Source: Halobellus salinus (GTDB lineage Archaea; Halobacteriota; Halobacteria; Halobacteriales; Haloferacaceae). Taken from it: DNA of 64,000 nt. The notes beneath the pieces were generated by a model, which had not been told where the DNA came from, did no database searches, and saw nothing but the letters and a program-made list of their open reading frames with translations. Position 1 is the stretch's first letter. Each line of letters starts with the position of its first letter. The position numbers and the translations under genes are program-made. Positions 1 to 64,000 of the stretch are shown here, piece after piece. The stretch covers positions 1 to 64,000 of the forward strand of contig NZ_BMOC01000013.1 in NCBI RefSeq assembly GCF_014646875.1. The letters run 5' to 3'.

Positions 1-439
1 GTTAAACGTTCGTGTCGGCTTCACCCTCGGGGTCAAGCCCCGAGGCACTCGCCTTGTTTATCTGTAGACCGTCCCGGCCCCAATCCCCACGAGCGCGTAC
101 TGCAGGGACACAGCCGCCACGTTCGGTGCCCGCGTGTCCGGCCACGAGCAGGAGCGTCCCCCCGCTGGCGGGACTCGCGGCCCCACCCGGTCCCGCACCC
201 ACCCCGCGGGGAACTGCGACAACACTTGGAGGATCACGAATAGCGTGAATACCGTCCCCAGTGCCGTCTCCGACGCGCCGATTCGCGCCCCGAGCGGCGT
301 GCGGATCGACGATTAGACGAACTGGTATGTTCCCCATCCCGGTCCCGACCGCCGCGATGGCGACCAGCCACCACCGGGAGAGCCGGTCCTCACGAGTCAC
401 AGTACCGATCCGGCGAACCGCGGTAGTGGGCTTGAGCAT
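1..439 (-). pseudogene. Decayed MFS transporter N-terminus (OFA-like), frameshifted
   Basis: Read from ATG at 437-439 on the minus strand, the product starts like a haloarchaeal MFS permease (MLKPTTAVRRIGTVTREDRL, then a hydrophobic WWLVAIAAVGTGM segment). The frame is then lost near base 335. In the next minus frame the family signature resumes: RTPLGARIGASETALG, a hydrophobic FTLFVILQVLSQFPAGWVRDRVG stretch characteristic of MFS loop 2-3, and LVGIGAGTVY. That part carries an in-frame TAA near base 326 where Trp would be expected, and it stops again near base 59. The gene therefore has at least one frameshift and two stops and covers only the first three or so helices. It may continue or be truncated by a mobile-element end left of the window. 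Confidence 0.75.
25..45. other. Perfect stem-loop at the broken end of the MFS remnant
   Basis: CCTCGGGG and CCCCGAGG form a perfect 8-bp stem around TCAAG. It lies just past the point where transporter similarity ends (about base 60). A GC-rich hairpin next to a truncation point resembles the subterminal hairpins of IS200/IS605-type elements. This is inference: no transposase is visible on this side of the window edge. Confidence 0.35.
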
Positions 440-557
440 CGTCTTCAGACCTATTATACGGCTTCTCCGCGGATCACATACGGATCGTTGTCGTCAGTTA
501 CCGTGCGTCGTTGACCTCGAGCCGACGACGGCCGGCAGTTCGGAACGACGAGCCGTC

Positions 558-2030
558 TCAGGCGTTCGGCCAGCGCTCGATGTAGACCGACTCGTCGGTG
601 TAGAATCGGACCACGTCCTCGGCCTGGGCGTGGAGGTCACCGAAGAACGAGTCCTTCTCGCCGCCGAAGTGGAAGAAGGCCATCGGCGCGGCAGTCCCCG
701 CGTTGACCGCGAGGTTGCCCGCTTCGGCGTCGTGTCGGAACCGCTTGGCCTCCGCGCCACTGCTTGTGAAGAGGCTCGCAGCGTTGCCGTAGTCGCTCGC
801 GTTCATCACCGCCAGCGCCTCGTCGAGGTCGCTGACGGGCATAATCCCCACGACCGGGCCGAAGATTTCCTTCCGAGCGATGACCATATCGGCGGTCAAG
901 TCGCGGAACACGCACGGTCCCAGGAAGTTGCCGTCGTACTCGTCAACTTCGAGTTCGCGGCCGTCGTAGACGAGCTCTGCCCCCTCGCTGATCGCGGTCT
1001 CGATGTCGTTCCGAACCTGCTGTTCGTGCTCGGCGGAGATCAGCGGCCCGACGGTCGTCCCCCCGTCGTTGCCGTAGCCGACGACCTGCCGGTCGGCCCG
1101 CTCGACGGCCAGGTCGACGAACTCCTCGTAGACGGACTCCTCGACGGCGACAACATCGTTGGCGAGACACCGCTGGCCCGAACACGCGAGCGCCGATCCG
1201 ATCGCTTTGTCCGCGGCGAACTCCAGATCCGCCGACTCGGTCACGATAATGTGGTTCTTCGCGCCACCCTGGGCCTGGACCCGCTTTCCGGACGCGGCCG
1301 CCCGCTCGTAGATGGTCTCTGCAACGGGTGTCGACCCGACGAACGAGACCCCCTCGATGCCCTCGTGGTTGAGGATCGCGTTGACAGTGTCGACGCCGCC
1401 GTTGACGAGTTGGACGACACCCTCGGGGAACCCCGCCTCCTCGGCCAGTTCGACCATCCGCTGCGGCACGAGCGGGTCCTGCTCGCTGGGCTTCAGAATA
1501 AACGAGTTCCCGGTGGCGACCGCATAGGGGAGAAACCACATCGGGATCATCCCGGGGAAATTGAACGGCGTGATCGCCGCGAACACCCCAAGCGGCTGGC
1601 GGACCGCTGTCTCGTCGATTCCCGGCGCGGCGTTTTCGACGTGGCCGGCCTGCATCAGCGACGGGATCCCCGTCGCTACCTCGACGTTCTCGATCCCGCG
1701 CCGAAGTTCGCCCTTCGCCTCCGCAAACGTCTTTCCTTCCTCGTCGACAAGTAGTTCCGCAAGTTCATCCTGGTGCTCCTCCAACAGCTGCTTCAGCTCG
1801 AACAGCGGCTGGATCCGCTCCTCAACGGGGCGTTGCCGCCACTCCTCGAAGGCGTCCTGCCCGGCCTCGACGGCCGCATCGACGTTCTCAGGGGTGCTGA
1901 ACCCGATATGTGCGATCGTTTCGCCTGTCGCTGGGTTGTCGACGGGAATCCCCTCGTTACCCGGTGCCGTCCACTCGCCGGCGACGTAGTTCCGTACTTC
2001 CCCGTACTCGAGCTCTGCCTTCTGTGACAT
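558..2030 (-). CDS. mmsA: CoA-acylating methylmalonate-semialdehyde dehydrogenase
   Basis: A 490-residue aldehyde dehydrogenase of the MmsA subgroup. The family oxidises (methyl)malonate semialdehyde to acetyl- or propionyl-CoA with NAD+ and CoA in the cytoplasm, at the end of beta-alanine, valine or inositol catabolism. Visible signatures are the N-terminal YVAGEW entry motif, the FNFPGMIPMW block, the KPSEQDP cofactor segment, the FVGSTPVA NAD-binding loop, and the catalytic cysteine in CSGQRCLAND at about residue 288, all typical of MmsA. Length matches the family. The MSQKAEL start is chosen because the 18 upstream codons lack conservation and a TATA-like CTTATGATG lies upstream. A class III aminotransferase and an Lrp regulator follow on the same strand, suggesting one pathway. 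Confidence 0.92.
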   Translation of the reverse strand: MSQKAELEYGEVRNYVAGEWTAPGNEGIPVDNPATGETIAHIGFSTPENVDAAVEAGQDAFEEWRQRPVEERIQPLFELKQLLEEHQDELAELLVDEEGKTFAEAKGELRRGIENVEVATGIPSLMQAGHVENAAPGIDETAVRQPLGVFAAITPFNFPGMIPMWFLPYAVATGNSFILKPSEQDPLVPQRMVELAEEAGFPEGVVQLVNGGVDTVNAILNHEGIEGVSFVGSTPVAETIYERAAASGKRVQAQGGAKNHIIVTESADLEFAADKAIGSALACSGQRCLANDVVAVEESVYEEFVDLAVERADRQVVGYGNDGGTTVGPLISAEHEQQVRNDIETAISEGAELVYDGRELEVDEYDGNFLGPCVFRDLTADMVIARKEIFGPVVGIMPVSDLDEALAVMNASDYGNAASLFTSSGAEAKRFRHDAEAGNLAVNAGTAAPMAFFHFGGEKDSFFGDLHAQAEDVVRFYTDESVYIERWPNA

Positions 2031-2520
2031 AGTGCTTTGAGTTCCTATCCGGACCATCATAAGCGTTCTCCAGTTTCCGAACAACGTACTACGAAACTAC
2101 TCGCAGCCGGGAATTTATTCGCTCAGCTCTACTTCTATTGAACGCTATCGCAACGACCGGACCACCCAACGGATCCGACGTTGCGGCAACAGACGCCGCG
2201 ATTCATACTGTTGGCTACTATGTGACGTGTGTCCACATCCTTAGGGTGTCGACATACGTCACGTGACCCTAGCCGATAGTATCAGGAAACAGCCTGCCGA
2301 GGAGCGTGTCATAGAATCATTCTCAACCGAAGACAGACGTGTAGATTGAGTAGTGAGACACCCACCAGATTGGAATGGTATTCGTACTGGTATGCAAGAT
2401 ATAGTGCGCGAATCTTGCAGCCTCGATAGAACGAACACCCGGTGGTGTCCGACGCGAACGTGGCGAGGCGGACGACACAGAGCCCCATTCGCTATAATCG
2501 TGGCGTCTCGATACGGGTAT
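2031..2520. other. Non-coding spacer with promoters and a diverged palindromic element
   Basis: This 490-bp stretch is AT-richer than its surroundings. It holds the mmsA promoter region, including an inverted repeat AGTTTC/GAAACT at about 2067-2093 on either side of a GTAC core, and the diverged 78-bp palindromic element listed separately. The remainder (2283-2520) is open in one frame upstream of the next gene, but it lacks haloarchaeal composition and is not called as coding. Confidence 0.5.
2205..2282. mobile_element. Diverged copy of the 80-bp palindromic MITE
   Basis: The ends ATACTGTTGGCTA and TAGCCGATAGTAT are an imperfect inverted pair, and the interior is self-complementary. It matches the two identical 80-bp elements at 34021-34100 and 43322-43401 in end sequence, total length (78 versus 80 bp) and in keeping a GTGTCGA core. 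It is therefore an older, mutated member. A single C flanks it on each side. It sits between divergently transcribed mmsA and a flavoprotein gene. Confidence 0.7.
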
Positions 2521-3258
2521 ATGGCAACCGCGACTGACCATGACGTGTTGATCGTTGGGGGTGGTCCCTCAGGACTGTCCGCGGGGATTTTCACTGCTCG
2601 CGCGGACCTGAACACGCTCATCGTCAACGATGGGGACCCGATCCTCCGACGTAACGCCCACTTGGAAAACTATCCCGGGTTCCCTGCCGGCGTCAACAAC
2701 CGACTCTTGTTGGATATGATGGCTGATCAGGCCGAGCGCGCCGGCTGTGAGCGCCGCGAGGCACGCATCGTGGACCTTGAGCCGGTTGATGGGAGGTTCG
2801 TCGCCGAAACCGAGGCGGGCGGAACGCTCACCGCGACGTATGTCATCGCCGCGACAAAGAATACGGTTGACTTCGTGGAGGGGATCGACGGTGTCGAGAT
2901 TATCGACCGGGGCAATACGTTCGTCGAGACCGACAATCGCGGACGGACCGGGGTTCCCGGGCTGTATGCCGCGGGTCGGCTCACCCTTCAACCTTATCAG
3001 ACAATCATCGTCGCCGGCCACGGGGCGTCAGTGGGAGTCGCTGTGATCGAGGACTCGGATGTCGAGTTCTACCACGACTGGGTCGCGCCCGACCAGTATT
3101 TCACCGGCCGGGGACGGGATCTCCCGCCAGGCTGTGAGGAGATCGACAAGGAGGAACGGGAGCGGAGAGAGCGTGAATCGTTGGAGGTCATGCGCGAGTA
3201 CTTCGCCGACCCTCATCCGGACGAGCCGAATCAGCACCCGAGCGTCCGCGAGGAGTGA
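2521..3258 (+). CDS. Thioredoxin-reductase-like FAD-dependent oxidoreductase
   Basis: A 245-residue flavoprotein. The Rossmann FAD motif VLIVGGGPSGLSAGI is close to the N-terminus, followed by NAHLENYPGFPAG, the hallmark of the thioredoxin reductase fold. The C-terminal FAD motif TGVPGLYAAGRLT is near residue 150. It is shorter than bacterial TrxB (about 310), shows no CxxC redox pair and no clear second GxGxxG NAD(P)H motif, so it is unlikely to reduce thioredoxin directly. The C-terminal 50 residues are highly charged. The ATG at 2521 is preferred because the fold begins at once after it; the longer upstream extension has no similarity to the family. Substrate is unknown. It separates mmsA from the aminotransferase and may be an insertion into that cluster. 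Confidence 0.8.
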   Translation: MATATDHDVLIVGGGPSGLSAGIFTARADLNTLIVNDGDPILRRNAHLENYPGFPAGVNNRLLLDMMADQAERAGCERREARIVDLEPVDGRFVAETEAGGTLTATYVIAATKNTVDFVEGIDGVEIIDRGNTFVETDNRGRTGVPGLYAAGRLTLQPYQTIIVAGHGASVGVAVIEDSDVEFYHDWVAPDQYFTGRGRDLPPGCEEIDKEERERRERESLEVMREYFADPHPDEPNQHPSVREE

Positions 3259-3446
3259 GCGATCACCGCTCGTGGCGTCATCGCGGATGGTTAGCGTCGG
3301 CGTCTGCCGTGTTCCCGCATCTGGACGGAATTGTCCTATGCGTATTTTGTGTGTTTTGGCAGATATCATCTTTAGCAGTTCGTTCTCTGCACCTCCTGCG
3401 CTGATGAATTCACCCTCTGTATCTTGCACGCGACTTCTGACGATAC

Positions 3447-3695
3447 TTGGATAGTTCCCGTGGCAAGCTTTCTATGACACGCTGGCAATCCATCCTATAC
3501 GAGACGTACAATCACCGGACAGGAGTTGAACGAACCAACGATGCGGTCAAGGACTGCGGCCTCGGGCACGTCCGCGCCCGAGGCCGCGTTCACGCACGAA
3601 CACAAGTGTTCCTTGCGCTGTGTCTCCGTCTCGTCGTTGCAATCACCAACTTCGAGCGGGGAGACGACCCTGGCCGCGAGAAACTCAAGCTATGA
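3447..3695 (+). pseudogene. C-terminal remnant of an insertion-sequence transposase
   Basis: The reading frame encodes ETYNHRTGVERTNDAVKDCG followed by LGHVRARGRVHARTQVFLALCLRLVVAITNFERG. This is the conserved C-terminal block of haloarchaeal DDE transposases: a glutamate in VERTND, then an Arg/His-rich helix. Only about 70 residues of a transposase that would normally exceed 250 remain, with no start or catalytic aspartates, so it is a dead relic. AT-rich DNA upstream (3300-3440) and the AAAGC/GCTTT hairpin downstream near 3739-3753 may be further element debris. It lies between the flavoprotein and aminotransferase genes. Confidence 0.75.
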
Positions 3696-3772
3696 GATGG
3701 TTTCTATGACAGGCTCACTTATGGGTAAAAGGCAGCGCTAAAGCACGGGGCTTTCTCCTCGATTCTCCGTAA

Positions 3773-5119
3773 TCAGGAATCCATCGCGTCGTCGGAGACA
3801 TCGAGTGCCTCGTCGAGGGCGGCGACAGCTTCGTCGACATGGTCTTCCCCGATCGTCAACGGCGGCGTGACCACAATCGTATTGACCGAGGTGTAGAAGT
3901 ACACATCGTTGTCGAGCGCGTGTGCCCCCACGTCGTCGAGGACCGTCGTGTTGCTGGACACTTTGTCGCTGCGCTCCTCGAAGGGCACGCGCTCCTCGGT
4001 GCTACGGGTGAGTTCGAGCCCCTGGTGGAGACCGATCCCCCGGCGCTCGCCGACGCTGGGATGGCGCTCGGCGAGCGACTCGAGTTCGGACTTCAGATAC
4101 TGCCCCATCTCCCGCGCGTTCTCGATGAGTTCGTCCTGCTCGTAGGTTTCGATGGCTGCGAGACCCGCGGCGCACGCGGTGGGATGCCCGGAGAACGTGT
4201 GCCCCTGGTTGAGGAGGTTGCTCTCGAAGTACTTGCCGATCTCCTCGGTGACAGTCGTCGCCGCAAGCGGCTGATACGACCCTGTCAACCCCTTCGCCAT
4301 TGTGATGATGTCCGGTTCGGTCTCGAACAGCGTCGACGCGAACCACTCGCCGGTTCGGCCGAACCCGGTCATCACCTCGTCACAGATCAGCAGGGCGCCG
4401 TGATCGTGGGCGATCTCCTTCAGTCTGGGCAGGTAGTCGTCCGGCGGGGTCAACACGCCGTTGGATCCCACTAGCGGTTCGACCAACACTCCCGCGACAG
4501 TTCCTCCTTCGAGAGCCAACATCTCGTCGATGTACTCCAAACTCTTGTCGGGATCGAGGCTCGATCCGTACGCGTACGGGTCCGGACCCTTCACCATCCC
4601 GGGCACCTCGGGCTGAACGTCGGGACCCTCGGCGACCCGCCGAGGGTCGCCGGAGGCTGACAGCGAGGCCGCGGTCGCGCCGTGGTACGAGCGGTACCGC
4701 GAGAGGATCTTGTGGTTCCCTGTGTACGCGCGGGCGATCTTGAACGCGACCTCGTTGGCCTCGGTTCCGCTTGTCGAGTAGAACGTCCGTTTCAGTGATC
4801 CGGGCGTGATTTCGGCGAGTTTCTCGGACAGTCGCGCTCGCGGCTCGGTTGCCCACCCGGGGTTCACGTACGGTACTGTTCTGATCTGCTCGTTGACTGC
4901 GTCACAGACCCGTTCGGCGTCGTACCCGAGGCTCGTACAGACGTACTGGCTGCTGAAGTCCAGAATCGAATCACCGTCCGCGGTGATGATCCGCGGCCCG
5001 TCCGTATCGACGATCTGTGTCGGATCGAAGTCCCGCTGACGCGACCACGTTCCGAGCGTGTACTCCCGGTCGAGTCGTTCGATATCGTTTTTTTCGGCTG
5101 TCTGCTCTGCCACACGCAC
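3773..5119 (-). CDS. Class III PLP-dependent aminotransferase (omega-amino acid type)
   Basis: A 448-residue class III aminotransferase. Visible are the STSGTEANEVAFKIAR phosphate-binding block, the SYHGAT loop, LICDEVMTGFGRTG with the cofactor-binding Asp, the Schiff-base lysine in TMAKGLTG at about residue 276, and NQGHTFSGHPTACAAG. Enzymes of this group move an omega-amino group from substrates such as beta-alanine, taurine or GABA to an oxoacid. With mmsA on the same strand and an Lrp regulator upstream, beta-alanine to malonate semialdehyde to acetyl-CoA is the most economical pathway, by inference. The GTG at 5119 is used; a GTG two codons later is equally possible. The upstream 290 bp hold no gene. 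Confidence 0.88.
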   Translation of the reverse strand: MRVAEQTAEKNDIERLDREYTLGTWSRQRDFDPTQIVDTDGPRIITADGDSILDFSSQYVCTSLGYDAERVCDAVNEQIRTVPYVNPGWATEPRARLSEKLAEITPGSLKRTFYSTSGTEANEVAFKIARAYTGNHKILSRYRSYHGATAASLSASGDPRRVAEGPDVQPEVPGMVKGPDPYAYGSSLDPDKSLEYIDEMLALEGGTVAGVLVEPLVGSNGVLTPPDDYLPRLKEIAHDHGALLICDEVMTGFGRTGEWFASTLFETEPDIITMAKGLTGSYQPLAATTVTEEIGKYFESNLLNQGHTFSGHPTACAAGLAAIETYEQDELIENAREMGQYLKSELESLAERHPSVGERRGIGLHQGLELTRSTEERVPFEERSDKVSSNTTVLDDVGAHALDNDVYFYTSVNTIVVTPPLTIGEDHVDEAVAALDEALDVSDDAMDS

Positions 5120-5408
5120 ATATTGGAAGCGAACCGTAAGAATGTTTCGTACAATTTCCTACCAATTCCTAATTTTCGACTCTCTGTTGAACCAGATCCA
5201 CTGCAGTAAGGATTATTTCCCAGTAGCGGGGGTTCTTTCCGAATCGGAACTCAAATACCACGGTCCACTCTCCCCATCCCGGCGTGAGACCGTCGACCGG
5301 TCGACCCGAGACGCGGGAGTTGACCCCGCGACGAACGCGACGGGACCCCGACACGCTCGCGAGACTCACGGCGCGGAACAGCCCCCGGTAGCCTGTGTCG
5401 GCGCGGCG

Positions 5409-5924
5409 CTACGGGTCGAGAATCGCATCGCGCCCGGACTGCGTGAGATTCGCGCTGATGTTTCGCGCGCCGTGGAACTCCTCCAACACGAACTTCGAGG
5501 ATGTCTCGTTGACGCCGTCGATGGCGACGACCTCTTCGATGAGGTCGTTGAGTTGACTGCGCGTCTGTACTCGACTCACCGCCACGAAGTCGACGTCACC
5601 CATCGTGTAGTACACCTGTTCAACCCCGTCGATCGTCATAATCTCCTCGCCGATGTTCTCCGAGTAGCCCTCCCGGTGCGTCACCGACACGTCGGTGAGA
5701 GAGACTACTTCGAGTCCGAGCGCGAACGGGTCGACGTCGGCGGTTACACTGTTTATTATCTCCTCGTCTTTGAGTTTCTGTATTCGATAGTGGACCGCCG
5801 ACTTCGAGAGGTCGAGTTTGTTCGCGACGGTTTCGAGGCTCACGTCAAAGTCGGCCTCTATCTGTTGTAGAATTTTCAGATCGATATCGTCAATATCCGG
5901 ACACATAGACGAGTGCTGCCCCAT
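5409..5924 (-). CDS. Lrp/AsnC family transcriptional regulator
   Basis: 171 residues: an N-terminal winged helix-turn-helix (DDIDLKILQQIEAD, then SLETVANKLDLSKSAVHYRI) and a C-terminal ligand-binding RAM domain with the MTIDGVEQVYYTMGDVDF core. Haloarchaeal Lrp proteins sense amino acids and control amino acid metabolism. ATG 5922-5924 is chosen because the TATA-like box TTATTTATT on the minus strand lies about 24 bp before it, the expected distance for a leaderless transcript. The ORF could extend upstream, but that extension crosses the promoter. It is co-oriented with the aminotransferase and mmsA and likely controls them and itself through the palindrome just upstream. Confidence 0.9.
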   Translation of the reverse strand: MGQHSSMCPDIDDIDLKILQQIEADFDVSLETVANKLDLSKSAVHYRIQKLKDEEIINSVTADVDPFALGLEVVSLTDVSVTHREGYSENIGEEIMTIDGVEQVYYTMGDVDFVAVSRVQTRSQLNDLIEEVVAIDGVNETSSKFVLEEFHGARNISANLTQSGRDAILDP

Positions 5925-5943
5925 ATGGATCGTACATCTTCCG

Positions 5944-5975
5944 AATAAATAAGCCGTTTGACTAATATTAGTCAA
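5944..5975 (-). promoter_or_regulatory. Promoter and palindromic operator of the Lrp gene
   Basis: On the minus strand the perfect 18-bp palindrome TTGACTAATATTAGTCAA (5958-5975) abuts the BRE/TATA region TTATTTATT (5944-5952), and the ATG follows 24 bp later. GCCGT and ACGGC outside the palindrome extend the symmetry with one-base offsets. The placement over the BRE suggests binding that blocks or helps TFB loading. Autoregulation by the Lrp protein is the likely use. Confidence 0.75.
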
Positions 5976-6285
5976 GACGGCCGCCGGTAGCGGGGCATGC
6001 GAACCGCAACGGGGCCGACCTTCGCAGCGTCCACCGTATGGGTCCTGCCGTCCCCGACTACACTCCCAACAAGCGGACGCCCGAGGTACCGGCGGTATCG
6101 TATCCCGTGGCGCGGTCCGACGCACGACGGCGTAGGCCGTGGTTGTTATGTAACGCGGTTCCGTACGCCTTCGATATGGCTGTCTACCGGCGACCGAGGT
6201 GTGTGGAAGGCTCGCCGGCGAGGCTCAGACGGGGGCTACCGCCTCGTCACCGCCGCCGGGAGACGCGGGGTGCTGCTGGGGTAGT
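5976..6285. other. Intergenic region between divergent Lrp and DMT genes
   Basis: About 310 bp with no convincing gene. Short frames exist but are rich in Arg/Pro/Gly from out-of-frame GC-rich DNA. It must contain the DMT permease promoter; no strong TATA box is evident. Confidence 0.5.
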
Positions 6286-7179
6286 ATGACGTCGCAGACG
6301 ACGAACTCGCCCGCAGTCAACCCCGAGATCGGCCTCGGTGTCAGCATCCTCGCCATCTCGACCAGCGCCATCCTGATCAACTGGAGTCGTGCTCCGGCGG
6401 TCATCCAGGCGTTCTATCGGGTGGCTTTCACCACACTGTTGCTCGCCCCGCTCGCGGTCCGGCGTCACGCCGACTCGCTCCGGTCGTTCTCCGCAGGATC
6501 GTACCTCTGGCTGTCGGTCCCGGGGGTGCTCCTGGCGATCCACTTCGCCCTGTGGTTCGAGAGCCTTGACTGGACGAGCGTCGCCGCGTCGGTGACGCTG
6601 GTTCAGTCGCAACCGCTGTTCGTCGCCTTGGGGGCGACGCTTCTGCTCGACGAGCGGTTCAGCCGCCGGATGCTCGCCGGGGTTGTGGTGGCGACCGCGG
6701 GCACGGTGCTCCTCTCGCTCGGCGACCTGCTGGGAGGACCGGTGCTGGGCGCGTGGCCGCTGTACGGCAACGCGCTCGCGCTGGCGTCAGCGGTTGCGCT
6801 GGCCGCGTACATCGTCGCGGGGCGCTCGTTCCGCCAGCGACTGTCAGTCGTGCCGTACGTCACAGTTGTCTACACTGTCTGTGCAATCGTTCTGCTCGCG
6901 GTCGCCGTGATAAACGATCTGCCGCTGACCGCGTACCCGCCACGCGAGTGGCTGCTCTTCGCCGGAATGGCCGTCGGACCGGGCGTCCTCGGACACACGG
7001 TCCTCAACTGGTCGCTGGGACACCTGGAGTCCGGGGTCGTCAGCGTGACGCTCCTGGCGGAGCCGGTCGGGAGCGCGATACTGGCCTACGTCCTGTTGGA
7101 CGAGGTGGTCGGCCCGACAACGGCGGTCGGTGGCGCCGTGGTGCTGGCCGGCATCTACTTCATCGCCGCCGATCGGTGA
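6286..7179 (+). CDS. DMT superfamily (EamA) transporter
   Basis: A 297-residue integral membrane protein with about ten hydrophobic segments in two EamA repeats (roughly residues 12-145 and 160-295), each about 5 helices, the usual size for the drug/metabolite transporter family. Typical elements are ILINWSRAPAVIQAFYRV in helix 1-2, the FESLDWTSVAASVTLVQSQP segment in the first repeat, and GHTVLNWSLGHLESGVVSVT with AEPVGSAILAYVLLDE in the second. Transported substrate cannot be read from sequence; metabolite or amino acid export is usual. The ATG at 6286 is used because the region upstream is not hydrophobic and has poor composition. The adjacent divergent Lrp gene may be a regulator, but this is only positional. 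Confidence 0.88.
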   Translation: MTSQTTNSPAVNPEIGLGVSILAISTSAILINWSRAPAVIQAFYRVAFTTLLLAPLAVRRHADSLRSFSAGSYLWLSVPGVLLAIHFALWFESLDWTSVAASVTLVQSQPLFVALGATLLLDERFSRRMLAGVVVATAGTVLLSLGDLLGGPVLGAWPLYGNALALASAVALAAYIVAGRSFRQRLSVVPYVTVVYTVCAIVLLAVAVINDLPLTAYPPREWLLFAGMAVGPGVLGHTVLNWSLGHLESGVVSVTLLAEPVGSAILAYVLLDEVVGPTTAVGGAVVLAGIYFIAADR

Positions 7180-7460
7180 CGAGTGTGTGGCGGCCGCGGA
7201 TGAGCGGCGGAGGCACCGGCCGCGGCCGATGCGGGACCCGTGATGGCCGAACGGAGCGCCCCGAAGCCGCGCCGATCGCAACCGGTGAGCGGCCTCAACC
7301 GGCCGATAGCCGCTCCGAGAGGCTCCGGCGAACCCCTCGGAGAGCGACGGCGCGCCGGGGCTCTCTCCGGCGGCCCATCGCGAACCACCTCGGTCGACCC
7401 TCGCCGGTCGCCCCCGGGTGTCGCCGGATACCGCTCCCTCGCACGACATCATATCAATTT

Positions 7461-7490
7461 AATATTCGGAATATTCGCGGCCGTATATAA
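7461..7490 (+). promoter_or_regulatory. Promoter with perfect inverted repeat upstream of the PhoU-like gene
   Basis: AATATTC-G-GAATATT (7461-7475) is a perfect inverted repeat ending 8 bp before the TATA box GTATATAA (7483-7490). A transcript start near 7511 would give a 25-nt leader to ATG 7536. The position, just before the BRE, is typical for archaeal operator or activator sites. Confidence 0.65.
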
Positions 7491-7535
7491 GGGCATATAG
7501 TGAGAACTAAGACGCATCAAACCATAGGTCTCGGT

Positions 7536-8567
7536 ATGGAAACGCGCAAGGTACAGCGGTTGGGTCCCTCAACGCTCGCCATGACGCTCCCCGCGGAGTG
7601 GGCCAAAGAGCACAACGTCGAGAAGGGTGACGAGGTTTCGCTCCGCATGGGTGGGAAGGGAACGCTGACCGTGCTACCGGAGTCCGCGAGCCAGGAGGAC
7701 TCCTCGGCGGCGATCCGCGCGGACAACCTCGACGCCGACTCCTTAGAGCGGGCGATCGTCGCCCAGTACGTGCTGGGACGGCGGGTCATCCACATCGAAA
7801 AGGAGGATGGCGCGCTCGATTCCGAGCACATCAACGCGGTCTACCAGGCCGAGACCCAGTTGATGGGGCTGGGCGTCATCGAGGAGACCCCCGACCGGAT
7901 CGCGATCCGGTGTTCGGTCGACCCCGAGGATTTCACCCTCGACAACCTGCTCGAACGCCTCGAAAGCACCGGGAGTACAATGCGCGGGGAGGCCATCAAG
8001 GCGCTGGCTCACGGCAACACCGACCTCGCGGAGCGCGCACTGAACCGCGAGCGGCAGGCCAACAAGATCTTTGTGCTCCTGTTGCGCCTGATCTTCACCG
8101 CCTACCAGAATCCAAACCTCGCCCGCGCGGTCGGACTCGAATCGGGCTTCCCTCTCATCGGCTACCGGTCGGTTGCGAAAAACCTCGAACTGACCGCGGA
8201 CAACGCCGAGGACGTCGCGACCATCGTCGCCGACGCGGATGGCGACATACCCGACGTCGACTCGAAGACGATGCGTCGGATCCGGGAGTTCACCGACCAG
8301 GTGGACGAGCTCACCCGAACCGCGGTCCAGTCGGTGGTCGAACGCGACTACGACAAGACCGTCGAGTGCCGCACGCTGTTCCGCCAGCTCCGGGACCGCG
8401 AGCAGGACGTTCTTGACGACCTCCCGGAGATGACCAACGACGAGGTGCTCCAGATTCGCGAGGTGCTGGTGAGTCTCCAGCAGACCGCCCAGTACGCCAT
8501 GCGGAACGCCGAAATCGCGGCGAATCTCGCGCTCAACGAGGAGTCCGAGCACGTCCAGATCGGGTAA
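7536..8567 (+). CDS. Phosphate uptake regulator, AbrB-PhoU fusion
   Basis: 343 residues. The N-terminal 45 residues (METRKVQRLGPSTLAMTLPA, then WAKEHNVEKGDEV) form a SpoVT/AbrB DNA-binding domain. They are followed by two PhoU-type helical repeats (about residues 90-205 and 215-335) with the acidic, metal-binding EEsV-like helices. This architecture is the standard haloarchaeal PhoU-like regulator, normally linked to Pst phosphate transport. No pst genes lie here, so the target is probably elsewhere. The ATG at 7536 is preferred over an in-frame GTG at 7500 because the TATA box ends at 7490, too close to allow the latter to be transcribed. Confidence 0.88.
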   Translation: METRKVQRLGPSTLAMTLPAEWAKEHNVEKGDEVSLRMGGKGTLTVLPESASQEDSSAAIRADNLDADSLERAIVAQYVLGRRVIHIEKEDGALDSEHINAVYQAETQLMGLGVIEETPDRIAIRCSVDPEDFTLDNLLERLESTGSTMRGEAIKALAHGNTDLAERALNRERQANKIFVLLLRLIFTAYQNPNLARAVGLESGFPLIGYRSVAKNLELTADNAEDVATIVADADGDIPDVDSKTMRRIREFTDQVDELTRTAVQSVVERDYDKTVECRTLFRQLRDREQDVLDDLPEMTNDEVLQIREVLVSLQQTAQYAMRNAEIAANLALNEESEHVQIG

Positions 8568-8650
8568 CGATCCCGCGTTCCGTCCCGCGGTCGCCGGGGC
8601 CGACCGCCCGGGTTCGCATGAACTAAGTCACGACCCGCCAACCTCAATCT

Positions 8651-8842
8651 ATGGAAGCCGCATCCGTGGGCTCCGACAAGGGGTTCGGGCTGACAGTCCT
8701 CTTTTCGGTTGTCGCACTCCTGGGCGTCGTGGGGATGTTCATCGCGGGGCTGACCGGCGATCAGCTCGTCGCTGCAGTCGGGTTCGCGGTGGCTACCATC
8801 GCCGCGTCGCTCGCCGTGTCTGCGACTCACCTCTTTGGGTAG
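8651..8842 (+). CDS. Small two-helix membrane protein (DUF7525-like)
   Basis: 63 residues with a short polar N-terminus (MEAASVGSDKGFG) and two hydrophobic segments (about 14-35 and 41-60) split by GLTGDQ. Such short proteins are conserved in haloarchaea; I associate the pattern with DUF7525 from memory. Function unknown. It sits 83 bp after the PhoU-like gene and just before a small winged-helix gene. Confidence 0.7.
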   Translation: MEAASVGSDKGFGLTVLFSVVALLGVVGMFIAGLTGDQLVAAVGFAVATIAASLAVSATHLFG

Positions 8843-8887
8843 TCCAGACGGGAAATTTAAGTCCGAACCGCCCGTATAGCGCGCACG

Positions 8888-9112
8888 ATGAGCGATTTCA
8901 CCGAGGAGGACGAGCGGATCGTCAGCTACCTCCGCGAGAGCGTCTCCGCCGGTGATCGGTATTTCCGCGCGAAGAACATCGCCGACGCCATCGGTCTCTC
9001 CGCGAAGCAGGTCGGGGCCCGCCTCCCACAACTCGCAGAGAAGTCCGACGACGTTGACATCGAAAAGTGGGGGCGCGCGCGGTCAACAACCTGGCGCGTC
9101 ACGCGAAGCTGA
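8888..9112 (+). CDS. Small winged-helix protein (DUF7123-like)
   Basis: 74 residues. RAKNIADAIGLSAKQVGARL reads as a helix-turn-helix recognition segment, followed by a two-strand wing (VDIEKWGRARSTTWRVTRS). This is typical of a conserved haloarchaeal family I recall as DUF7123. It is probably a DNA-binding protein with unknown target. A TATA-like TTTAAG at about 8857-8862 lies 26 bp before the ATG, giving a leaderless transcript. Confidence 0.78.
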   Translation: MSDFTEEDERIVSYLRESVSAGDRYFRAKNIADAIGLSAKQVGARLPQLAEKSDDVDIEKWGRARSTTWRVTRS

Positions 9113-9179
9113 GCCGCCCGCCCAGGTGGCGGGGTGGGGAGCCGCGAGCCTTTTTGACCCCCGCTGCCAACACGCCAGT

Positions 9180-9608
9180 ATGACGGTACGTGTTCGGCGG
9201 GTCCTCGAGTTCGACGGCCCGCCCGAAGCCGTGTGGAACTTCATCTCCGATCCGTCCAAACGGGCAGACGCGATCAGCGTCGTCGACAGCTACGAGATAC
9301 ACGGGGACGGGTCGGCAACCTGGCGCGTTCAGTTGCCGATCCCGCTGGTGAACTCGACTGTCGGTGTCGAAACCGAAGACGTCGCGAGCGACCCGCCAAC
9401 ACACGTCAAGTTCGTCGGGAAGTCCTCAACCTTCCGGGTGACCGGCGAGCACACCATCGAATCGACCGACACGGGGTCGCGACTCGTTAACGAGTTCGTT
9501 GTCGACGGCCGGGTGCCCGGTGTCGAGGGGTTCTTCGAGCGCAACCTCGACGACGAGATGGCCAACCTCGAACGCGCGCTGGAGCAGGCCGTCGGGCCCG
9601 CGACGTGA
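9180..9608 (+). CDS. SRPBCC (START/Bet v1-like) family protein
   Basis: 142 residues with the SRPBCC pattern: beta strand (VRVRRVLEFDGPPEAVWNFI), helix (SDPSKRADAISVVDSYEI), a curved sheet (GSATWRVQLPIP through EHTIES), and a long C-terminal helix (ERNLDDEMANLERALEQAVG). This fold binds hydrophobic ligands; the carbon monoxide dehydrogenase subunit G and polyketide cyclase groups are relatives. No catalytic residues can be assigned. It is separated by 67 bp from the upstream winged-helix gene. Confidence 0.82.
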   Translation: MTVRVRRVLEFDGPPEAVWNFISDPSKRADAISVVDSYEIHGDGSATWRVQLPIPLVNSTVGVETEDVASDPPTHVKFVGKSSTFRVTGEHTIESTDTGSRLVNEFVVDGRVPGVEGFFERNLDDEMANLERALEQAVGPAT

Positions 9609-9862
9609 CCTGTCGGACGCGGTTGGGGCGGGACTCGATCCCGGTGGGTTTATTCGTCTGCGCTTCCGACCAATAAGTGCCGGCGACCGACGCTTTTCTC
9701 GTCGAAGTCGGCACTCAACACACCCGCCGCACACCGCCGCAGTGTCGGGGTCCACTGCGGCTCACCGCGTCCAGCGCTCCCTTCTCCCGGAGAGGGGGCG
9801 GCTGTTCGCACCACTCCCGCCTCCGCCTTCACGCGCCGTCCGCTCACGACGACGAGCGCCGA

Positions 9863-10666
9863 CTACGGCGACGACGCCCGTTTCTCAATCTCGCCGTGGA
9901 GCACCGCGGCGTCGAATCCGTGGTCGGGCCGGATGTTGACGAAGTCCAGAAACCGGGCGGCCGTGAGTAGTTCCGCCGGGGAGAACGCCGAAAGCGCCGC
10001 GTCGACTGTGCGCTTGCCGCCGATCAACGGTTCCAGGGCGCCGAGCGCACACGCGATGTCGTAGGATTTCGCGTCTGTCGCCCGGGAGTCGGAGACGCTG
10101 GTGGCGTCGATGAAATAGATCTCCTCGTCCAGGATGAGCACGTTCTCCGCGCGGAGGTCGCCGTGGAGCAGGTCGTGGTGGTGCATCGTCCGTAGCGCCG
10201 CGAACACCGCGGGCGCGAGGTCGGCCTCCGAGGCGGTGTCGAGGTCGTTGAGGGTCCGTAACTCCGGAAGGTATTCGAGCACGACAACGCCGAGGCCGTC
10301 AACCTCGAACGCCTCCACGGGTTCGGGGGCGTTGAGGCCGATGTCCCGCATCCGGGTTGTGGCTTCGAGTTCGTGTTCTGCCATCTCCACGGGGTCCTCG
10401 AAGCGCTCGAAGAAGCCCTCAGTCCCCGAGGAAAAAGCGCCGAGGTTCCGCCCGGTGGTGAACAGCCCGTGGACCACGGAGTTTCGCTTCGAGATCACCT
10501 TCACGAACCACCGGTCGTCAACCACCATCGGTGTTGAGAGCCAGTTGTCGGCGTCGAGAAAACGGACTGACACCTCTTCGCGGCCGTACCGGTCGCGGAT
10601 CTCGCGGGCCACAGCCTCCAAGCGGGGCCACTCAACGCGCCCGCGCAGGAGGCGGCGGAGCTCCAT
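9863..10666 (-). CDS. RIO/Bud32-like atypical protein kinase
   Basis: 267 residues. A 60-residue N-terminal wing (MELRRLLRGRVEWPRLEAVA) precedes a kinase fold. The ATP lysine is in DDRWFVKVISKRNS, the linker in VVLEYLPELRTL, the catalytic loop in LLHGDLRAENVLI (HGDLxxxN, as in RIO and Bud32 kinases), and the metal-binding aspartate in IYFIDATSV. This is a conserved haloarchaeal RIO-like Ser/Thr kinase; the target is unknown. It is not the KEOPS Kae1-Bud32 fusion, which would be about 530 residues. It is co-oriented with a universal stress protein gene 66 bp upstream. Confidence 0.85.
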   Translation of the reverse strand: MELRRLLRGRVEWPRLEAVAREIRDRYGREEVSVRFLDADNWLSTPMVVDDRWFVKVISKRNSVVHGLFTTGRNLGAFSSGTEGFFERFEDPVEMAEHELEATTRMRDIGLNAPEPVEAFEVDGLGVVVLEYLPELRTLNDLDTASEADLAPAVFAALRTMHHHDLLHGDLRAENVLILDEEIYFIDATSVSDSRATDAKSYDIACALGALEPLIGGKRTVDAALSAFSPAELLTAARFLDFVNIRPDHGFDAAVLHGEIEKRASSP

Positions 10667-10732
10667 AGCGGCCTTAACGTTCTACGAGCGTATATACGTC
10701 GCCCCGGTGTGGCGGTCGCTCTCGTGTGGCCG

Positions 10733-11185
10733 TCATGCCTGCCCGGCCGCATCCACCTGGAGTGTCACAACCGGCACGTCCGACCGCCGGGCGGTCCGTT
10801 CGGCCGCGCTCCCCAACAGATACCGCTCCGGTCCGGCTCGGCCGTGCGTCCCCATCACGGTCAGATCGCAGTCGTGCGCAACCGCGTACGCCACGATGTC
10901 CCGGCTGGGGATGCCGGCCTCGACCGCGGCGACGGTCTCGATTCCGGCATCGGCCGCACGCGCCGTGACCGTCGCCACCACCGACTCCGCACGGGATCGG
11001 AGCTCCCGTTCGACGTGGGCTGCGTTCACCGCCGGGAGGGTCCGAGCCATCTCGGTCGCATCGACTACAGACAGGGCGTGGAGCGTCGCGTCCGACCCGG
11101 CTGCGAGGCCGGTCGCGTGGTCGGTCGCACGCTCCGCGCACTCGCTTCCGTCGGTCGGGACGAGGATCCGGTCGTACATACTCAC
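10733..11185 (-). CDS. Universal stress protein, UspA family
   Basis: 150 residues with the single-domain UspA fold: MYDRILVPTDGSECAERATD at the N-terminus and the ATP-binding motif VMGTHGRAGPERYLLGSAAE (G-2x-G-9x-G-S) near residue 115. Members bind ATP and are thought to act as stress-responsive switches. Two codons (MS) precede the conserved MYDRIL start; either ATG is plausible. A second UspA lies at about 55.9 kb. Confidence 0.9.
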   Translation of the reverse strand: MSMYDRILVPTDGSECAERATDHATGLAAGSDATLHALSVVDATEMARTLPAVNAAHVERELRSRAESVVATVTARAADAGIETVAAVEAGIPSRDIVAYAVAHDCDLTVMGTHGRAGPERYLLGSAAERTARRSDVPVVTLQVDAAGQA

Positions 11186-11270
11186 TGGTCTGTGGCCGGC
11201 TGCGTTGAGCGTTCGGGTGGTTCCCGCTCGGTGGAACCGGGGCGTTCGGGCCGGGGTATCGGTCGGCGGC

Positions 11271-12392
11271 TCACTCCGAGAGCCGCTCGGCGATCCGACG
11301 GGCGCCCTCCGCGGGTGCGAGGTCCGGACGGTCAGCGGCGATACACTCCACGTCGCGGTCGAGCGCCGCGGAGAGCCGCTCCTCGAAAACGTCCACGATC
11401 CCGGGGATACACGCCATTCCGCCGGTGAGGACGATGGGTTTCGAGAGCGCGAGCTGGTAGGGCTTCATGTGGTCGTTCGCGAGCTGTGCGAGGAAGTTGT
11501 TGGCGACCTCGTCGACCGCGTCGTCGATGTAGTCGTCCAACGGCTCCATGACCGACCGCTCGATGGTGAACTCGTGGGCGCCACCGCCGGGCTGTTGGAT
11601 CACGTCGGTGAACGGCTCGAACTCCTCGAAATCGGCGTGGTCTTCTTTGTACTCTCGCGCGGTGGTGAGGTCGATGTTGACCCGACCCTGGGTCTCCTCC
11701 TCGACGGCGTTTGCGATGTTGCGGTCGACTTCGTTGCCGGTGACTGCGCCCGACACGAACGGCGAGAGCTGTTCGCCGTGGCGGTACGCGGAGGCCTCCA
11801 GGTTGGTCGACCCCATGTTCACGGCCGCGAACACCTGCTCGATGGCTTCGAGGTCGTCGCCGATCGCCGGGATCGACCCACACAGCGACTCCGGGAAGCT
11901 CCGGACCGGGGCGTCGCCGACGGGGCTGTTCTCGATCACGCGTTCGAGGTTGCGGAGTCCGGGTTCGTTGTCGATGGTCGGGATGGCGTAGACCACCGCG
12001 CTGTCGGCGTCCGGCCCATCCGTGCTGTCGGCGTCCAGCCCCTCCGCAGTGACGACCTCCTCGAAGAACGTCGCCGCGAGGTCGACGCTCTCGTCGTCCT
12101 CCGGGAGCCCAGACCGGAGCATGTACCGGACCCGGTCGGGATACTTCTGAGCGGCCTGCTCGCCGAACAGCACCCGTTTCTCGCCGGTGAGGGCGTCCTC
12201 GTATTTCGCGAGACAGGTCAGCGTCCGCACGGTTTCGACTGACCCCTCGCAGACGTACTGGAGTACGGTTCGTGTACTGCCGAGTTTGACGCCGACCGGG
12301 GTGCGCCCCGGCTCGGACCGGGTGCCGGCGGTGTCGGCTGTCGCTTCCGTCTCCGATCCGTCCGCGTCGGCGGACGCGCCATCAGCTCCCAT
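11271..12392 (-). CDS. Actin-superfamily ATPase (salactin/MreB-like)
   Basis: 373 residues. After a 30-residue acidic, Ala/Asp-rich N-terminus comes TPVGVKLGSTRTVLQYVC, in the phosphate-1 loop position of the actin/Hsp70 fold. Phosphate-2 is at VNMGSTNLEASAY and the adenosine loop at PIVLTGGMACIPGIVD. The middle carries an Asp/Glu-rich helical section. The size and order of motifs fit bacterial MreB/ParM and the haloarchaeal polymer-forming actin homologue salactin, but orthology to salactin cannot be proved from here. In phosphate-2 the usual first Asp is Asn, which may slow hydrolysis. The adjacent upstream gene encodes a FlaD/E-domain protein on the same strand, a suggestive pairing. Confidence 0.8.
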   Translation of the reverse strand: MGADGASADADGSETEATADTAGTRSEPGRTPVGVKLGSTRTVLQYVCEGSVETVRTLTCLAKYEDALTGEKRVLFGEQAAQKYPDRVRYMLRSGLPEDDESVDLAATFFEEVVTAEGLDADSTDGPDADSAVVYAIPTIDNEPGLRNLERVIENSPVGDAPVRSFPESLCGSIPAIGDDLEAIEQVFAAVNMGSTNLEASAYRHGEQLSPFVSGAVTGNEVDRNIANAVEEETQGRVNIDLTTAREYKEDHADFEEFEPFTDVIQQPGGGAHEFTIERSVMEPLDDYIDDAVDEVANNFLAQLANDHMKPYQLALSKPIVLTGGMACIPGIVDVFEERLSAALDRDVECIAADRPDLAPAEGARRIAERLSE

Positions 12393-12458
12393 ACTCCGAG
12401 GGAACGAGAACCGATTAAAAAGTCCTGTTGGTGTCCCGAAGCGACTGAGGCCGGGAGG

Positions 12459-13328
12459 TCACGTCATCGAGGCCAACCGCGCGATGTAGACCAGGCTGAG
12501 GTGGTGGTCGTCGACGTCGAAGGTCTCGGTCTCGGAGACCTCCCCGGAGAACCCCACGAGGTAATCGCGGAGTTCCGCTTCGACCTCCGCGGCCAGCCAC
12601 TCGACGGTGTGGTAGTACCGGAGCGCGTCCAGTGTCCGCTTGAACCCACCCTTCAGTACGAGGAACTCAAGCCAGTCGAACAGCAGGCGTTCGGCGGCGT
12701 ACGCGTCCGGAAGCGCCGTGAGGTACGGCTTCGACAGTCCCTCCGAGTCCGCGGTTTCGTGGACGAGAAGGTGTTCGAGTTGGTTCTCGCGCAGGGCTTT
12801 TGCGGGGCCGCTCCGGGGGCGCTCCCGAACCTCCGTGTCGAACTGAAAACGACCGACATCCTCGTCGGCGTAGCCGGTGCGGTGACGACCGCCCGAGTCG
12901 TGGCGGGGCCGCCGCTCGTTCCGGCCGCCGGCGTGGCCGTTCCGGTGCCGACCGTCGCCGTCGTCACCGAACCCGAACTCGCGGGCGATCCGGTCGGCGC
13001 GAACCACTTCCTCACCGTCTCGACCGCGGTCGGTGTGCTCCGACCGGCCGTTCCCACCCCGCGGCCGGACGGTAACCTTCCCGGAGGGTGACTCGTCCGA
13101 CGACGCCTGATCCTGACGACTGTCACCGGGCTGCTCCCCGGACCGGCCGTTCCGACGTGGCCCCCGTCGGGCGCCGTTCGACTCGCCTCGGCGGTGCTGT
13201 GGTGGCCCATCTCGGTTGTGACGCCCGTTTTCCGCCCGGTCAGTGCCGTCGGACCGACGTGCGTCCCGCCGGTCGTCGGCGATACGTCTGAGCTCTCGGA
13301 GGTCGTAGTCGTCAGGATCGATTGTCAT
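12459..13328 (-). CDS. Archaellum FlaD/FlaE-domain protein with long disordered N-terminus
   Basis: 289 residues. The C-terminal ~100 residues match the archaeal flagella accessory D/E domain: KPYLTALPDAYAAERLLFDW, then LEFLVLKGGFKRTLDALRYY and VEWLAAEVEAELRDYLVGFS. The N-terminal ~180 residues are low complexity, rich in Arg, Asp, Gly and Asn, and probably disordered. FlaD/E proteins link the archaellum motor with chemotaxis. No archaellin or fla genes are nearby, so this is a stand-alone paralogue. Start MTIDPDDYDLRELRRIADD is preferred over a six-codon upstream extension. A TATA-like CATAAACTC lies 55 bp upstream. Confidence 0.8.
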   Translation of the reverse strand: MTIDPDDYDLRELRRIADDRRDARRSDGTDRAENGRHNRDGPPQHRRGESNGARRGPRRNGRSGEQPGDSRQDQASSDESPSGKVTVRPRGGNGRSEHTDRGRDGEEVVRADRIAREFGFGDDGDGRHRNGHAGGRNERRPRHDSGGRHRTGYADEDVGRFQFDTEVRERPRSGPAKALRENQLEHLLVHETADSEGLSKPYLTALPDAYAAERLLFDWLEFLVLKGGFKRTLDALRYYHTVEWLAAEVEAELRDYLVGFSGEVSETETFDVDDHHLSLVYIARLASMT

Positions 13329-13480
13329 AGCCTGTGTGCGTCCCACGGCGGTCTACGGCCGCCCGGAGTGTCAGGTTTGAGTTTATGATGTCGGCGCATA
13401 ACCCTATCCCTCGAGTTATCAGAAACGGTAACGTGAACTCCGTCGGCGTTCGGCCAACGCAGTGCGGGTGCTGTGGAGGC

Positions 13481-14272
<792 letters not shown>

Positions 14273-14318
14273 ACGCGACCTTGGGGGTTCGGACTCATAT
14301 GGTTCGTGGCCGCGCGCG

Positions 14319-14996
14319 TCACGTCAAGACGCACTTCAGTTCCGACCGGAGGTGCGGGCCGATGCTGGCGAGCAGCCCCGGAGGGTCGGTGTCCGCGGGA
14401 CAGACGATGCTCTGTTCCAACAGCCCCAGCCGCTCGACGGTCACGATGTCGTCGGCGTGGCCGGCGCGATTGACCGTCGCCCGCACGCGGCCTCGGGTCG
14501 CGCTGTTGACGTTCACTCGGCCGCTGCCCTCGCCCCGCGTCCACTCGTAGAGCCGATCCCGGGTCGCGTCGGCCAGCCGGGAGGGCTCGCCGTAGACGAA
14601 CCGCAGCGGGGTGTGTTGGACGATCCCGAACCGGTCGCGGATCTGTCCGGGCGTCCCGGTTCCGAGCCCGAGTTCCGCCGCGGGGATCCGGACCCGAGTG
14701 CCGTTGCCGACGTCCAGCAGCCATCCGTCGTCGTCCCACGCGTCGAGGGTTCCCACGTAGGTTTCGCCGGGCTCGAACGCCGTGCCGACCTCCCCCCACG
14801 ACTCGGCGAGGGCGTTGCCGGCGGCGGTGGCGTCCGCACCCGAGAGCTCGACCGCCACGAAGTCGTCGTCCCGGACGTCGATCTCCCACTCGACGGCGAG
14901 GTCACCGATCTCGTTGTCGACGAGGGAGTCGAACCCCTGGATCGCACGGCCGCGTGCGTCGCCGCCGACGTAACACTTGGTTGCGAGGACAACCAT
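14319..14996 (-). CDS. DUF2110 family protein
   Basis: 225 residues of a conserved archaeal family of unknown function. There is an N-terminal alpha/beta part with VVLATKCYVGGDARGRAIQG. A central small beta-barrel follows (GETYVGTLDAWDDDGWLLDV, RVRIPAAELGLG), which looks like an S1/OB-like nucleic-acid-binding unit. The C-terminal part ends in LRSELKCVLT. The start overlaps the stop of tfe by one base, so the two are translationally coupled. Coupling to a basal transcription factor hints at a role in transcription or RNA metabolism, by inference. Confidence 0.85.
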   Translation of the reverse strand: MVVLATKCYVGGDARGRAIQGFDSLVDNEIGDLAVEWEIDVRDDDFVAVELSGADATAAGNALAESWGEVGTAFEPGETYVGTLDAWDDDGWLLDVGNGTRVRIPAAELGLGTGTPGQIRDRFGIVQHTPLRFVYGEPSRLADATRDRLYEWTRGEGSGRVNVNSATRGRVRATVNRAGHADDIVTVERLGLLEQSIVCPADTDPPGLLASIGPHLRSELKCVLT

Positions 14997-15526
14997 CAGT
15001 CGTCACGACCCACGTCGACGTTGAGTTCGTCCCGAAGCTCCGCGATCCGCCGTTCCATGGCGTTGACCATGTCGTCGTTCTCCATCGGCTCCAGCGGGGC
15101 CCCGGTCTCGGGGCACTGAAAGCCCTGCTCCATCGCCTCGGAGAACTCGAACCGGATGCCTGCGGGCTCCGAAAGGTAAAATTCGTGGGTCTGTTCGTAC
15201 TCCAAGCGCTCTTCGAGCGCCTCAAGCAGCCGGTCCATCTCCTCGCGGAGGTTCTCGGGGATGTTCTCGTAGTGGAACGTCCAGAGGTAGGTCAGCCACC
15301 CGGAGTCCTCGTCGCGGACCCGGCGGTACTCCGCGAGGTCGTTCTCGTAGAGAATAAACAGCGCGCGCCGAACGTCGTTGAGCTCCAGCCCCAACTCCTC
15401 GGCGAGTTCCTCGTCGGTCACCTCGCCGTCCGGTGGGGCCGCCGCAACCGGCATCCCCGTCGGTCCGACCAGTTCGTGGAGGTATTTCTGGATGACAGGG
15501 TCGTTCAGCAGCTCCTCAAAAGCCAT
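14996..15526 (-). CDS. tfe: Transcription initiation factor TFE alpha
   Basis: 176 residues. The N-terminal extended winged helix (EELLNDPVIQKYLHELVG through DEELAEELGLELNDVRRALF) is typical of TFE/TFIIE-alpha, which stabilises open complexes with TBP, TFB and RNA polymerase. A coiled linker (ENLREEMDRLLEALEERLEY) leads to the zinc-ribbon region. That region reads FYLSEPAGIRFEFSEAMEQG followed by FQCPETGAPLEPME and keeps only one of the four expected zinc cysteines. A TATA box lies about 29 bp upstream of the start, giving an almost leaderless mRNA. Downstream DUF2110 overlaps by one base. Confidence 0.92.
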   Translation of the reverse strand: MAFEELLNDPVIQKYLHELVGPTGMPVAAAPPDGEVTDEELAEELGLELNDVRRALFILYENDLAEYRRVRDEDSGWLTYLWTFHYENIPENLREEMDRLLEALEERLEYEQTHEFYLSEPAGIRFEFSEAMEQGFQCPETGAPLEPMENDDMVNAMERRIAELRDELNVDVGRDD

Positions 15527-15551
15527 TACGTACGTGTGCGCCGCTCACTCG

Positions 15552-15558
15552 TTTTAAA
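15552..15558 (-). promoter_or_regulatory. TATA box of tfe
   Basis: CTTTAAAAC on the minus strand lies 25-32 bp ahead of the tfe ATG, as expected for leaderless or short-leader haloarchaeal mRNAs. Confidence 0.6.
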
Positions 15559-15654
15559 GTTGCGGAAGCCGGAGGATCCGTACGGCAGACGGCGCGCGGG
15601 GTGTGAGCGAGCCCCCCTGCTCGACGCGACGGTTGTGTCGTCAGGACACTGCCG

Positions 15655-16200
15655 TCAGAGTCGACGGGACATCCGGTGTGCGGTCCCCATAGGATTGATC
15701 ACCGAGAAGCCTGCGCGGGTGTAGAACCGCTGGATATCCCGCTTCCAGGACTCGACGGAGAGCCACACGTACCCGACGCCTTCGTGCCTCGCGTGGCCCA
15801 ACCCGACGGCCATCAGCCTGGTTCCGATCCCGGCGTGTTGGAACTCCTGGTGAACGAAGATCGCGAGTTCGTGCCGCCCAGTGCCGTCGGGGACGAAACT
15901 GATGTGCCCCACCGGCCGGTCGCCGTCGAGCGCGACGACGTTCACGCCCGCCAGCAGGCCGGTGAGCCACTCGCGGACCGCATCGGCGGCGAGCGGGGGC
16001 GTTCCCTGGGCTCGCTGTGCGGGGTCGAACGTCGTGTACATCCGGACGAGGCCCTCGAAATCCTCGGGGTGATACGGACGGAGGATGATCTCCCGTTCGG
16101 CACCGTCGACGAACGTTTCCGGCGGACGGACGGGCGTGATGCGGGTCGGTCGGATACGACCGAAGAGCCGTCCGAACGCCCGGCGGATCGTCTCGATCAC
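15655..16200 (-). CDS. GNAT family N-acetyltransferase
   Basis: 181 residues. The GNAT core starts at REIILRPYHPEDFEGLVRMY. The central strand is GRHELAIFVHQEF and the acetyl-CoA pyrophosphate loop is QHAGIGTRLM. The last helix-strand is SVESWKRDIQRFYTRAGFSV. The first 35 residues are basic and precede the fold. The acceptor substrate is unknown. It has its own minus-strand transcription unit, with a 107-bp spacer to aTrm56 upstream. Confidence 0.86.
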   Translation of the reverse strand: MIETIRRAFGRLFGRIRPTRITPVRPPETFVDGAEREIILRPYHPEDFEGLVRMYTTFDPAQRAQGTPPLAADAVREWLTGLLAGVNVVALDGDRPVGHISFVPDGTGRHELAIFVHQEFQHAGIGTRLMAVGLGHARHEGVGYVWLSVESWKRDIQRFYTRAGFSVINPMGTAHRMSRRL

Positions 16201-16308
16201 TCGGGGACCCTCTTACAGGGGTGTCGTGGCAGAGGAACTTAAATGTAGATCGGAGATCAGGTTGTGGGACCGGCCGTCCGCGCGATAGGGACCGGTCTCC
16301 GGCCCCGC

Positions 16309-16863
16309 TCACGACTCGTCGGCCGCGCCGTCGCCGTCGACCACGCGCTTGCCGCTCGCCTGCGGGACCACCCGGTTTTCTGCGTCTTCCCACTCCTGCG
16401 CCAGCTCCCGGCCCTCGAACAGCCGATCCAGGAAGACCGCCAACCCTGCGACCTCCGAGTGGGGTTGGTTGGTGACCGCGACGTTCCAGTCGGCCGCGTC
16501 GTACACCTCGAAGGGCACTTTCTCGCCGCCGACCACGATCAACAGCGGCTCCGACCGGTGGCGCTGCCGGATGTCGCCCGCGACGTCTTGGACCCGTTCG
16601 CCGTACATCGTGAGGTGGACCACGGCCCCCGACCACCGGTCGATGGTGGCGTCCAACTCCGCGGTCTGCTCAACCTCGAAGGGGCCACCGAACCGGTCGG
16701 TGATGTCGGCGACAGTCGCCCGGGATTGGCTGGCGTTGTCCGGGAGGATCACGCGGTCAGCGCCGAGCGCCCGGGCGGTGAGTCCGACGTGGGTCGTCAT
16801 CCGGTCGTCCCGGCCGGGGCGGTGGCCGTACCGGAGGACGGCCACCTCTGGTTCCTCGTGCAT
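16309..16863 (-). CDS. trm56: tRNA (cytidine(56)-2'-O)-methyltransferase
   Basis: 184 residues of the archaeal SPOUT enzyme aTrm56, which methylates the 2'-O of C56 in the T-loop of tRNAs using SAM. Signatures are EVAVLRYGHRPGRDDRMTTH at the N-terminus, LGADRVILPDN, VVHLTMYGERV, and the knot segment LLIVVGGEKVPFEVYDAADW with VTNQPHSEVAGLAVFLDRLF. ATG at 16861-16863 places the conserved RYGHRPxRD within 15 residues of the start, as in homologues. The Ala/Asp-rich C-terminal tail is dispensable-looking. Confidence 0.93.
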   Translation of the reverse strand: MHEEPEVAVLRYGHRPGRDDRMTTHVGLTARALGADRVILPDNASQSRATVADITDRFGGPFEVEQTAELDATIDRWSGAVVHLTMYGERVQDVAGDIRQRHRSEPLLIVVGGEKVPFEVYDAADWNVAVTNQPHSEVAGLAVFLDRLFEGRELAQEWEDAENRVVPQASGKRVVDGDGAADES

Positions 16864-16969
16864 ACCCCGACACACTCGGGGCGTGCGGTAATGGGCTTCG
16901 GAACGTGCGGACGACGACCATCTCGTCGCGGAGCGGTACGGCTTTGCGTCCCGGCCGCCATATCCGAGT

Positions 16970-17803
16970 GTGCAGATCGTCGGGTACGACACGTCGGAGC
17001 CTGGGGTGCTCGTGAGCCACGCGTCGCGTGGGTCCGACAGCGATATCCGCGGGCCGGCCGACGCCACGGGCAACGGGGCCGGGATCGCCGACCCCGACGC
17101 CCCAACTGAGGTGGCGTTCGTGCCGCTCGAACCCGGCACGGACCTCGAATACGCGCTCGGGGACCGCCACTGCGCGGGCACCCTCACCGACTCGGGCCAC
17201 GTTCCGTGCGCGGAGCCGACCGCACCGCAGTGCCCGCAGCACCGCTCGACGTGGGTGTGCGCCAAGTGCACGGGGACGTGTCTGAAAGACGAAATGGACT
17301 GTGTCGAGCCCCACGTGGTCTACCTCGCCGCCTTCGCCCCGGACACGTTCAAAGTCGGCGTGACGAAGGAGTGGCGGCTCGAAACCCGGCTCCGCGAGCA
17401 GGGCGCCGACCGGGGCGCGCGGGTGACGACAGTTCCGGACGGCCGGATCGCCCGGGAGCGGGAGGCCGAGATCGCCGGCACTGTTCCGGACCGGGTCCGC
17501 GTGCCGGCGAAGCGCGCGGGCCTCCACCGATCGGTCGACGTCGACGCGTGGGCGGATCTGCTCTCGTCGTACGACGTCGCCGACAGCGATCGCTACACGT
17601 TCGACTACGGGCTCGACCTCCGGGATCGGCCCGTGGCGGAGACCATCGGCGCCGGGACGGTCCGCGGGGCCAAGGGGCGGTTGGTGGTCCTGGATCGTGC
17701 GGGCACCACGTACGCGGTCGATCTTCGGAACCTCGTCGGCCACAGGGTCACACAGGGGACGACAAGCCGGGATCTCCAGGCGAGCCTCAGCGCGTGGGAG
17801 TGA
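16970..17803 (+). CDS. DUF2797 family cysteine-rich protein
   Basis: 277 residues beginning with GTG. A zinc-binding-looking cluster covers about residues 70-108: HCAGTL, VPCAEPT, PQCPQHRS, WVCAKCTGTCLKDEMDC. It is followed by VYLAAFAPDTFKVGVTKEWR, the GIY-YIG-like VGVT segment that characterises DUF2797, and a basic region RLETRLREQGADRGARV. The C-terminal ~70 residues form another beta domain. Function is unknown; the cysteine cluster plus GIY-YIG-like core suggest nucleic acid binding. Divergent from aTrm56. Confidence 0.85.
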   Translation: MQIVGYDTSEPGVLVSHASRGSDSDIRGPADATGNGAGIADPDAPTEVAFVPLEPGTDLEYALGDRHCAGTLTDSGHVPCAEPTAPQCPQHRSTWVCAKCTGTCLKDEMDCVEPHVVYLAAFAPDTFKVGVTKEWRLETRLREQGADRGARVTTVPDGRIAREREAEIAGTVPDRVRVPAKRAGLHRSVDVDAWADLLSSYDVADSDRYTFDYGLDLRDRPVAETIGAGTVRGAKGRLVVLDRAGTTYAVDLRNLVGHRVTQGTTSRDLQASLSAWE

Positions 17804-17919
17804 TCGGACGCCTCTCGCCGGTCCGCGGCGCGAACACCGCTCAACCCGGCGAAAACCGGACTAATTCGGCGTGACGGACTGGCGTTTATATACCGAACGA
17901 GACCGTCGTGACGGACGCA

Positions 17920-19218
17920 ATGAACAGAAACGCGCTCGCTGCCGCCCTGGTGGCGGGGCTGGTGGTGCTCGCTGGCTGTTCCAGCGGGTTCACCGGGTCG
18001 CCCGACGGGACAGCAACCGGGGAATCCGCACTCAACGGAGAGACGGCCGCCGAGGAGATCGAGGCGGAGACCGGGACGCTGAACATGTATATCAGCGACG
18101 AGCAGAACGCGATCGATGAGTTCGAGCACCTCAACGTCACCATCACCCGTGTGGGCGTGAAGCCCGCGGGCGACGACAGTGCGGATAACGACGCCGACGA
18201 CGGTGACGACCGCGACACCGACGCCGACGATACCGACGCCAACGACACGACTGAAGACGACGACAGCAACGAAACCGCAGACGACGGCAACGAGACCGCG
18301 GACGACACGAACACGACCGAGTCCGGTGAGGTCGAAACCGAGACTCCTGAGGCCGAGGACGGAGCAGACGACGAGGACGACTCCGACGAGGCGGACGACG
18401 AGGACGACTCCGACGAGGCTGACGACGAGGACGACTCCGACGAGGCTGACGACGAGGACGACTCGGAAGACGACGATGGCAAGTGGGTCGAGTACGAGGT
18501 CGACAACCGGCCCGTCGACCTGACCCAACTGAAGGGCGCAAACGCCACCAAGCTCTCGTCGCTGGATGTGCCGAACGGCAGCTACGAGAAGGTGTTCGTC
18601 TACGTCTCCGACGTGAACGGGACGCTGAACGACGGGACCGACCAGCGCGTGAAGCTTCCGAGCGGGAAGCTCCAGTTGAACTCCGCGTTCACCGTCGGTG
18701 ACGGCGAGGAGGTCGACTTCGTCTTCGATATCACCGCGGTGAAGGCCGGCAACAGCGGGAAGTACATCCTCAAGCCGGTGATCTCCGAATCCGGGACCGA
18801 CGTGGAGATCGACGATGTCGACGAGCGCGACGACGATGAGGACCACGAACGCGCGGACGAAAAAGAACGCGGCGACGAGCGCGACACGGACCTGAACGCC
18901 AGTTTCGACAGCAACGTCACCGCGGGGGAGGGCGTGACACTGAGCGTCACCAGCGACGGTGATCCCCTCGAGGACGCGACCGTCTTCGTCGGCGGCGAGC
19001 GCGCCGGGACGACCGGCGCGAACGGCACCTACGCGATCCGGGTTCCCGACGACGCCGAGGAACTCGAAGTCGGGATCATTCACGAGGGAAGCGAGACGGA
19101 ACTGGAAGTCGAACTCGGCGACGAGTCCGACAGCGACGGGACTGATGACGAGTCCGACGGTCCCCCGGAGGAAACCGCGACCACAAACCGGTCACAACAG
19201 CGGTTAGCCGTCGGCTAA
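17920..19218 (+). CDS. DUF4382 domain lipoprotein with acidic repeat insert
   Basis: 432 residues. MNRNALAAALVAGLVVLAGC is a lipoprotein signal with the acylated Cys at 20. The DUF4382 domain (GTLNMYISDEQNAIDEFEHL ... ITRVGVKPAG ... VDLTQLKGANATKL ... KLPSGKLQLNSAFTVGDGEE) is split by an insert of about 110 Asp/Glu/Thr/Asn residues at roughly 90-195, much of it tandem repeat. A C-terminal Ig-like module (SVTSDGDPLEDATVFVGGER) ends in an acidic tail. ATG 17920 is chosen because TATA box TTTATATA at 17885-17892 lies about 30 bp upstream; the earlier GTG at 17908 is too close to it. Surface protein of unknown role. Confidence 0.88.
   Translation: MNRNALAAALVAGLVVLAGCSSGFTGSPDGTATGESALNGETAAEEIEAETGTLNMYISDEQNAIDEFEHLNVTITRVGVKPAGDDSADNDADDGDDRDTDADDTDANDTTEDDDSNETADDGNETADDTNTTESGEVETETPEAEDGADDEDDSDEADDEDDSDEADDEDDSDEADDEDDSEDDDGKWVEYEVDNRPVDLTQLKGANATKLSSLDVPNGSYEKVFVYVSDVNGTLNDGTDQRVKLPSGKLQLNSAFTVGDGEEVDFVFDITAVKAGNSGKYILKPVISESGTDVEIDDVDERDDDEDHERADEKERGDERDTDLNASFDSNVTAGEGVTLSVTSDGDPLEDATVFVGGERAGTTGANGTYAIRVPDDAEELEVGIIHEGSETELEVELGDESDSDGTDDESDGPPEETATTNRSQQRLAVG
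18367..18474 (+). repeat. 27-bp tandem repeat inside the DUF4382 gene
   Basis: Three near-perfect 27-bp units (18367-18393, 18394-18420, 18421-18447) and a fourth partial unit encode the nine-residue motif DDEDDSDEA. The frame is kept, so copy number can vary without breaking the gene. Confidence 0.9.
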
Positions 19219-19257
19219 CCGACGGGACCGTCGCTCGCGGTTTTCTATCGAGACCGA

Positions 19258-19568
19258 GTATGAGTGGTGGACGACGGGATTGCCCGGCGTTCCGACACGG
19301 GGAATCCCGGGTGCCTCCTCCACCCCGCGATCCTCCGAGCGACGAACGTTCGTCGGTCCGCTGCTCGCTTCCGCGCCTGACGGACTGCCGACGACGAATC
19401 ACCTCGGACCGGCCCTGCGGCCGGCGTCGGTGAACCGCCGCCCCCGAAGGACGAGGTTTCGACGTTGGCTTCCGGGGCCCGCACCGGTCTGTCCGGACGC
19501 CTCCGCGTTCGGTCCCCGCTGAAGGCCAAAGATGCGGGTGAGGAGCAGGGCCTAGCTGCCCGACCTAG
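19258..19568 (-). ncRNA. SRP RNA (7S RNA)
   Basis: Read on the minus strand, the region starts near GGACTAGGTCGGGCAGCTAG, the 5'-domain loop sequence of archaeal SRP RNA. It contains the S-domain helix 8 hallmark at 19356-19385: GTCCG-TCAGG-CGC, the GGAA tetraloop, then GCG-AGCAG-CGGAC. It continues through the long helix 5 strands (GGGTGCCT/AGGCACCC-type pairing) to about ACCACTC near 19258. Size (about 310 nt), the asymmetric AGCAG/TCAGG internal loop and the GGAA cap fit the RNA that binds SRP54 and SRP19 for co-translational membrane targeting. A TATA-like CTTATGT lies just upstream at about 19594-19600. Ends are approximate. The srp19 gene is at 39.8 kb. Confidence 0.9.
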
Positions 19569-19672
19569 TCCGCGCTGAGATATGCCGCACCGACATAAGG
19601 GGCTTTCGACTTCTCGACCCCCCGGATCGCAGGACACCGGGCGGGTCCCCCCGCTCGGGCGGTGGCGCTGCG

Positions 19673-20089
19673 TCACGGGAGCGTTGACATTGCGTACCCG
19701 CCGGCGGCCAGCGTGGCGAGCGCCGCGCCGGCGACGACAACCCACCGGTGGGACTCGATCCAGGCGTACTCCGACGGGAAACTGAAAATAACGGTCGGGT
19801 CGATCGAGACGGCCCACAACACCGCAAACAGCACCATCGACACCCCCGAGACGGCCGCGACCCCGGCCAGCGTCTGGGGGTCCGACCGGCCCTGTGCGCC
19901 GGCGAGAAATACTACGATATTCACCAGCGCGAGCACGCCAACGATCGAGACCCCCAACGGGCCGGACGCGTAGTACGCCGCGACGGCGTTGCCGGGGGCG
20001 GACACGAAAGCCGCCGGCACGAAAACCACGCCCGCGAGCAGGAGACACGCGGCCGCGCCCAGCCGCGGTGTGAAAGAGTCCAGGTCCAT
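19673..20089 (-). CDS. Four-helix haloarchaeal membrane protein (DUF7548-like)
   Basis: 138 residues with four predicted transmembrane helices (about 10-32, 44-64, 75-95, 112-133). They are separated by short loops, including the acidic FSFPSEYAWIESHRW between helices 3 and 4. Conserved in haloarchaea; I associate it from memory with DUF7548. No catalytic motif is visible. It lies upstream of the SRP RNA on the same strand and divergently from the thiolase-like gene. Confidence 0.72.
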   Translation of the reverse strand: MDLDSFTPRLGAAACLLLAGVVFVPAAFVSAPGNAVAAYYASGPLGVSIVGVLALVNIVVFLAGAQGRSDPQTLAGVAAVSGVSMVLFAVLWAVSIDPTVIFSFPSEYAWIESHRWVVVAGAALATLAAGGYAMSTLP

Positions 20090-20200
20090 ACCGAACCTCG
20101 GCCCGGCGGGTGTGTAAGCGCTTCGAGAGTCGGCCACCGGGTGCGGGTGGGGGACGCCCGGAAGGGAAACCGGTAAACCACACGTCTCCCCTTCTGGGGT

Positions 20201-21355
20201 ATGGAGCGCGTAGCGATCATCGGCGCGTCGATGACCCAGTTCGGGCAGCGCGACGCCTGGATCCGCGAACTGCTCGCGGAGGCCGGCAGCGCATGTCTGG
20301 ACGACGCCGGCGTCGCCGCCGACGCGGTCAAGCACCTGTACGTCTCGAACATGGCGAGCGGGGAGTTCGAGGGACAGACCGGCGTTCCGAACGCCCTCGC
20401 ACACGACCTCGCGGCGGTGCCGGCGTACACCGCCCGCATCGACCAGACGTCCGCGTCGGGCGGTGCTGGCGTCTACGCCGCGTGGCAGTCGGTGGCGTCG
20501 GGTGCCTCGGATATGACCCTGCTCGTCGGCGGCGAGCGGATGACACACAAGACGACCGCCGAGGCCACCGACGTCATCGCGTCGCTGACCCACCCCGCGG
20601 AGTACAAACACGGTGTCACCCTCCCCTCCTTTGCGGGGTTGACGGCGAGACACTACCTCGAAACCTACGACGCTCCCAGGGAGGCGCTGGGTCGGGTCGC
20701 TGTCAAAAACCACAGCAACGGCGTCGACAACCCCCACGCCCAGTTCCAGAAGGAGGTCGACCTCGACACCGTCCTGGAGTCGCCGATTGTGGCCGATCCC
20801 CTCCGGCTCTACGACTTCTGCCCGATCACCGACGGGTCGGCGGGACTGCTGTTGTGCCCCGAGTCGGTCGCCCGCGAGTACACCGACGAGTACGCGGTCG
20901 TCTCCGGGATCGGCGGCGCGACCGACACCCACGTGGTTCACGAACGCGCCGACCCGACGACGATGGGCGGCGTCGTCAACTCCTCGGAGGAGGCCTACCG
21001 GATGGCTGACGTCGGTCCCGACGACGTCGACGTGGCGGAACTCCACGACATGTTCACCATCCTCGAGTTCCTCCAGTCGGAGGACCTCGGGTTCTTCGAG
21101 AAGGGCGAGGGGTGGAAGGCAGTCGAGGCGGGCGTCACCGACCGCGACGGCGACCTCCCGATCAACACGTCCGGCGGGTTGAAGTCCAAGGGCCACCCGC
21201 TCGGCGCGTCCGGCGTCGCACAGGTGTACGAGGTCTACAAGCAGGTTCTCGGCGACGCCGGCGCCCGGCAGGTCGACGCCGGGACGGGGTTGGCGTGCAA
21301 CGTCGGCGGGTTCGGGAACTGCGTGACCACGACCATCCTGGAGGGAGCGGTATGA
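20201..21355 (+). CDS. Thiolase-like protein (acetyl-CoA acetyltransferase family)
   Basis: 384 residues of the thiolase fold. The N-terminal half includes RVAIIGASMTQFGQRD and the segment that normally carries the nucleophilic Cys. Here it reads IDQTSASGGAGVYAAW, so Ser replaces Cys at about residue 86. The C-terminal half has ELHDMFTILE, the His of KGHPLGASGVAQ and NVGGFGNCVTTT with the second active-site Cys. Archaeal thiolases of this type form complexes with HMG-CoA synthase and a DUF35 OB-fold protein in the mevalonate pathway or act in acyl-CoA metabolism. The next gene overlaps by 4 bp (ATGA) and encodes that OB-fold type. Catalysis would need checking given the missing Cys. Confidence 0.87.
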   Translation: MERVAIIGASMTQFGQRDAWIRELLAEAGSACLDDAGVAADAVKHLYVSNMASGEFEGQTGVPNALAHDLAAVPAYTARIDQTSASGGAGVYAAWQSVASGASDMTLLVGGERMTHKTTAEATDVIASLTHPAEYKHGVTLPSFAGLTARHYLETYDAPREALGRVAVKNHSNGVDNPHAQFQKEVDLDTVLESPIVADPLRLYDFCPITDGSAGLLLCPESVAREYTDEYAVVSGIGGATDTHVVHERADPTTMGGVVNSSEEAYRMADVGPDDVDVAELHDMFTILEFLQSEDLGFFEKGEGWKAVEAGVTDRDGDLPINTSGGLKSKGHPLGASGVAQVYEVYKQVLGDAGARQVDAGTGLACNVGGFGNCVTTTILEGAV

Positions 21356-21777
21356 CTGAAGACGGGAGCGGTGCGGCCGGATCGGACGCCGCCGACACGG
21401 GGGACGACACGACGCCGACGATGGACGCCGCCCGCTACCCGGACGGCAGCCTCACGCATCCACCCCACCCGGTCGGACCCGGCGGGAAAGAACCCGTCGG
21501 AACGGTCGACCTGAGCGACTACACGGCCGAGGTGGTCACCTGGACGACGTCGACCGCGACCCCACCGGGCGTCAGAGAGCCGAACACCCTCGCGATCGTG
21601 GAGTTCGATGTTGACGGCGAACCGGTTCGGGCGATCGGCCAGGTCACCACCGAAGCTGTCGAAACCGGCGACAGGGTGCGGCCGGTCTACTGCGAGGAGC
21701 TTCGAGACCCCGATGCCGGGATCAGAGCGCCCGACAGCCAGGCGTGGGACGGGTTCCGGTTCGAGCCGGTGGCGTAG
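21352..21777 (+). CDS. DUF35-type OB-fold partner of the thiolase
   Basis: 141 residues. After a 45-residue acidic lead comes an OB-fold: GTVDLSDYTAEVVTWTTSTA, NTLAIVEFDVDGEPVRAIGQ, and VRPVYCEELRDPDAG. It resembles the C-terminal OB domain of DUF35 proteins that channel acyl-CoA between thiolase and HMG-CoA synthase. The usual N-terminal zinc-ribbon CxxC...CxxC is missing; only one Cys is present. The start overlaps the thiolase stop in an ATGA, so the two are translated together. Confidence 0.82.
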   Translation: MTEDGSGAAGSDAADTGDDTTPTMDAARYPDGSLTHPPHPVGPGGKEPVGTVDLSDYTAEVVTWTTSTATPPGVREPNTLAIVEFDVDGEPVRAIGQVTTEAVETGDRVRPVYCEELRDPDAGIRAPDSQAWDGFRFEPVA

Positions 21778-21834
21778 TCGACGCCGCGGCTCCGCGACAC
21801 ACACGCTTTTAGTTTCGCTCTGAGTCAACCCGGT

Positions 21835-22863
21835 ATGAGCCTTGACTACCGGCGACTCGGATCGACGGGCACCACGGTATCGGAACTCTGCTTCGGCACC
21901 TGGCGGTTCGGTCGCGAGACCGACGGCACGGTCGAAACCACGAAGCAGGACGCCCACCGCCTGTTGGACGCCTTCGCCGACGCCGGCGGCAGCTTCATCG
22001 ACACCGCCAACGTCTACGGCGACCCCAACGGCCGCAGCGAGTCGTGGATCGGCGACTGGCTCGCCGACCGCGATCGCGCCGACTACGTGCTGGCGTCGAA
22101 GGTCTACTTCGGGTTCGACCCCGACAACCCCAACGGGTCGGGACTGTCGCGGACGCACGTCAGAAACCAGATCCAGGGCACCCTGGATCGGCTCGGAACC
22201 GACTACCTCGACCTCTACTACATCCACCGGTGGGACGACGAGACCCCAATAGAGGAGACGCTTGCGACCCTCGATCAGTTGGTCGAGGAAGGAACGGTCA
22301 ACTACCTCGGCGCGTCGACGATGGCGGCCTGGAAGCTCGCGAAGGCGCTGTGGAAGTCGGACGTCCACGACTGGGAGCGCTTCGAGGTCACCCAACCGCT
22401 GTTCCACGCCGGCTACTACGAAGACGTGAAGGAGTATCTCGACGTCTGTGGTGACCAGGAACTGGCGGTCTGCCCGTACTCCCCGCTGGCGGGCGGGTTC
22501 CTCACCGGGAAGTACGAACGCGCCGACCCCGACGACCCCGAACGGGTCGTCGCCCCCGACGGCTCCCGTGGATCGCTCGACGACCAGTTCGGCGACTACT
22601 ACCTCTCCGAACGCGGGTGGCACGTCCTCGATGCGATCAGAGCGGTCGCCGACGAGGAGGACGCCACCCCCGCACAGGTGGCGCTCCGGTGGCTGATGGA
22701 GTACCCAGACGCGACCGTGATTCCCATCGTCGGCGCACGGACGGTCGACCAACTCAACGAGAACGTCGCGGCCGCCGAGGTGGATCTCTCACAGGACCAG
22801 TGGGACCGGATCTTCGAGGCCCGCTACAACGACAATGGAAAACGGTTCGGCCACCGAGACTGA
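21835..22863 (+). CDS. Aldo/keto reductase
   Basis: 342 residues of the AKR TIM barrel. Recognisable are YRRLGSTGTTVSELCFGTWR at the N-terminus, FIDTANVYGDPNGRSESWIG with the catalytic Asp and Tyr, VLASKVYFGF with the catalytic Lys, DYLDLYYIHRWDDETPIEET, and the C-terminal NADPH-binding segment PIVGARTVDQLNENV. It belongs to the AKR11/13-like, YajO/YdjG-type general reductases acting on aldehydes and ketones; substrate unknown. Expressed alone, 58 bp after the OB-fold gene. Confidence 0.9.
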   Translation: MSLDYRRLGSTGTTVSELCFGTWRFGRETDGTVETTKQDAHRLLDAFADAGGSFIDTANVYGDPNGRSESWIGDWLADRDRADYVLASKVYFGFDPDNPNGSGLSRTHVRNQIQGTLDRLGTDYLDLYYIHRWDDETPIEETLATLDQLVEEGTVNYLGASTMAAWKLAKALWKSDVHDWERFEVTQPLFHAGYYEDVKEYLDVCGDQELAVCPYSPLAGGFLTGKYERADPDDPERVVAPDGSRGSLDDQFGDYYLSERGWHVLDAIRAVADEEDATPAQVALRWLMEYPDATVIPIVGARTVDQLNENVAAAEVDLSQDQWDRIFEARYNDNGKRFGHRD

Positions 22864-22890
22864 CCCGGCGATCCGCCTTCGGAGCGGCGC

Positions 22891-23121
22891 TTAGACCGAC
22901 TGTTTCACACAGCGGGTGATCGCGTCAACGTCGTAGTCGTCGGCGGCTTTGTCCCAGACTACGTCACCGTCGACGGCAACCGTCAGGACGCCGCGGTCGC
23001 CGGTCACCAAGGCGACGCGGTCCAGTCGGTCACCGAACTGTTCGAGCAGCGCGTGTTGGATCTTCTCGGCGCGCTCCAGGAACCCACAGGGGACGCAGTA
23101 TTCGATCTCGACGGTTGGCAT
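22891..23121 (-). CDS. SelT/SelW/SelH (Rdx) family redox protein
   Basis: 76 residues of the Rdx family, a small thioredoxin-like fold. The redox CxxC is VEIEYCVPCGFLERAE (Cys9/Cys12), followed by the strand GVLTVAVDGDVVWDKA. In eukaryotes the equivalent position may be selenocysteine; here both are plain Cys codons. Its partners are not known in archaea. It faces the aldo/keto reductase gene tail to tail, 27 bp apart. Confidence 0.88.
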   Translation of the reverse strand: MPTVEIEYCVPCGFLERAEKIQHALLEQFGDRLDRVALVTGDRGVLTVAVDGDVVWDKAADDYDVDAITRCVKQSV

Positions 23122-23195
23122 CGTCTCCGTATTGGTGACGACTCGTGTTAAATCTGCGTCCAGTCGCCGGAGTGTGTCACCCGTACTCTCCCCGG

Positions 23196-23861
23196 CTAGT
23201 CGCCGCCGACCGACGGCCGCCAGTACAGCAGCCCGACGGTCACCAGAAACACCGCCGTCGAAAGGTCGTAAGAAAAGCCCAACGCGGCGGTCGCGACCGC
23301 CGACCCCCCGCCAACCACGCCGGTCGCGACGGAGGCGACCACCGGCCACGTACACGAGACACACGAGAGAAGCCCAAAAAGGCCGGAAACGGCGGATCCA
23401 GCCGCGTCGATGAACGTGGCGTAGACCAGATACGAGAGCCCCACATAGCCGACGACGCGAGCGGGGACAAGCCCCACGACCACGTACGGCGTCGTGAGCA
23501 CTGGTGCAGGACCCCACCCGGGCGGCAGCGGCACCAGGCGAATCCCCCACGTGGCCCCCGCCCCCGTCTCGGGGAAAGTGAGGAGGCCGCCGGCGACCGC
23601 AAGTGCGGCGAAGTAGCCGACGGCGGCCGCGGCCGCCCGACGCCGCGTCCGGTCGTCAGTCGTCGCGGGAGCGGTCTTCCAGACGGTAATGAGCCCGATA
23701 AACACCCATAGGAGCCCGTAGACGACGTACCGGGGTTCCGGGGCCGTGACGCCCCCAAATAGCATGTACGCGACCGCGAGGAGCACCAGCGTGTTCGCGA
23801 CGATCGCGCCGTGCAACAGCGTGTGGATGTCGACCCGCGAGCGGAGTGACACGGCCGCCAT
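23196..23861 (-). CDS. Haloarchaeal membrane protein (DUF7546-like) next to heme synthesis gene
   Basis: 221 residues, six to seven hydrophobic segments, with FGLLSCVSCTWPVVASVATG (a Cys pair) near residue 165 and an N-terminal VDIHTLLHGAIVANTLVLLA. This is a conserved haloarchaeal family, from memory DUF7546, usually near the cytochrome oxidase assembly genes as here. The CVSC pair in a membrane segment could bind copper or heme or act in thiol exchange; this is inference. The start lies 1 bp past the stop of ctaB, so it is probably in the same operon. Confidence 0.72.
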   Translation of the reverse strand: MAAVSLRSRVDIHTLLHGAIVANTLVLLAVAYMLFGGVTAPEPRYVVYGLLWVFIGLITVWKTAPATTDDRTRRRAAAAAVGYFAALAVAGGLLTFPETGAGATWGIRLVPLPPGWGPAPVLTTPYVVVGLVPARVVGYVGLSYLVYATFIDAAGSAVSGLFGLLSCVSCTWPVVASVATGVVGGGSAVATAALGFSYDLSTAVFLVTVGLLYWRPSVGGD

Positions 23862-23862
23862 A

Positions 23863-25287
23863 TCACACCACCAGCGTATCGACGACGACCGCAAGCAGCA
23901 GCGCGCCGAGGTAGGCGTTCGACGCGTGGAACGACCGAAACGCCGCCCGCTCGGTCTGCTCATAATGGAGTTGGACCGCGAAATAGAGGAACGCGGCGCC
24001 GAAGCCGACGCTCGTGAGCGCGTACAGCGCCCCGAGCGCCTCCATCGACGCCAAGGCGCCGGCCGCCACGAGCGTCGCGGCGAGGTACCACAGAATCTGT
24101 TTTCGCGTTTCGGTCTCGCCGCGGACCACCGGCATCATAGGGAACCCGCCGCGCTCGTAGTCGTCTTTATACGCCAGCGCGAGGTTGTAGAAATGCGCCG
24201 GCGTCCACAGGAAGATGACCGCCGCGAGTCCCAGCCCCGCGAGTCCGATCTCGCCGGCGACCGCGACCCACCCGATCAGCGCCGGCAACGCCCCCGCAGC
24301 GCCGCCGAGGACAGTATTCTGTACGGTGTTAGGCTTGAGCAGCAGGGTGTACACGACACTGTAGAAGACGATCGCCGCGAGGCCGAGCACGGCAGCCAGC
24401 AGGTTCACCCACGCGAACAACGCGAGCGACCCGGTCGCGAGGACGACCCCGAACGCGAGCGCGTTCCGGACCGGGACGATGTCGGTCGCGAGCGGCCGGT
24501 CGTTCGTCCGCTGCATCCGGCGGTCGATGTCGCGCTCGAAAACGTGGTTGAACGTGCCGGACGCCCCGATCGAGAGCACCCCGCCGCCGAGCGTGGCGAG
24601 GACGACACCGACGGTCAACCCCCCGGTGGTGGTCGCCGCCAGCGCCATCCCCGCGGCCGCGACCAGACATAGCAGCCACATGAGCCGGGGCTTCGTCAAC
24701 CGGAGGTACGCCGTTGCGGTCTCGGCGACTCCGGCAGTGTCGTGCGAGGATGCGGTTGACGGCGCGGTTGCGGTCGGTTCGCCGTTCGCCGGGGCCGGCG
24801 GGTTGAGGTCGATGTCCTCGTTGGGACGGTCGGTGGGGTCGCCTGTCGCCCGTTCGAGCGCCCACGCCAGCGCCACAACTAAGCCGGCGAAGATGGCCAG
24901 CCCGACGGTCAGGTGGGCCGCAGACAGCGTCGGTGTTACACCGCCGACAGCGACGAACGCCCCCAGCCCCGCCTGGACGGGGTAGAGCACGCCTGCGACC
25001 GTCATTGCACCCAACACCCGGTGGTCGATTCCGGCACGGACGCCCGCAACGAGCGCCGCGAGGCCGAGCAGGCCGACGACGACCGCCGCGATCCGGTGAC
25101 CGATCGCGAGCCACCCGGCGGGCGTCGCGGGTGTTGTCCACCCATCGCCGCAGACAGGCCACGCCGCACACGCCGCAGCGGCGTCGGTCAGCGCTGTTGT
25201 CACTCCGACCAGAAGCAGGAGGTAGACCCCGATGGCCGTTGCCGCGAGCAGGCCGTGGAACCGATCGTGGGAGGGAGTCGATGCCAC
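23863..25287 (-). CDS. ctaB: Fused heme A synthase (CtaA) and protoheme IX farnesyltransferase (CtaB)
   Basis: 474 residues. Residues 1-150 form a short CtaA-like four-helix part with histidines in GHRIA, DHRVLG and AAHLTVG. Residues about 195-474 are the UbiA-type prenyltransferase CtaB, with LTKPRLMWLL, the Asp-rich prenyl-diphosphate motif NHVFERDIDRRMQRTNDRPL, and the second YKDDYERGGFPMMP. A linker of about 40 Pro/Ala/Thr residues joins them. CtaB makes heme O from heme B and CtaA oxidises it to heme A for the terminal oxidase. Such fusions are known in haloarchaea. The GTG at 25287 is chosen by distance from a TATA-like CTAAGTAC; in-frame GTGs upstream (25317) are possible. Divergent from coxB. 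Confidence 0.88.
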   Translation of the reverse strand: MASTPSHDRFHGLLAATAIGVYLLLLVGVTTALTDAAAACAAWPVCGDGWTTPATPAGWLAIGHRIAAVVVGLLGLAALVAGVRAGIDHRVLGAMTVAGVLYPVQAGLGAFVAVGGVTPTLSAAHLTVGLAIFAGLVVALAWALERATGDPTDRPNEDIDLNPPAPANGEPTATAPSTASSHDTAGVAETATAYLRLTKPRLMWLLCLVAAAGMALAATTTGGLTVGVVLATLGGGVLSIGASGTFNHVFERDIDRRMQRTNDRPLATDIVPVRNALAFGVVLATGSLALFAWVNLLAAVLGLAAIVFYSVVYTLLLKPNTVQNTVLGGAAGALPALIGWVAVAGEIGLAGLGLAAVIFLWTPAHFYNLALAYKDDYERGGFPMMPVVRGETETRKQILWYLAATLVAAGALASMEALGALYALTSVGFGAAFLYFAVQLHYEQTERAAFRSFHASNAYLGALLLAVVVDTLVV

Positions 25288-25389
25288 GTGAATCACCTGT
25301 CGGGCGTTGGGAACCACCGTACTTAGGCCCGCCGCTTCCGCCGTCGGCCGGCGGCTGGGGTGGGCGGTCGCGGGGTCGGCAGAGACGGC

Positions 25390-25398
25390 ACATATTTA
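25390..25398 (+). promoter_or_regulatory. TATA box of coxB
   Basis: ACATATTTA lies 26-34 bp before the ATG of coxB, matching a leaderless haloarchaeal promoter. The spacer to the divergent ctaB promoter is about 60 bp, so the two may share regulatory sites. Confidence 0.6.
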
Positions 25399-25423
25399 CG
25401 TTGCTCTTTCTAAGCCCGGATTG

Positions 25424-26140
25424 ATGCGAAAAACGCGCCTGGCACTCGGTTCGTTGCTCGCCGCGGTGGTGGTAGGCCTCTCTGCGGATCCGGTCGCCGC
25501 CCAGCCGTCCGCCAGCGCGGAGCTTATAAACGGCCTCAACGTGAAGTTGCTGTGGATTGCGATCCCCATCACCCTCCTGGTCGAGGGGATCCTGATCTAC
25601 ACGGTCGTGAAGTTCCGGAACAACGACGACCCGTCGCCGACCAAGGAGAACCGTCGACTGGAGATCACCTGGACGATCGCGACCGCGGTCATCCTGCTCT
25701 TCGTCGGGGTCGCCTCCTACGGCGTGCTCGCAGACCAGAACGTCGCGGGCCCGCCGCAGGCCGAAGACGCCTCGGGCGAACCGGTGGTCGTCCACGCGGA
25801 AGCGTTCCAGTGGGGGTGGGAGATGTCCTACCCCGAAGCCGGAAACTTCTCGACCGGCACGGAGATCGTCGTCCCGAAGGACCGGCCGGTCGTGTTCGAG
25901 ATCACCTCACGCGACGTGATACACGGGTTCCACGCGCCTCAACTGGGACTCAAACAGGACGCGCTTCCGAACCAAGTGAACACCATCCGGACGGTCCCCT
26001 ACGAGGAGGGCACCTACCAGGGCTACTGCTCGGAGTACTGTGGGGTGTCGCACTCCCAGATGTACTTCACAATCGAGGTCGTCTCTCAGGAGGAGTACCA
26101 GGGGTGGCTCGACGAACAGCAGAGCGCCAGTGAGGAGTAG
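25424..26140 (+). CDS. coxB: Cytochrome c oxidase subunit II
   Basis: 238 residues. A signal peptide or first helix (residues 1-27, ending near VAAQPS) is followed by two transmembrane helices (about 40-62 and 78-98). A periplasm-facing cupredoxin domain then carries all CuA ligands: the His in VIHGFHAPQLG, and Cys/Glu/Cys/His/Met in GYCSEYCGVSHSQMYF. The aromatic path AEAFQWGWEM, where cytochrome c or halocyanin donates electrons, is also present. Subunit I is not next to it here. The gene is followed by tandem repeats and a hairpin terminator. Confidence 0.94.
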   Translation: MRKTRLALGSLLAAVVVGLSADPVAAQPSASAELINGLNVKLLWIAIPITLLVEGILIYTVVKFRNNDDPSPTKENRRLEITWTIATAVILLFVGVASYGVLADQNVAGPPQAEDASGEPVVVHAEAFQWGWEMSYPEAGNFSTGTEIVVPKDRPVVFEITSRDVIHGFHAPQLGLKQDALPNQVNTIRTVPYEEGTYQGYCSEYCGVSHSQMYFTIEVVSQEEYQGWLDEQQSASEE

Positions 26141-26157
26141 CGCATACGCTCTCTGTT

Positions 26158-26302
26158 GAATCGGTCTCCGGCGTCACGTGCCTGAATCGGTCTCCGACGT
26201 CACGTGCTTGAATCGGTCTCCGACGTCACGTGCTTGAATCGGTCTCCGACGTCACGTGCTTGAATCGGTCTCCGACGTCACGTGCTTGAATCGGTCTCCG
26301 GC
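26158..26302. repeat. 26-bp tandem repeat array downstream of coxB
   Basis: Five complete 26-bp units and a partial sixth, consensus GAATCGGTCTCCGACGTCAC followed by GTGCTT. Units 2-4 are identical; the first has GGCGTC and CCT variants. Each unit holds the palindromes GACGTC and CACGTG. No spacers of variable sequence separate units, so it is not CRISPR. Confidence 0.95.
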
Positions 26303-26316
26303 ACCACATACGAGAT

Positions 26317-26333
26317 ACACCCGCTTCGGGTGT
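26317..26333 (+). terminator. Hairpin terminator after coxB
   Basis: ACACCCG-CTT-CGGGTGT forms a stable stem-loop followed by the T-rich TGTTCGTTCT, between the convergent coxB and ribL genes. Confidence 0.55.
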
Positions 26334-26358
26334 TCGTTCTGGCGTCTGTGAAACTCGA

Positions 26359-26847
26359 CTACCGGGTGTCGGGCTCGGATGCCGCCCCACCGGCGCCCGC
26401 TGCCGGGCCGGCGTCAGCGCCTCGCTCCGCGAGGATCCGGTCGACGATCCGACCGGTCGAGAGGAGTTCGTCGCCGTAGTCTGGTTCTCGGGCGGACGCG
26501 CGCGTCACCTCACAGTCGATGTTCCGTGACCCGAGCGCGTTGCGGACGGCGTCGGCGTCGTGGTGTTGGTCGTGCCCCAGCACGATCACGTCGGGATCGA
26601 TCCGCTCGATCGGGACGAAGATGTCCTCGGGGTGGCCGAGGTGGGCTTCGGTCACGGCTTCGAGCGCGTCAACGACGTCCCTGCGCTGCCGGCCGTCAAG
26701 AACCGGGCCAGTCTTGTGCGTGACGTTGTCCCGACGGGCGACGATGACATGGAGTTCCTCGCCCAACCCAGCGGCCTCCGAGAGGTAGTGGACGTGACCC
26801 GGGTGGACGATGTCGAACGTGCCCTGAGCGACGACCCGGCGAGTCAC
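26359..26847 (-). CDS. ribL: Archaeal FAD synthetase RibL
   Basis: 162 residues of the cytidylyltransferase fold. [20 protein letters not shown] gives the HxGH nucleotide-binding motif. The [19 protein letters not shown] and [12 protein letters not shown] segments match archaeal RibL, which adenylates FMN to FAD. The Ala/Gly/Pro-rich C-terminus is variable. The GTG start overlaps the stop of the JAMM gene by 4 bp, so the two are co-translated. Confidence 0.92.
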
Positions 26848-27356
26848 CGGCTGGAGCCTCCGGCGTAGCCGCCGCCCGTGTAGTCCAGATCGAGGTCGGC
26901 TTCGGTGAAGTCGAAGAAGTCCTCGGGGTCCGGCAGGTCGATATCGAGGACCGCAAGCTCGCGGACGTCGCCGTCCTGGTCGAACGCTCGCCAGTCGGTC
27001 AGCCCGTAGGGGTGGCCGAGGATGATGTGGGCTGTGCCGTTACCGAAGGTGTCGAGGTCGGCGTCGCTGGGGCGGAGGACGCCGTTGGGGTGAGAGTGAA
27101 TCGACCCCACGGTCCGGCGGTCGTTCGGGATCATGTTCGAGTCGACGGTGGCGCTCGTCGGGTTCGAGCGCGTGCCCGGGACGATCAAGACCTCCGTGAT
27201 CACGGTCCCGGACCGGTCGAGGTCGAAGTTGCGGGCGTCCTCACCGCGCAGAAAGCCCATATACTCGTCTGGGTGGGTCTCTTGGGAGGCCTCCCGTGCG
27301 AAGTTGAGGGCGTCGGCGGCGATCCCGAGGACTTCACTCGACCCGAAGAGTCGCAT
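26844..27356 (-). CDS. jamm1: JAMM/MPN+ zinc metalloprotease, desampylase-type
   Basis: 170 residues. The JAMM metal motif is intact: catalytic Glu in [11 protein letters not shown] (about residue 31), then [18 protein letters not shown], giving HxH-7x-S-2x-D. This matches Haloferax HvJAMM1, which removes ubiquitin-like SAMP proteins from targets and frees SAMPs for sulfur transfer. The C-terminal [12 protein letters not shown] is likely flexible. Operon with ribL by 4-bp overlap. Whether this copy acts on SAMP conjugates is inferred from the family. Confidence 0.92.
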
Positions 27357-27876
27357 ACTCGGTGGTCGGGTTCGGTGGGTTCTAAGCGTTCCGGTCGCGC
27401 TAACGGGACCGCGCGTACGGGGCTGTACTCGGCAGGGGCAGCGCCGCGACGACTCCGGGCGTTGCCCCGTTGTCGGCCCGATCGACTCGTTTCAGTCGTC
27501 TACTGGCGCCCGTTTCGACGAGTCTGCCGGCTCGGTCGGTCGTGTGTAGGGAAACGATAGCCGGCCAGAAAGCCGCCCTCGAGCGGGAGTCCCGCGAGTC
27601 GGGCGGGACTGGAGGTCCCGCCGGAAGCCGGCGCGGAGCGCCGGCGATGGAACGAGCAGGACATCGATGGACGCGAGGGTCCATCGGGACTAGACGGGGC
27701 CGCGCTCCCAGTGGCTTCGGCGTCGTAAGCCGTGCGAACGACAGCGAAGCCATCGAGTCGAGAGTGCGGGGGCTTCCGCGCCCGTCTCGCTCCCGTTCTC
27801 ACCGAGTTTCCCCCTCGCTACACAGCGCTGCTCGGTCAGTCACAAGATTCATACGCCGCGAGAGGGACGCGCGGAC
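27357..27876. other. Non-coding region with a cluster of five hairpins
   Basis: 520 bp between divergent genes. Five back-to-back inverted repeats occupy 27583-27752: 27583-27595, 27602-27622, 27627-27645 (GCCGGCG/CGCCGGC), 27665-27686 (CGATGGAC/GTCCATCG) and 27712-27752 (TGGCTTCG...CGAAGCCA, 15-bp stem with G-T pairs). Short ORFs here are Arg/Ser-rich and unconvincing. TATA-like ATTCATACG at about 27850 probably serves the next gene. The hairpins could be a structured RNA or extragenic palindromes. Confidence 0.6.
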
Positions 27877-28353
27877 GTGTCAATCGACACCGAGAACCTA
27901 GAGCAGGAGTTTTTGACACTCACGGACGGCAATCAGACCGAGCTACGGATTGCGTTCGGCCGACTGCTCGAACGGTATGCTGAGGTATACCCACACGTCA
28001 CGGAGCTCGAAGACCTCGCTGCAAACGGAGACGAGGATGCACCACCACGCTTCGGTGAAATGGTTGATGAGAGCGAGCTCATCGCGTGGAAACGCGAAAA
28101 CGCGGAGGTTGCTACCGAGATCCGTGACCTGTACGGCGAGTTTGACGAGATGCTCTCGAGCATCGGCGTCGAGTCTGCAGACCCCGTTTCGGACAGAGAC
28201 GAGGTGGAGCGGGTGATCGGAGCGGACCTGACAGACATGTACCGTGACCTTCTCGTGTCGTCCGCTTTCGTTCACTGGGCGGACCGGGGCGGAGGCGCGT
28301 CGGACACGGATAGCGGACTCCTGTCCGGCGTTCGATCGAAACTCACCCGGTAG
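27877..28353 (+). CDS. Conserved-looking hypothetical helical protein
   Basis: 158 residues from a GTG start 25 bp after a TATA-like box, so probably leaderless. I do not recognise the family. The sequence is mostly acidic helix: EFLTLTDGNQTELRIAFGRL, LLERYAEVYPHVTELEDLAA, ELIAWKRENAEVATEIRDLY, then GADLTDMYRDLLVSSAFVHW and a disordered tail. No membrane segment, cysteines or enzyme motif. Its codon use is AT-richer than its neighbours', which with the hairpin-rich upstream DNA hints at acquired sequence. Confidence 0.72.
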   Translation: MSIDTENLEQEFLTLTDGNQTELRIAFGRLLERYAEVYPHVTELEDLAANGDEDAPPRFGEMVDESELIAWKRENAEVATEIRDLYGEFDEMLSSIGVESADPVSDRDEVERVIGADLTDMYRDLLVSSAFVHWADRGGGASDTDSGLLSGVRSKLTR

Positions 28354-28495
28354 GTTCCGGCCGGCGGGGGGGTGTGCTGCCGGAGTCGGACCCCCTCGCG
28401 TCCACCCGAGGTGTCCTCGGTCGCCCCCCGGCAACCTGCCCACGGCTCACGCAAGATTGTAAAGTCTTAACCCCGGCGCACCACTGTTCACCAGT

Positions 28496-30421
28496 ATGAC
28501 ACCCGATACCGCCGGGGATTCCGGCGGCGAGGCGACTCCGGATTCGGAGTCGGACTCGCGACCTGTGGTATACGACCTCGCACCGGATTGCACCGCCGAA
28601 GACGTCGACGTCGGCGCGAACTACCACGCTGTCGTCAACGGCGTCGTGGAGTACGGGATCTTCGTCGACGTCTCCGACGAGGTCTCCGGTCTCGTCCACG
28701 AGTCGAACCTCGACCGCTCCTACGAAGTCGACGACCGACTGACGGTCACCTTGTCCGAGGTCCGGGAGAACGGCGACCTCGCCTTCGACGTTTTCCAGGC
28801 GTCGACCTACCAGACCATCGTGGTCGACCACGACCCCGTGCTCACGCCGGTCGCGAACCTCGATGTCGGCGACGAGGTCCACGTCGAGGGACAGGTCGCC
28901 CAGATCAAACAGACCGGCGGCCCGACCGTCTTCCGTATCGCCGACGAAACCGGGATCGTCTCCGCGACCGCGTTCCGGGAGGCCGGGGTCCGCGCGTTCC
29001 CCGCGATCGACCTCGACGACGTCGTCCGGGTCGGCGGCAGTGTGGAGTCCCACGAGGGGGCACTCCAGATCGAGGTCGACTCGATGGCCCGGCTCAACGG
29101 CGACGACGCTACCGAGACCCGACAGCGGCTGGACGCCGCCATCGCGGAGCGCGCCGAACCCACGCCGGTCGAGCCGCTTGTCGAGTGGCCCGCGTTCGAG
29201 AGGCTCCGCGGCGACCTTCGGGACCTCGCCCGGCTGCTCCGCCAGACCGTTCTCGAGGGGCGCCCGATCCGCGTCCGCCACCACGCTGACGGCGACGGGA
29301 TGTGTGCGTCGGTGCCGGTCCAACTGGCGCTCTCGAACTTCATCGAGGAGGTCCACGACGACGAGGACGCTTCGCGGCACCTCATCAAGCGACTTCCGTC
29401 GAAGGCGCCGTACTACGAGATGGAGGACGTGACACGGGATCTGAACTTCGCCCTGGAAGGGCAGTCGCGACACGGCCAGCGGCTTCCCTTCCTCCTGATG
29501 CTCGACAACGGGTCGACCGAGGAGGACGTCCCCGCCTACGAGAACCTCGCCCACTACGATATGCCGATTGCAGTCGTCGACCACCACCATCCGGATCCCG
29601 ACGCGGTGGAGGACCTGCTCGCGGCCCACGTCAACCCCTACCTCTACGATGAGGACTACCGGATCACTACCGGGATGATGTGCGTCGAGCTCGCGCGGAT
29701 GATCGACCCCGACGTGACCGACAACCTCCGACACGTCCCCGCGGTCGCGGGGCTCGCGGACCGGTCGAAGGCAGAGGTGATGGAGGAGTTCATCGGGCTC
29801 GCGGAATCCGAAGGCTACGACCGAAGCCGCCTGCTTGACGTCGGCGAGGCGCTGGACTACGCCGCCCACTGGCTCCGCTACAACGACGGCCAGTCGCTGG
29901 TCAACGACGTGTTGAACGTCGGCTGCGACGACGAAGACCGCCACCGCGAGCTCGTCGACTTCCTCGCGACGCGAGCCGAGCGCGACGTAGAGCGGCAGAT
30001 GGACGCCGCGGCGTCACACCTCGAACACGAACGGCTCGACTCCGGCGCGCACCTCTACACCGTCGACCTCGACGAGTGGGCCCACCGCTTTACGTACCCC
30101 GCGCCGGGGAAGACCACCGGGAAGCTCCACGACCGACAGGTCACGGAACACGGCGAACCAGTCATCACCATCGGCTACGGCCCCGACTTCGCGGTGCTCC
30201 GGTCGGACGGCGTCCGGCTCGACATCCCGCGGATGGTCTCAGAGCTCAACGAGGAGGTCGTCGGCGGCGGCGTCTCCGGCGGCGGCCACCTCGTGGTCGG
30301 GTCGATCAAGTTCGTGAAGGGGATGCGCGAGGACGTCATCGACAGCCTGGTCGACAAGATGGCTGACGCAGAGCTCGACGCGGAGCTCTCCTCGCAGGCG
30401 GTCGTTGACACCGACCTGTAG
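28496..30421 (+). CDS. DHH-family phosphoesterase with S1 and OB domains (archaeal RecJ/GAN-like)
   Basis: 641 residues. An S1 RNA-binding domain (about 38-102; YGIFVDVSDEVSGLVHESNL) precedes an OB-fold (115-200; GDEVHVEGQVAQIKQTGG). Then come the DHH core with motif I VRHHADGDGMCASVP, motif II MLDNGSTEED and motif III VVDHHHPDPDAV, and a C-terminal DHHA1 domain ending GGGVSGGGHLVVGSIKF. This is the haloarchaeal RecJ-like single-strand exonuclease group; archaeal relatives associate with the CMG/GINS replisome or act on RNA ends. The S1 module favours RNA or structured substrates. TATA-like TAAAGTCTTAA about 28 bp upstream implies a leaderless mRNA. Confidence 0.9.
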   Translation: MTPDTAGDSGGEATPDSESDSRPVVYDLAPDCTAEDVDVGANYHAVVNGVVEYGIFVDVSDEVSGLVHESNLDRSYEVDDRLTVTLSEVRENGDLAFDVFQASTYQTIVVDHDPVLTPVANLDVGDEVHVEGQVAQIKQTGGPTVFRIADETGIVSATAFREAGVRAFPAIDLDDVVRVGGSVESHEGALQIEVDSMARLNGDDATETRQRLDAAIAERAEPTPVEPLVEWPAFERLRGDLRDLARLLRQTVLEGRPIRVRHHADGDGMCASVPVQLALSNFIEEVHDDEDASRHLIKRLPSKAPYYEMEDVTRDLNFALEGQSRHGQRLPFLLMLDNGSTEEDVPAYENLAHYDMPIAVVDHHHPDPDAVEDLLAAHVNPYLYDEDYRITTGMMCVELARMIDPDVTDNLRHVPAVAGLADRSKAEVMEEFIGLAESEGYDRSRLLDVGEALDYAAHWLRYNDGQSLVNDVLNVGCDDEDRHRELVDFLATRAERDVERQMDAAASHLEHERLDSGAHLYTVDLDEWAHRFTYPAPGKTTGKLHDRQVTEHGEPVITIGYGPDFAVLRSDGVRLDIPRMVSELNEEVVGGGVSGGGHLVVGSIKFVKGMREDVIDSLVDKMADAELDAELSSQAVVDTDL

Positions 30422-30451
30422 TGTCATCCGTCCCGCGTCCTCTCGACACAC

Positions 30452-32134
30452 TCACTCGAATTCGACCGTCCGCCGAAGCACGAACCCCGCCAGCACGACT
30501 GCCGCAACCCCGCCCGCGGCGAGCGTTGCGTGGAGCCGCCACCTGTCGATATCGGTCCCGGGGTCGGCTCCGCCTCCGGCCGCGGCCTCCCAGTCGGACT
30601 CGAACGTGCGGCCGTAGTACGATGCGGACTCCCTGCTGCGGAGCGCGACGACGACCTCCCGGTTCTCCCTCGCGGCGTGTTGGTTCCAGTTGAGACTTCC
30701 CAGGAGCACGGTCCGGCCGTCGATCACGGCGCCTTTGGCGTGGATCTTCTCGAACCGGTCGGCGGGCACAGCGATCCGGGCCTCGATCGGGAGGCCGCGG
30801 TCGCTCAGCCGGTCGACGTGGGCGACCAGTTCACAGTTCGATTCCTCGTCGTACCACGCGTTCGAGAGGAGAATCCGGACTTCGACGCCGCGCTCGGCGG
30901 CCACGACGAGCGACTCGAAGTACGGTCCCGACGGGTCAAGGCGGGGTGAGATCACGTCCACGGTGTCGTTTGCGGCCTCAATCGAGCGCCGCGTCGCGTT
31001 CCCGGCGTTCCCAGGGGCGGTCAACACGCGGACGCTGCCGACCTCAACCGACGCCGGGTCGAACGCGGTGTCGTACGACCCAGAGGCCGGATCAACCTCG
31101 ACGAACGACGCGTTGCGCCGCCGGTCGCGCCACGGGATCGCGTCAATCCCGTCGGCGTCGTGGGCGAACACCGACGCGAGCGCGTCGGCAGTGCGTTCAG
31201 AGCGGATCCGGACGCCCCACCCGCGGCTGCTCCGGCCACCCGTGCCCGCGGGCTTCCAGTTCTCCGTGAGCACGAGCGCCTCGTTGTCGACGACGGCGAA
31301 CTTCGGGTGGTAGTACGCGAAGCGGGCGTGAGGCCCGTCGATAGTGCGGACGTCGACGCCGCCCGCAGCCAACCGGTCGAGTTGGTCGCGCTGCCGCGTC
31401 GTCATCCCGCCGATCGGGCCGCCGTCGAGCACCACCCTGACCCTGACACCGCGGTCGACAGCCGAAAGCAACACGTCGGCGACGCGAGGAGATGCGAACG
31501 TGTAGCCCGCGACCAGGATCCGACGGTTAGCGCTCCGGAGGGTCTCAAGCGGAACGTCGGGCGCATCCGGGAGCACGAACGCGGTCGCTGTCGCCGGGCC
31601 GGTCGCGACGGCCTCCCGTCGGTCAAGGCCGCGGGGAGTCCACCGGCCGGTGGTCGCGTTCAGTCGTTCGCCCTCGTTCGTGCTCTCGTAGCCGACGCGG
31701 TCAACGACAGTCCCGTTCCGCCGGAGCACGAGCCGCTCGCCGCTGTTGGCGAGCGAAAGGTCGGCCTCGACCACCGGCACGCCGACGAGGTCACGGGTCA
31801 GATTCGGGGTTGTCGACACCGCAATGGGGCCGTCGGGCGGGAGTGAGACGGTGGTCTCGCCGTCCGACAGCGACAGGTTCGACGCGCCCGCGGGAGCGAC
31901 GAGGACGTACTCTCCGCTGTCGCCGTCGGCGACGGGATCCGGGAAGACGGAGACGATGTGTGGGTCAGTGTGAGCCGGCGCTGGCGCCTCCGTGCCCGGC
32001 TCCGAGCCGCCAGCGACGGGCGGAGCAGCGGCGAGCGACGCGCACACAACGAGCGCGACACACACCAACTGAGCCACACGGGAGGCCGCAGGCTCCGTGG
32101 CTCGGTCGGGGGCCGCGGCGGGTCGCCGGAACAC
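30452..32134 (-). CDS. Secreted, membrane-anchored phospholipase D-like protein
   Basis: 560 residues. An N-terminal signal (about 20-42, VAQLVCVALVVCASLAAAPP) is followed by a lamin-tail-like beta domain (about 58-150; HIVSVFPDPVADGDSGEYVL). Two HKD half-sites come next: YYHPKFAVVDNEALVLTENW and KIHAKGAVIDGRTVLLGSLN. The C-terminus has one transmembrane helix (HATLAAGGVAAVVLAGFVL) and a short basic tail. Two HxKx4D motifs make a full phospholipase D/nuclease active site, placed outside the cell. Substrate could be phospholipid or DNA; this cannot be told from sequence. It is convergent with the DHH gene, 30 bp away. Confidence 0.88.
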   Translation of the reverse strand: MFRRPAAAPDRATEPAASRVAQLVCVALVVCASLAAAPPVAGGSEPGTEAPAPAHTDPHIVSVFPDPVADGDSGEYVLVAPAGASNLSLSDGETTVSLPPDGPIAVSTTPNLTRDLVGVPVVEADLSLANSGERLVLRRNGTVVDRVGYESTNEGERLNATTGRWTPRGLDRREAVATGPATATAFVLPDAPDVPLETLRSANRRILVAGYTFASPRVADVLLSAVDRGVRVRVVLDGGPIGGMTTRQRDQLDRLAAGGVDVRTIDGPHARFAYYHPKFAVVDNEALVLTENWKPAGTGGRSSRGWGVRIRSERTADALASVFAHDADGIDAIPWRDRRRNASFVEVDPASGSYDTAFDPASVEVGSVRVLTAPGNAGNATRRSIEAANDTVDVISPRLDPSGPYFESLVVAAERGVEVRILLSNAWYDEESNCELVAHVDRLSDRGLPIEARIAVPADRFEKIHAKGAVIDGRTVLLGSLNWNQHAARENREVVVALRSRESASYYGRTFESDWEAAAGGGADPGTDIDRWRLHATLAAGGVAAVVLAGFVLRRTVEFE

Positions 32135-32218
32135 GGGGCGTCTGGCCCCCCGACCGTATTTGAATTTACGGGGGCTGGAAAACGAGACGGGGAGGAAACA
32201 CCGCAGTGTGACGGGGCC

Positions 32219-33589
32219 TCACGCGGTCGGCGCTTCAGCGTCGGCGTCGGCGTCGCCGTCGTCCAGCGCGTCGGCCGCGAGGTCGGCCTCGTGTTGGACG
32301 AGGTACGACCGCTCATCGGTGTACGCCGCGGCGGCTTCTAACGCGTCTCGGGTCCCGATCTGCCGGAGCGCCCACGCCGCGGCGGCCCGGACGGTTTCGA
32401 CGCCGTCGGATTCCAGCGTCTCCGCCAGCGGGTCGATCGCGCGCCCATCGCCGATGAGTCCCAGCGCGCGCGCTGCGTACGGCCGGACATTGTCGTTATC
32501 CATCTCGAGTTTGTTCGCGAGCGCCTGTGTAGCTTCCTCCGAACCGATCTCGCCAAGCGCGCGAAACGTCACCTTCTGGAGTCCGGGGTCGGAGTCGGCG
32601 TCGACGTACTCGATCAGGGTCTCGACAGCCTCGTCAGCACCCGCACCCATCCGACCCAGTGCCTTGATCGCCTTTTTGTTCCGGCGCTGGGCGAGTTGGT
32701 GCAACTCCTCGAACGCGTCGGGGTTCGCCATCCGGATCAGCGCGTCCATACAGTGACCCTGCATGAACTCGGATTGGAGGCTGTCCTTCGCGAGCAGGAC
32801 CATGTCGACGCGGCCGCGCGTCTCCCACTCTTTCAGCGCCGAAAGCTCCGGCGGGAAGTCCTTGTAGTGGCCGAGCACGTCGTAGAACCCCTCGGCCATC
32901 AACTGCTCGTTGACTTCGAGGTCGTCCCACTCCTGAGCGTCCTCCAGGCCCGCTTCGAGGTCGTCTGTCGCCTCGAGCAGCGCCGCGATGGGTTCGGCGT
33001 CGTCGTCGGGGTCCAGGTCCGCGTCCGCGACCGCGGCAACGGCGTCGTCAAGCGTCGTCGCGAGAGTTTCCGGGTCGGCCGGGGCGTCCGCCCCGTCGTC
33101 GTCGGCATCCACGTCCTCGTCCGTATCGGCGTCCACGTCGTCGGCGATGTCGGTGCCGAGCACCTCGTCGACCTCGTCGGCGAACGCCGCGACGGCGTCG
33201 GCGACCGCGGGCCCGCCCTGGTCGGTCCATCGCGTCCCCGTCAGCGTCGCACTCGCGGACTCGATGGCGTCGGTCACGTCCTCGGCGTAGGGACCGCGGT
33301 GGGCTTCGAGGTCGTCCCGGAGGTCGGACACGCGGGATTCCAGTGCCTCCCCCGGGTCCTCCTCGTCCTCGTCGTCGGGGACCGGGAGGTCGGTGTCCTC
33401 GAGGTCGGCCGCCACGGCGTCGAGGATCGCCTCCACGTCGTCAAGGTCGGCCTCCGTCTCCGCGGCGTCGAGGTCGGGTTCGACCCCGTCGAGACGGTCG
33501 TTGAGGGTGTCGGGCGTCGCGTCTGTCGGCTCGTCGGACCCCGCCGTCCCGTCGGATTCGGCGGCGCTGTCGTCGTCCTCGTCGCTCAT
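32219..33589 (-). CDS. HEAT-repeat protein with acidic N-terminal half
   Basis: 456 residues. The first 220 residues are extremely acidic (Asp/Glu/Ala), partly coiled coil (SVSDLRDDLEAHRG-like segments). The rest, about 270-450, forms at least five HEAT/PBS-lyase-type repeats: HCMDALIRMANPDAFEELHQ, KAIKALGRMGAGADEAVETL, KVTFRALGEIGSEEATQALA, YAARALGLIGDGRAIDPLAE and AAAWALRQIGTRDALEAAAA. Such alpha-solenoids are protein scaffolds. No lyase residues are identifiable. ATG at 33587-33589 avoids a poorly composed upstream extension. Confidence 0.88.
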   Translation of the reverse strand: MSDEDDDSAAESDGTAGSDEPTDATPDTLNDRLDGVEPDLDAAETEADLDDVEAILDAVAADLEDTDLPVPDDEDEEDPGEALESRVSDLRDDLEAHRGPYAEDVTDAIESASATLTGTRWTDQGGPAVADAVAAFADEVDEVLGTDIADDVDADTDEDVDADDDGADAPADPETLATTLDDAVAAVADADLDPDDDAEPIAALLEATDDLEAGLEDAQEWDDLEVNEQLMAEGFYDVLGHYKDFPPELSALKEWETRGRVDMVLLAKDSLQSEFMQGHCMDALIRMANPDAFEELHQLAQRRNKKAIKALGRMGAGADEAVETLIEYVDADSDPGLQKVTFRALGEIGSEEATQALANKLEMDNDNVRPYAARALGLIGDGRAIDPLAETLESDGVETVRAAAAWALRQIGTRDALEAAAAYTDERSYLVQHEADLAADALDDGDADADAEAPTA

Positions 33590-34020
33590 ACGCCGAATAT
33601 CCGTCCGTACCCGAAAAGAGCGTTTCCCTTCGGTCTCCGCGCCGGCGTGGCCGCCGGCCGACGGGGGGCGGCGGGACGACGCCACACCAGAAGTCACCTC
33701 CGGGGACGACGGCTCCGCCGGACCCCGACCGCAACGGCTGGGATTCCGCAGCGTATGGCGGCCCCTGCTCGTTCGTTAACGAGTCTCGATCGGGCGTTGG
33801 CGAGCTGTTCGATCACCCGACCCGACGAGCGGGTCCTCGGAGTAGGGTGTGAGACCGATCACCTCACCGATCGGATCGCCGAGTCGGGTGCGGAAGTAGT
33901 CGTGCTCGGCAAGGATGAGGGGTGCTCGCAACAGCGCGGGCCCCGTCCCCGACCCGATGGATCCGGCGGGCCGACGCCCGCGACCTTGACGTCAGAAAGC
34001 CGTTCGATACTGGGGTGTTG

Positions 34021-34100
34021 ATACTGTCGGCTATAGTCGCGTGACGTATTTCGACACCCCGGGGTGTCGAAAATCTTCACGTAGTTATAGCCGACAGTAT
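34021..34100. mobile_element. 80-bp palindromic MITE, copy A, in methyltransferase pseudogene
   Basis: Perfect 15-bp terminal inverted repeats ATACTGTCGGCTATA/TATAGCCGACAGTAT surround a centre containing a perfect 22-bp palindrome (34050-34071). There is no coding capacity. It is identical base for base to copy B at 43322-43401. It splits codons TTG|AGT of the host gene; a G is found on both flanks. Its parental transposase is not in the window. Confidence 0.93.
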
Positions 34101-34104
34101 GAGT

Positions 34105-34194
34105 GCGGTGCTCCACTGGATCGACAGCCGGGAGGCGGTGCTCCACTGGATCGACAGCCGGGAGGCGGTGCTCCACCGGATCGACAGCCGGGAG
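34105..34194 (+). repeat. Three 30-bp tandem repeats
   Basis: Three 30-bp units (34105-34134, 34135-34164, 34165-34194), consensus GCGGTGCTCCACTGGATCGA followed by CAGCCGGGAG. The first two are identical; the third has one T-to-C change. Each encodes AVLHWIDSRE, the conserved post-motif IV block of the broken methyltransferase. This local triplication begins 4 bp after the MITE. Confidence 0.95.
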
Positions 34195-34337
34195 GTGGGC
34201 TCCGGTCGGCCGCCGACGCGCTCCGTCCCGGCGGGCGGTTCATTACGGAGTTGAACCGAGCGGAGAACGTCGCGATCATCGTCGACACGGAGCTTTCAGC
34301 GTGGCTGAAGACGTTCGGCGGCCGACTCCGGGCGGAA

Positions 34338-35141
34338 TCAGACCGTCTCCGGGTACGCCTCCGCGAGGCCGTCGAGCGCGTCGTGGCCCTCGGTGGTGTG
34401 CGGCGCGGTCAACGGCGACACCGACACGTGACCTTCCACGACCGCGCGCCGGTCGGTGCCCTCGGGGTCCGGGAAGTCGTCCGCGCGCATCCGTTCCCAG
34501 ATGCGGTCTTCGAGCGTGATTTGTCCCTCACCGTCGTGATTGGCGGTCATGTCGTACAGCGTCGAGGGGCGGGTTATCTCGATCGGCGCGACCGGATCGT
34601 CGGCGGCGGCGATCGGGGCGTTGAGATTCAGATATCCGGTTCGTTCGAAGACGCCGGCGTCTACAGCGTGCCGGAGGAGGTACCCCGTCGCGCGGGTGGC
34701 GTTCCGGAACTCCGCCGGGGACGTGGCCTGCTCGTGCCACGGGACCTCGCCGCCGCCGGGGACGTACAGCGAGGTCGCGATCGCGGGGACACCGAAGAAC
34801 GCGGACTCAACCGCGGCACTCACCGTGCCCGACCGCCCGAGGACGTACGCGCCGAGGTTCGCCCCCTTGTTACACCCCGAGACCACCGCGTCCACGTCGG
34901 GACAGAGCGCTTCCAATCCCGCGACGATGCAGTCCGCCGGGGTCCCGTCAATCGCGTAGCCGAGGCTGTGCTCGTGGACCGCGGCGTCGGTCGACAGCTG
35001 CCGCCCCACGGCGCTTTGATCATCCATCGGCGCGACTGCGGTCACGTCGGCCCAGTCGGCGAGTGCGTCGTACAGCGCCCGAAACCCGACGGCGTCGATC
35101 CCGTCGTCGTTGGTCAGGAGGACGGAGAGAGAATCGGCCAT
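34338..35141 (-). CDS. surE: 5'-nucleotidase SurE
   Basis: 267 residues. VLLTNDDGIDAVGFRALYDA carries the metal-binding Asp pair (12,13). SVGRQLSTD-type serine and VVSGCNKGANLGAYVLGRSG (the SGxNxGxN-type site, with Cys-Asn-Lys in place of Ile-Asn-Lys) complete the SurE active site. SAAVESAFFGVPAIATS is also diagnostic. The enzyme removes phosphate from nucleoside monophosphates and is linked to stress survival. ATG at 35139-35141 puts the TNDDG motif at residue 10 as in homologues. Confidence 0.92.
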   Translation of the reverse strand: MADSLSVLLTNDDGIDAVGFRALYDALADWADVTAVAPMDDQSAVGRQLSTDAAVHEHSLGYAIDGTPADCIVAGLEALCPDVDAVVSGCNKGANLGAYVLGRSGTVSAAVESAFFGVPAIATSLYVPGGGEVPWHEQATSPAEFRNATRATGYLLRHAVDAGVFERTGYLNLNAPIAAADDPVAPIEITRPSTLYDMTANHDGEGQITLEDRIWERMRADDFPDPEGTDRRAVVEGHVSVSPLTAPHTTEGHDALDGLAEAYPETV

Positions 35142-35245
35142 ACACGCACCAGTCCCGGCGAGCGCAAGTAGCTTTTCCACCGACCTTTTGCTGCGGGCGG
35201 CTCCGCCGCCCTGACAAAAGCTCGGTCAAAAGCGCGGCGTCGTCA

Positions 35246-35347
35246 CCAGAACGCGGAGCGTTCTGGTTAGCTCACGAGAACCCTGGTTCTCGTGAACGGC
35301 CCCTTTGGGGCCTCCTTGGCCCGCTCGCTCACTGCGTTCGCTCGCGG
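35246..35347. repeat. Three consecutive hairpins followed by an extragenic 28-mer
   Basis: Between surE and the Rsm22-like gene three perfect inverted repeats follow each other: 35246-35266 (CCAGAACGC/GCGTTCTGG), 35272-35295 (TCACGAGAACC/GGTTCTCGTGA) and 35298-35312 (GGCCCC/GGGGCC). They are followed at 35320-35347 by a 28-mer. Its reverse complement starts CCGCGAGCGAACGCAGTGAG and is found with few changes at 40425-40452 and 54349-54376. Confidence 0.85.
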
Positions 35348-35396
35348 TAGAAGTACCTACACTAACCCAAACCGATCCGCGACAGCGACAACGCCC

Positions 35397-36845
35397 TCAC
35401 GCCACCCGCTCGACCACCGTCTCGCGGTCGACGACCAGGTTGTACGCTTCCTCGTCGTCGTTCCACAGACAGAGCACGTTCTCGAAGCTCAGCACGTCGC
35501 CGTAGTCGGCCGAAAGCAGCGCGTGGTTCAGCGGATCGTCGGTGGTCGAGACCGCGTAGTGATCCACCGACTGGCTCCCGTCGCCGACCCTGAACAGGGG
35601 GTTGGCGTCGGCGTCGTCGGTCAGATCGCGGCTCAGTTTCACCGCCAGGAGGTCGATGCGGTTGGTGATGTGACGCTCCATCTCGGCCATCTTGGCGTGG
35701 CGGTCGGAGCTCGCACGGACCGCGGTTCGACGGTCGCCGTCCGGGCGGAGGATCGAATACGAGAACTGAACGGTCTCGTTCGTGAAGGTGCCGTCGCCGG
35801 GGATCCGACCGCCCTCGTTGGAATCGGCGTCGCCGCCCTCATCGAGCCGGCGCTGGAACGCGGGGGCGTCGATACCGGGGCGGCGGTCGAACGACCACCC
35901 GCGGTCGGTCGGCGCCGCGTCGGGCCAGAGCCTGAGCGTCGGCGCGTAGACCGCGGCTCCGGCGTCGGGGGGTGCGAGCGCCCGCTCGACCCGCCTGAGC
36001 CCGATACTGGTGTTGCGGTCGGCCGGTGCAAGCGCGACGAACGAGCCGTCGGCGGCGACCGCGTTGAGGTACTGGGCGGCCACCGACTCGGGGTCGTCGA
36101 GTTCGCTCAGGACGTTCGCGAACAACACCAGGTCGAAGCCGCCCTCGGCGTCGGCGACGGCGCCGGGGTCGACCGACTCCGCCGTCTCGCGGTGGATCGT
36201 CGACCGGAAGTTGCGGCCGGTCTCGTCCAGCAGCCGGTCGAGCACGTCGGCGGCGGCGGAGGGTTCGATCGCGTGGTAGTCGACAACCGCGTCGTCGGGG
36301 AGGTAGTCATAGAGGCCGAGCGCCGGGCCGCCGGCGCCGGCGCCGACGTCGAGCACGCGGAGCGTCCGGGGGAGCCGCTCCCGTGTGGCGAGGTCGTCGA
36401 GGACGTAGCCGGCCGCGGCGTAGTAGTTCGGGAGGTGATACACTGCGTACGCTACGGCGGTCTCGCCGTCGTACTCGACGTCGTTCCGGCGGTAGTAGTC
36501 CGCCTTGAGCCGGGAGATCGTCTCCCGCAGCCGGTCACCGCTCTCCCCGCGGTGCCAGTTGGCGCCGTGGCGTTCGACGAGCAGGTCCTCGACGGCGAAG
36601 GCGTAGGTCTCGGGGAACGCTCCGGGCTCCCACCCCGGTTGCGGCGCGGGGTCGTCCTCAACCGGAACGAACGTGCCGTCCTCGAGTTCCCTGAGCCCGA
36701 GGTCGAACGCCTCCTCGCGGAGGACCTCCCGGACGACCGCCGGGTGGGGAGTGCCGCCGACGTAGTCGACGAGTTCGTCGGGGTCAATGGGGCGGACCCG
36801 CCGCAGGTACTTCGCGGTGTCGCGGATGGCCTCGCGGTCGATCAC
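35397..36845 (-). CDS. Rsm22-family SAM-dependent methyltransferase-like protein
   Basis: 482 residues. An N-terminal helical domain (about 1-120, MIDREAIRDTAKYLRRVRPI) precedes a class I methyltransferase: motif I TLRVLDVGAGAGGPALGLYD at about 165, then DYHAIEPSAAA, FDLVLFANVLSELDDPE, and DGSFVALAPADRNTS. The C-terminus has a beta domain ending in VLCLWNDDEEAYNLVVDRET. It resembles the mitochondrial ribosomal small-subunit assembly factor Rsm22 (Mettl17), which in eukaryotes has a Cys-rich Fe-S site; such a Cys cluster is not seen here. It overlaps the tyrA stop by 4 bp (ATGA). Confidence 0.82.
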   Translation of the reverse strand: MIDREAIRDTAKYLRRVRPIDPDELVDYVGGTPHPAVVREVLREEAFDLGLRELEDGTFVPVEDDPAPQPGWEPGAFPETYAFAVEDLLVERHGANWHRGESGDRLRETISRLKADYYRRNDVEYDGETAVAYAVYHLPNYYAAAGYVLDDLATRERLPRTLRVLDVGAGAGGPALGLYDYLPDDAVVDYHAIEPSAAADVLDRLLDETGRNFRSTIHRETAESVDPGAVADAEGGFDLVLFANVLSELDDPESVAAQYLNAVAADGSFVALAPADRNTSIGLRRVERALAPPDAGAAVYAPTLRLWPDAAPTDRGWSFDRRPGIDAPAFQRRLDEGGDADSNEGGRIPGDGTFTNETVQFSYSILRPDGDRRTAVRASSDRHAKMAEMERHITNRIDLLAVKLSRDLTDDADANPLFRVGDGSQSVDHYAVSTTDDPLNHALLSADYGDVLSFENVLCLWNDDEEAYNLVVDRETVVERVA

Positions 36846-37687
36846 GCTCCGGGCTCTCCGGTCCCGCCAGTCCCGTCGACGTTGCCAGCCCCCCCAGTGC
36901 CGTCAGTCCCGTCGTCGGCGTTGCCGCCCCGATTGCGGCGGGCGTGGTTGCCCGCCTCCTCGTAGAGCTGCTCAAACGCGTCGCCGTCGGCGTCGGCGAC
37001 CCGATGTGCGGCGTCGGCCACCGCGTCGGCACCCTCGAAGGACCCCTGTATCTCTCGGTACACCCGTGGAGTGCCGCCGGTCACGGTCTCGACCAACTCC
37101 GACAGGTCGCGGGAAACCGGCGTCGCAAACTCCTCGCGAACGCCCGCAGCCGACAGCGCGTACGCCAAGATCGCGGTGTGGGCACCGGCTTGGACGGTCT
37201 CCATTGCGGTGTCGTGCTCCTCGGGCGTGGTCTCGAACGTGTGGTTCCCGCCCGCGGCGACCGCGTCAAGCACTTCCTCAGTCACCGGGCCGGGAGCGTC
37301 GCGCACGACCGCGACGTTGCCGGGGGCGTTCTCGGGGGCGAAAAGCGGGTGAAGGCTCACCCGCTCGCGGTCCGGCAGGTGGTCGCGCATCGCCGCCACT
37401 GGATCCGCCATCACGCCGGTCACGTCGACCATCGCCCGCGACGCCCGGTCGGCGTGGGCGGCGACCGCCTCTCGAACCACGCCCATCGGGACCGCGAGAC
37501 ACACCACGTCGAAATTCTCAGCGGTGTCGAGGCCGACCACCCGGCCGCCCACTGCGTCGGCAGCGGCGCTCGCGGCGGCCAGGTCCCGGTCGGCGAACGC
37601 GATGTCGGTCGGCGGCGCTCGCGCTGACACGAGCGTCCGGCCAGCCCACCGCCCCATCGCGCCCGATCCCACGACGAGTACCTCCAT
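36842..37687 (-). CDS. tyrA: Prephenate dehydrogenase
   Basis: 281 residues. The Rossmann motif VLVVGSGAMGRWAGRTLV is at the N-terminus. AVPMGVVREAV, SLHPLFAPENAPGNVAVVRD (the SxHPLFGP substrate motif) and the helical dimer domain NHTFETTPEEHDTAMETVQA follow. It converts prephenate to 4-hydroxyphenylpyruvate with NAD+ in tyrosine synthesis. The last ~40 residues are a Gly/Asn/Thr/Asp-rich variable tail (GGNADDGTDGTGGAGN), perhaps slippage-prone repeats. It overlaps the Rsm22-like gene by 4 bp. Confidence 0.9.
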   Translation of the reverse strand: MEVLVVGSGAMGRWAGRTLVSARAPPTDIAFADRDLAAASAAADAVGGRVVGLDTAENFDVVCLAVPMGVVREAVAAHADRASRAMVDVTGVMADPVAAMRDHLPDRERVSLHPLFAPENAPGNVAVVRDAPGPVTEEVLDAVAAGGNHTFETTPEEHDTAMETVQAGAHTAILAYALSAAGVREEFATPVSRDLSELVETVTGGTPRVYREIQGSFEGADAVADAAHRVADADGDAFEQLYEEAGNHARRNRGGNADDGTDGTGGAGNVDGTGGTGEPGA

Positions 37688-37957
37688 CGAAGCCGACTAC
37701 GCGCTGCCGGAATCAAAAGGGGTTCGATGCTGTACCCGTTGGGGGTTCACCGAGGGCGGCGGAACTGCACTCCGCAGCGTATCGGCTGTGATATTCGGGG
37801 CGTCAGGGTTATTATACGGCGCGCTTAGAATGCTACTGAGACACCGAGAGTCCGTTACAGACCGGCCGAGGCGCGGCAGACATCCCCCGCCGGGTGTGGG
37901 GGAAAGAGCGTCGCACGCGTTGCCGTTCTCTGGTAAAACGCGACCCGGACACCACAG

Positions 37958-38461
37958 ATGAAATTCCCAACCGTCCCCGGACGGGACACACGCGGTACCC
38001 GTCTCGCGTTGCCCGATGACCTCAACGGTGAACAGACGCTTCTCGTCGTCAGCTTCCACCACCGGCAGCGGTCGCTGGTGGGGTCGTGGCGACGGTTCGC
38101 CGAGGAATTGAGCGAGCGGTTCGAACACTTCGGGTACTACGAACTCGTCGTGGGCGCGAGGTCCGGAATGGTGCCGCCGAGTGTCAACGGCGGGTTGTCA
38201 CAGCCGAGCGCGACGTACCGCCAACACGACAACACGATCCGTGTGTCCGTCGACAAGACGGCGTTCCGCCGCCGACTGGGGATGGTCGGTGAACAGACGA
38301 TCTACGCGTTCCTGCTGGAAGACGACTACGTCGTCCGTCGGGAGGCAGGGGTGCTCACCCCGTCGGTGGGAGAGGGCCTCGAGTCGCTGCTGGAGTCGTA
38401 CCGTGACGCGAAACACACGCGCCTCACCGGCACCGAGAGCGCGGGCGAGTCCTCGGGGTAG
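37958..38461 (+). CDS. Hypothetical protein, possible thioredoxin-like fold
   Basis: 167 residues. I see the pattern of a cysteine-free thioredoxin-like domain: LALPDDLNGEQTLLVVSFHH, RSLVGSWRRFAEELSERFEH, YYELVVGA, then TIYAFLLEDDYVVRREAGVL and a last helix EGLESLLESYRDA. This resembles ATP10/peroxiredoxin-like proteins, but there is no redox Cys. Function unknown. The 270 bp upstream hold a TATA-like TTATTATA at about 37810, too far for a leaderless start, so the promoter is unclear. Confidence 0.7.
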   Translation: MKFPTVPGRDTRGTRLALPDDLNGEQTLLVVSFHHRQRSLVGSWRRFAEELSERFEHFGYYELVVGARSGMVPPSVNGGLSQPSATYRQHDNTIRVSVDKTAFRRRLGMVGEQTIYAFLLEDDYVVRREAGVLTPSVGEGLESLLESYRDAKHTRLTGTESAGESSG

Positions 38462-38543
38462 TCCGCCGCCGCGGGCGCCCCGCAGCGGGGCGCTTCCTGC
38501 CCGAGCACCCACTTCGGTGGACGGTCGTCGTTCGGCCTGTGTG

Positions 38544-39731
38544 CTACACCCGGAGTCCGATCGGGTACTCGGTCAGGTTCTCGTAGCCGTCGTCGGTGAC
38601 CACCATCAGGTCCTCGATCCGAACGCCGCCGACCGACGGGTCGTAGAGGCCGGGTTCGACCGTGATGACGTGTCCGGGACGGAGTTCGTTGCCGTCGGGG
38701 GCGACCCGCGGCAACTCGTGGACATCGAGGCCGACGCCGTGGCCCGTGGAGTGAATGAACCCGGTTTCGGCCGTCGGGTCCGACCGGAGCGTGGGCACCC
38801 CGGCGCCCTCGTACACGTCGCAGACGGCGTCGTGGACGGCCGCTCCGGTCACACCGGGTTCGACGGCGTCGAACGCGGCGTCGAACGCCTCGTGGGTGCG
38901 GTCGAACCACTCCGAAACGGTGTCGTTGGGGTCACCCACGACGAACGTTCGGGTCATATCCCCGTGGTAGCCGGTGGTCTTCGACCGCGGGAAAATGTCG
39001 ACGATGATCGGCTCGTCGGGTCGGAGCGGACCGCTCCCCCTGTTGTGTGGGTCGGCCGCGTCGGCCCCGCAGGCCACGATCGTCTCGTCGAGCCCGCAAC
39101 CGTGTTCGAGCAGTGTCGATTCGATCTCGGTTTTGACCCGTTCGCTGGTCAGGGCCGACCCGTCGTGGTGGAGGACGGGGTCGGCACTGCCGTCCGCGGC
39201 CACGTCTGCCTCACGCAGGAGCGCCTCGGCCGCCCGCATCGCCCCCTCGTTGGCTCGCTGGGTGTCCCGGATGTGGTCGATCTCGCTGGGCGTCTTCCGC
39301 GCGCGGATCCCGGTTACGACGTCGTCGGTGTCGGGCGTGACTCCGACATCGCGCTTGCGGAGTCGGTCGGCGGGACCGAGCGGGAACCGGTCCGGGGTGG
39401 CGACGGAGTCGACGCCCAGATCGTCGAGCCACGCCGCGACGACTCGGGCTTTCGCCTCCTCGGTGCCGTGCTCCGACGCCAACTCGCGGTAGTCGTAGTC
39501 CGCCAGCCGCGACACGTCGTCAGCGCGGCTGTCGGTCTTCGCGCGGCCGAACTCCAGGCCGGAGACCAAGATTGCGGTCGCGTCGGGGGTGTAGACGGTC
39601 GTGAACGGGTCCGGGGCCGCAAACCCCGAGAGGTACCGCTGGGTCGAGTTCGCGCCGTCGGCGTCGACGAGGTAGCCGTCGAGTCCGGCGTCGGCGAGGT
39701 GGTCGTCGAGCGCGGAGAAGTCGGGGTCCAT
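38544..39731 (-). CDS. M24 family Xaa-Pro aminopeptidase-like metallopeptidase
   Basis: 395 residues. The N-terminal creatinase-like domain (about 1-150) precedes a pita-bread peptidase with all five metal ligands: Asp in [11 protein letters not shown], Asp in [11 protein letters not shown], His in [14 protein letters not shown], Glu in [10 protein letters not shown], and Glu in [14 protein letters not shown]. It cleaves N-terminal residues before proline in peptides. The PRSK in place of ARxxGY is common in archaeal members. ATG 39729-39731 is used; upstream extension is out of character. Confidence 0.92.
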
Positions 39732-39841
39732 ACCCGCCACTGCGGCTCGGGCGAATAAAGTCTCACGGCCCGCGGCACGGCACCGCACGGTTCCCACGCC
39801 GGACCACAACGGTATTACGGGTGCGCCGCCGTCGTTCGACT

Positions 39842-40123
39842 ATGGCTGTGGAGAACGTTGTCTGGCCCCGCTACATCGACGCCTCGGTCTCCCGGGGCGA
39901 CGGCCGCCGGGTCCCGCTGTCGGAGGCGGTCGCGGAGCCGACGGTCGACGAGATCGCGGAAGCCGTCCAGCAGATCGGCTACGACGCCGTCATCGAGCGG
40001 GATCAGACCCACCCGCGGGAGTGGGAGCCCCGGGGGCGCGTGTTGGTCCAGGGTGCAGCGGACTCGACGAAGAACGACCTGGTCCAGGCGGTCGCCGCCT
40101 ACGTCGGGATCCTTCGGGACTGA
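39842..40123 (+). CDS. srp19: Signal recognition particle 19 kDa protein
   Basis: 93 residues. [20 protein letters not shown] starts the SRP19 fold and contains the conserved W-P-x-Y-I-D and RGxGRRVP motif that contacts the GGAA-type tetraloops of SRP RNA helices 6 and 8. It promotes SRP54 binding. The matching SRP RNA is in the same window at 19.3-19.6 kb. A TATA-like GGTATTACGG is about 30 bp upstream. Followed after 5 bp by gar1. Confidence 0.95.
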
Positions 40124-40128
40124 TCGGC

Positions 40129-40356
40129 GTGGAACGGCTCGGCACCGCCTCGCGGCTGGCTCAGAACCTCCTGATCGTCCGGTGTGACGACACCGACCAC
40201 CCCGATATCGGCGCGACCGCTGTCGACGAGTCGCTGTCGCGGGTCGGCCGCGTCGTCGACGTGTTCGGTCCGGTCGAGCGTCCCTACGTGGCGGTCACGC
40301 CGGCTGACGGCGTTCGCGCCGCGTCGTTGGTGGGTGAGCGACTCTACGCGAAGTAG
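40129..40356 (+). CDS. gar1: H/ACA RNP component Gar1
   Basis: 75 residues from a GTG start. LGTASRLAQNLLIVRCDD, DHPDIGATAVDESLSRVGRV and VDVFGPVERPYVAVTPADGV show the small beta-barrel of Gar1. This protein binds Cbf5 and stimulates substrate turnover during RNA-guided pseudouridylation. The gap to srp19 is only 5 bp, so the two form an operon, as in many haloarchaea. The GTG lies inside a short spacer; no ATG fits. Confidence 0.92.
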   Translation: MERLGTASRLAQNLLIVRCDDTDHPDIGATAVDESLSRVGRVVDVFGPVERPYVAVTPADGVRAASLVGERLYAK

Positions 40357-40689
40357 GGGGTACTATCCAACTCTTCGCGTACACTGGGAGACGCACGAAT
40401 CACTCACTACAGGTGAACTACCCACCGCGAGCGACCGGAGGGAGCGAGCGGGTCAAGGGCCGACCAACGGGAGGCTCGCGGGCTTTTGGCGCAGCTTTTA
40501 CCAGCGAGCCGAAGGCGAGCGCAGTAAAAGGTGCGCAGACACGATCCCCGGGTATTCGCGGACAAAGAAGTGAAAATAACGTCGTATGAAGATTCTACGA
40601 GTTATCGAAGGAGTGTCGTGACAGCCGATGGACACGGGTGTACGCTCCAAAGCACAACCCCCATAGTGGGTCAGTCGTAACGCCCGGGT
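40357..40689. other. Non-coding region with extragenic 28-mer
   Basis: 333 bp between gar1 and the presenilin-like gene, without a convincing ORF. It contains a copy of the extragenic 28-mer (40425-40452), followed by a GAGGCTCGCGGGCTTTTGGC stretch and a lower-GC block (40560-40625). The sequence looks like accumulated repeat debris. A promoter for the following gene is presumably near 40655-40665 but is not clear. Confidence 0.5.
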
Positions 40690-41790
40690 ATGCGAAGACG
40701 CGTCGCCGCTGGCGTCGGGTTCGCCGCGCTGCTGTTCCTCCTCGTCCAACTCGGTGCGCTGGCGCTCGTGCCGACGTTCGACGCCGCGGGCTACCAGACG
40801 GTCGAGGATCCCTCGGACCCGACCAACAGCCTGGTGTACATCGGCGCAATCTTGGTCGCGACGGCGGCGATGCTCGCGGCGTTCAAGTTCGACCTCCAGT
40901 GGGTCGTCCGCGGGTTCGTGGTGCTCGCGACCGCGTCGCTGTCGTGGTACGTCTTCTCCGTCCTCCTGCCGCCGCTGCCCGCCATCGGCGCGTCGATCGT
41001 CGTCGCCGCGGCGCTCGTCGTTTATCCCGAGTGGTACGTCGTCGACACCGCGGGCGTGGTGATGGGCGCGGGCGCGGCGGGGCTGTTCGGGATCAGCTTC
41101 GGGCTGCTTCCCGCCTTGGTGTTGCTCACCGTGCTCGCGGTCTACGACGCGATCTCGGTCTACGGCACCGAGCACATGCTCGACCTCGCGGAGGGTGTGA
41201 TGGACCTGAACCTCCCGGTCGTTCTCGTGGTCCCGACGACGCTGTCGTACTCGCTGCGGGATGCCACCACGGACGTCGGGTCCGGGGACGGCGAGTCGGG
41301 AGAAGACGGGAGCGAGGGCGACGCACACGACGGAGGTGACAGCGACAACTCGCCGACCGACACCGACAACTCCCCGACCGACACCGACGACTCGCCGACC
41401 GACACCGACAACTCCCCGACCGACACCGACGACTCGGCGACCGACAGCGACGAGCCGGCTGACTCGGACGGCGACGAGTCGAGCATCCGCGACGCGTTCT
41501 TCATCGGACTCGGCGACGCCGTGATCCCGACCGTGATCGTCGCGAGTGCGGCCTTCTTCCTCCCAACGGAACTTACGCCGTCGCTCGGCGTGCCCGGACT
41601 CCCCGCGCTGACGCTCCCCGCGCTGACTGCGATGGTCGGGACGTTCGCGGGGCTGTTCACCCTCCTGTGGATGGTGTTGAAAGGCCGCCCCCACGCGGGG
41701 CTCCCGCTCCTGAACGGCGGCGCGATCGGCGGGTACCTGGTGGGGGCGCTCGCAAGCGGTGTGCCGCTCCTGACCGCGCTGGGGCTCTGA
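40690..41790 (+). CDS. Presenilin-family intramembrane aspartyl protease (PSH)
   Basis: 366 residues with nine predicted transmembrane helices. The two catalytic aspartates lie in YD (VLAVYDAISVYGTEHM) and GLGD (FFIGLGDAVIP), and the PAL-like motif is AGLPLLNGGAIGGY. These define presenilin/SPP homologues, which cut transmembrane peptides within the bilayer. The loop between helices 6 and 7 carries a 35-residue Asp/Ser/Thr/Pro tandem repeat, probably cytoplasmic and disordered. The PAL motif here reads GLPLLN, a small deviation. Confidence 0.9.
   Translation: MRRRVAAGVGFAALLFLLVQLGALALVPTFDAAGYQTVEDPSDPTNSLVYIGAILVATAAMLAAFKFDLQWVVRGFVVLATASLSWYVFSVLLPPLPAIGASIVVAAALVVYPEWYVVDTAGVVMGAGAAGLFGISFGLLPALVLLTVLAVYDAISVYGTEHMLDLAEGVMDLNLPVVLVVPTTLSYSLRDATTDVGSGDGESGEDGSEGDAHDGGDSDNSPTDTDNSPTDTDDSPTDTDNSPTDTDDSATDSDEPADSDGDESSIRDAFFIGLGDAVIPTVIVASAAFFLPTELTPSLGVPGLPALTLPALTAMVGTFAGLFTLLWMVLKGRPHAGLPLLNGGAIGGYLVGALASGVPLLTALGL
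41344..41448 (+). repeat. 21-bp tandem repeats in the presenilin-like gene loop
   Basis: Five 21-bp units encode the seven-residue motif DNSPTDT with Asn/Asp exchange; the last unit reads DDSATDS. They fall in the loop between the two catalytic aspartate helices. Confidence 0.9.
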
Positions 41791-41803
41791 ACCCCCGTAA
41801 CGG

Positions 41804-42286
41804 CTACTCGTTGCCCTCGCGCACGAAGACCGCGGCGCCGGCCTCGAAGTCGGTCATCGCGTCCGCGGAGAGTTCGGCGCGCCCGACCGCGAGCAGCGTG
41901 TCGTCGCCGAGCACGACCGCGACCTCGTCACCCGGGCGGATCGCGGGGTCGACCTCGCGGACGAACTTCGCGAACGCGTTCTTGCCGTCGCGGACGAACG
42001 GTTCGCTCTCGGAGCCGACCACGACGCGGGCGGTCGGTGGATCGAACGCCGCCAGCAGCCGTCGGCCGCCCTCGAGCCCGAGCGTGAACCGGCCGTCGGT
42101 GCCGTAGGAGACGATCCGGCCCTCGGGGGCGACGACCTGCCGGGGTCGGCCGCCGGTCGACCGGTGGAGAGTCAACTCCTCGTCGGCGTCGGGTGGGAAC
42201 AGCGCGGCTCCCGCGCCGGCGCCGAACTGGTAGTCGGCGACCGTCCGGAGCTCTCCCAGGGTCGTGTCGGCGGCTGTATCGGTCAT
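41804..42286 (-). CDS. PUA domain protein
   Basis: 160 residues. The C-terminal ~75 residues form a PUA RNA-binding domain: RVVVGSESEPFVRDGKNAFA, FVREVDPAIRPGDEVAVVLG, LLAVGRAELSADAMTDFEAG, ending AVFVREGN. The N-terminal part resembles the tRNA-guanine transglycosylase-associated module (LRTVADYQFGAGAGAALFPP). It is probably an RNA-binding accessory factor in tRNA or rRNA modification; no catalytic domain. Convergent with the presenilin-like gene, 13 bp apart. Confidence 0.86.
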   Translation of the reverse strand: MTDTAADTTLGELRTVADYQFGAGAGAALFPPDADEELTLHRSTGGRPRQVVAPEGRIVSYGTDGRFTLGLEGGRRLLAAFDPPTARVVVGSESEPFVRDGKNAFAKFVREVDPAIRPGDEVAVVLGDDTLLAVGRAELSADAMTDFEAGAAVFVREGNE

Positions 42287-42434
42287 ACCTCCGATACCGA
42301 GCCGGGCGGCAAGAGCGCCGCGGTTCGGCGCCGGGAGTCTGAGGATCGCCGTCCCGGCGGGCCGGGGCGGTAGCGGCGTCGCCGTCCGGGATGTCAGACG
42401 TTTCACTGATTGGTTCCGACCCGCATCATAGACG

Positions 42435-42617
42435 ATGATCGGACTCCAAGCGGTGTTTCCGATCGAGCCCGACAAGCTCGACGACGCGGCGGCGATGGAG
42501 GCGCACGTCGAGTTCGACCACTTCGGGGAGTTCGAGGCGGCGCTGCCCGAGCCGCTCACGGGCACCCCCGACATCGTCCGGTTCGACGTCGACTCGGTCT
42601 CGGACGTCGGGCCGTGA
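42435..42617 (+). CDS. Small acidic hypothetical protein
   Basis: 60 residues: MIGLQAVFPIEPDKLDDAAA, then AHVEFDHFGEFEAALPEPLT and GTPDIVRFDVDSVSDVGP. It has a normal haloarchaeal acidic composition and GC-rich third positions, so it is probably real, but I do not recognise it. It is divergent from the PUA gene (about 150 bp away) and convergent with the NYN gene. Confidence 0.5.
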   Translation: MIGLQAVFPIEPDKLDDAAAMEAHVEFDHFGEFEAALPEPLTGTPDIVRFDVDSVSDVGP

Positions 42618-42633
42618 GCGGACCGACTGACGC

Positions 42634-43131
42634 CTACAACAGGAACGTCTCCTGTCGCTCGGAGAGGTCGAGGAACGTGTCGGCGGCGTCGATCAGTTCG
42701 TCGGCGGTCGACTCCTCGAACGCCATCACTTCCACGCGCACGCCCTCGTGGCGGAGGTGCGAACACAGTCGCGAGAAGTCGCCGTCGCCGGTACACAACA
42801 CGACTGTGTCGACGTGGTTCGCGAGCGTCACCGCGTCGAGACTCATTCCCACGTCCCAGTCGGCCTTCTTCGACCCGTCGCCGAACGTCTTGATCTCCTT
42901 GATCTTCGGCTCGAACCCGATGTCGACGAGGGCCTCGAAGAAGCTCTCTTCCTCCGGAGAGTCAGCGCGGACGACGTACGCGATTGCCCGAGTGAGTTCC
43001 CGGCCCGACACGCCCTTCTCCAGAAGCGCCGCGTAATCGATGTTCCGGGAGAAGAGGCTCTGGGCGGTGTGATAGAGGTTCTGGGCGTCAGCGAGCATCG
43101 CGACCCGCTGACTCGGATGGATCTCGGTCAT
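42634..43131 (-). CDS. NYN domain protein (LabA/PIN-like nuclease fold)
   Basis: 165 residues. The NYN acidic residues are in VAMLADAQNLYHTAQSLF (first Asp, Asn), KKADWDVGMSLDAV (Asp pair) and VVLCTGDGDFSRLCSHLR (D-G-D). Together these form the metal-binding site of LabA/Mut7-C-like ribonucleases. The C-terminal helix TADELIDAADTFLDLSER completes the fold. It probably cleaves RNA; the target is unknown. Confidence 0.9.
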   Translation of the reverse strand: MTEIHPSQRVAMLADAQNLYHTAQSLFSRNIDYAALLEKGVSGRELTRAIAYVVRADSPEEESFFEALVDIGFEPKIKEIKTFGDGSKKADWDVGMSLDAVTLANHVDTVVLCTGDGDFSRLCSHLRHEGVRVEVMAFEESTADELIDAADTFLDLSERQETFLL

Positions 43132-43224
43132 ACAGTCCTTGGGGACGGCATCCTACATGAATGTCCGGTCCCGCGGCGGTGGTGGACGGACTCGTACGTC
43201 CCTCCGAAACGGCGCACCGTTCGA

Positions 43225-43234
43225 TTTAATTATA
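43225..43234 (+). promoter_or_regulatory. TATA box of the interrupted lipoprotein gene
   Basis: TTTAATTATA lies 31-40 bp before the GTG at 43265, a strong haloarchaeal TATA box in otherwise GC-rich DNA. The promoter therefore survives although the gene is split. Confidence 0.65.
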
Positions 43235-43264
43235 CCAACTCCCTCCGCTGCTCTGTTATGATCG

Positions 43265-44485
43265 GTGGCGATCACGCGCCGCAGGGAGTTCCTGCGTCTC
43301 GGCCTGGCCGGGGCGGTCCTGATACTGTCGGCTATAGTCGCGTGACGTATTTCGACACCCCGGGGTGTCGAAAATCTTCACGTAGTTATAGCCGACAGTA
43401 TGAGTACGGCAGGGTGTTCGCAGGAGTTCACGTCATCACCGGACAACGGGGAGGACGAACGCACGCCACCGGACTTAGACGGGACGACCTTCGAGTTCCG
43501 GTACGATGCCGAGAACCGCCGCGCCGAGGTCGAGTTCACCGGTGGCACGCCGCTCAGAGCCGGAAACGTACAGATCCGGATTGACTCCGGTATGCGGACA
43601 TCTTGGGCAGAACTCGGATCCACGACCGCAGACACCGACCAGCGAATGGAGGTCGGATCAGTCGCGGTGCTCGGCGAGGAGATCATCAACTGGGGGGAGC
43701 CCGTGTCCCCCGACGACTCGATCCGGCTCGTCTACACCGGTCAGGAGACGCCGGCGACACTCGGCCGGTTCGAGCCCGCCACAACCACAACGCTCACCAC
43801 GACAGTCCGGACGACGGCGACACCGACCGAGACGGCGACACCGACCGAGACGGCGACACCGACCGAGGCAACCACGGGGACAGCCACGCCGACCGAGACG
43901 ACCACGGGGACTGCGACACCGACCGAAGCAGCGACGCCGGCCGAGACGGCAACGCAGACCGACACGACCACGCTGGAGGACGACACCCAACCGTCGATCA
44001 CGGCGTTCAGCCTCGCGAACCCGTCGGGTCGCCGGCTCAGGCCATCGTTCGATTCGAGCGAGCGACTCGACGAGGTCACCGTGGAAGTCAGCGGAGCGGA
44101 GTCGACGACACTGACCGCCAGCGCGTTCTCGGAGACGGAGACCCAGGATGGGACGTACCGGTACGAAGCAACGTACACGCCGTCGATCGATGGGGCGTTC
44201 ACCGCAACGCTGCGGCGGGCGGTGGACGCAAGCGGTGACGACGGCGCCAGCGGGCAGTCGGTGCAGTTGTCGGTGATCACTACGGAGACGATCCGGTCCG
44301 CCGACGGGAGTCTCGCGCTCGACCCGCCGGAGTCCGGAGACACGCACGCCGGCTTCTTGGGTGATGTCCGCTACGACGGAACCACGCTGGCTCCAAGCGT
44401 GAGCGCGTCGCCGCGGCTCCCCCCGGTGACCTGTTCCAGTTCGTCGAGCGCGATCGGTTGGAGCGTGTCGAGACGGCTGCGGTGA
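43265..44485 (+). pseudogene. Tat-secreted lipoprotein gene split by an 80-bp MITE in its signal peptide
   Basis: GTG 43265 starts a Tat signal, VAITRRREFLRLGLAGAVL, and the palindromic element follows exactly after the last Leu codon. The element brings an in-frame TGA after seven codons. Directly after it the lipobox resumes as STAGCSQEFTSSPDNGEDER, so joining the two parts restores the lipobox LSTAGC. The mature part has a beta-rich N-domain (TFEFRYDAENRRAEVEFTGG), a Thr/Glu/Pro mucin-like stretch TPTETATPTE repeated (about 43805-43975), and an Ig-like domain (ERLDEVTVEVSGAESTTLTA). The element end supplies a new ATG at 43400, giving a 361-residue product without signal peptide. From about 44375 the frame appears wrong. 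Confidence 0.85.
43322..43401. mobile_element. 80-bp palindromic MITE, copy B, in lipoprotein signal sequence
   Basis: Identical over all 80 bp to copy A at 34021-34100, with the same 15-bp terminal inverted repeats and central 22-bp palindrome. It lies between CTG and GAGTACGG. With one duplicated G, the net insertion is 81 bp (27 codons), so the downstream frame is kept; only the TGA inside stops translation. Confidence 0.93.
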
Positions 44486-45072
44486 GCGGGTACAGAGCTG
44501 TCGACGACTACACCTCGAACGACTACACGCTCCGGATCACGAGTGCTGTCGTCGTCGATAACGATGGCGACAGCGGCCTCGTCTCGATGGAGCTCACGAA
44601 CACGGGTAGCGGGACCATCGAGCTCGACACCCCCAGCTCCTACGTCGGGCAGGAGACGAGTGTGGCTTACCTCGGGTTCGTCGAGTCACAACGCGGAAAC
44701 GGCGACGAGTACAAGTTCTACGTCTCAGAGGACACCCGCCGGAGCTTCTCGGAGGTCGGCCAGTGGGAGACGTACGAGATCGCCGGCTCGATACCGTTTG
44801 TGATGGCATCGAACAGCGACTACTCGGTCGCGGTCGGCGTGGGTGATGGGCCGGCGGATACGAACCTCGCGATGACGGAAACCGATCCGCCTACACTGAT
44901 CCGGATCTTCACGAACCGGGTCGTGCTGGATCCCGAGGAGACGGTGGAGTGGCAGCTTCCGTACACCGGACTCGGGACCGGAGACCTGCCCGCCGACGAG
45001 GCGCGTAACCGGATTGAAGCGGCGTCGTCGCTACCGATCCCGGACGACAGCGAGTGGGAGATCTTCGGGTGA
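44458..45072 (+). CDS. C-terminal fragment of a surface protein (partial or frameshifted)
   Basis: 204 residues as an open frame from TTG, but the same frame is open further upstream (NHAGSKRERVAAAPPGDLFQ before it) without a good start. The content is beta-rich with a typical surface-protein look: LRITSAVVVDNDGDSGLVSM, TIELDTPSSYVGQETSVAYL, NGDEYKFYVSEDTRRSFSEV, ADEARNRIEAASSLPI. No signal peptide is present. Either it is the C-terminus of the lipoprotein gene upstream, joined through a frameshift near 44375-44440, or the 3' end of a second gene whose beginning is lost. The family is not recognised. Confidence 0.5.
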   Translation: MERVETAAVSGYRAVDDYTSNDYTLRITSAVVVDNDGDSGLVSMELTNTGSGTIELDTPSSYVGQETSVAYLGFVESQRGNGDEYKFYVSEDTRRSFSEVGQWETYEIAGSIPFVMASNSDYSVAVGVGDGPADTNLAMTETDPPTLIRIFTNRVVLDPEETVEWQLPYTGLGTGDLPADEARNRIEAASSLPIPDDSEWEIFG

Positions 45073-45480
45073 CCCGGCCTCGGGCGGAACCCACCGACGC
45101 CTGACCCGCTGTGGCGACGCGTCCGCCGGTGTGGTCCCTCGATCGACCGGAGAGACGAAACGTATATTATTCCACACGTCCTGTACGCGAACGTGCGACG
45201 CGCTATGCCGTCCGCGAGAGACTCGACGCCCTTGCGAGCGACGGGTGGCGCCCCCGCTTTTCTGAAGAAACGTGCACGCTGATACGGGTCGTCGGCGTTG
45301 ACTGCCGGCCGTCGCCGAACCGCGCCGGTGACGGTCTGACGTCCGGTACGACGATCCGTCCGACGCCCCGAGCGGGAGTGGCACCCCCGTTCGTGGCGGC
45401 CTCCTGGCAGGCGCACTGCGCGTACGACCGAGCGTCGACCGACAAACCCTACACAGACGGGGTCACACCTTACACCACCC
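45073..45480. other. Non-coding region upstream of the lysine operon
   Basis: About 400 bp. A TATATT at 45163-45168 shows a promoter-like island, but the nearest downstream start in good frame is unclear, and the frame open here runs into dapA out of register with Arg-rich content. No lysine riboswitch or terminator-like hairpin was recognised. The sequence CACCTTACACCACCC just before dapA may hold its promoter (CTTACA about 12 bp before the ATG is too close for leaderless use). Confidence 0.45.
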
Positions 45481-46401
45481 ATGACAGACATCGACTTCAC
45501 CGGCGTGTTCCCTGCGATGACCACGCCGTTCGCACCCGACGGACGCATCGATCACGAAACCCTCGCCGAAGACGCCCAGCGGTTGGAGAACGCCGGCGTC
45601 GCGGGGCTCGTCCCCGCTGGCTCCACCGGCGAGAGTGCGACGCTCACCCACGACGAACATATCGAAGTCGTCGAAACGGTCGTTGAGGCCGTCGACGACG
45701 TGCCCGTGATCGCGGGGTCGGGGTCGAACTCGACGCATGAGGCGGTCGACCTCTCCCGGCGGGCCGCCGGCGCCGGCGCCGACGCGCTGCTTCTGATCTC
45801 GCCGTACTACAACAAGCCCGAACAGGCCGGATTCAGACGGCACTTCCGCGCGGTCGCCGACGCGGTCGACCTGCCGCAGATCGTCTACAACGTTCCGGGC
45901 CGGACCGGAAAGAACGTCGAGCCCGAGACGGTCGCCGAACTCGCCATCCACGGGAACATCCGGGCGTACAAGGCCGCAAGCGGTGACGTCGCACAGATCT
46001 CGGAGGTCATCGAGCACACCCGCGGCGAGGATCTCGCGGTCCTGTCGGGCGACGACGCGCTTACACTGCCGGTCTGTTCGCTGGGCGGCCGCGGCGTGAT
46101 CTCCGTCGCCGGCAACGTCGAGCCCGAACGGACCGTCGAGTTGGTCGACGCTGCCCTCGCGGGCGATCTCGACCGCGCGCGCGAGCTCCACTTCGAGTTG
46201 TCGCCGCTGTTCCGGCAGCTGTTCGCCGAGACCAACCCCATCCCGGTGAAGGCCGCGATGGCGATTCGCGGGCACGCACCGGAGACGCTCCGGTCGCCGC
46301 TGACGGAGCTCTCCGAGGAACCGCGCGAGGAGCTCGAACGGATCCTGGCGGAGCTTGCGGCCGCCGACGAAGCCGCGACCAACACCACGGAGGCGGCGTG
46401 A
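45481..46401 (+). CDS. dapA: 4-hydroxy-tetrahydrodipicolinate synthase
   Basis: 306 residues. Class I aldolase barrel: GVFPAMTTPFAPDGRID at the N-terminus, LVPAGSTGESATLTHDEH (the GTTGE-type pyruvate motif with Ser-Thr), the catalytic Tyr in IVYNVPGRTG and the Schiff-base lysine in IRAYKAASGD at residue 164. It condenses aspartate semialdehyde with pyruvate, the first committed step of lysine synthesis. First gene of a six-gene operon with overlapping or abutting starts; the stop TGA overlaps the dapB ATG (TGATG). Confidence 0.94.
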   Translation: MTDIDFTGVFPAMTTPFAPDGRIDHETLAEDAQRLENAGVAGLVPAGSTGESATLTHDEHIEVVETVVEAVDDVPVIAGSGSNSTHEAVDLSRRAAGAGADALLLISPYYNKPEQAGFRRHFRAVADAVDLPQIVYNVPGRTGKNVEPETVAELAIHGNIRAYKAASGDVAQISEVIEHTRGEDLAVLSGDDALTLPVCSLGGRGVISVAGNVEPERTVELVDAALAGDLDRARELHFELSPLFRQLFAETNPIPVKAAMAIRGHAPETLRSPLTELSEEPREELERILAELAAADEAATNTTEAA

Positions 46402-47240
46402 TGGCCGGGCTCCGCGTCGCGATCACGGGCGCCAGCGGCCGGATGGGCGCCGAACTGATCGACGCCGCTGCCGGCCGCGACGACGTCGAATTCGTGCTCG
46501 CAGCGAGCCGGACCCCCGAGGCCGTCCCGGGCGGCGACGCCCCCGGCGCGGCCGACGTGGTCGTCGCCGACGCCGACCTCGGCGCTGCACTCCGGGAGCG
46601 AGAAATCGACGCCCTCGTCGACTTCACCGTGCCCGAGGCGAGCGTCGGCTACTTGGAGGCGGCCGCCGACGCCGGCGTCGCGGTCGTCGTCGGAACAACA
46701 GGGTACGACGAGGATCGACAGGCCGCACTCGACGCCGTCGCCGACCGGGTGCCGTTTCTGAAGGCCTCGAACTTCTCGCGGGGAGTCGCGGCGCTTCGGC
46801 GGGCGGTGCAGGCCACCGTTCCCGCGCTCGACGGCTACGACGTCGAGGTCACCGAGACCCACCACAGCGGGAAACTCGACGCCCCCTCCGGGACCGCGGT
46901 GACGATCCTCGACGACATCGAGAGCGCGCGTGGTGGCGGTGACCGAGGAGGCGACGGTGCCGACCGCGTCCACGGTCGCGAGGGCGATCAGCCCCGAACG
47001 GGAGACGAGATCGGTGTCCACGCCCGCCGGGCCGGCGACATCGCGGGCGAACACGAGATCCTGCTTGCGGGCAACAACGAAGTGGTGGAACTGACCCACC
47101 GCGCGGGCTCCCGGAGCATCTTCGCCGCGGGCGCGCTCGACGCCGCGGCGTGGGTCGTGCGTCGCGCCCCGGGACGGTACGATTTCGACGCCGTCTTGAA
47201 CGCGGACGGCGACGACGGATCCAACGGAGACCGACAATGA
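46401..47240 (+). CDS. dapB: 4-hydroxy-tetrahydrodipicolinate reductase
   Basis: 279 residues. VAITGASGRMGAELIDAA is the NAD(P)H-binding motif. VVVGTTGYDEDRQAAL and the catalytic segment VEVTETHHSGKLDAPSGTAV (His-His and Lys) are diagnostic. It reduces hydroxy-tetrahydrodipicolinate to tetrahydrodipicolinate. An insert of about 25 Gly/Asp/Arg residues follows the active site (ARGGGDRGGDGADRVHGREG). ATG 46401 is used (TGATG junction with dapA) rather than the GTG one codon earlier. Confidence 0.94.
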   Translation: MAGLRVAITGASGRMGAELIDAAAGRDDVEFVLAASRTPEAVPGGDAPGAADVVVADADLGAALREREIDALVDFTVPEASVGYLEAAADAGVAVVVGTTGYDEDRQAALDAVADRVPFLKASNFSRGVAALRRAVQATVPALDGYDVEVTETHHSGKLDAPSGTAVTILDDIESARGGGDRGGDGADRVHGREGDQPRTGDEIGVHARRAGDIAGEHEILLAGNNEVVELTHRAGSRSIFAAGALDAAAWVVRRAPGRYDFDAVLNADGDDGSNGDRQ

Positions 47241-48079
47241 CACTCGAATCCGACATCGAGAACCTGTGGCAGCGCTACCAGGACGACACGGGAACCGACG
47301 CCGTCGGCTCTGCGGCCCAGTCGACGCTGGACGCGTTCCTGGAGGGGCTCGAGACCGGAGAGATACGGGCGGCCGAACAGATCGGCGATTCCGGCCCCGA
47401 CGCGTGGGAAGTCAACGAGTGGGTCAAGCGGGGAATCCTCCTCAACTTCGGCCTCCGGGAGACGGAGGCCAGAGAGTACGGTGGGGTCTCGTACTACGAC
47501 GTGTTGCCGCTGCGGTCGACCACCGACCTCGGGGGGCGCGGCACGCGGAACACCCCCGACGGGACCGCGATCCGGCGCGGCGCATATCTGGGATCGGACT
47601 GTATCATGATGTCGCCGTCGTTCGTCAATATCGGCGCGCACGTCGGCGACGGGACCTTGGTGGACTCGTGCGACACGGTGGGATCGTGTGCGCAGCTCGG
47701 CGAGAACGTCAAACTCGGGGCGAACACCCTGATCGGCGGCGTGTTAGAACCCGTCGAGGACGCGCCCGTCATCATCGAGGACGGCGTGTCGTTGGGTGCG
47801 GGCTGTCGTGTCACCTCCGGGTTCCACGTGGGCGAGAACACGGTCGTCGGCGAGAACACGCTGCTCACGCCGCGGATCCCGGTGTACGACCTCGTGACCG
47901 ACGAAGTCGTCTACGGCCACCTGCCCGCGAACCGGCGGGCGTTCACCCGGTACGTGGAGTCCTCGTTGAGCGATCACGACCTCTTCGAGTCCGGCGCGTA
48001 CAAGCCCGCGGTCGTCGCGCTCGACATCGCCGAGGACACCCTCGACAACACCCGGCGCGAGGAGGCGCTCCGGGAATGA
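47237..48079 (+). CDS. dapD: 2,3,4,5-tetrahydropyridine-2,6-dicarboxylate N-succinyltransferase
   Basis: 280 residues. The N-terminal helical domain (DIENLWQRYQDDTGTDAV) is followed by left-handed beta-helix hexapeptide repeats: AYLGSDCIMMSPSFVNIGAH, LVDSCDTVGSCAQLGENVKL, VIIEDGVSLGAGCRVTSGFH, NTVVGENTLLTPRIPVYD. This identifies the succinylase branch of the diaminopimelate route; succinyl-CoA is the donor. It overlaps the dapB stop by 4 bp and the lysA start by 4 bp. Confidence 0.94.
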   Translation: MTLESDIENLWQRYQDDTGTDAVGSAAQSTLDAFLEGLETGEIRAAEQIGDSGPDAWEVNEWVKRGILLNFGLRETEAREYGGVSYYDVLPLRSTTDLGGRGTRNTPDGTAIRRGAYLGSDCIMMSPSFVNIGAHVGDGTLVDSCDTVGSCAQLGENVKLGANTLIGGVLEPVEDAPVIIEDGVSLGAGCRVTSGFHVGENTVVGENTLLTPRIPVYDLVTDEVVYGHLPANRRAFTRYVESSLSDHDLFESGAYKPAVVALDIAEDTLDNTRREEALRE

Positions 48080-49404
48080 GCCGGGTCGGCGACGGCGGCC
48101 CGGCGGTCCGCCGCCTCGCCGAGTGGGACGCGACGGACCTGCTCGCGCTCGCCGAGGAGTACGACACACCGCTGTACGTGATCGACCGCGACCGCGTCGC
48201 CGAAAACTGTGCGCGACTCCGCGAGGCGTTCCCGGACGCCGACATCAGCTACGCCGTGAAGGCACACACCGGCCAGGCCGTCCTCAGAACGGTCAGGGAG
48301 GCGGGTCTCGACGCCGAGTGCGCCTCGGCTGGCGAGGTCGAGCGTGCGTTCGAGGCCGGATTCACGGGGAATCGGATCCGCTACACCGCAGTCAACCCGC
48401 CCGGACGCGACCTCGATCGGGTGGTCGGGCGGTGGCAGGCGAATCCCGAACTGACGATCACCGTCGGCGCGGCCGACACGGTCGATCGACTCCGGGATCG
48501 GGGCTTCGACGGTCGGCTCTGCGTCCGCGCGAACCCCGGTGTGGGTGCGGGCCACCACGAGAAGGTCCGAACCGGTGCGAACGCCAAATTCGGAATCCCG
48601 ATCGAGCGCGTGGCTGATCTCGCGGAGGCGTGGGCCGCGGAGTTCGACCTCGTGGGCGTCCACGCCCACGCCGGGAGCGGGATCTCCGGCGATGACCTCA
48701 CCGCACACCGGGAGTTGGTGTCGCGGATGGGTGACCTCGCGCGGGAGGTCGAATCCCGCGGCGGGGGCCTGGAGTTCGTCGACGTGGGCGGCGGGTTCGG
48801 TGTACCATACCGGAGCGAGGAACCGCCGCTCGACCTCGACGCGGTCGCGGCGGCGACGCGAGAGGCGCTAGGCGACGTCGCCGGACGCAGTCCGGCGGGC
48901 TGCCAAGCGGAGCTTGGTAACGTCGACGCGACGCTATCGATCGAACCGGGGCGCTACGTGGTCGCGGACGCCGGCGTGCTCCTGACGCGGGTGAACACGG
49001 TCAAGGAAGCCCGAGACGCGACCGTGGTGGGCGTCGATGCGGGGATGACCACGCTGCTCCGGCCCGCGATGTACGGCGCGTACCACGCGATCCGGAACCT
49101 CTCGGCCGGCGTCGACTCCGACACCGATGGGGAGCCGAACGCGACCGGGGATCGCGAGACCGTTCCCGTGACCGTAGCGGGACCTATATGTGAGTCGGCG
49201 GACGTACTATGTGAAGAGAGACCGCTGTCGCGGCCCGAACGGGGAGAGGTCCTCGCGGTCGGGAACGCGGGGGCGTACGGATACGAGATGTCGAACACCT
49301 ACAACACCCGGCCGCGACCCGCCGAGGTCGCCCGGTCGGGCACGACCGTCCGGCTCGTCCGACGACGCGAGACGGCCGCTGACCTCACGGAGTTGGAGCG
49401 ATGA
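48076..49404 (+). CDS. lysA: Diaminopimelate decarboxylase
   Basis: 442 residues, fold III PLP enzyme. YVIDRDRVAENCARLREAFP leads to the Schiff-base lysine in ISYAVKAHTGQ. HAHAGSGISG, FVDVGGGFGVPYR, LSIEPGRYVVADAGVLLTRV and the GICESxD-type GPICESADVLCEERPL provide the active site at the dimer interface; YEMSNTYNTRPRP binds PLP. It converts meso-diaminopimelate to lysine. An acidic loop insert (DSDTDGEPNATGD) is present near residue 350. Confidence 0.94.
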   Translation: MSRVGDGGPAVRRLAEWDATDLLALAEEYDTPLYVIDRDRVAENCARLREAFPDADISYAVKAHTGQAVLRTVREAGLDAECASAGEVERAFEAGFTGNRIRYTAVNPPGRDLDRVVGRWQANPELTITVGAADTVDRLRDRGFDGRLCVRANPGVGAGHHEKVRTGANAKFGIPIERVADLAEAWAAEFDLVGVHAHAGSGISGDDLTAHRELVSRMGDLAREVESRGGGLEFVDVGGGFGVPYRSEEPPLDLDAVAAATREALGDVAGRSPAGCQAELGNVDATLSIEPGRYVVADAGVLLTRVNTVKEARDATVVGVDAGMTTLLRPAMYGAYHAIRNLSAGVDSDTDGEPNATGDRETVPVTVAGPICESADVLCEERPLSRPERGEVLAVGNAGAYGYEMSNTYNTRPRPAEVARSGTTVRLVRRRETAADLTELER

Positions 49405-50321
49405 CCGTCCTGCGCCACCAGGTACCGATTGAAAAGTACCACGGCACCGGCAACGACTTCATCGTGGTCGACGCGGCCGAGTCGGTTCCCGACCGGCCGG
49501 CGTTTGCGACCACCTACTGCGACCGCGAGACCGGTGTGGGCCACGTCGACTCGGCCCGAACCGACGTCGACTCGGCCCGAACCGGCGCCGACGGCGTGCT
49601 CTTTCTCTCCCTGGAAGCGCGCTACTCGCCGCCCCGCGTAGTAATGACGCTTGTCCAACCCGACGGGTCGATCGCCGCGATGTGTGGTAACGGCGCGCGG
49701 GTCGCCGCCGCGTGGGCCGCAGAACGCACCGGCGCGACGGAACTGATGATCGACACCCCCGCCGGGACACGCCGCGCGATGGTCGAGGGCGACGACGTGA
49801 CAATCGAGATGGGCGTGCCGGCGTTCGCGCCGCGGGCGGTGCCGCTGTCCCGCGAGACCGAACTCGTCGAGGAGGACGTCGAAGGGCTGACCGTGACCGC
49901 GGTGAACACCGGAGTCCCCCACGCTGTCGCACTCGTTGACGACGTCGATTCGGTCACCCTCGGATCGGTCGCGCCTGCGGTCAGATGCGCCGGCGTGTTC
50001 CCGGAGGGCGCGAACGTCACGCTGGCGTCGCGGGCCGATTCCGGTCCCCCCGGGACGACAGACGACGAGGTGCCGCGGTTCCGCCAACGGACCTACGAGC
50101 GCGGCGTTGAGGGCGAGACCCGCTCCTGCGGCACTGGGGCGGTCGCGGTCGCGGCGGTCGCGAAGCGTCTGGATCGTCTCGGCGGCCACGACGCAGTGAC
50201 CGTCACCCCGCCGGGCGGGGACCTCCGGATCACGGTTCCCGACGGCGGAGCGGCGACCCTCTCGGGTCCGGCCGTACGCGAGTTCGAGAGCGAACTCGAG
50301 ACCGTGGTGCGGTCGGCGTAG
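49401..50321 (+). CDS. dapF: Diaminopimelate epimerase
   Basis: 306 residues. Two cysteine-containing motifs of the cofactor-free racemase are present: IAAMCGNGARVAAAWA and the general acid/base partner TRSCGTGAVAVAAVAK. KYHGTGNDFIVVDAAES is the N-terminal hallmark. It interconverts LL- and meso-diaminopimelate. Near residue 50 an in-frame 18-bp tandem duplication gives VDSARTDVDSART, a recent-looking local change. The 4-bp overlap with lysA and immediate contact with dapE keep it in the operon. Confidence 0.94.
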   Translation: MTVLRHQVPIEKYHGTGNDFIVVDAAESVPDRPAFATTYCDRETGVGHVDSARTDVDSARTGADGVLFLSLEARYSPPRVVMTLVQPDGSIAAMCGNGARVAAAWAAERTGATELMIDTPAGTRRAMVEGDDVTIEMGVPAFAPRAVPLSRETELVEEDVEGLTVTAVNTGVPHAVALVDDVDSVTLGSVAPAVRCAGVFPEGANVTLASRADSGPPGTTDDEVPRFRQRTYERGVEGETRSCGTGAVAVAAVAKRLDRLGGHDAVTVTPPGGDLRITVPDGGAATLSGPAVREFESELETVVRSA

Positions 50322-51461
50322 ATGACTGGTAATCCGACCGCGGACCCTGCACCCGCCGACGGGTTCGATCCGATCGACTTTCTGGAACGGGCTGTCTCCG
50401 TGGCCTCGAACAAGGACGTCACCGAGGTGCGTCACCGCCTCGTCGAGGCGATCGAAACCCACGGAATTGACGCCCGCGTCGATAACGCGGGCAATACGCT
50501 GGCGTCGAAGGGCGCGAGCGCGTCGGCCGCGACGACCCACCTCGTCCTCAACACGCACATCGACACGGTCTCCCCGCACGTGTCGTTCTCGCGGGAGCAG
50601 GGCGACGACGGGACCGACCGGATCCGGGGGCGAGGGTCCTGCGACGCCAAGGGGCCGCTGTCGGCGCTTCTCGCGGCGTTTTTCGCCGCCGATCCTCACG
50701 AGACCGCCCGACTCACGCTCGCGGTGACGCCGGACGAGGAGGTGCTCTCAACCGGCGCCGCGGCGCTCGACACCGATGCCGACCTGTACATCGTCGGCGA
50801 GCCGACCGGGTTGGACGTCTGTCCCGCGGCGAAGGGCCGGTTCCAGGGCGCGCTGACGCTGTCGGGAACCGCGGCCCACGCCGCCGACCCCGAGTCCGGC
50901 GCAAACGCGATTGCGGGGCTGGAAGACGCCCTCGCCGCGATCCGGACGTTCGACGCCGACCGCGACCCCCACCCGCAGTTGGGGCCGGCGACACTCACGC
51001 CCACGACTGTCACGGGCGGCGAGGCGACGAACCAGGTCCCGGCACGGTGTGCGGTGGTGGTCGATCGGCGGAGCGTGCCGCCGGAGACCGCCGCGGGGTT
51101 CCGGTCGGAGTTGACCGCGGCCGTTCGCGACGCAGTCCCCGACCACCTCGGCGTCGACTTCGCGCTGACCGACCGGCCGACGCCGTTCCTGGAGGCGTTC
51201 GCCACCGACGCCGGCCACGAACTCGTCCAGACGCTCGCGACCGCGGCCGAGCGAGCCGGCGGGTCGGGCGCGGTTCGACCCTTCACCGCCGCGACGGAGG
51301 CATCGTACTTCGCGCCCGCGCCGGTGGTGGTGTTCGGTCCGGGGGTGCTCGCCGACGACGAGGGCGCGGTGGCGCACGCCGAGCGCGAGTACGTCGCGGT
51401 CGCGGACGTCCGTCGTGCGGCTACGGCGCTGACGGACGCGGTGCGGCAGCTGGTCGGGTGA
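50322..51461 (+). CDS. dapE: Succinyl-diaminopimelate desuccinylase
   Basis: 379 residues, M20 metallopeptidase family. Metal ligands are visible in LVLNTHIDTVSPH (His, Asp), IRGRGSCDAKGPLSALLAAF (Asp), TPDEEVLSTGA (Glu-Glu) and the late AEREYVAVADV region. A dimerisation lid (about 170-280; FQGALTLSGTAAHAADPESG) is inserted. It hydrolyses N-succinyl-LL-diaminopimelate. Starts directly after dapF with no gap. The aminotransferase step (dapC) has no gene here; a general aminotransferase elsewhere must supply it. Confidence 0.93.
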   Translation: MTGNPTADPAPADGFDPIDFLERAVSVASNKDVTEVRHRLVEAIETHGIDARVDNAGNTLASKGASASAATTHLVLNTHIDTVSPHVSFSREQGDDGTDRIRGRGSCDAKGPLSALLAAFFAADPHETARLTLAVTPDEEVLSTGAAALDTDADLYIVGEPTGLDVCPAAKGRFQGALTLSGTAAHAADPESGANAIAGLEDALAAIRTFDADRDPHPQLGPATLTPTTVTGGEATNQVPARCAVVVDRRSVPPETAAGFRSELTAAVRDAVPDHLGVDFALTDRPTPFLEAFATDAGHELVQTLATAAERAGGSGAVRPFTAATEASYFAPAPVVVFGPGVLADDEGAVAHAEREYVAVADVRRAATALTDAVRQLVG

Positions 51462-51524
51462 GCGGGAGCCGCGCCGACCCGCGGATCCGTAACGGCCATA
51501 CGCGCCGGCCGCGTCGGTCGCGGT

Positions 51525-52265
51525 ATGTACGAGGCGGTCTACGCCCACCCCGACGGCGATAGCACGGCCGCCCGGTTCGCGGTGACGGCCGACCGGGACG
51601 GGTACGACGGCGTGATCGTTCGCGCGGTCGACGCCCACCCCGACCACGATCGACTCCGGGAGTCACTACCGACCGACCTCGTCGACGCCGCGGAGGTCGT
51701 CGCTCCCGACCCACAGCACGCCAGCGGCGCGGTGGGGAACGCCCGCACCGAGCGGACCGTGGTCTGCGTCCGCGGCGGGACCGACGCGCTGAATCGCTTC
51801 GCCGTTGAACAGCCCCGGGTCGACGTGCTCTCCAAGCCGTTCGTCGGCGACGGCCGGGGAGACCACCGTCGCGGTGGCGGCTCCGGCGACGTCGATCACG
51901 TGCTCGCGAAGGCCGCACGCGACAACGGAGTCCACATCGAGGTGAACCTGGGGCCGGCGCTTCGGGGTCGCGGCGGCAGCCGGGTCCGCCACCTGAAGCG
52001 GCTCCGTCGGCTGCATCGGATCGTTGACCACTACGACACCCCGTACGTCGTGAGCGCCACCGCCGAGTCGCACCTCCAGCTCCGGGCACCCCGGGAACTG
52101 GCCGCCGTCGGCGAGGAGATCGGGCTCGGCGAGGAGTGGACCCGACGCGGGCTCGACGCGTGGGGCGACCTCGTCGAACGGAACCGGACGCGGCTGTCCG
52201 AGTCGTTCATTGCCCCCGGCGTCGAACGTGGCCGGTATGAAGAAGACGATCGCGGAGCACGCTGA
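51525..52265 (+). CDS. rnp3: Ribonuclease P protein component 3 (p30)
   Basis: 246 residues, TIM-barrel RNase P subunit p30. MYEAVYAHPDGDSTAARFAV at the N-terminus, VEQPRVDVLSKPF, HVLAKAARDNGVHIEVNLGP and TPYVVSATAESHLQLRAPRE are typical. It forms a complex with Pop5 and RNase P RNA to mature tRNA 5' ends. An Arg/Gly-rich loop (GDGRGDHRRGGGSGD) sits mid-protein. The next gene starts 29 bp inside its 3' end. It is part of the conserved archaeal RNase P-proteasome cluster. Confidence 0.92.
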   Translation: MYEAVYAHPDGDSTAARFAVTADRDGYDGVIVRAVDAHPDHDRLRESLPTDLVDAAEVVAPDPQHASGAVGNARTERTVVCVRGGTDALNRFAVEQPRVDVLSKPFVGDGRGDHRRGGGSGDVDHVLAKAARDNGVHIEVNLGPALRGRGGSRVRHLKRLRRLHRIVDHYDTPYVVSATAESHLQLRAPRELAAVGEEIGLGEEWTRRGLDAWGDLVERNRTRLSESFIAPGVERGRYEEDDRGAR

Positions 52266-52887
52266 GCGGTTTTCCGAAGCGGCGGGCACCTATGACGGCG
52301 ATCAAGACTCCGAGGAGTACCTGGCGTGTGCGGACCTAGTGGTCGGCCACGCCGCGCCCGACGCCGACGAGGTCGTGCTCGATCTCGGCACCGGTACGGG
52401 CGCGATCGCGCTCGCACTCGCGCCGTCGGCGGGCCGAGTGATCGGCCGCGACATCAGCGCCGGAATGCTCGAAGCGGCCCGATCGAAGGCCGCCGACGCG
52501 GGGATCGACACCGTCGAATTCGGCGAGGGTCGGTTCCGCGACCCCGGTTACGACGGCCAGGTTGGCGTTGTCACCTCGAACTTCGCGATGCACCACCTCT
52601 CGGACGACGAGAAGCGGGAGGCCATCGGGGTCATCGCGGACCTGAACCCCCGGCGGTTCGTGCTCGGTGACGTGATGTTCTTCGGGGAGTCCGACCCCTC
52701 GGAGCCGTTCTACGACCCCGCTGTCGACGACCCCGCAACCGTCGGGACGCTCGTTGACACGCTGACCGACGAGGGGTTCGTTCTGGTCGCGGTCGAACGG
52801 GTCCACGACCAGGTCGGCGTGCTGGTAACCGAGCGGTTCGGCGAGAGGAGCGAGCGCGCCGGGGTCGTTGGGGGTGGGGTGGAGTGA
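52237..52887 (+). CDS. Class I SAM-dependent methyltransferase
   Basis: 216 residues. Motif I is VVLDLGTGTGAIALALAPSA, acidic loop VIGRDISAGMLEAARSKAAD, motif IV VGVVTSNFAMHHLSDDEKRE and VLGDVMFFGES. The substrate is not identifiable. The position between rnp3 and rnp2, overlapping the first by 29 bp and the second by 4 bp, is conserved in haloarchaea as I recall, and suggests a tRNA or RNA-processing link, by inference. ATG 52237 is the first start that precedes the domain. Confidence 0.88.
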   Translation: MKKTIAEHAERFSEAAGTYDGDQDSEEYLACADLVVGHAAPDADEVVLDLGTGTGAIALALAPSAGRVIGRDISAGMLEAARSKAADAGIDTVEFGEGRFRDPGYDGQVGVVTSNFAMHHLSDDEKREAIGVIADLNPRRFVLGDVMFFGESDPSEPFYDPAVDDPATVGTLVDTLTDEGFVLVAVERVHDQVGVLVTERFGERSERAGVVGGGVE

Positions 52888-53363
52888 AACACCTCCCCAA
52901 ACACCTGCGAGCACGGTGGCGGTACCTCGCCGTTGGGATCGAGACGTGGCCCGACGCCGACGTCGACCGCGCGGCGTTCCAGCGGGAGGTGTGGTACGCC
53001 GCCCAAGACCTCTACGGCGACGTCGGCAGCGCCGAGGCCGACCTGACGGTGGTGGAGTTCGATCTCACGGAGGGCGACGGCGAGGCGATCGTCCGGGCGC
53101 ATCGCGGGGCCGAAGAGCGCGCGCGCGCCGCGGTCGCGTGTCTGGCGGCCGTCGACGGCCACTCAGTCGGCGTCCGTGTCCGCGGGATTTCGGGGACGAT
53201 GCGGGCGTGTTCGGAAAGGTATTTGAACGGCGGGACCCGAGGTGGTAAGCAGAGAGACGTCGTGTTCGAGAACGAACCTAGCCCTGCCGTCGTCCGTGGA
53301 ACGCGTTTCGATGTCGACGCCGGGGACGGGTTCGTGGGCGCGACGCGGCTCGATTTCGAGTAA
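52884..53363 (+). CDS. rnp2: Ribonuclease P protein component 2 (Pop5/Rpp14)
   Basis: 159 residues from GTG. KHLPKHLRARWRYLAVGIET is the conserved Pop5 N-terminus. AFQREVWYAAQDLYGDVGSA and GDGEAIVRAHRGAEERARAA, then VGVRVRGISGTMRACSERYL (the GxSGT motif) complete the family signature. It pairs with p30 in the RNase P holoenzyme. A 4-bp ATGA-type overlap with the methyltransferase is present; psmA follows 4 bp after its stop. Confidence 0.92.
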   Translation: MKHLPKHLRARWRYLAVGIETWPDADVDRAAFQREVWYAAQDLYGDVGSAEADLTVVEFDLTEGDGEAIVRAHRGAEERARAAVACLAAVDGHSVGVRVRGISGTMRACSERYLNGGTRGGKQRDVVFENEPSPAVVRGTRFDVDAGDGFVGATRLDFE

Positions 53364-53367
53364 TACT

Positions 53368-54174
53368 ATGCAGGGACAAGCCCAACAGCAGGCATACGAC
53401 CGTGGAATCACGATCTTCTCGCCAGACGGTCGGCTCTACCAAGTGGAGTACGCCCGTGAGGCGGTCAAACGCGGGACCGCAAGCGTCGGCGTCCGGACAC
53501 CCGAGGGGGTCGTCCTCGCGGCCGACAAGCGGTCGCGCTCCCCACTGATGGAGCCGACGAGCGTCGAGAAGATTCACAAGGCCGACGACCACGCCGGGAT
53601 CGCCTCGGCGGGCCACGTCGCCGACGCCCGACAGCTCATCGACTTCGCGCGGCGGCAGGCGCAGGTCAACCGCCTGCGGTACGGCGAACCCGTCGGCGTT
53701 GAGACACTGACGAAGAACATCACCGACCACATCCAGCAGTACACCCAGGTCGGCGGCGCGCGGCCGTTCGGCGTGGCGCTTCTCGTCGGCGGCGTCGAGA
53801 ACGGCGACCCCCGCCTCTACGAGACCGACCCCTCCGGCACCCCCTACGAGTGGAAGGCGGTCTCGATCGGGTCGGACCGCGGCGACATCCAGGAGCACCT
53901 GGAGGAGAACTACGACGAGGACCTGAGTCTCGACGACGGTGTCGGGTTGGCGCTGCAGGCGATCGCGTCGGCGAACGACGACGAACTCGAAAGCGGCGGC
54001 GTCGACGTGGCGACGATCGGTGTCGACGACGAAGCGTTCGTCGAACTCAGCAACGATGAGATCGACGAGTACATCGCTGCGAACGACCTCGAACCGACCG
54101 AAGAGGACGAAGAGGACGAAGAGAACGAAGAGGACGAAGAGGACGCAGACGGCGACGAAGACACCGAAGAGTAG
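53368..54174 (+). CDS. psmA: 20S proteasome alpha subunit
   Basis: 268 residues. The N-terminal gating peptide and H0 helix (QQQAYDRGITIFSPDGRLYQ, VEYAREAVKRGTASVGVRT) and ADKRSRSPLMEPTSVEKIHK are hallmarks of alpha subunits, with no catalytic N-terminal Thr. FARRQAQVNRLRYGEPVGVE and RPFGVALLVGGVENGDPRLY form the ring interfaces. The C-terminal ~30 residues are almost all Asp/Glu. The ring docks PAN ATPases and opens the degradation chamber. Stand-alone start 4 bp after rnp2. Confidence 0.96.
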   Translation: MQGQAQQQAYDRGITIFSPDGRLYQVEYAREAVKRGTASVGVRTPEGVVLAADKRSRSPLMEPTSVEKIHKADDHAGIASAGHVADARQLIDFARRQAQVNRLRYGEPVGVETLTKNITDHIQQYTQVGGARPFGVALLVGGVENGDPRLYETDPSGTPYEWKAVSIGSDRGDIQEHLEENYDEDLSLDDGVGLALQAIASANDDELESGGVDVATIGVDDEAFVELSNDEIDEYIAANDLEPTEEDEEDEENEEDEEDADGDEDTEE

Positions 54175-54585
54175 TCCCGCAGCGTCCGCATAACTGCGTT
54201 CTTTCGATTCGGTACGATCTTGCTCCGACAGTCTGTCCGCTGACAGTTCCGACGGTGATCGGCTCGTGAGAGTTGCGAAATCTGGTACAGAGATGCACCC
54301 TGCGAGGATTTTGCACCCGCCGTGGAGTCGGTCGGTGTAGTGCACTGGCCGCGACCGACCGGAGGGAGCGAGCGGGCTAAGGAGTCCTCAACGGAGCGGG
54401 CCAAGGAGTCCTCAACGGAGCGAGCCAAGGAGTCCTCAACGGAGCGAGCCAAGGAGTCCTCAACGGAGCGGTGACGCCGCGACTGAGAGGGTGACGCCGC
54501 GCTTTCGATCGAACTTCTGTTAGTGGAGTTTCAGAGGAACCTCATACAGCCGGGCGGCAACGCCGCCCGCGACAAAAGGTCGGTT
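54175..54585. other. Non-coding region with 24-bp tandem repeats and 28-mer
   Basis: About 410 bp between convergent psmA and a winged-helix gene. 54190-54340 is AT-richer than the genes and shows no clear feature. 54349-54376 is an extragenic 28-mer, 54370-54465 the repeat array listed separately, followed by GTGACGCCGCG twice (54471 and 54491). No terminator with a T-run was identified for psmA. Confidence 0.55.
54370..54465. repeat. 24-bp tandem repeat array downstream of psmA
   Basis: Four 24-bp units, consensus GAGCGRGCCAAGGAGTCCTC followed by AACG, at 54370-54393, 54394-54417, 54418-54441 and 54442-54465. Units 3 and 4 are identical. Each holds the palindrome-like GGAGTCC. The array begins inside the extragenic 28-mer, suggesting it grew from that element. 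Confidence 0.95.
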
Positions 54586-54939
54586 CTAGTGCTCCTCGTA
54601 CGCCAGATTCATGAGCCACTGCGAGAACGCGTCGCTGTTGTGGTTGACCTCCTCCTCGCCGATGAACGGCGAGAGCATGTCTCCCGCCATGAGGAGCCCG
54701 AACTCGAGGTCACGCGCGGCGGGCGCTAAGTGGTAGGTGTTGTGGCCGTCGTAGACCGTCTCCTCGCGCTGGATCAATCCCTGTCCGGCGAGCGACTCGG
54801 CGATCCGACTGCCTTTCCGCGAGGAGATGTCCAGTTCCTTCCAGAAGTCGCTCTGGTGGATCCCACCCGTCTCCCGTATGAACTCCAGCCCTTCGCGTTC
54901 GTCCTCCGAGAGGTCGGCCTCCGCGGCGCTCGCGCTCAT
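54586..54939 (-). CDS. Winged helix-turn-helix regulator
   Basis: 117 residues. SEDEREGLEFIRETGGIHQS, then DFWKELDISSRKGSRIAESL as the recognition helix, and LIQREETVYDGHNTYHLAP as the wing. The pattern resembles the MarR/B-block-binding type. The C-terminal helices EVNHNSDAFSQWLMNLAYEE may dimerise. ATG 54937-54939 gives a leaderless mRNA with TATA box ATTTAAG about 25 bp upstream. That TATA overlaps the stop codon of the NRDE gene behind it. Confidence 0.84.
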   Translation of the reverse strand: MSASAAEADLSEDEREGLEFIRETGGIHQSDFWKELDISSRKGSRIAESLAGQGLIQREETVYDGHNTYHLAPAARDLEFGLLMAGDMLSPFIGEEEVNHNSDAFSQWLMNLAYEEH

Positions 54940-54964
54940 ACGTGTACGTGGCTTACCGAGTCGC

Positions 54965-54971
54965 TTAAATG
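54965..54971 (-). promoter_or_regulatory. TATA box overlapping the NRDE stop codon
   Basis: CATTTAAGC on the minus strand is both the TATA element of the winged-helix gene (about 26 bp before its ATG) and the last codons of the NRDE gene (ATT TAA). Transcription through the NRDE gene would therefore cross this promoter. Confidence 0.6.
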
Positions 54972-55738
54972 TGGCCTTCCACCCGGCGGAAGGCGGTCTC
55001 ACACGGTGGTCCGTCCGCGAACCGCATATCGGTGGTGCCGTCCGACCGCAGCGTGAAAAGCGAGGCCGAGCAGGTTCCGAACTCGCGCTCGGGGTCGTGA
55101 ACGCAGACGCCGTGATTGTGGTCGCCCAGCGCGTCGGCCGCGCGGGACCGCCACGCCGGCGCCGACTCGCCGGGCTCGGGGGTTAAGACGTTTCGGAGCC
55201 GGGTCGCGTTGCCCGCCTGCTCGGCGCCGCGGCCGGGATCACGTTCGGGCTCGAAATACTCCCCGTCGATACCGACGTTGACAACCACGTGGACGCCGGG
55301 ATCGAGCCGCCGGACGTCGAGGCCGCCGTCCCACTCGAAGTACAGTGCGGTGGGGTCACCGGGCGTTGCCTCGCCGCCGCGTTCGGCCACGATCAGGTTG
55401 AATCCGTCGTAGGTGTGGGCCGCGAGCGCGTCGTCGACGACTGACCGGGCCTCGTGGGTCGACGCCGCGCCGAGTACGTCGCGGACCAACAGTCCGCGGG
55501 AGCGCTCGCCACCGCCCGGGACGTCGACCCACCGGTTTGTGATCGCAACGACGACGCCGTGTTCGTTGGCGCCGATCCAGGTCCCGCCGGCCTCGGCGTC
55601 TCGGGGCGCGAGGATGGACGGATCGCCGTCGGTGACGGCTGGCGGCTCCGACGGCCGCCCGGACAGTTCGTCGCGGTTCGCGGCGACGACGACCGGCGCG
55701 TCGTCGACGACGCGCCACCCGAGCGTCAGCGTGCACAT
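54965..55738 (-). CDS. NRDE family protein (TANGO2 homologue)
   Basis: 257 residues. The catalytic-type N-terminal Cys at residue 2 (MCTLTLGWRVVDDAPVVVAA) is followed by the signature N-R-D-E in AANRDELSGRPSEPP. AEAGGTWIGANEHGVVVAIT, RSRGLLVRDVL and FNLIVAERGG also fit NRDE/TANGO2. The family is Ntn-hydrolase-like and has been connected with heme trafficking and acyl metabolism; the activity of the archaeal members is unknown. Start ATG 55736-55738 leaves Cys2 exposed after Met removal, as expected. Confidence 0.9.
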   Translation of the reverse strand: MCTLTLGWRVVDDAPVVVAANRDELSGRPSEPPAVTDGDPSILAPRDAEAGGTWIGANEHGVVVAITNRWVDVPGGGERSRGLLVRDVLGAASTHEARSVVDDALAAHTYDGFNLIVAERGGEATPGDPTALYFEWDGGLDVRRLDPGVHVVVNVGIDGEYFEPERDPGRGAEQAGNATRLRNVLTPEPGESAPAWRSRAADALGDHNHGVCVHDPEREFGTCSASLFTLRSDGTTDMRFADGPPCETAFRRVEGHI

Positions 55739-55889
55739 ATCGAGTCTACGAACGGCAGCGTGAATACGCTGTCGACGGCGTCGGGCGGTCGAACCGCTGT
55801 CTACACCGGGAGCGAAGGGAGGCGGCTCCGCCCCCGCCCCCGATGTAACGGGACCATTGAAATAGACACTGTGCGAAGCCGGGGACGAG

Positions 55890-56333
55890 ATGTACGATCG
55901 GATCCTCCTCCCAACCGACGGCAGCGACGGCACGGAACAGGCGTTGGCACACGCGGTGGAGGTCGCCGACGGCCGCGACGCGACCATCCACGCGCTCTCC
56001 GTGGTCGACCGCCGGCTCTATCTGGCGGCCGACGAGGCGCAGAAGCCCGACCTGAAGGCGACGATGCAGGACGACGCCCAAGCGGCGGTCGAGCGCGTCG
56101 CCGACGGGGCCGCCGAGGCGGGGGTCGGCTGTACCGCGGTCGTCCGCGACGGCGTCCCCTCCCGGGAGATCTTGGAGTACGCCGCGGAGACGCCGGTCGA
56201 CCTCGTCGTGATGGGGACGCACGGCCGCTCGGGGCGCGACAAACTCGCGAACCTCGGCAGCGTGACCGAGCGGGTCGTCGAGAACACCGACACCCCGACC
56301 CTGGTGGTGCGGATCGACGACGCCGAGGCGTGA
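55890..56333 (+). CDS. Universal stress protein, UspA family
   Basis: 147 residues. MYDRILLPTDGSDGTEQALA and the ATP loop VMGTHGRSGRDKLANLGSVT (G-2x-G-9x-G-S) show an ATP-binding UspA. It differs from the copy at 10.7-11.2 kb, so they are paralogues. A TATA-like GAAATAGACA is about 33 bp upstream of the ATG. Confidence 0.9.
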   Translation: MYDRILLPTDGSDGTEQALAHAVEVADGRDATIHALSVVDRRLYLAADEAQKPDLKATMQDDAQAAVERVADGAAEAGVGCTAVVRDGVPSREILEYAAETPVDLVVMGTHGRSGRDKLANLGSVTERVVENTDTPTLVVRIDDAEA

Positions 56334-56495
56334 CGGGCTGGCCGTCGACGGTGACGGCGATGCTCGTCTCGGCGTCGCCGTCCCGATACGTCTCGGCGTC
56401 GACCGTGAGGCGACCCCGACTCGCGTCGGTCCCGAGTGTCGCCATCGGGTACTCGAGGGTGACGCCGTCGGCGTGCTTGCTACGCAGCAGGCCGC
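56334..56495 (-). pseudogene. Possible gene fragment, C-terminal end
   Basis: On the minus strand one frame reads SKHADGVTLEYPMATLGTDA, SRGRLTVDAETYRDGDAETS and IAVTVDGQPVT, a normal-looking acidic protein segment. It is open on both sides into poor-composition sequence (out of frame with the genes there). It could be the end of a former gene whose beginning lay at 56500 or above, now lost. Weak evidence. Confidence 0.3.
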
Positions 56496-57146
56496 TCAGA
56501 CGCCGTACCGGCTGTCGCGTTCGACGACGGTGTACCCCTGCGCCGCGAGGGCTTCGTCGCGGTACCGGCCGGCGACGAGCCGCTGTGGGAGGCGGCGCAG
56601 CCCGAAGCGTCGGTCGGACACGTACTCGTACTCCACTCCCGTCCGGCCGTCGTGTGGGGTGACGTGGACGGTGTACGTCGACCACGGTTCCCCCTCCGCG
56701 GTCACCGTCAGTTCGACGGTCCGGCCGCGCTCCGGGGTGGAGTTGCCACGGGCGCGGACCGTCACCTCCACCGACTGCAGGCCGAACAGGTACGAGATGC
56801 GGTACGTGACCGCCTCGTCGTCGACGACGACCGCGTCCGCGATCCCCCACTGGAACGCGAGCACCGGCGGCGTCGGGCCGGTGAACGCGTTGACTACCGC
56901 GTCTGCGTCGGCGTCGGTTTCGAGTCGGACGGTCCCGCGCAGTCGGAAGATGGGCACGCTGACGAGTGCGAGCGACCCGGCGAAGACGCCGACCGCCGGG
57001 ACCAACGACGTGGCCAGGTACGTGGCGAGGAACGTGACCACGACAGCGATGGCGACGAGTGCGCTCAGGGGGCGCTCGTACCTCCGGTATTGCTCCGCGA
57101 CGGTGCGTGCGTCGCGTGGTCGTTCGACATCGGGGTTGGAGGGCAT
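56496..57146 (-). CDS. Haloarchaeal membrane protein with two helices and a C-terminal beta domain
   Basis: 216 residues. Two transmembrane helices at about 28-45 and 50-67 (LSALVAIAVVVTFLATYLAT, LVPAVGVFAGSLALVSVPIF) are followed by a soluble domain: VRLETDADADAVVNAFTGPT, AVTYRISYLFGLQSVEVTVR, WSTYTVHVTPHDGRTGVEYE, then basic RRFGLRRLPQRLVAGRYRDE. Not recognised by family name. It lies between a uspA and nreA, with its own promoter region toward 57150. Confidence 0.7.
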   Translation of the reverse strand: MPSNPDVERPRDARTVAEQYRRYERPLSALVAIAVVVTFLATYLATSLVPAVGVFAGSLALVSVPIFRLRGTVRLETDADADAVVNAFTGPTPPVLAFQWGIADAVVVDDEAVTYRISYLFGLQSVEVTVRARGNSTPERGRTVELTVTAEGEPWSTYTVHVTPHDGRTGVEYEYVSDRRFGLRRLPQRLVAGRYRDEALAAQGYTVVERDSRYGV

Positions 57147-57294
57147 ACCGAAGGATCCACGCCTTCACCGTTGTATGTCTGTCGGGATCCGCTGGCCGTT
57201 CTGCCGACGGTCTCCGGCGACGCCCGTCCACAGCGCCTGCGATCCCCGGGCGCGACCGACATAATCATACCTGTCGCTCCCTCATCTCGGTGCC

Positions 57295-58560
57295 GTGAAC
57301 CTGGACGAGTACGTCGACCTCGAACGCAACGAGCGCGCGGAGCGTCGGCGACTCGCCGACCAGAAGTCCTACGACATCCTGGATCACCTCGAGACCTTCC
57401 AGGACCGCTTCGAGGAGACGCTCCAGGGCGATTCGCTCTACGGCGGCGTGTCGCCGTCGATCTTCGTCGGCACCTCGAACTACCCCCGCGTCTCCACGGG
57501 CGTGCTCTCGCCGGTGGGCCACGACGACGACGCCGAGCGGTTCGAGACCTCCGGCGCGTGGTACGACGAGGGAGTGTCGATCGCAGACGTGTTCGCCCGT
57601 CGGACATCGCTTCTGAACTCGACGCGGCCCCAAGAGGTGACGAGCGTCGCCGACTCCTGGAACGGCTTCCTTGGCACGCAACGGGAGGTCGCGATCTCCG
57701 ACCGCCCGGTGACCGTCGAGATCGGGCTGAACGAGCGTCCGAACGTCGACCTCGACGCCGGCGTTGAGGACGTGGCAACGCCGCTCGGCCCGCGGGCCCG
57801 CGCCACCTCCGCGGATCTCGCGGAGAACCCCCACGTGCCCCGACTGGTCGAGAAGACGCTCGAAGACGACGACTGGAACGCTGAAGGCGCAATTACCTAC
57901 CTCTACCGCCGCGGGTTCGACGTCTACGACATCAACACCATCCTGTCGGCGGGCGCGCTCGGACAGACCGAACAGCGCCGCCTCGTCCCCACGCGCTGGT
58001 CGATCACTGCTGTCGACGACACTGTGGGGAAATACCTCCGCGGGCGGATCCGCACCAACCCGTCGGTCGACAGTGTGGAAGTCCACCGCAACGAGTTCCT
58101 CGGCAACGCGTTCTGGGTCCTGCTCGCGCCCGGCGAGTGGGAGTACGAACTGGTGGAGCTCAAAGCCCCCGGCAGCGTCTGGAACCCCGATCCCGAGGCC
58201 GGAATGTACTTTGCCGCCGACCGGGAAGGATCGGAGGGTCGAACCGGCTACGTCGACGAGACCGCGGGCGCGTACCACGCCGCCCGGCTGGGTGTCCTCG
58301 AACACGTCGCGGAGCGCGGCCGGCAGGCCAAGGCGCTCGTGGTGCGGCACGTCTCCGACGACTACTGGGGCCCGGTCGGGGTCTGGCAGGTCCGGGAGGC
58401 CGTCCGGGACGCCTTTGACACCGACACCCACGGCACCGCAGAGACCTTCGGCGCGGCGCTCCGTGGGGTGACCGAACACCTGCCGGTGTCGGTGGCAGCG
58501 CTCCGACGCAAGTCGACGATGGCCGCGGGGTTACAGACGACATTCGGCGACTTCGGGTGA
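57295..58560 (+). CDS. nreA: DNA repair protein NreA
   Basis: 421 residues from GTG. SIFVGTSNYPRVSTGVLSPV and FARRTSLLNSTRPQEVTS form the conserved NreA core. DWNAEGAITYLYRRGFDVYD and EFLGNAFWVLLAPGEWEYEL follow, and the C-terminus QTTFGDFG is the short PCNA-binding PIP motif known from NreA proteins. In Haloferax, NreA works with DNA-damage responses to mitomycin C. The start is chosen because VNLDEYVDLERNERAERRRL matches the usual beginning; it has no ATG. Confidence 0.92.
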   Translation: MNLDEYVDLERNERAERRRLADQKSYDILDHLETFQDRFEETLQGDSLYGGVSPSIFVGTSNYPRVSTGVLSPVGHDDDAERFETSGAWYDEGVSIADVFARRTSLLNSTRPQEVTSVADSWNGFLGTQREVAISDRPVTVEIGLNERPNVDLDAGVEDVATPLGPRARATSADLAENPHVPRLVEKTLEDDDWNAEGAITYLYRRGFDVYDINTILSAGALGQTEQRRLVPTRWSITAVDDTVGKYLRGRIRTNPSVDSVEVHRNEFLGNAFWVLLAPGEWEYELVELKAPGSVWNPDPEAGMYFAADREGSEGRTGYVDETAGAYHAARLGVLEHVAERGRQAKALVVRHVSDDYWGPVGVWQVREAVRDAFDTDTHGTAETFGAALRGVTEHLPVSVAALRRKSTMAAGLQTTFGDFG

Positions 58561-58662
58561 CCGCCGCGGCGCGGTCCGTACGGGCCGGTCTCACGCGGTA
58601 GCCCGTTGAACGGGCGATACTACTTTATTCATCGGCTGAGACGATCCGACGGAGGTCTTACG

Positions 58663-59061
58663 GTGGAAATCTCAGATAAACTCCTGTGTCTGTTCAACGC
58701 TGACGTTCGCGACGAAGGCGATCGGTACGTCGTCGAGGTACCGAAACGCGAGGTCGAGACGGGGTCGGTCGATCCCGGCGAGACGTACCGCGTCGCTCTC
58801 ATCTCCCGCGCGGTGGAATCGACGTCCGACCCCGGTGAGCCCGACGAACCGACGTCGGAGCCCCAGCCACCAGTCGAACCGGGCGAGCTCCGGTACGTCG
58901 AGATCGAGGACATCGGCAAGCAGGGCGACGGCATCGCCCGCGTCGAGCGGGGCTACGTGATCATCGTCCCCGGCACCGAGGTCGGCGACCGTGTCAAAAT
59001 CGAGGTCGCCGAGGTCAAATCCAACTTCGCGGTGGGTGAAGTGATCGAAGAGGAGGTGTGA
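58663..59061 (+). CDS. TRAM domain RNA-binding protein
   Basis: 132 residues. The C-terminal TRAM domain is LRYVEIEDIGKQGDGIARVE, then RGYVIIVPGTEVGDRVKIEV, typical of archaeal TRAM proteins that act as cold-shock-like RNA chaperones. The N-terminal half (VEISDKLLCLFNADVRDEGD, KREVETGSVDPGETYRVALI) resembles the zinc-free upstream module of these proteins, joined by a Pro/Glu-rich linker. GTG 58663 follows a GGAGGT ribosome-binding site at 58650-58655, and the TATA-like TACTTTATT at 58620-58628 would give a leader of about 15 nt. The longer ORF from 58606 begins upstream of that TATA, so it is rejected. Confidence 0.82.
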   Translation: MEISDKLLCLFNADVRDEGDRYVVEVPKREVETGSVDPGETYRVALISRAVESTSDPGEPDEPTSEPQPPVEPGELRYVEIEDIGKQGDGIARVERGYVIIVPGTEVGDRVKIEVAEVKSNFAVGEVIEEEV

Positions 59062-59147
59062 TAATGGGTACTCTCGGCTCTTGCCGGTGAGTGACGTCAA
59101 CGGAGGTAGCGCCCGGCTGTGAACAGTGAGAGTAACCGTTGTGAGGG

Positions 59148-60881
59148 TTACTCCGCGTTCGACCGCTCGTTGCGCGGATATCGACCGGTGAACGCGGTGA
59201 AGTCGATTTCGGGGCTCGGAACTGTCGCCGCTGAGTCGTACGGTCGGTTGACCACGATGTCACCGGCAGTGCTGTCGCCGATCCCCGGAATCGCGGTGAG
59301 TTCGTCCATCGACGCGGCGTTGGGGTCGAGCGGGTATGGCACCCCGGTGACCGACCGGTAGCCGTGGTCGACCACCGCGACGTCGGTGGTTGTACCCAAC
59401 TCGCGCTCGCCCGGGACGCCAACCAGAAGGGGGTAGGTCCCGAGCTGTCGGCCGAACGTCCGGCCGTCTTGATGATACTCCAGGTGGACGTCCGGAAGCA
59501 CCGTCCCGGTTGGCGCCAGCCGACGCAGCATCGGCTGGTCGATCTCCTCGCGGACCTCGCGTTTGTACCGTTTGAACCGCTTTTTGTGGTCGATCGCGAT
59601 GTCGGCGCCCGCCTCCGACATCTCGGTCCCCTCGAACGCCATCACCTGCCGGATGTTGATCCGGCGGAGCATCAGTCCCGCGTCGTAGACCCGCTGGAGG
59701 AACCGCTTGTTGTGTTCGAAGGTCTCGGCGCGCTCGCCGTTGAGGCCGTGGAGCAGGTTGATGCCGGGGAGGAGTTTGGGGAGCCGGTCCGCGGCGTCGG
59801 TACCGTGAGTCGGCGCGTCTCCCCGGTCGTCGCCCGGCCGCCACCCCGCCTCCTCGTTGACGACCCGAACCGCCTCGAAACACTCGTCGGCGGTGACGTT
59901 GAGGTGGTTCTGCTCTTGGACCACCGGATCCGCCGACTCCAGGCCGAACGCCGCGGTGTCGCCGGGAGTATTGAACTCGGCGATGATCCGAATGCCCTCT
60001 CTGGCCTGCTCGGGCCACTTCACCACCGTGATGGGGTTCATGTTGTCGAGATGGAGGGTCTGGAGCTCGGGGGCGACCTCGCGGATCCCGGCGTAGAGCC
60101 GCCTGAGGGCGTCGGGGTTCGGGGCCTCGCCGTCGCCACCGTACGCGAGGATGTCGGCCTGCCGCCCCACCCGGAAGTGCCGCACGCCCCGGTCGGAGAG
60201 CGCGTCGACCTCGGTGACGACGGAGTCGGGCGGCCGGAACGCGGGATCGCCGTACATCGGCTCGGTGCAGAACGAGCACCGGTAGGCACACCCGCGGGAG
60301 GTCTCGAGTTCGCAGATCAGGTAATCGGGGTGGTTGGGGTGGTGCTCGACCACGAACGCGCCCCGTTCGGCCCACCGGTCGAGTTCGTCGTTGTCGCGAT
60401 ACCTGTTCTCGAAGCCTTCCAAGCCGTTATGGACCAGGTCGTACGCCGCGGCCTCAACATCGCCCATCGCGAGGAAGTCGTAGTCGAGATCCTGCCGCTC
60501 CATCTCTTGGGCGCCGGCGTTTTCTTCACCGACGCCGAATCGGATCGGGCCGCCCATCACCGAGACGCCCTCCGCGACCCACGCGAGTTCGCGCACCTCG
60601 TCGGGTTCGGCCGGGGTTCCGCCGACGTAACTTCCGGGGACGGTCATGCCGCCGATGTAGACGAGGAGGTCCGCGTCGGCGACGTCGGCCCACTTCCTCC
60701 GTTCCTCCCGGAGTTCGTCAATGGTGTGGTAGGTGACCTGCGATTCGGGAACGCCGGCATCGACGAGCGCACCGGCCGTGAACCGCGGGTACGTGGAGAT
60801 ATACGGTGGCACACCGAAGTGCGCCGGCTCGTCGACGTAGCCGTCGACGAGCGTCACGGAGAGGTCGGCCGGATCGATCAT
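59148..60881 (-). CDS. Radical SAM protein with C-terminal helix-hairpin-helix
   Basis: 577 residues. The radical SAM CxxxCxxC cluster is CELETSRGCAYRCSFCTEPM at about residue 190. A B12/UPF0313-like N-terminal domain (VTLVDGYVDEPAHFGVPPYI, DLLVYIGGMTVPG) precedes it. The C-terminus has an HhH motif (MDELTAIPGIGDSTAGDIVV) suggesting nucleic acid binding. Such fusions occur in haloarchaea and methanogens; the reaction is unknown. The GTA-like N-terminal 29-residue extension in the longer ORF (to 60968) is rejected in favour of ATG 60879-60881 (MIDPADLSVTLVDG). Confidence 0.88.
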   Translation of the reverse strand: MIDPADLSVTLVDGYVDEPAHFGVPPYISTYPRFTAGALVDAGVPESQVTYHTIDELREERRKWADVADADLLVYIGGMTVPGSYVGGTPAEPDEVRELAWVAEGVSVMGGPIRFGVGEENAGAQEMERQDLDYDFLAMGDVEAAAYDLVHNGLEGFENRYRDNDELDRWAERGAFVVEHHPNHPDYLICELETSRGCAYRCSFCTEPMYGDPAFRPPDSVVTEVDALSDRGVRHFRVGRQADILAYGGDGEAPNPDALRRLYAGIREVAPELQTLHLDNMNPITVVKWPEQAREGIRIIAEFNTPGDTAAFGLESADPVVQEQNHLNVTADECFEAVRVVNEEAGWRPGDDRGDAPTHGTDAADRLPKLLPGINLLHGLNGERAETFEHNKRFLQRVYDAGLMLRRINIRQVMAFEGTEMSEAGADIAIDHKKRFKRYKREVREEIDQPMLRRLAPTGTVLPDVHLEYHQDGRTFGRQLGTYPLLVGVPGERELGTTTDVAVVDHGYRSVTGVPYPLDPNAASMDELTAIPGIGDSTAGDIVVNRPYDSAATVPSPEIDFTAFTGRYPRNERSNAE

Positions 60882-60997
60882 ACCTGGGGGAGGCGGTCGA
60901 AGCCTAAAACGCTCACCCTCCGCGGTCAACGCCCGAGGGGTCGAGACAGCCATCCCGAACCGCAACACCGGTTATCCGCCGACGCCTCCCGTTCGGT

Positions 60998-61642
60998 ATG
61001 CACGACGACGCCCCTCCGGGTGGCGACAACATCGGCAGCGACCTCGAGGGCACGACCCCGGCCGACGCCCCCGTCACGATCCGTCCGGCCCGCCCCGACG
61101 ACGCGTCCGGCGTCCGCGCGATCTACGCCCCGTTCGTCCGCGACTCGCCGGTGACGTTCCGAACCGAGGTGCCCTCCGTCGACGAGATGGCCGAGGAGAT
61201 CCGCGAGACCCGGGCCGAAGACGAGTATCCGTGGTACGTGGCGGCCGTCGGCTCCGGGGAACGCGAGGTCGTCGGCTACGCGTACGCCGGCCGGCTCCGC
61301 GACCGGGCTGCGTACCGGTGGGCGGCCGAGACCTCCGTCTACGTCGCGCCCGACAGCCACCGCGCGGGGGTCGGGCGCCGGCTCTACGACCGGTTGCTCG
61401 GCACGCTCGGGCGGCAGGGGTACTGTTCGGCGTACGCCGCGATCGCGACACCGAACCCCGGGAGCGTGGCGTTCCACGAGAGTCAGGGGTTCGAGCGGGT
61501 GGGCACCTTCCCGGCGTCGGGATTCAAACTGGGCGAGTGGCACGACGTGGTGTGGTACCACCGTCGGCTCAACGACCCAGAGGGCGAGCCCGCGGCCCCC
61601 GACTCAGTCTCGGTGGTCGACGGCGGTGGCCCGACCGGGTGA
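60998..61642 (+). CDS. GNAT acetyltransferase of the phosphinothricin/methionine-sulfone type
   Basis: 214 residues. VTIRPARPDDASGVRAIYAP starts the fold. VVGYAYAGRLRDRAAYRWAA, SVYVAPDSHRAGVGRRLYDR (acetyl-CoA loop RAGVGR) and AIATPNPGSVAFHESQGFER follow, ending FKLGEWHDVVWYHRRLNDPE. This order fits the PAT/MddA group, which N-acetylates phosphinothricin, methionine sulfone or similar. About 27 extra N-terminal residues are Asp/Gly-rich. Confidence 0.86.
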   Translation: MHDDAPPGGDNIGSDLEGTTPADAPVTIRPARPDDASGVRAIYAPFVRDSPVTFRTEVPSVDEMAEEIRETRAEDEYPWYVAAVGSGEREVVGYAYAGRLRDRAAYRWAAETSVYVAPDSHRAGVGRRLYDRLLGTLGRQGYCSAYAAIATPNPGSVAFHESQGFERVGTFPASGFKLGEWHDVVWYHRRLNDPEGEPAAPDSVSVVDGGGPTG

Positions 61643-61708
61643 CCGAACCTCCGCCCCCTCCGCAGAGTCGCCACGTTCAAGCGCGCTCCCCGAGTTGCTT
61701 CGCACAAG

Positions 61709-62944
61709 ATGACACGAAGCGTCTGGCTGAAGGCCGACAACGCGGTCGGCGACTGGGAGACACGGAAGCGGCGGATCACCGCGGGGCTCGAAGCGGGCGT
61801 CGACTGGGTACTCGTCGACGAGGCCGACGTCGGGCGTGTCCGGGACCTCGGCGACGTGTCGGTTGCGGCGTTCCACACGACCGCTGAGACCACCCTCATC
61901 GACGATGTGGGCGGTGACAGTGACGGCAGCGACGCGGCCGATGACAGTCCAGTGGACGCCGCGGAGTTGGGTGGCACGGACGGGGACGCCGGCCCCGACG
62001 CGCACGTCGTAGGCAAGCACGGTGAGGGCGACGGCACTGTCGACCTCCCGACCGACTTCTCGGGGTCGGCGGACCTCACCACCCTCCGGCGGACGGATAA
62101 CCGGGCCAAGGGGGCGTACGTCCGGATCCGCGCCGAAGAGTACGAAGCGTTCGCCGAGGAGGCCGCCACCGACGCCGACTACACCATCGTGATCGGCGAC
62201 GACTGGACGATCATCCCGCTTGAGAACCTCATCGCGCGGATCGGCGAGGAGACCGACCTGATCGCGGGCGTCACCTCCGCCGAAGAAGCAGAAACCGCGT
62301 TCGAGACGCTCGAGATCGGCGCCGACGGGGTGCTGCTCGACTCCGACGATCCCGACGAGATCAGAAGGACTGTCGAAGTGCGCGACAACGCCGAACGGGA
62401 GACACTCGACCTCCAGTGGGCAACCGTGACCGACGTCGAACGCGCGGGGATGGCGGATCGAGTCTGTGTCGACACCGGGAGTCTGATGGAGCACGACGAG
62501 GGGATGTTGGTGGGGAGTATGGGCCGCGGGCTGTTCTTCGTCCACGCCGAGACCGCGGAGTCGCCGTACGTCGCCTCCCGGCCGTTCCGCGTGAACGCCG
62601 GTGCGGTCCACGCGTACGCCCGGACGCCCGGTGGCGGGACCACCTACCTCTCAGGGCTGGGAAGTGGCGACGAGGTCCAGGTCGTCGATAGTGAGGGTGG
62701 GACCCGCGAGGCCGTTGTCGGCCGCGTGAAGATCGAGAAGCGGCCCATGTTCCGGGTCGAGGCCGAGATCGACGGCGACCGGGTGGAGACGCTGCTCCAG
62801 AACGCCGAGACGATCAAGATCCACACCCGCGAGGGCCGAACCGCGGTGACCGATCTGGAAGCGGGTGACGAGGTGCTGCTGTTCTACGAGCGGACCGCGC
62901 GCCACTTCGGCGAGGCCGTCGAGGAGAGTATCATCGAAAAGTAG
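61709..62944 (+). CDS. 3-dehydroquinate synthase II
   Basis: 411 residues, longer than methanogen homologues by an acidic insert (about residues 68-120, VGGDSDGSDAADDSPVDAAE). SVWLKADNAVGDWETRKRRI has the conserved Lys. IVIGDDWTIIPLENLIARIG, VCVDTGSLMEHDEGMLVGSM and GRGLFFVHAETAESPYVASR, RVNAGAVHAYARTPGGGTTY, ETIKIHTREGRTAVTDLEAG identify the archaeal DHQ synthase II. It makes dehydroquinate from amino-dideoxy-heptulosonate in the aromatic pathway. tyrA for a later step is at 36.8 kb. Confidence 0.93.
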   Translation: MTRSVWLKADNAVGDWETRKRRITAGLEAGVDWVLVDEADVGRVRDLGDVSVAAFHTTAETTLIDDVGGDSDGSDAADDSPVDAAELGGTDGDAGPDAHVVGKHGEGDGTVDLPTDFSGSADLTTLRRTDNRAKGAYVRIRAEEYEAFAEEAATDADYTIVIGDDWTIIPLENLIARIGEETDLIAGVTSAEEAETAFETLEIGADGVLLDSDDPDEIRRTVEVRDNAERETLDLQWATVTDVERAGMADRVCVDTGSLMEHDEGMLVGSMGRGLFFVHAETAESPYVASRPFRVNAGAVHAYARTPGGGTTYLSGLGSGDEVQVVDSEGGTREAVVGRVKIEKRPMFRVEAEIDGDRVETLLQNAETIKIHTREGRTAVTDLEAGDEVLLFYERTARHFGEAVEESIIEK

Positions 62945-62964
62945 CGCGCACCACGCCGGTTGTG

Positions 62965-63399
62965 CTATTCGTCGGCGGCGTCGGGGTCGACCCACTCCAG
63001 TTCGGCCGTACACCACGGACAGAAGTCGATCTGGCGGTCGAGTTCCTTCCCACAGGACGGACACGCCGGGGTGTCGCCGGCCGCCGCTTTCGGGACGGTT
63101 GCGAGCCGGTGGGCGTCCAGAGTGCTAAGCAGCAACAGCGCAAACACCGGCCAGACGACGACGCTGGGGAGCGCCGACGGATCAAGCGTGGCGACCGCGC
63201 CGGGGTCGCCGAATCCGCCCATCCCCGGAAGGACGAACGCGACGAGCAGGGCGAGCGCCGCCCCGACGACCACTACAAACCACACCGCGGCCCGCCGCCA
63301 CCGCCGGAGGTAGAGATGCCCCACACCGGCGATCCCCACGGTGGCGCCGAGAACAGCGGCGAGCGTCGCGACCACCGCGCGTCGGCTCGGTCGGTTCAT
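62965..63399 (-). CDS. Zinc-ribbon membrane protein (DUF7575-like)
   Basis: 144 residues. Three hydrophobic segments (about 9-29, 38-58 and 76-94) are followed by a C-terminal zinc ribbon with CPSCGKELDRQIDFCPWCTA, that is CxxC...CxxC. It resembles the haloarchaeal DUF7575/TM2-plus-zinc-ribbon family, function unknown. ATG 63397-63399 is used instead of a longer out-of-character extension. Convergent with dehydroquinate synthase II, 20 bp apart. Confidence 0.78.
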   Translation of the reverse strand: MNRPSRRAVVATLAAVLGATVGIAGVGHLYLRRWRRAAVWFVVVVGAALALLVAFVLPGMGGFGDPGAVATLDPSALPSVVVWPVFALLLLSTLDAHRLATVPKAAAGDTPACPSCGKELDRQIDFCPWCTAELEWVDPDAADE

Positions 63400-63942
63400 A
63401 CCGTGCCACGACGCGATACTCCCGGTTAAACGTGCGGAAAACGCCCGGCGGTGCGAGGAGTGTAAACTGGATTTGTTACTCGGACGTATCCGCCGAGCAA
63501 CTCGTGCTCGGCGTGTCGTCGTTCCGATCCAGATGTCACACAGCGCGTGGTCAACCCCCAACAGTCCGCTCCTCAGGATCGGGCCGCCCGGAAGCCAGGC
63601 GCTCCGGTAGCGGTTTCACCGGTGGTACGCCGTCCGAGGAGGAGCCGTTCCACCACTCCTCCCACCCCCAGGCCACAGCACGGACCGTGTCCCGCTGGTC
63701 CCCGATGCTCCGCTTTCCCCAGCGGCGATCTCCGCCGGTCCTAATCCTGAGCAGTACCCGCCGTGGGGGGACCGCGGACGGTTCGTTGCCCGTGATCCGC
63801 ATAGCCGCGGTGGCACTCAGCAACCACCCGACCGCACCTCCGTCGGGGGGCACGACTCACCCGTCCTCAGAACCCGACGGAACCACCGTCGACCGGATCG
63901 CCTCGCGTAGATTTAATTCGACAGGTCAAGAACTACCCGCGT
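63400..63942. other. Non-coding region before the partial SDR gene
   Basis: About 540 bp. A perfect stem-loop GCCGAGCA-ACTCG-TGCTCGGC lies at 63492-63512. A frame on the minus strand (63551-63853) is open but lacks family features and has Arg/Gly/Pro/Trp-rich content. A stable RNA in 63600-63860 cannot be excluded (for example GGGGAAAGCGG on the minus strand near 63710-63720), but I could not match it to RNase P RNA or any other known RNA. Confidence 0.45.
63911..63918 (+). promoter_or_regulatory. TATA box of the partial SDR gene
   Basis: ATTTAATT lies 25-32 bp before the ATG, a strong leaderless haloarchaeal promoter. Confidence 0.7.
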
Positions 63943-64000
63943 ATGGGCCTACTGGAACGCTTCTCGCTCGACGGGGAGGTGGCCGTCGTGACCGGCGCGG
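63943..64000 (+). CDS. Short-chain dehydrogenase/reductase, 5' part only
   Basis: Only 19 codons are inside the window: MGLLERFSLDGEVAVVTGA. The segment FSLDGEVAVVTGA is the start of an SDR Rossmann fold (TGxxxGIG motif beginning). The gene runs off the right edge. The family is NAD(P)-dependent oxidoreductase; substrate unknown. A TATA box sits 25 bp upstream of its ATG. Confidence 0.75.
   Translation, partial: MGLLERFSLDGEVAVVTGA

Follow-up and report, generated by a model that had tools for sequence, protein, structure and literature searches.

The window, which is the whole 64,000-nucleotide stretch of DNA analyzed here, carries a lipoprotein gene whose signal peptide region is interrupted by a small palindromic element. 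The 5′ part of the gene (43265 to 43321, plus strand) has a GTG start and encodes a twin-arginine signal peptide, recognized from its translation and from two homologues (L137 and L258). Translation from the GTG at 43265 yields VAITRRREFLRLGLAGAVL, then ILSAIVA, and then meets an in-frame TGA at 43343 to 43345. The same frame resumes 3′ of the element as (M)STAGCSQEF and is open to 44485. The rest of the gene in its original frame (43403 to 44380, plus strand) comprises the lipobox STAGC, the region shared with homologues, a linker rich in Thr, and a domain of repeat type that other haloarchaeal surface proteins also have.

The element, at 43323 to 43400 on the plus strand, is a nearly palindromic MITE of exactly 78 bp (TACTGTCGGCTATA...TATAGCCGACAGTA) that has no transposase coding capacity and is present in ~58 copies in the genome; its boundaries were set by an alignment of 56 copies. 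End counts and the copy alignment place the left terminal inverted repeat (TACTGTCGGCTATA) at 43323 to 43336 and the right one at 43387 to 43400 on the minus strand, the two being perfect over 14 bp. The ends have the form TACTGTCGG and are accompanied by TNA duplications, here TGA at 43320 to 43322 and at 43401 to 43403; the left copy was recognized from the identity of the 3 bp on both flanks and the right one from the copy alignment. The 14-bp end was found 58 times in forward and 59 times in reverse orientation in the host genome (3.07 Mb, draft), while a reversed control pattern was found 0 times. As RNA, the MITE is predicted to form a single long hairpin of −49 kcal/mol with a z score of −9.8, and 0 of 200 shuffled sequences folded as well. 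Given the end counts and the fold, the element is not a product of chance.

With the element removed, the gene reads RREFLRLGLAGAVLSTAGC, and this empty-site reconstruction contains a twin arginine, a short hydrophobic stretch, and a lipobox Cys, the features of a Tat lipoprotein. Element-free homologues from haloarchaea outside the genus read RRQFLRAGLAGSMLGLAGC (L137, in genome G051) and RRKFLTGVVGSGIIGLSGC (L258, in genome G122), and 19 residues, ungapped, separate the twin arginine from the lipobox Cys in the empty-site reading and in both intact homologues. Because these two homologues share the empty-site length without a gap, it is a sound reading of the sequence that the ancestral gene would have encoded a Tat lipoprotein, which the element interrupted. 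The initial annotation had placed a MITE precisely inside a Tat lipoprotein signal, with a correct lipobox restored upon its removal, and both proposals agree with the 78-bp unit, its terminal inverted repeats and target site duplication, and the spacing shared with the homologues. The insertion had also been described as 81 bp, made up of the element plus one G. The net insertion is indeed 81 bp and the downstream frame is therefore kept, but the insertion is better described as the 78-bp MITE plus one copy of the 3-bp TGA duplication. The TGA within the element that had been reported to stop translation does lie in the gene's frame (43343 to 43345, plus strand, by translation). In the genomes of the genus that were sampled, no N-terminal homologue of the lipoprotein, and hence no empty orthologous site, was found; the gene is therefore sporadic.

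The 56 aligned genome copies are 78 bp long, except for one of 77 bp. Nearly all are flanked by a duplication of TGA or TCA (TSA), with TAA in one, and the context is often CTSAG. Of the 51 copies of full length, 27 match the window copy exactly and the other 24 depart from it by 1 to 3 bases; the burst is therefore recent. Repeats within the same genome occur both with and without the element: three members of one set are filled (L083, L075, and L036) and a fourth has a clean single TGA (L182), and in a second pair one repeat is filled (L073) and the other is empty (L114). The element is therefore multicopy, bears terminal inverted repeats and target duplications, and has both filled and empty paralogous sites, as MITEs do.

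A second copy in the window (34022 to 34099, plus strand; TGA duplication) adjoins a short tandem repeat; the repeat, with a unit of ~30 bp (GGATCGACAGCCGGGAGGCGGTGCTCCACT), follows the copy in the interval from 34019 to 34180. Sequence comparison also revealed a diverged 76-bp relative at 2206 to 2281 (plus strand; TCA duplication). Related elements were found across the genus, and Haloarcula plasmids and one Halomicrobium plasmid carry them too. In 15 diverged copies, the arms vary in concert: two-sided changes affected 13 of 32 pairs between the arms, compared with 4 to 7 when the partner was slid. A 24-bp mini-derivative (L077:2001-2024) consists of the MITE ends fused, with the center gone and TCA on both flanks. 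Solitary TGATACTGTCGGC motifs were seen at gene stop codons in other genomes (L118, L120, L121, L124, L125, L127, L128, L130, and L132). We considered a host regulatory motif as an explanation for them and rejected it: in several, both the right end, ~78 bp away, and the central palindrome are decayed, and for that reason the solitary motifs look like very old copies. A description of this compact haloarchaeal MITE family was not found in the literature searched.

Elements of the IS5 and PIF-Harbinger type generate a 3-bp TNA target duplication, a feature that the element described here shares with them (TGA, TCA, and rarely TAA). The perfect 3-bp TNA duplication points, we assume, to a DDE transposase of the IS5/PIF-Harbinger kind. 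No transposase carrying the same inverted repeat turned up here: the MITE ends were absent from the 16 DDE_Tnp_1 loci of the genome, there was no match to PF13586, and no parent transposon was detected in ~0.8 Mb of the genome, small contigs included, on the Halomicrobium plasmid with several copies, or in two viral-contig scans. On one viral contig (L341), a pair of ends 1400 bp apart encloses phage-like genes; we took this pairing to be due to chance and rejected it as the parent. In Haloquadratum, some MITEs are known for which the genome holds no functional parent transposase (PMC3119063).

Insertions into coding sequence are rare. Based on a simple codon-usage gene caller made for this analysis, 12 of 94 copies in two genomes lie in coding sequence, whereas 62% would be expected from the control TSA sites of those stretches. 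Apart from the lipoprotein gene, three genes hit in their coding sequence were examined, and each is damaged independently of the MITE. At L071, a fragment of the malate synthase gene AceB lacks its 5′ part and lies beside a TnpB-like remnant; at L241, the host is O-demethylase-like and its frame is broken; and at L065, fragments of a permease and of DUF7530 are fused. Of the three phases, NNT|SAN alone can be read through the MITE, on both strands, and would add a 27-residue insert to a protein; the phase of the window copy is closed. Copies in the open phase were found at four loci (L071, L088, L212, and L241), with recognizable genes at L071 and L241 only. Since both of these hosts are broken genes, there is no sign of the in-frame use known from Rickettsia. 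Although an open phase exists, we rejected use of the element as a 27-residue protein insert, all identifiable hosts being damaged at other places.

The lipoprotein gene carries a second lesion as well. A sliding codon-usage score shows the coding signal switching frame between 44365 and 44460 on the plus strand, ahead of a premature end at 44485. What is left of the C-terminal coding region lies in the shifted frame at 44458 to 45072 (plus strand) and has no separate signal peptide. This second frame break is present in one draft assembly, in which a sequencing error is possible. With the frame shifted near 44380 to 44440, the gene would end early at 44485 even without the MITE.

These observations bear on the proposal of the initial annotation that the element serves as an on/off switch for a surface lipoprotein. 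Under that proposal, precise excision of the MITE at an appreciable frequency would bring the lipoprotein back in a fraction of the cells. The insertion, including its target site duplication, is an exact multiple of three, the empty site gives a good Tat lipobox gene, and clean empty sites are present elsewhere in the genome, all of which would suit a switch. The empty sites elsewhere are equally explained as never having been hit, however, and neither a recombinase nor a transposase was seen in the vicinity of the lipoprotein gene. Moreover, few copies lie in coding sequence, those with identifiable hosts being in broken genes, and a phase-variable gene should be otherwise intact, whereas this one has a second frame break in the present assembly. 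We consider a switch extremely improbable.

Because the second lesion lies further downstream, we favor an ordinary dead gene, the alternative that the initial annotation had itself named and the better reading in light of the second frame break and of the broken hosts of other copies. With a probability of roughly 0.86, the locus records a recent insertion of a trans-mobilized MITE into a lipoprotein gene that is dispensable or decaying. A DDE transposase, acting in trans on TNA targets (here TGA), would mobilize the nonautonomous 78-bp MITE, which would then insert into the signal peptide region of a gene for a Tat-exported lipoprotein and duplicate TGA. In this phase, the in-frame TGA of the MITE would stop translation from the native start, so that the product would end after 26 residues and the lipoprotein would be lost. 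As the downstream frame has been lost as well, the gene is probably decaying and dispensable, and the insertion would be effectively permanent. The element with its ends, duplication, and copy number, the scarcity of coding copies, the reading of the empty site, and, for the present assembly, the second frame break are shown directly; the type of transposase, the order of the two lesions, and the absence of function are what we infer.

The initial annotation had also drawn attention to an ATG at the element end, from which a signal-less cytoplasmic protein might be made. This ATG is present and in frame (43400 to 43402, plus strand), formed by the last base of the MITE and the TG of the duplication, and a long open frame follows it to 44485. 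It is nothing special, however: the MITE ends in TA, so any TGA target gives ATGA, and the same ATGA is created by every TGA-target copy. The product would also place a secreted-type domain and a Thr-rich linker in the cytoplasm, shortened by the frame break. Production of such a protein is very improbable.

Outside coding sequence, copies were found exactly on stop codons more often than expected. In the same two genomes, and with the same gene calls, 19 of 82 noncoding copies coincide with a stop codon (odds ratio of 4.4 versus other noncoding TSA sites; P = 2e-6); compared with noncoding sites ≤60 nucleotides from a gene 3′ end, the excess is 2.5-fold (P = 0.02). These copies, at TGA or TAA stops, comprise L051, L052, L054, L058, L060, L061, L062, L066, and L081 in genome G000 and ten copies within L208 to L239 in genome G004; others lie on the Halomicrobium plasmid (L203, L204, and L206), where three clear copies abut the annotated stop codons at 12940, 70886, and 150402. 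Strict stop-codon specificity was rejected as a rule, with just 19 of 94 copies at stops. A gene hit exactly on its stop codon keeps a stop and gains a long hairpin directly 3′ of it.

The excess could arise if the element prefers such targets, if selection favors harmless sites, or if the 3′ hairpin is of use, the first two being likelier. If the hairpin were useful, the family would be kept in part through stop-codon insertions that supply a strong hairpin as a 3′-end or transcript-stability signal, and the copy in the lipoprotein gene would be off-target. The stop-codon excess among the noncoding copies, the plasmid copies at annotated stops, the decayed copies in relatives that also abut stop codons, and the maintenance of the hairpin through two-sided changes are in keeping with such a role. 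Selection against hits in promoters and coding sequence can yield the same bias, however, and near gene 3′ ends the excess is just 2.5-fold, so that we regard such retention as unlikely. It is likewise doubtful that this haloarchaeal family prefers TGA stops, duplicates the stop, and thereby spreads 3′ regulatory hairpins without harm to coding sequence.

Like the MITEs described in Haloquadratum walsbyi, the element is short and noncoding, has terminal inverted repeats and target duplications, and is present in many copies (PMC3119063). It differs from them in its length of 78 bp, its near-palindromic sequence throughout, its TSA target, and its 3-bp duplication. Insertions of Haloquadratum MITEs into other elements were reported mostly in PATEs and IS605-type transposons (PMC3119063), whereas most of the copies studied here occupy intergenic positions and stop codons. 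Palindromic elements of Rickettsia and RU elements of enterobacteria occur inside genes (PMC10969869, PMC2759123); the element resembles them as a small palindrome able to sit inside genes, with one of its three phases open. In contrast to those elements, the window copy has its phase closed and terminates translation, and the open-phase copies with recognizable genes sit in otherwise broken genes.

Taken as a whole, the family illustrates how a tiny, high-copy-number MITE molds haloarchaeal genomes, with coding copies rare and the identifiable ones located in decaying genes. The stop codon appears to be an unusually common safe landing place for such an element, and the window copy offers a clean example of the probable insertional loss of a surface lipoprotein.
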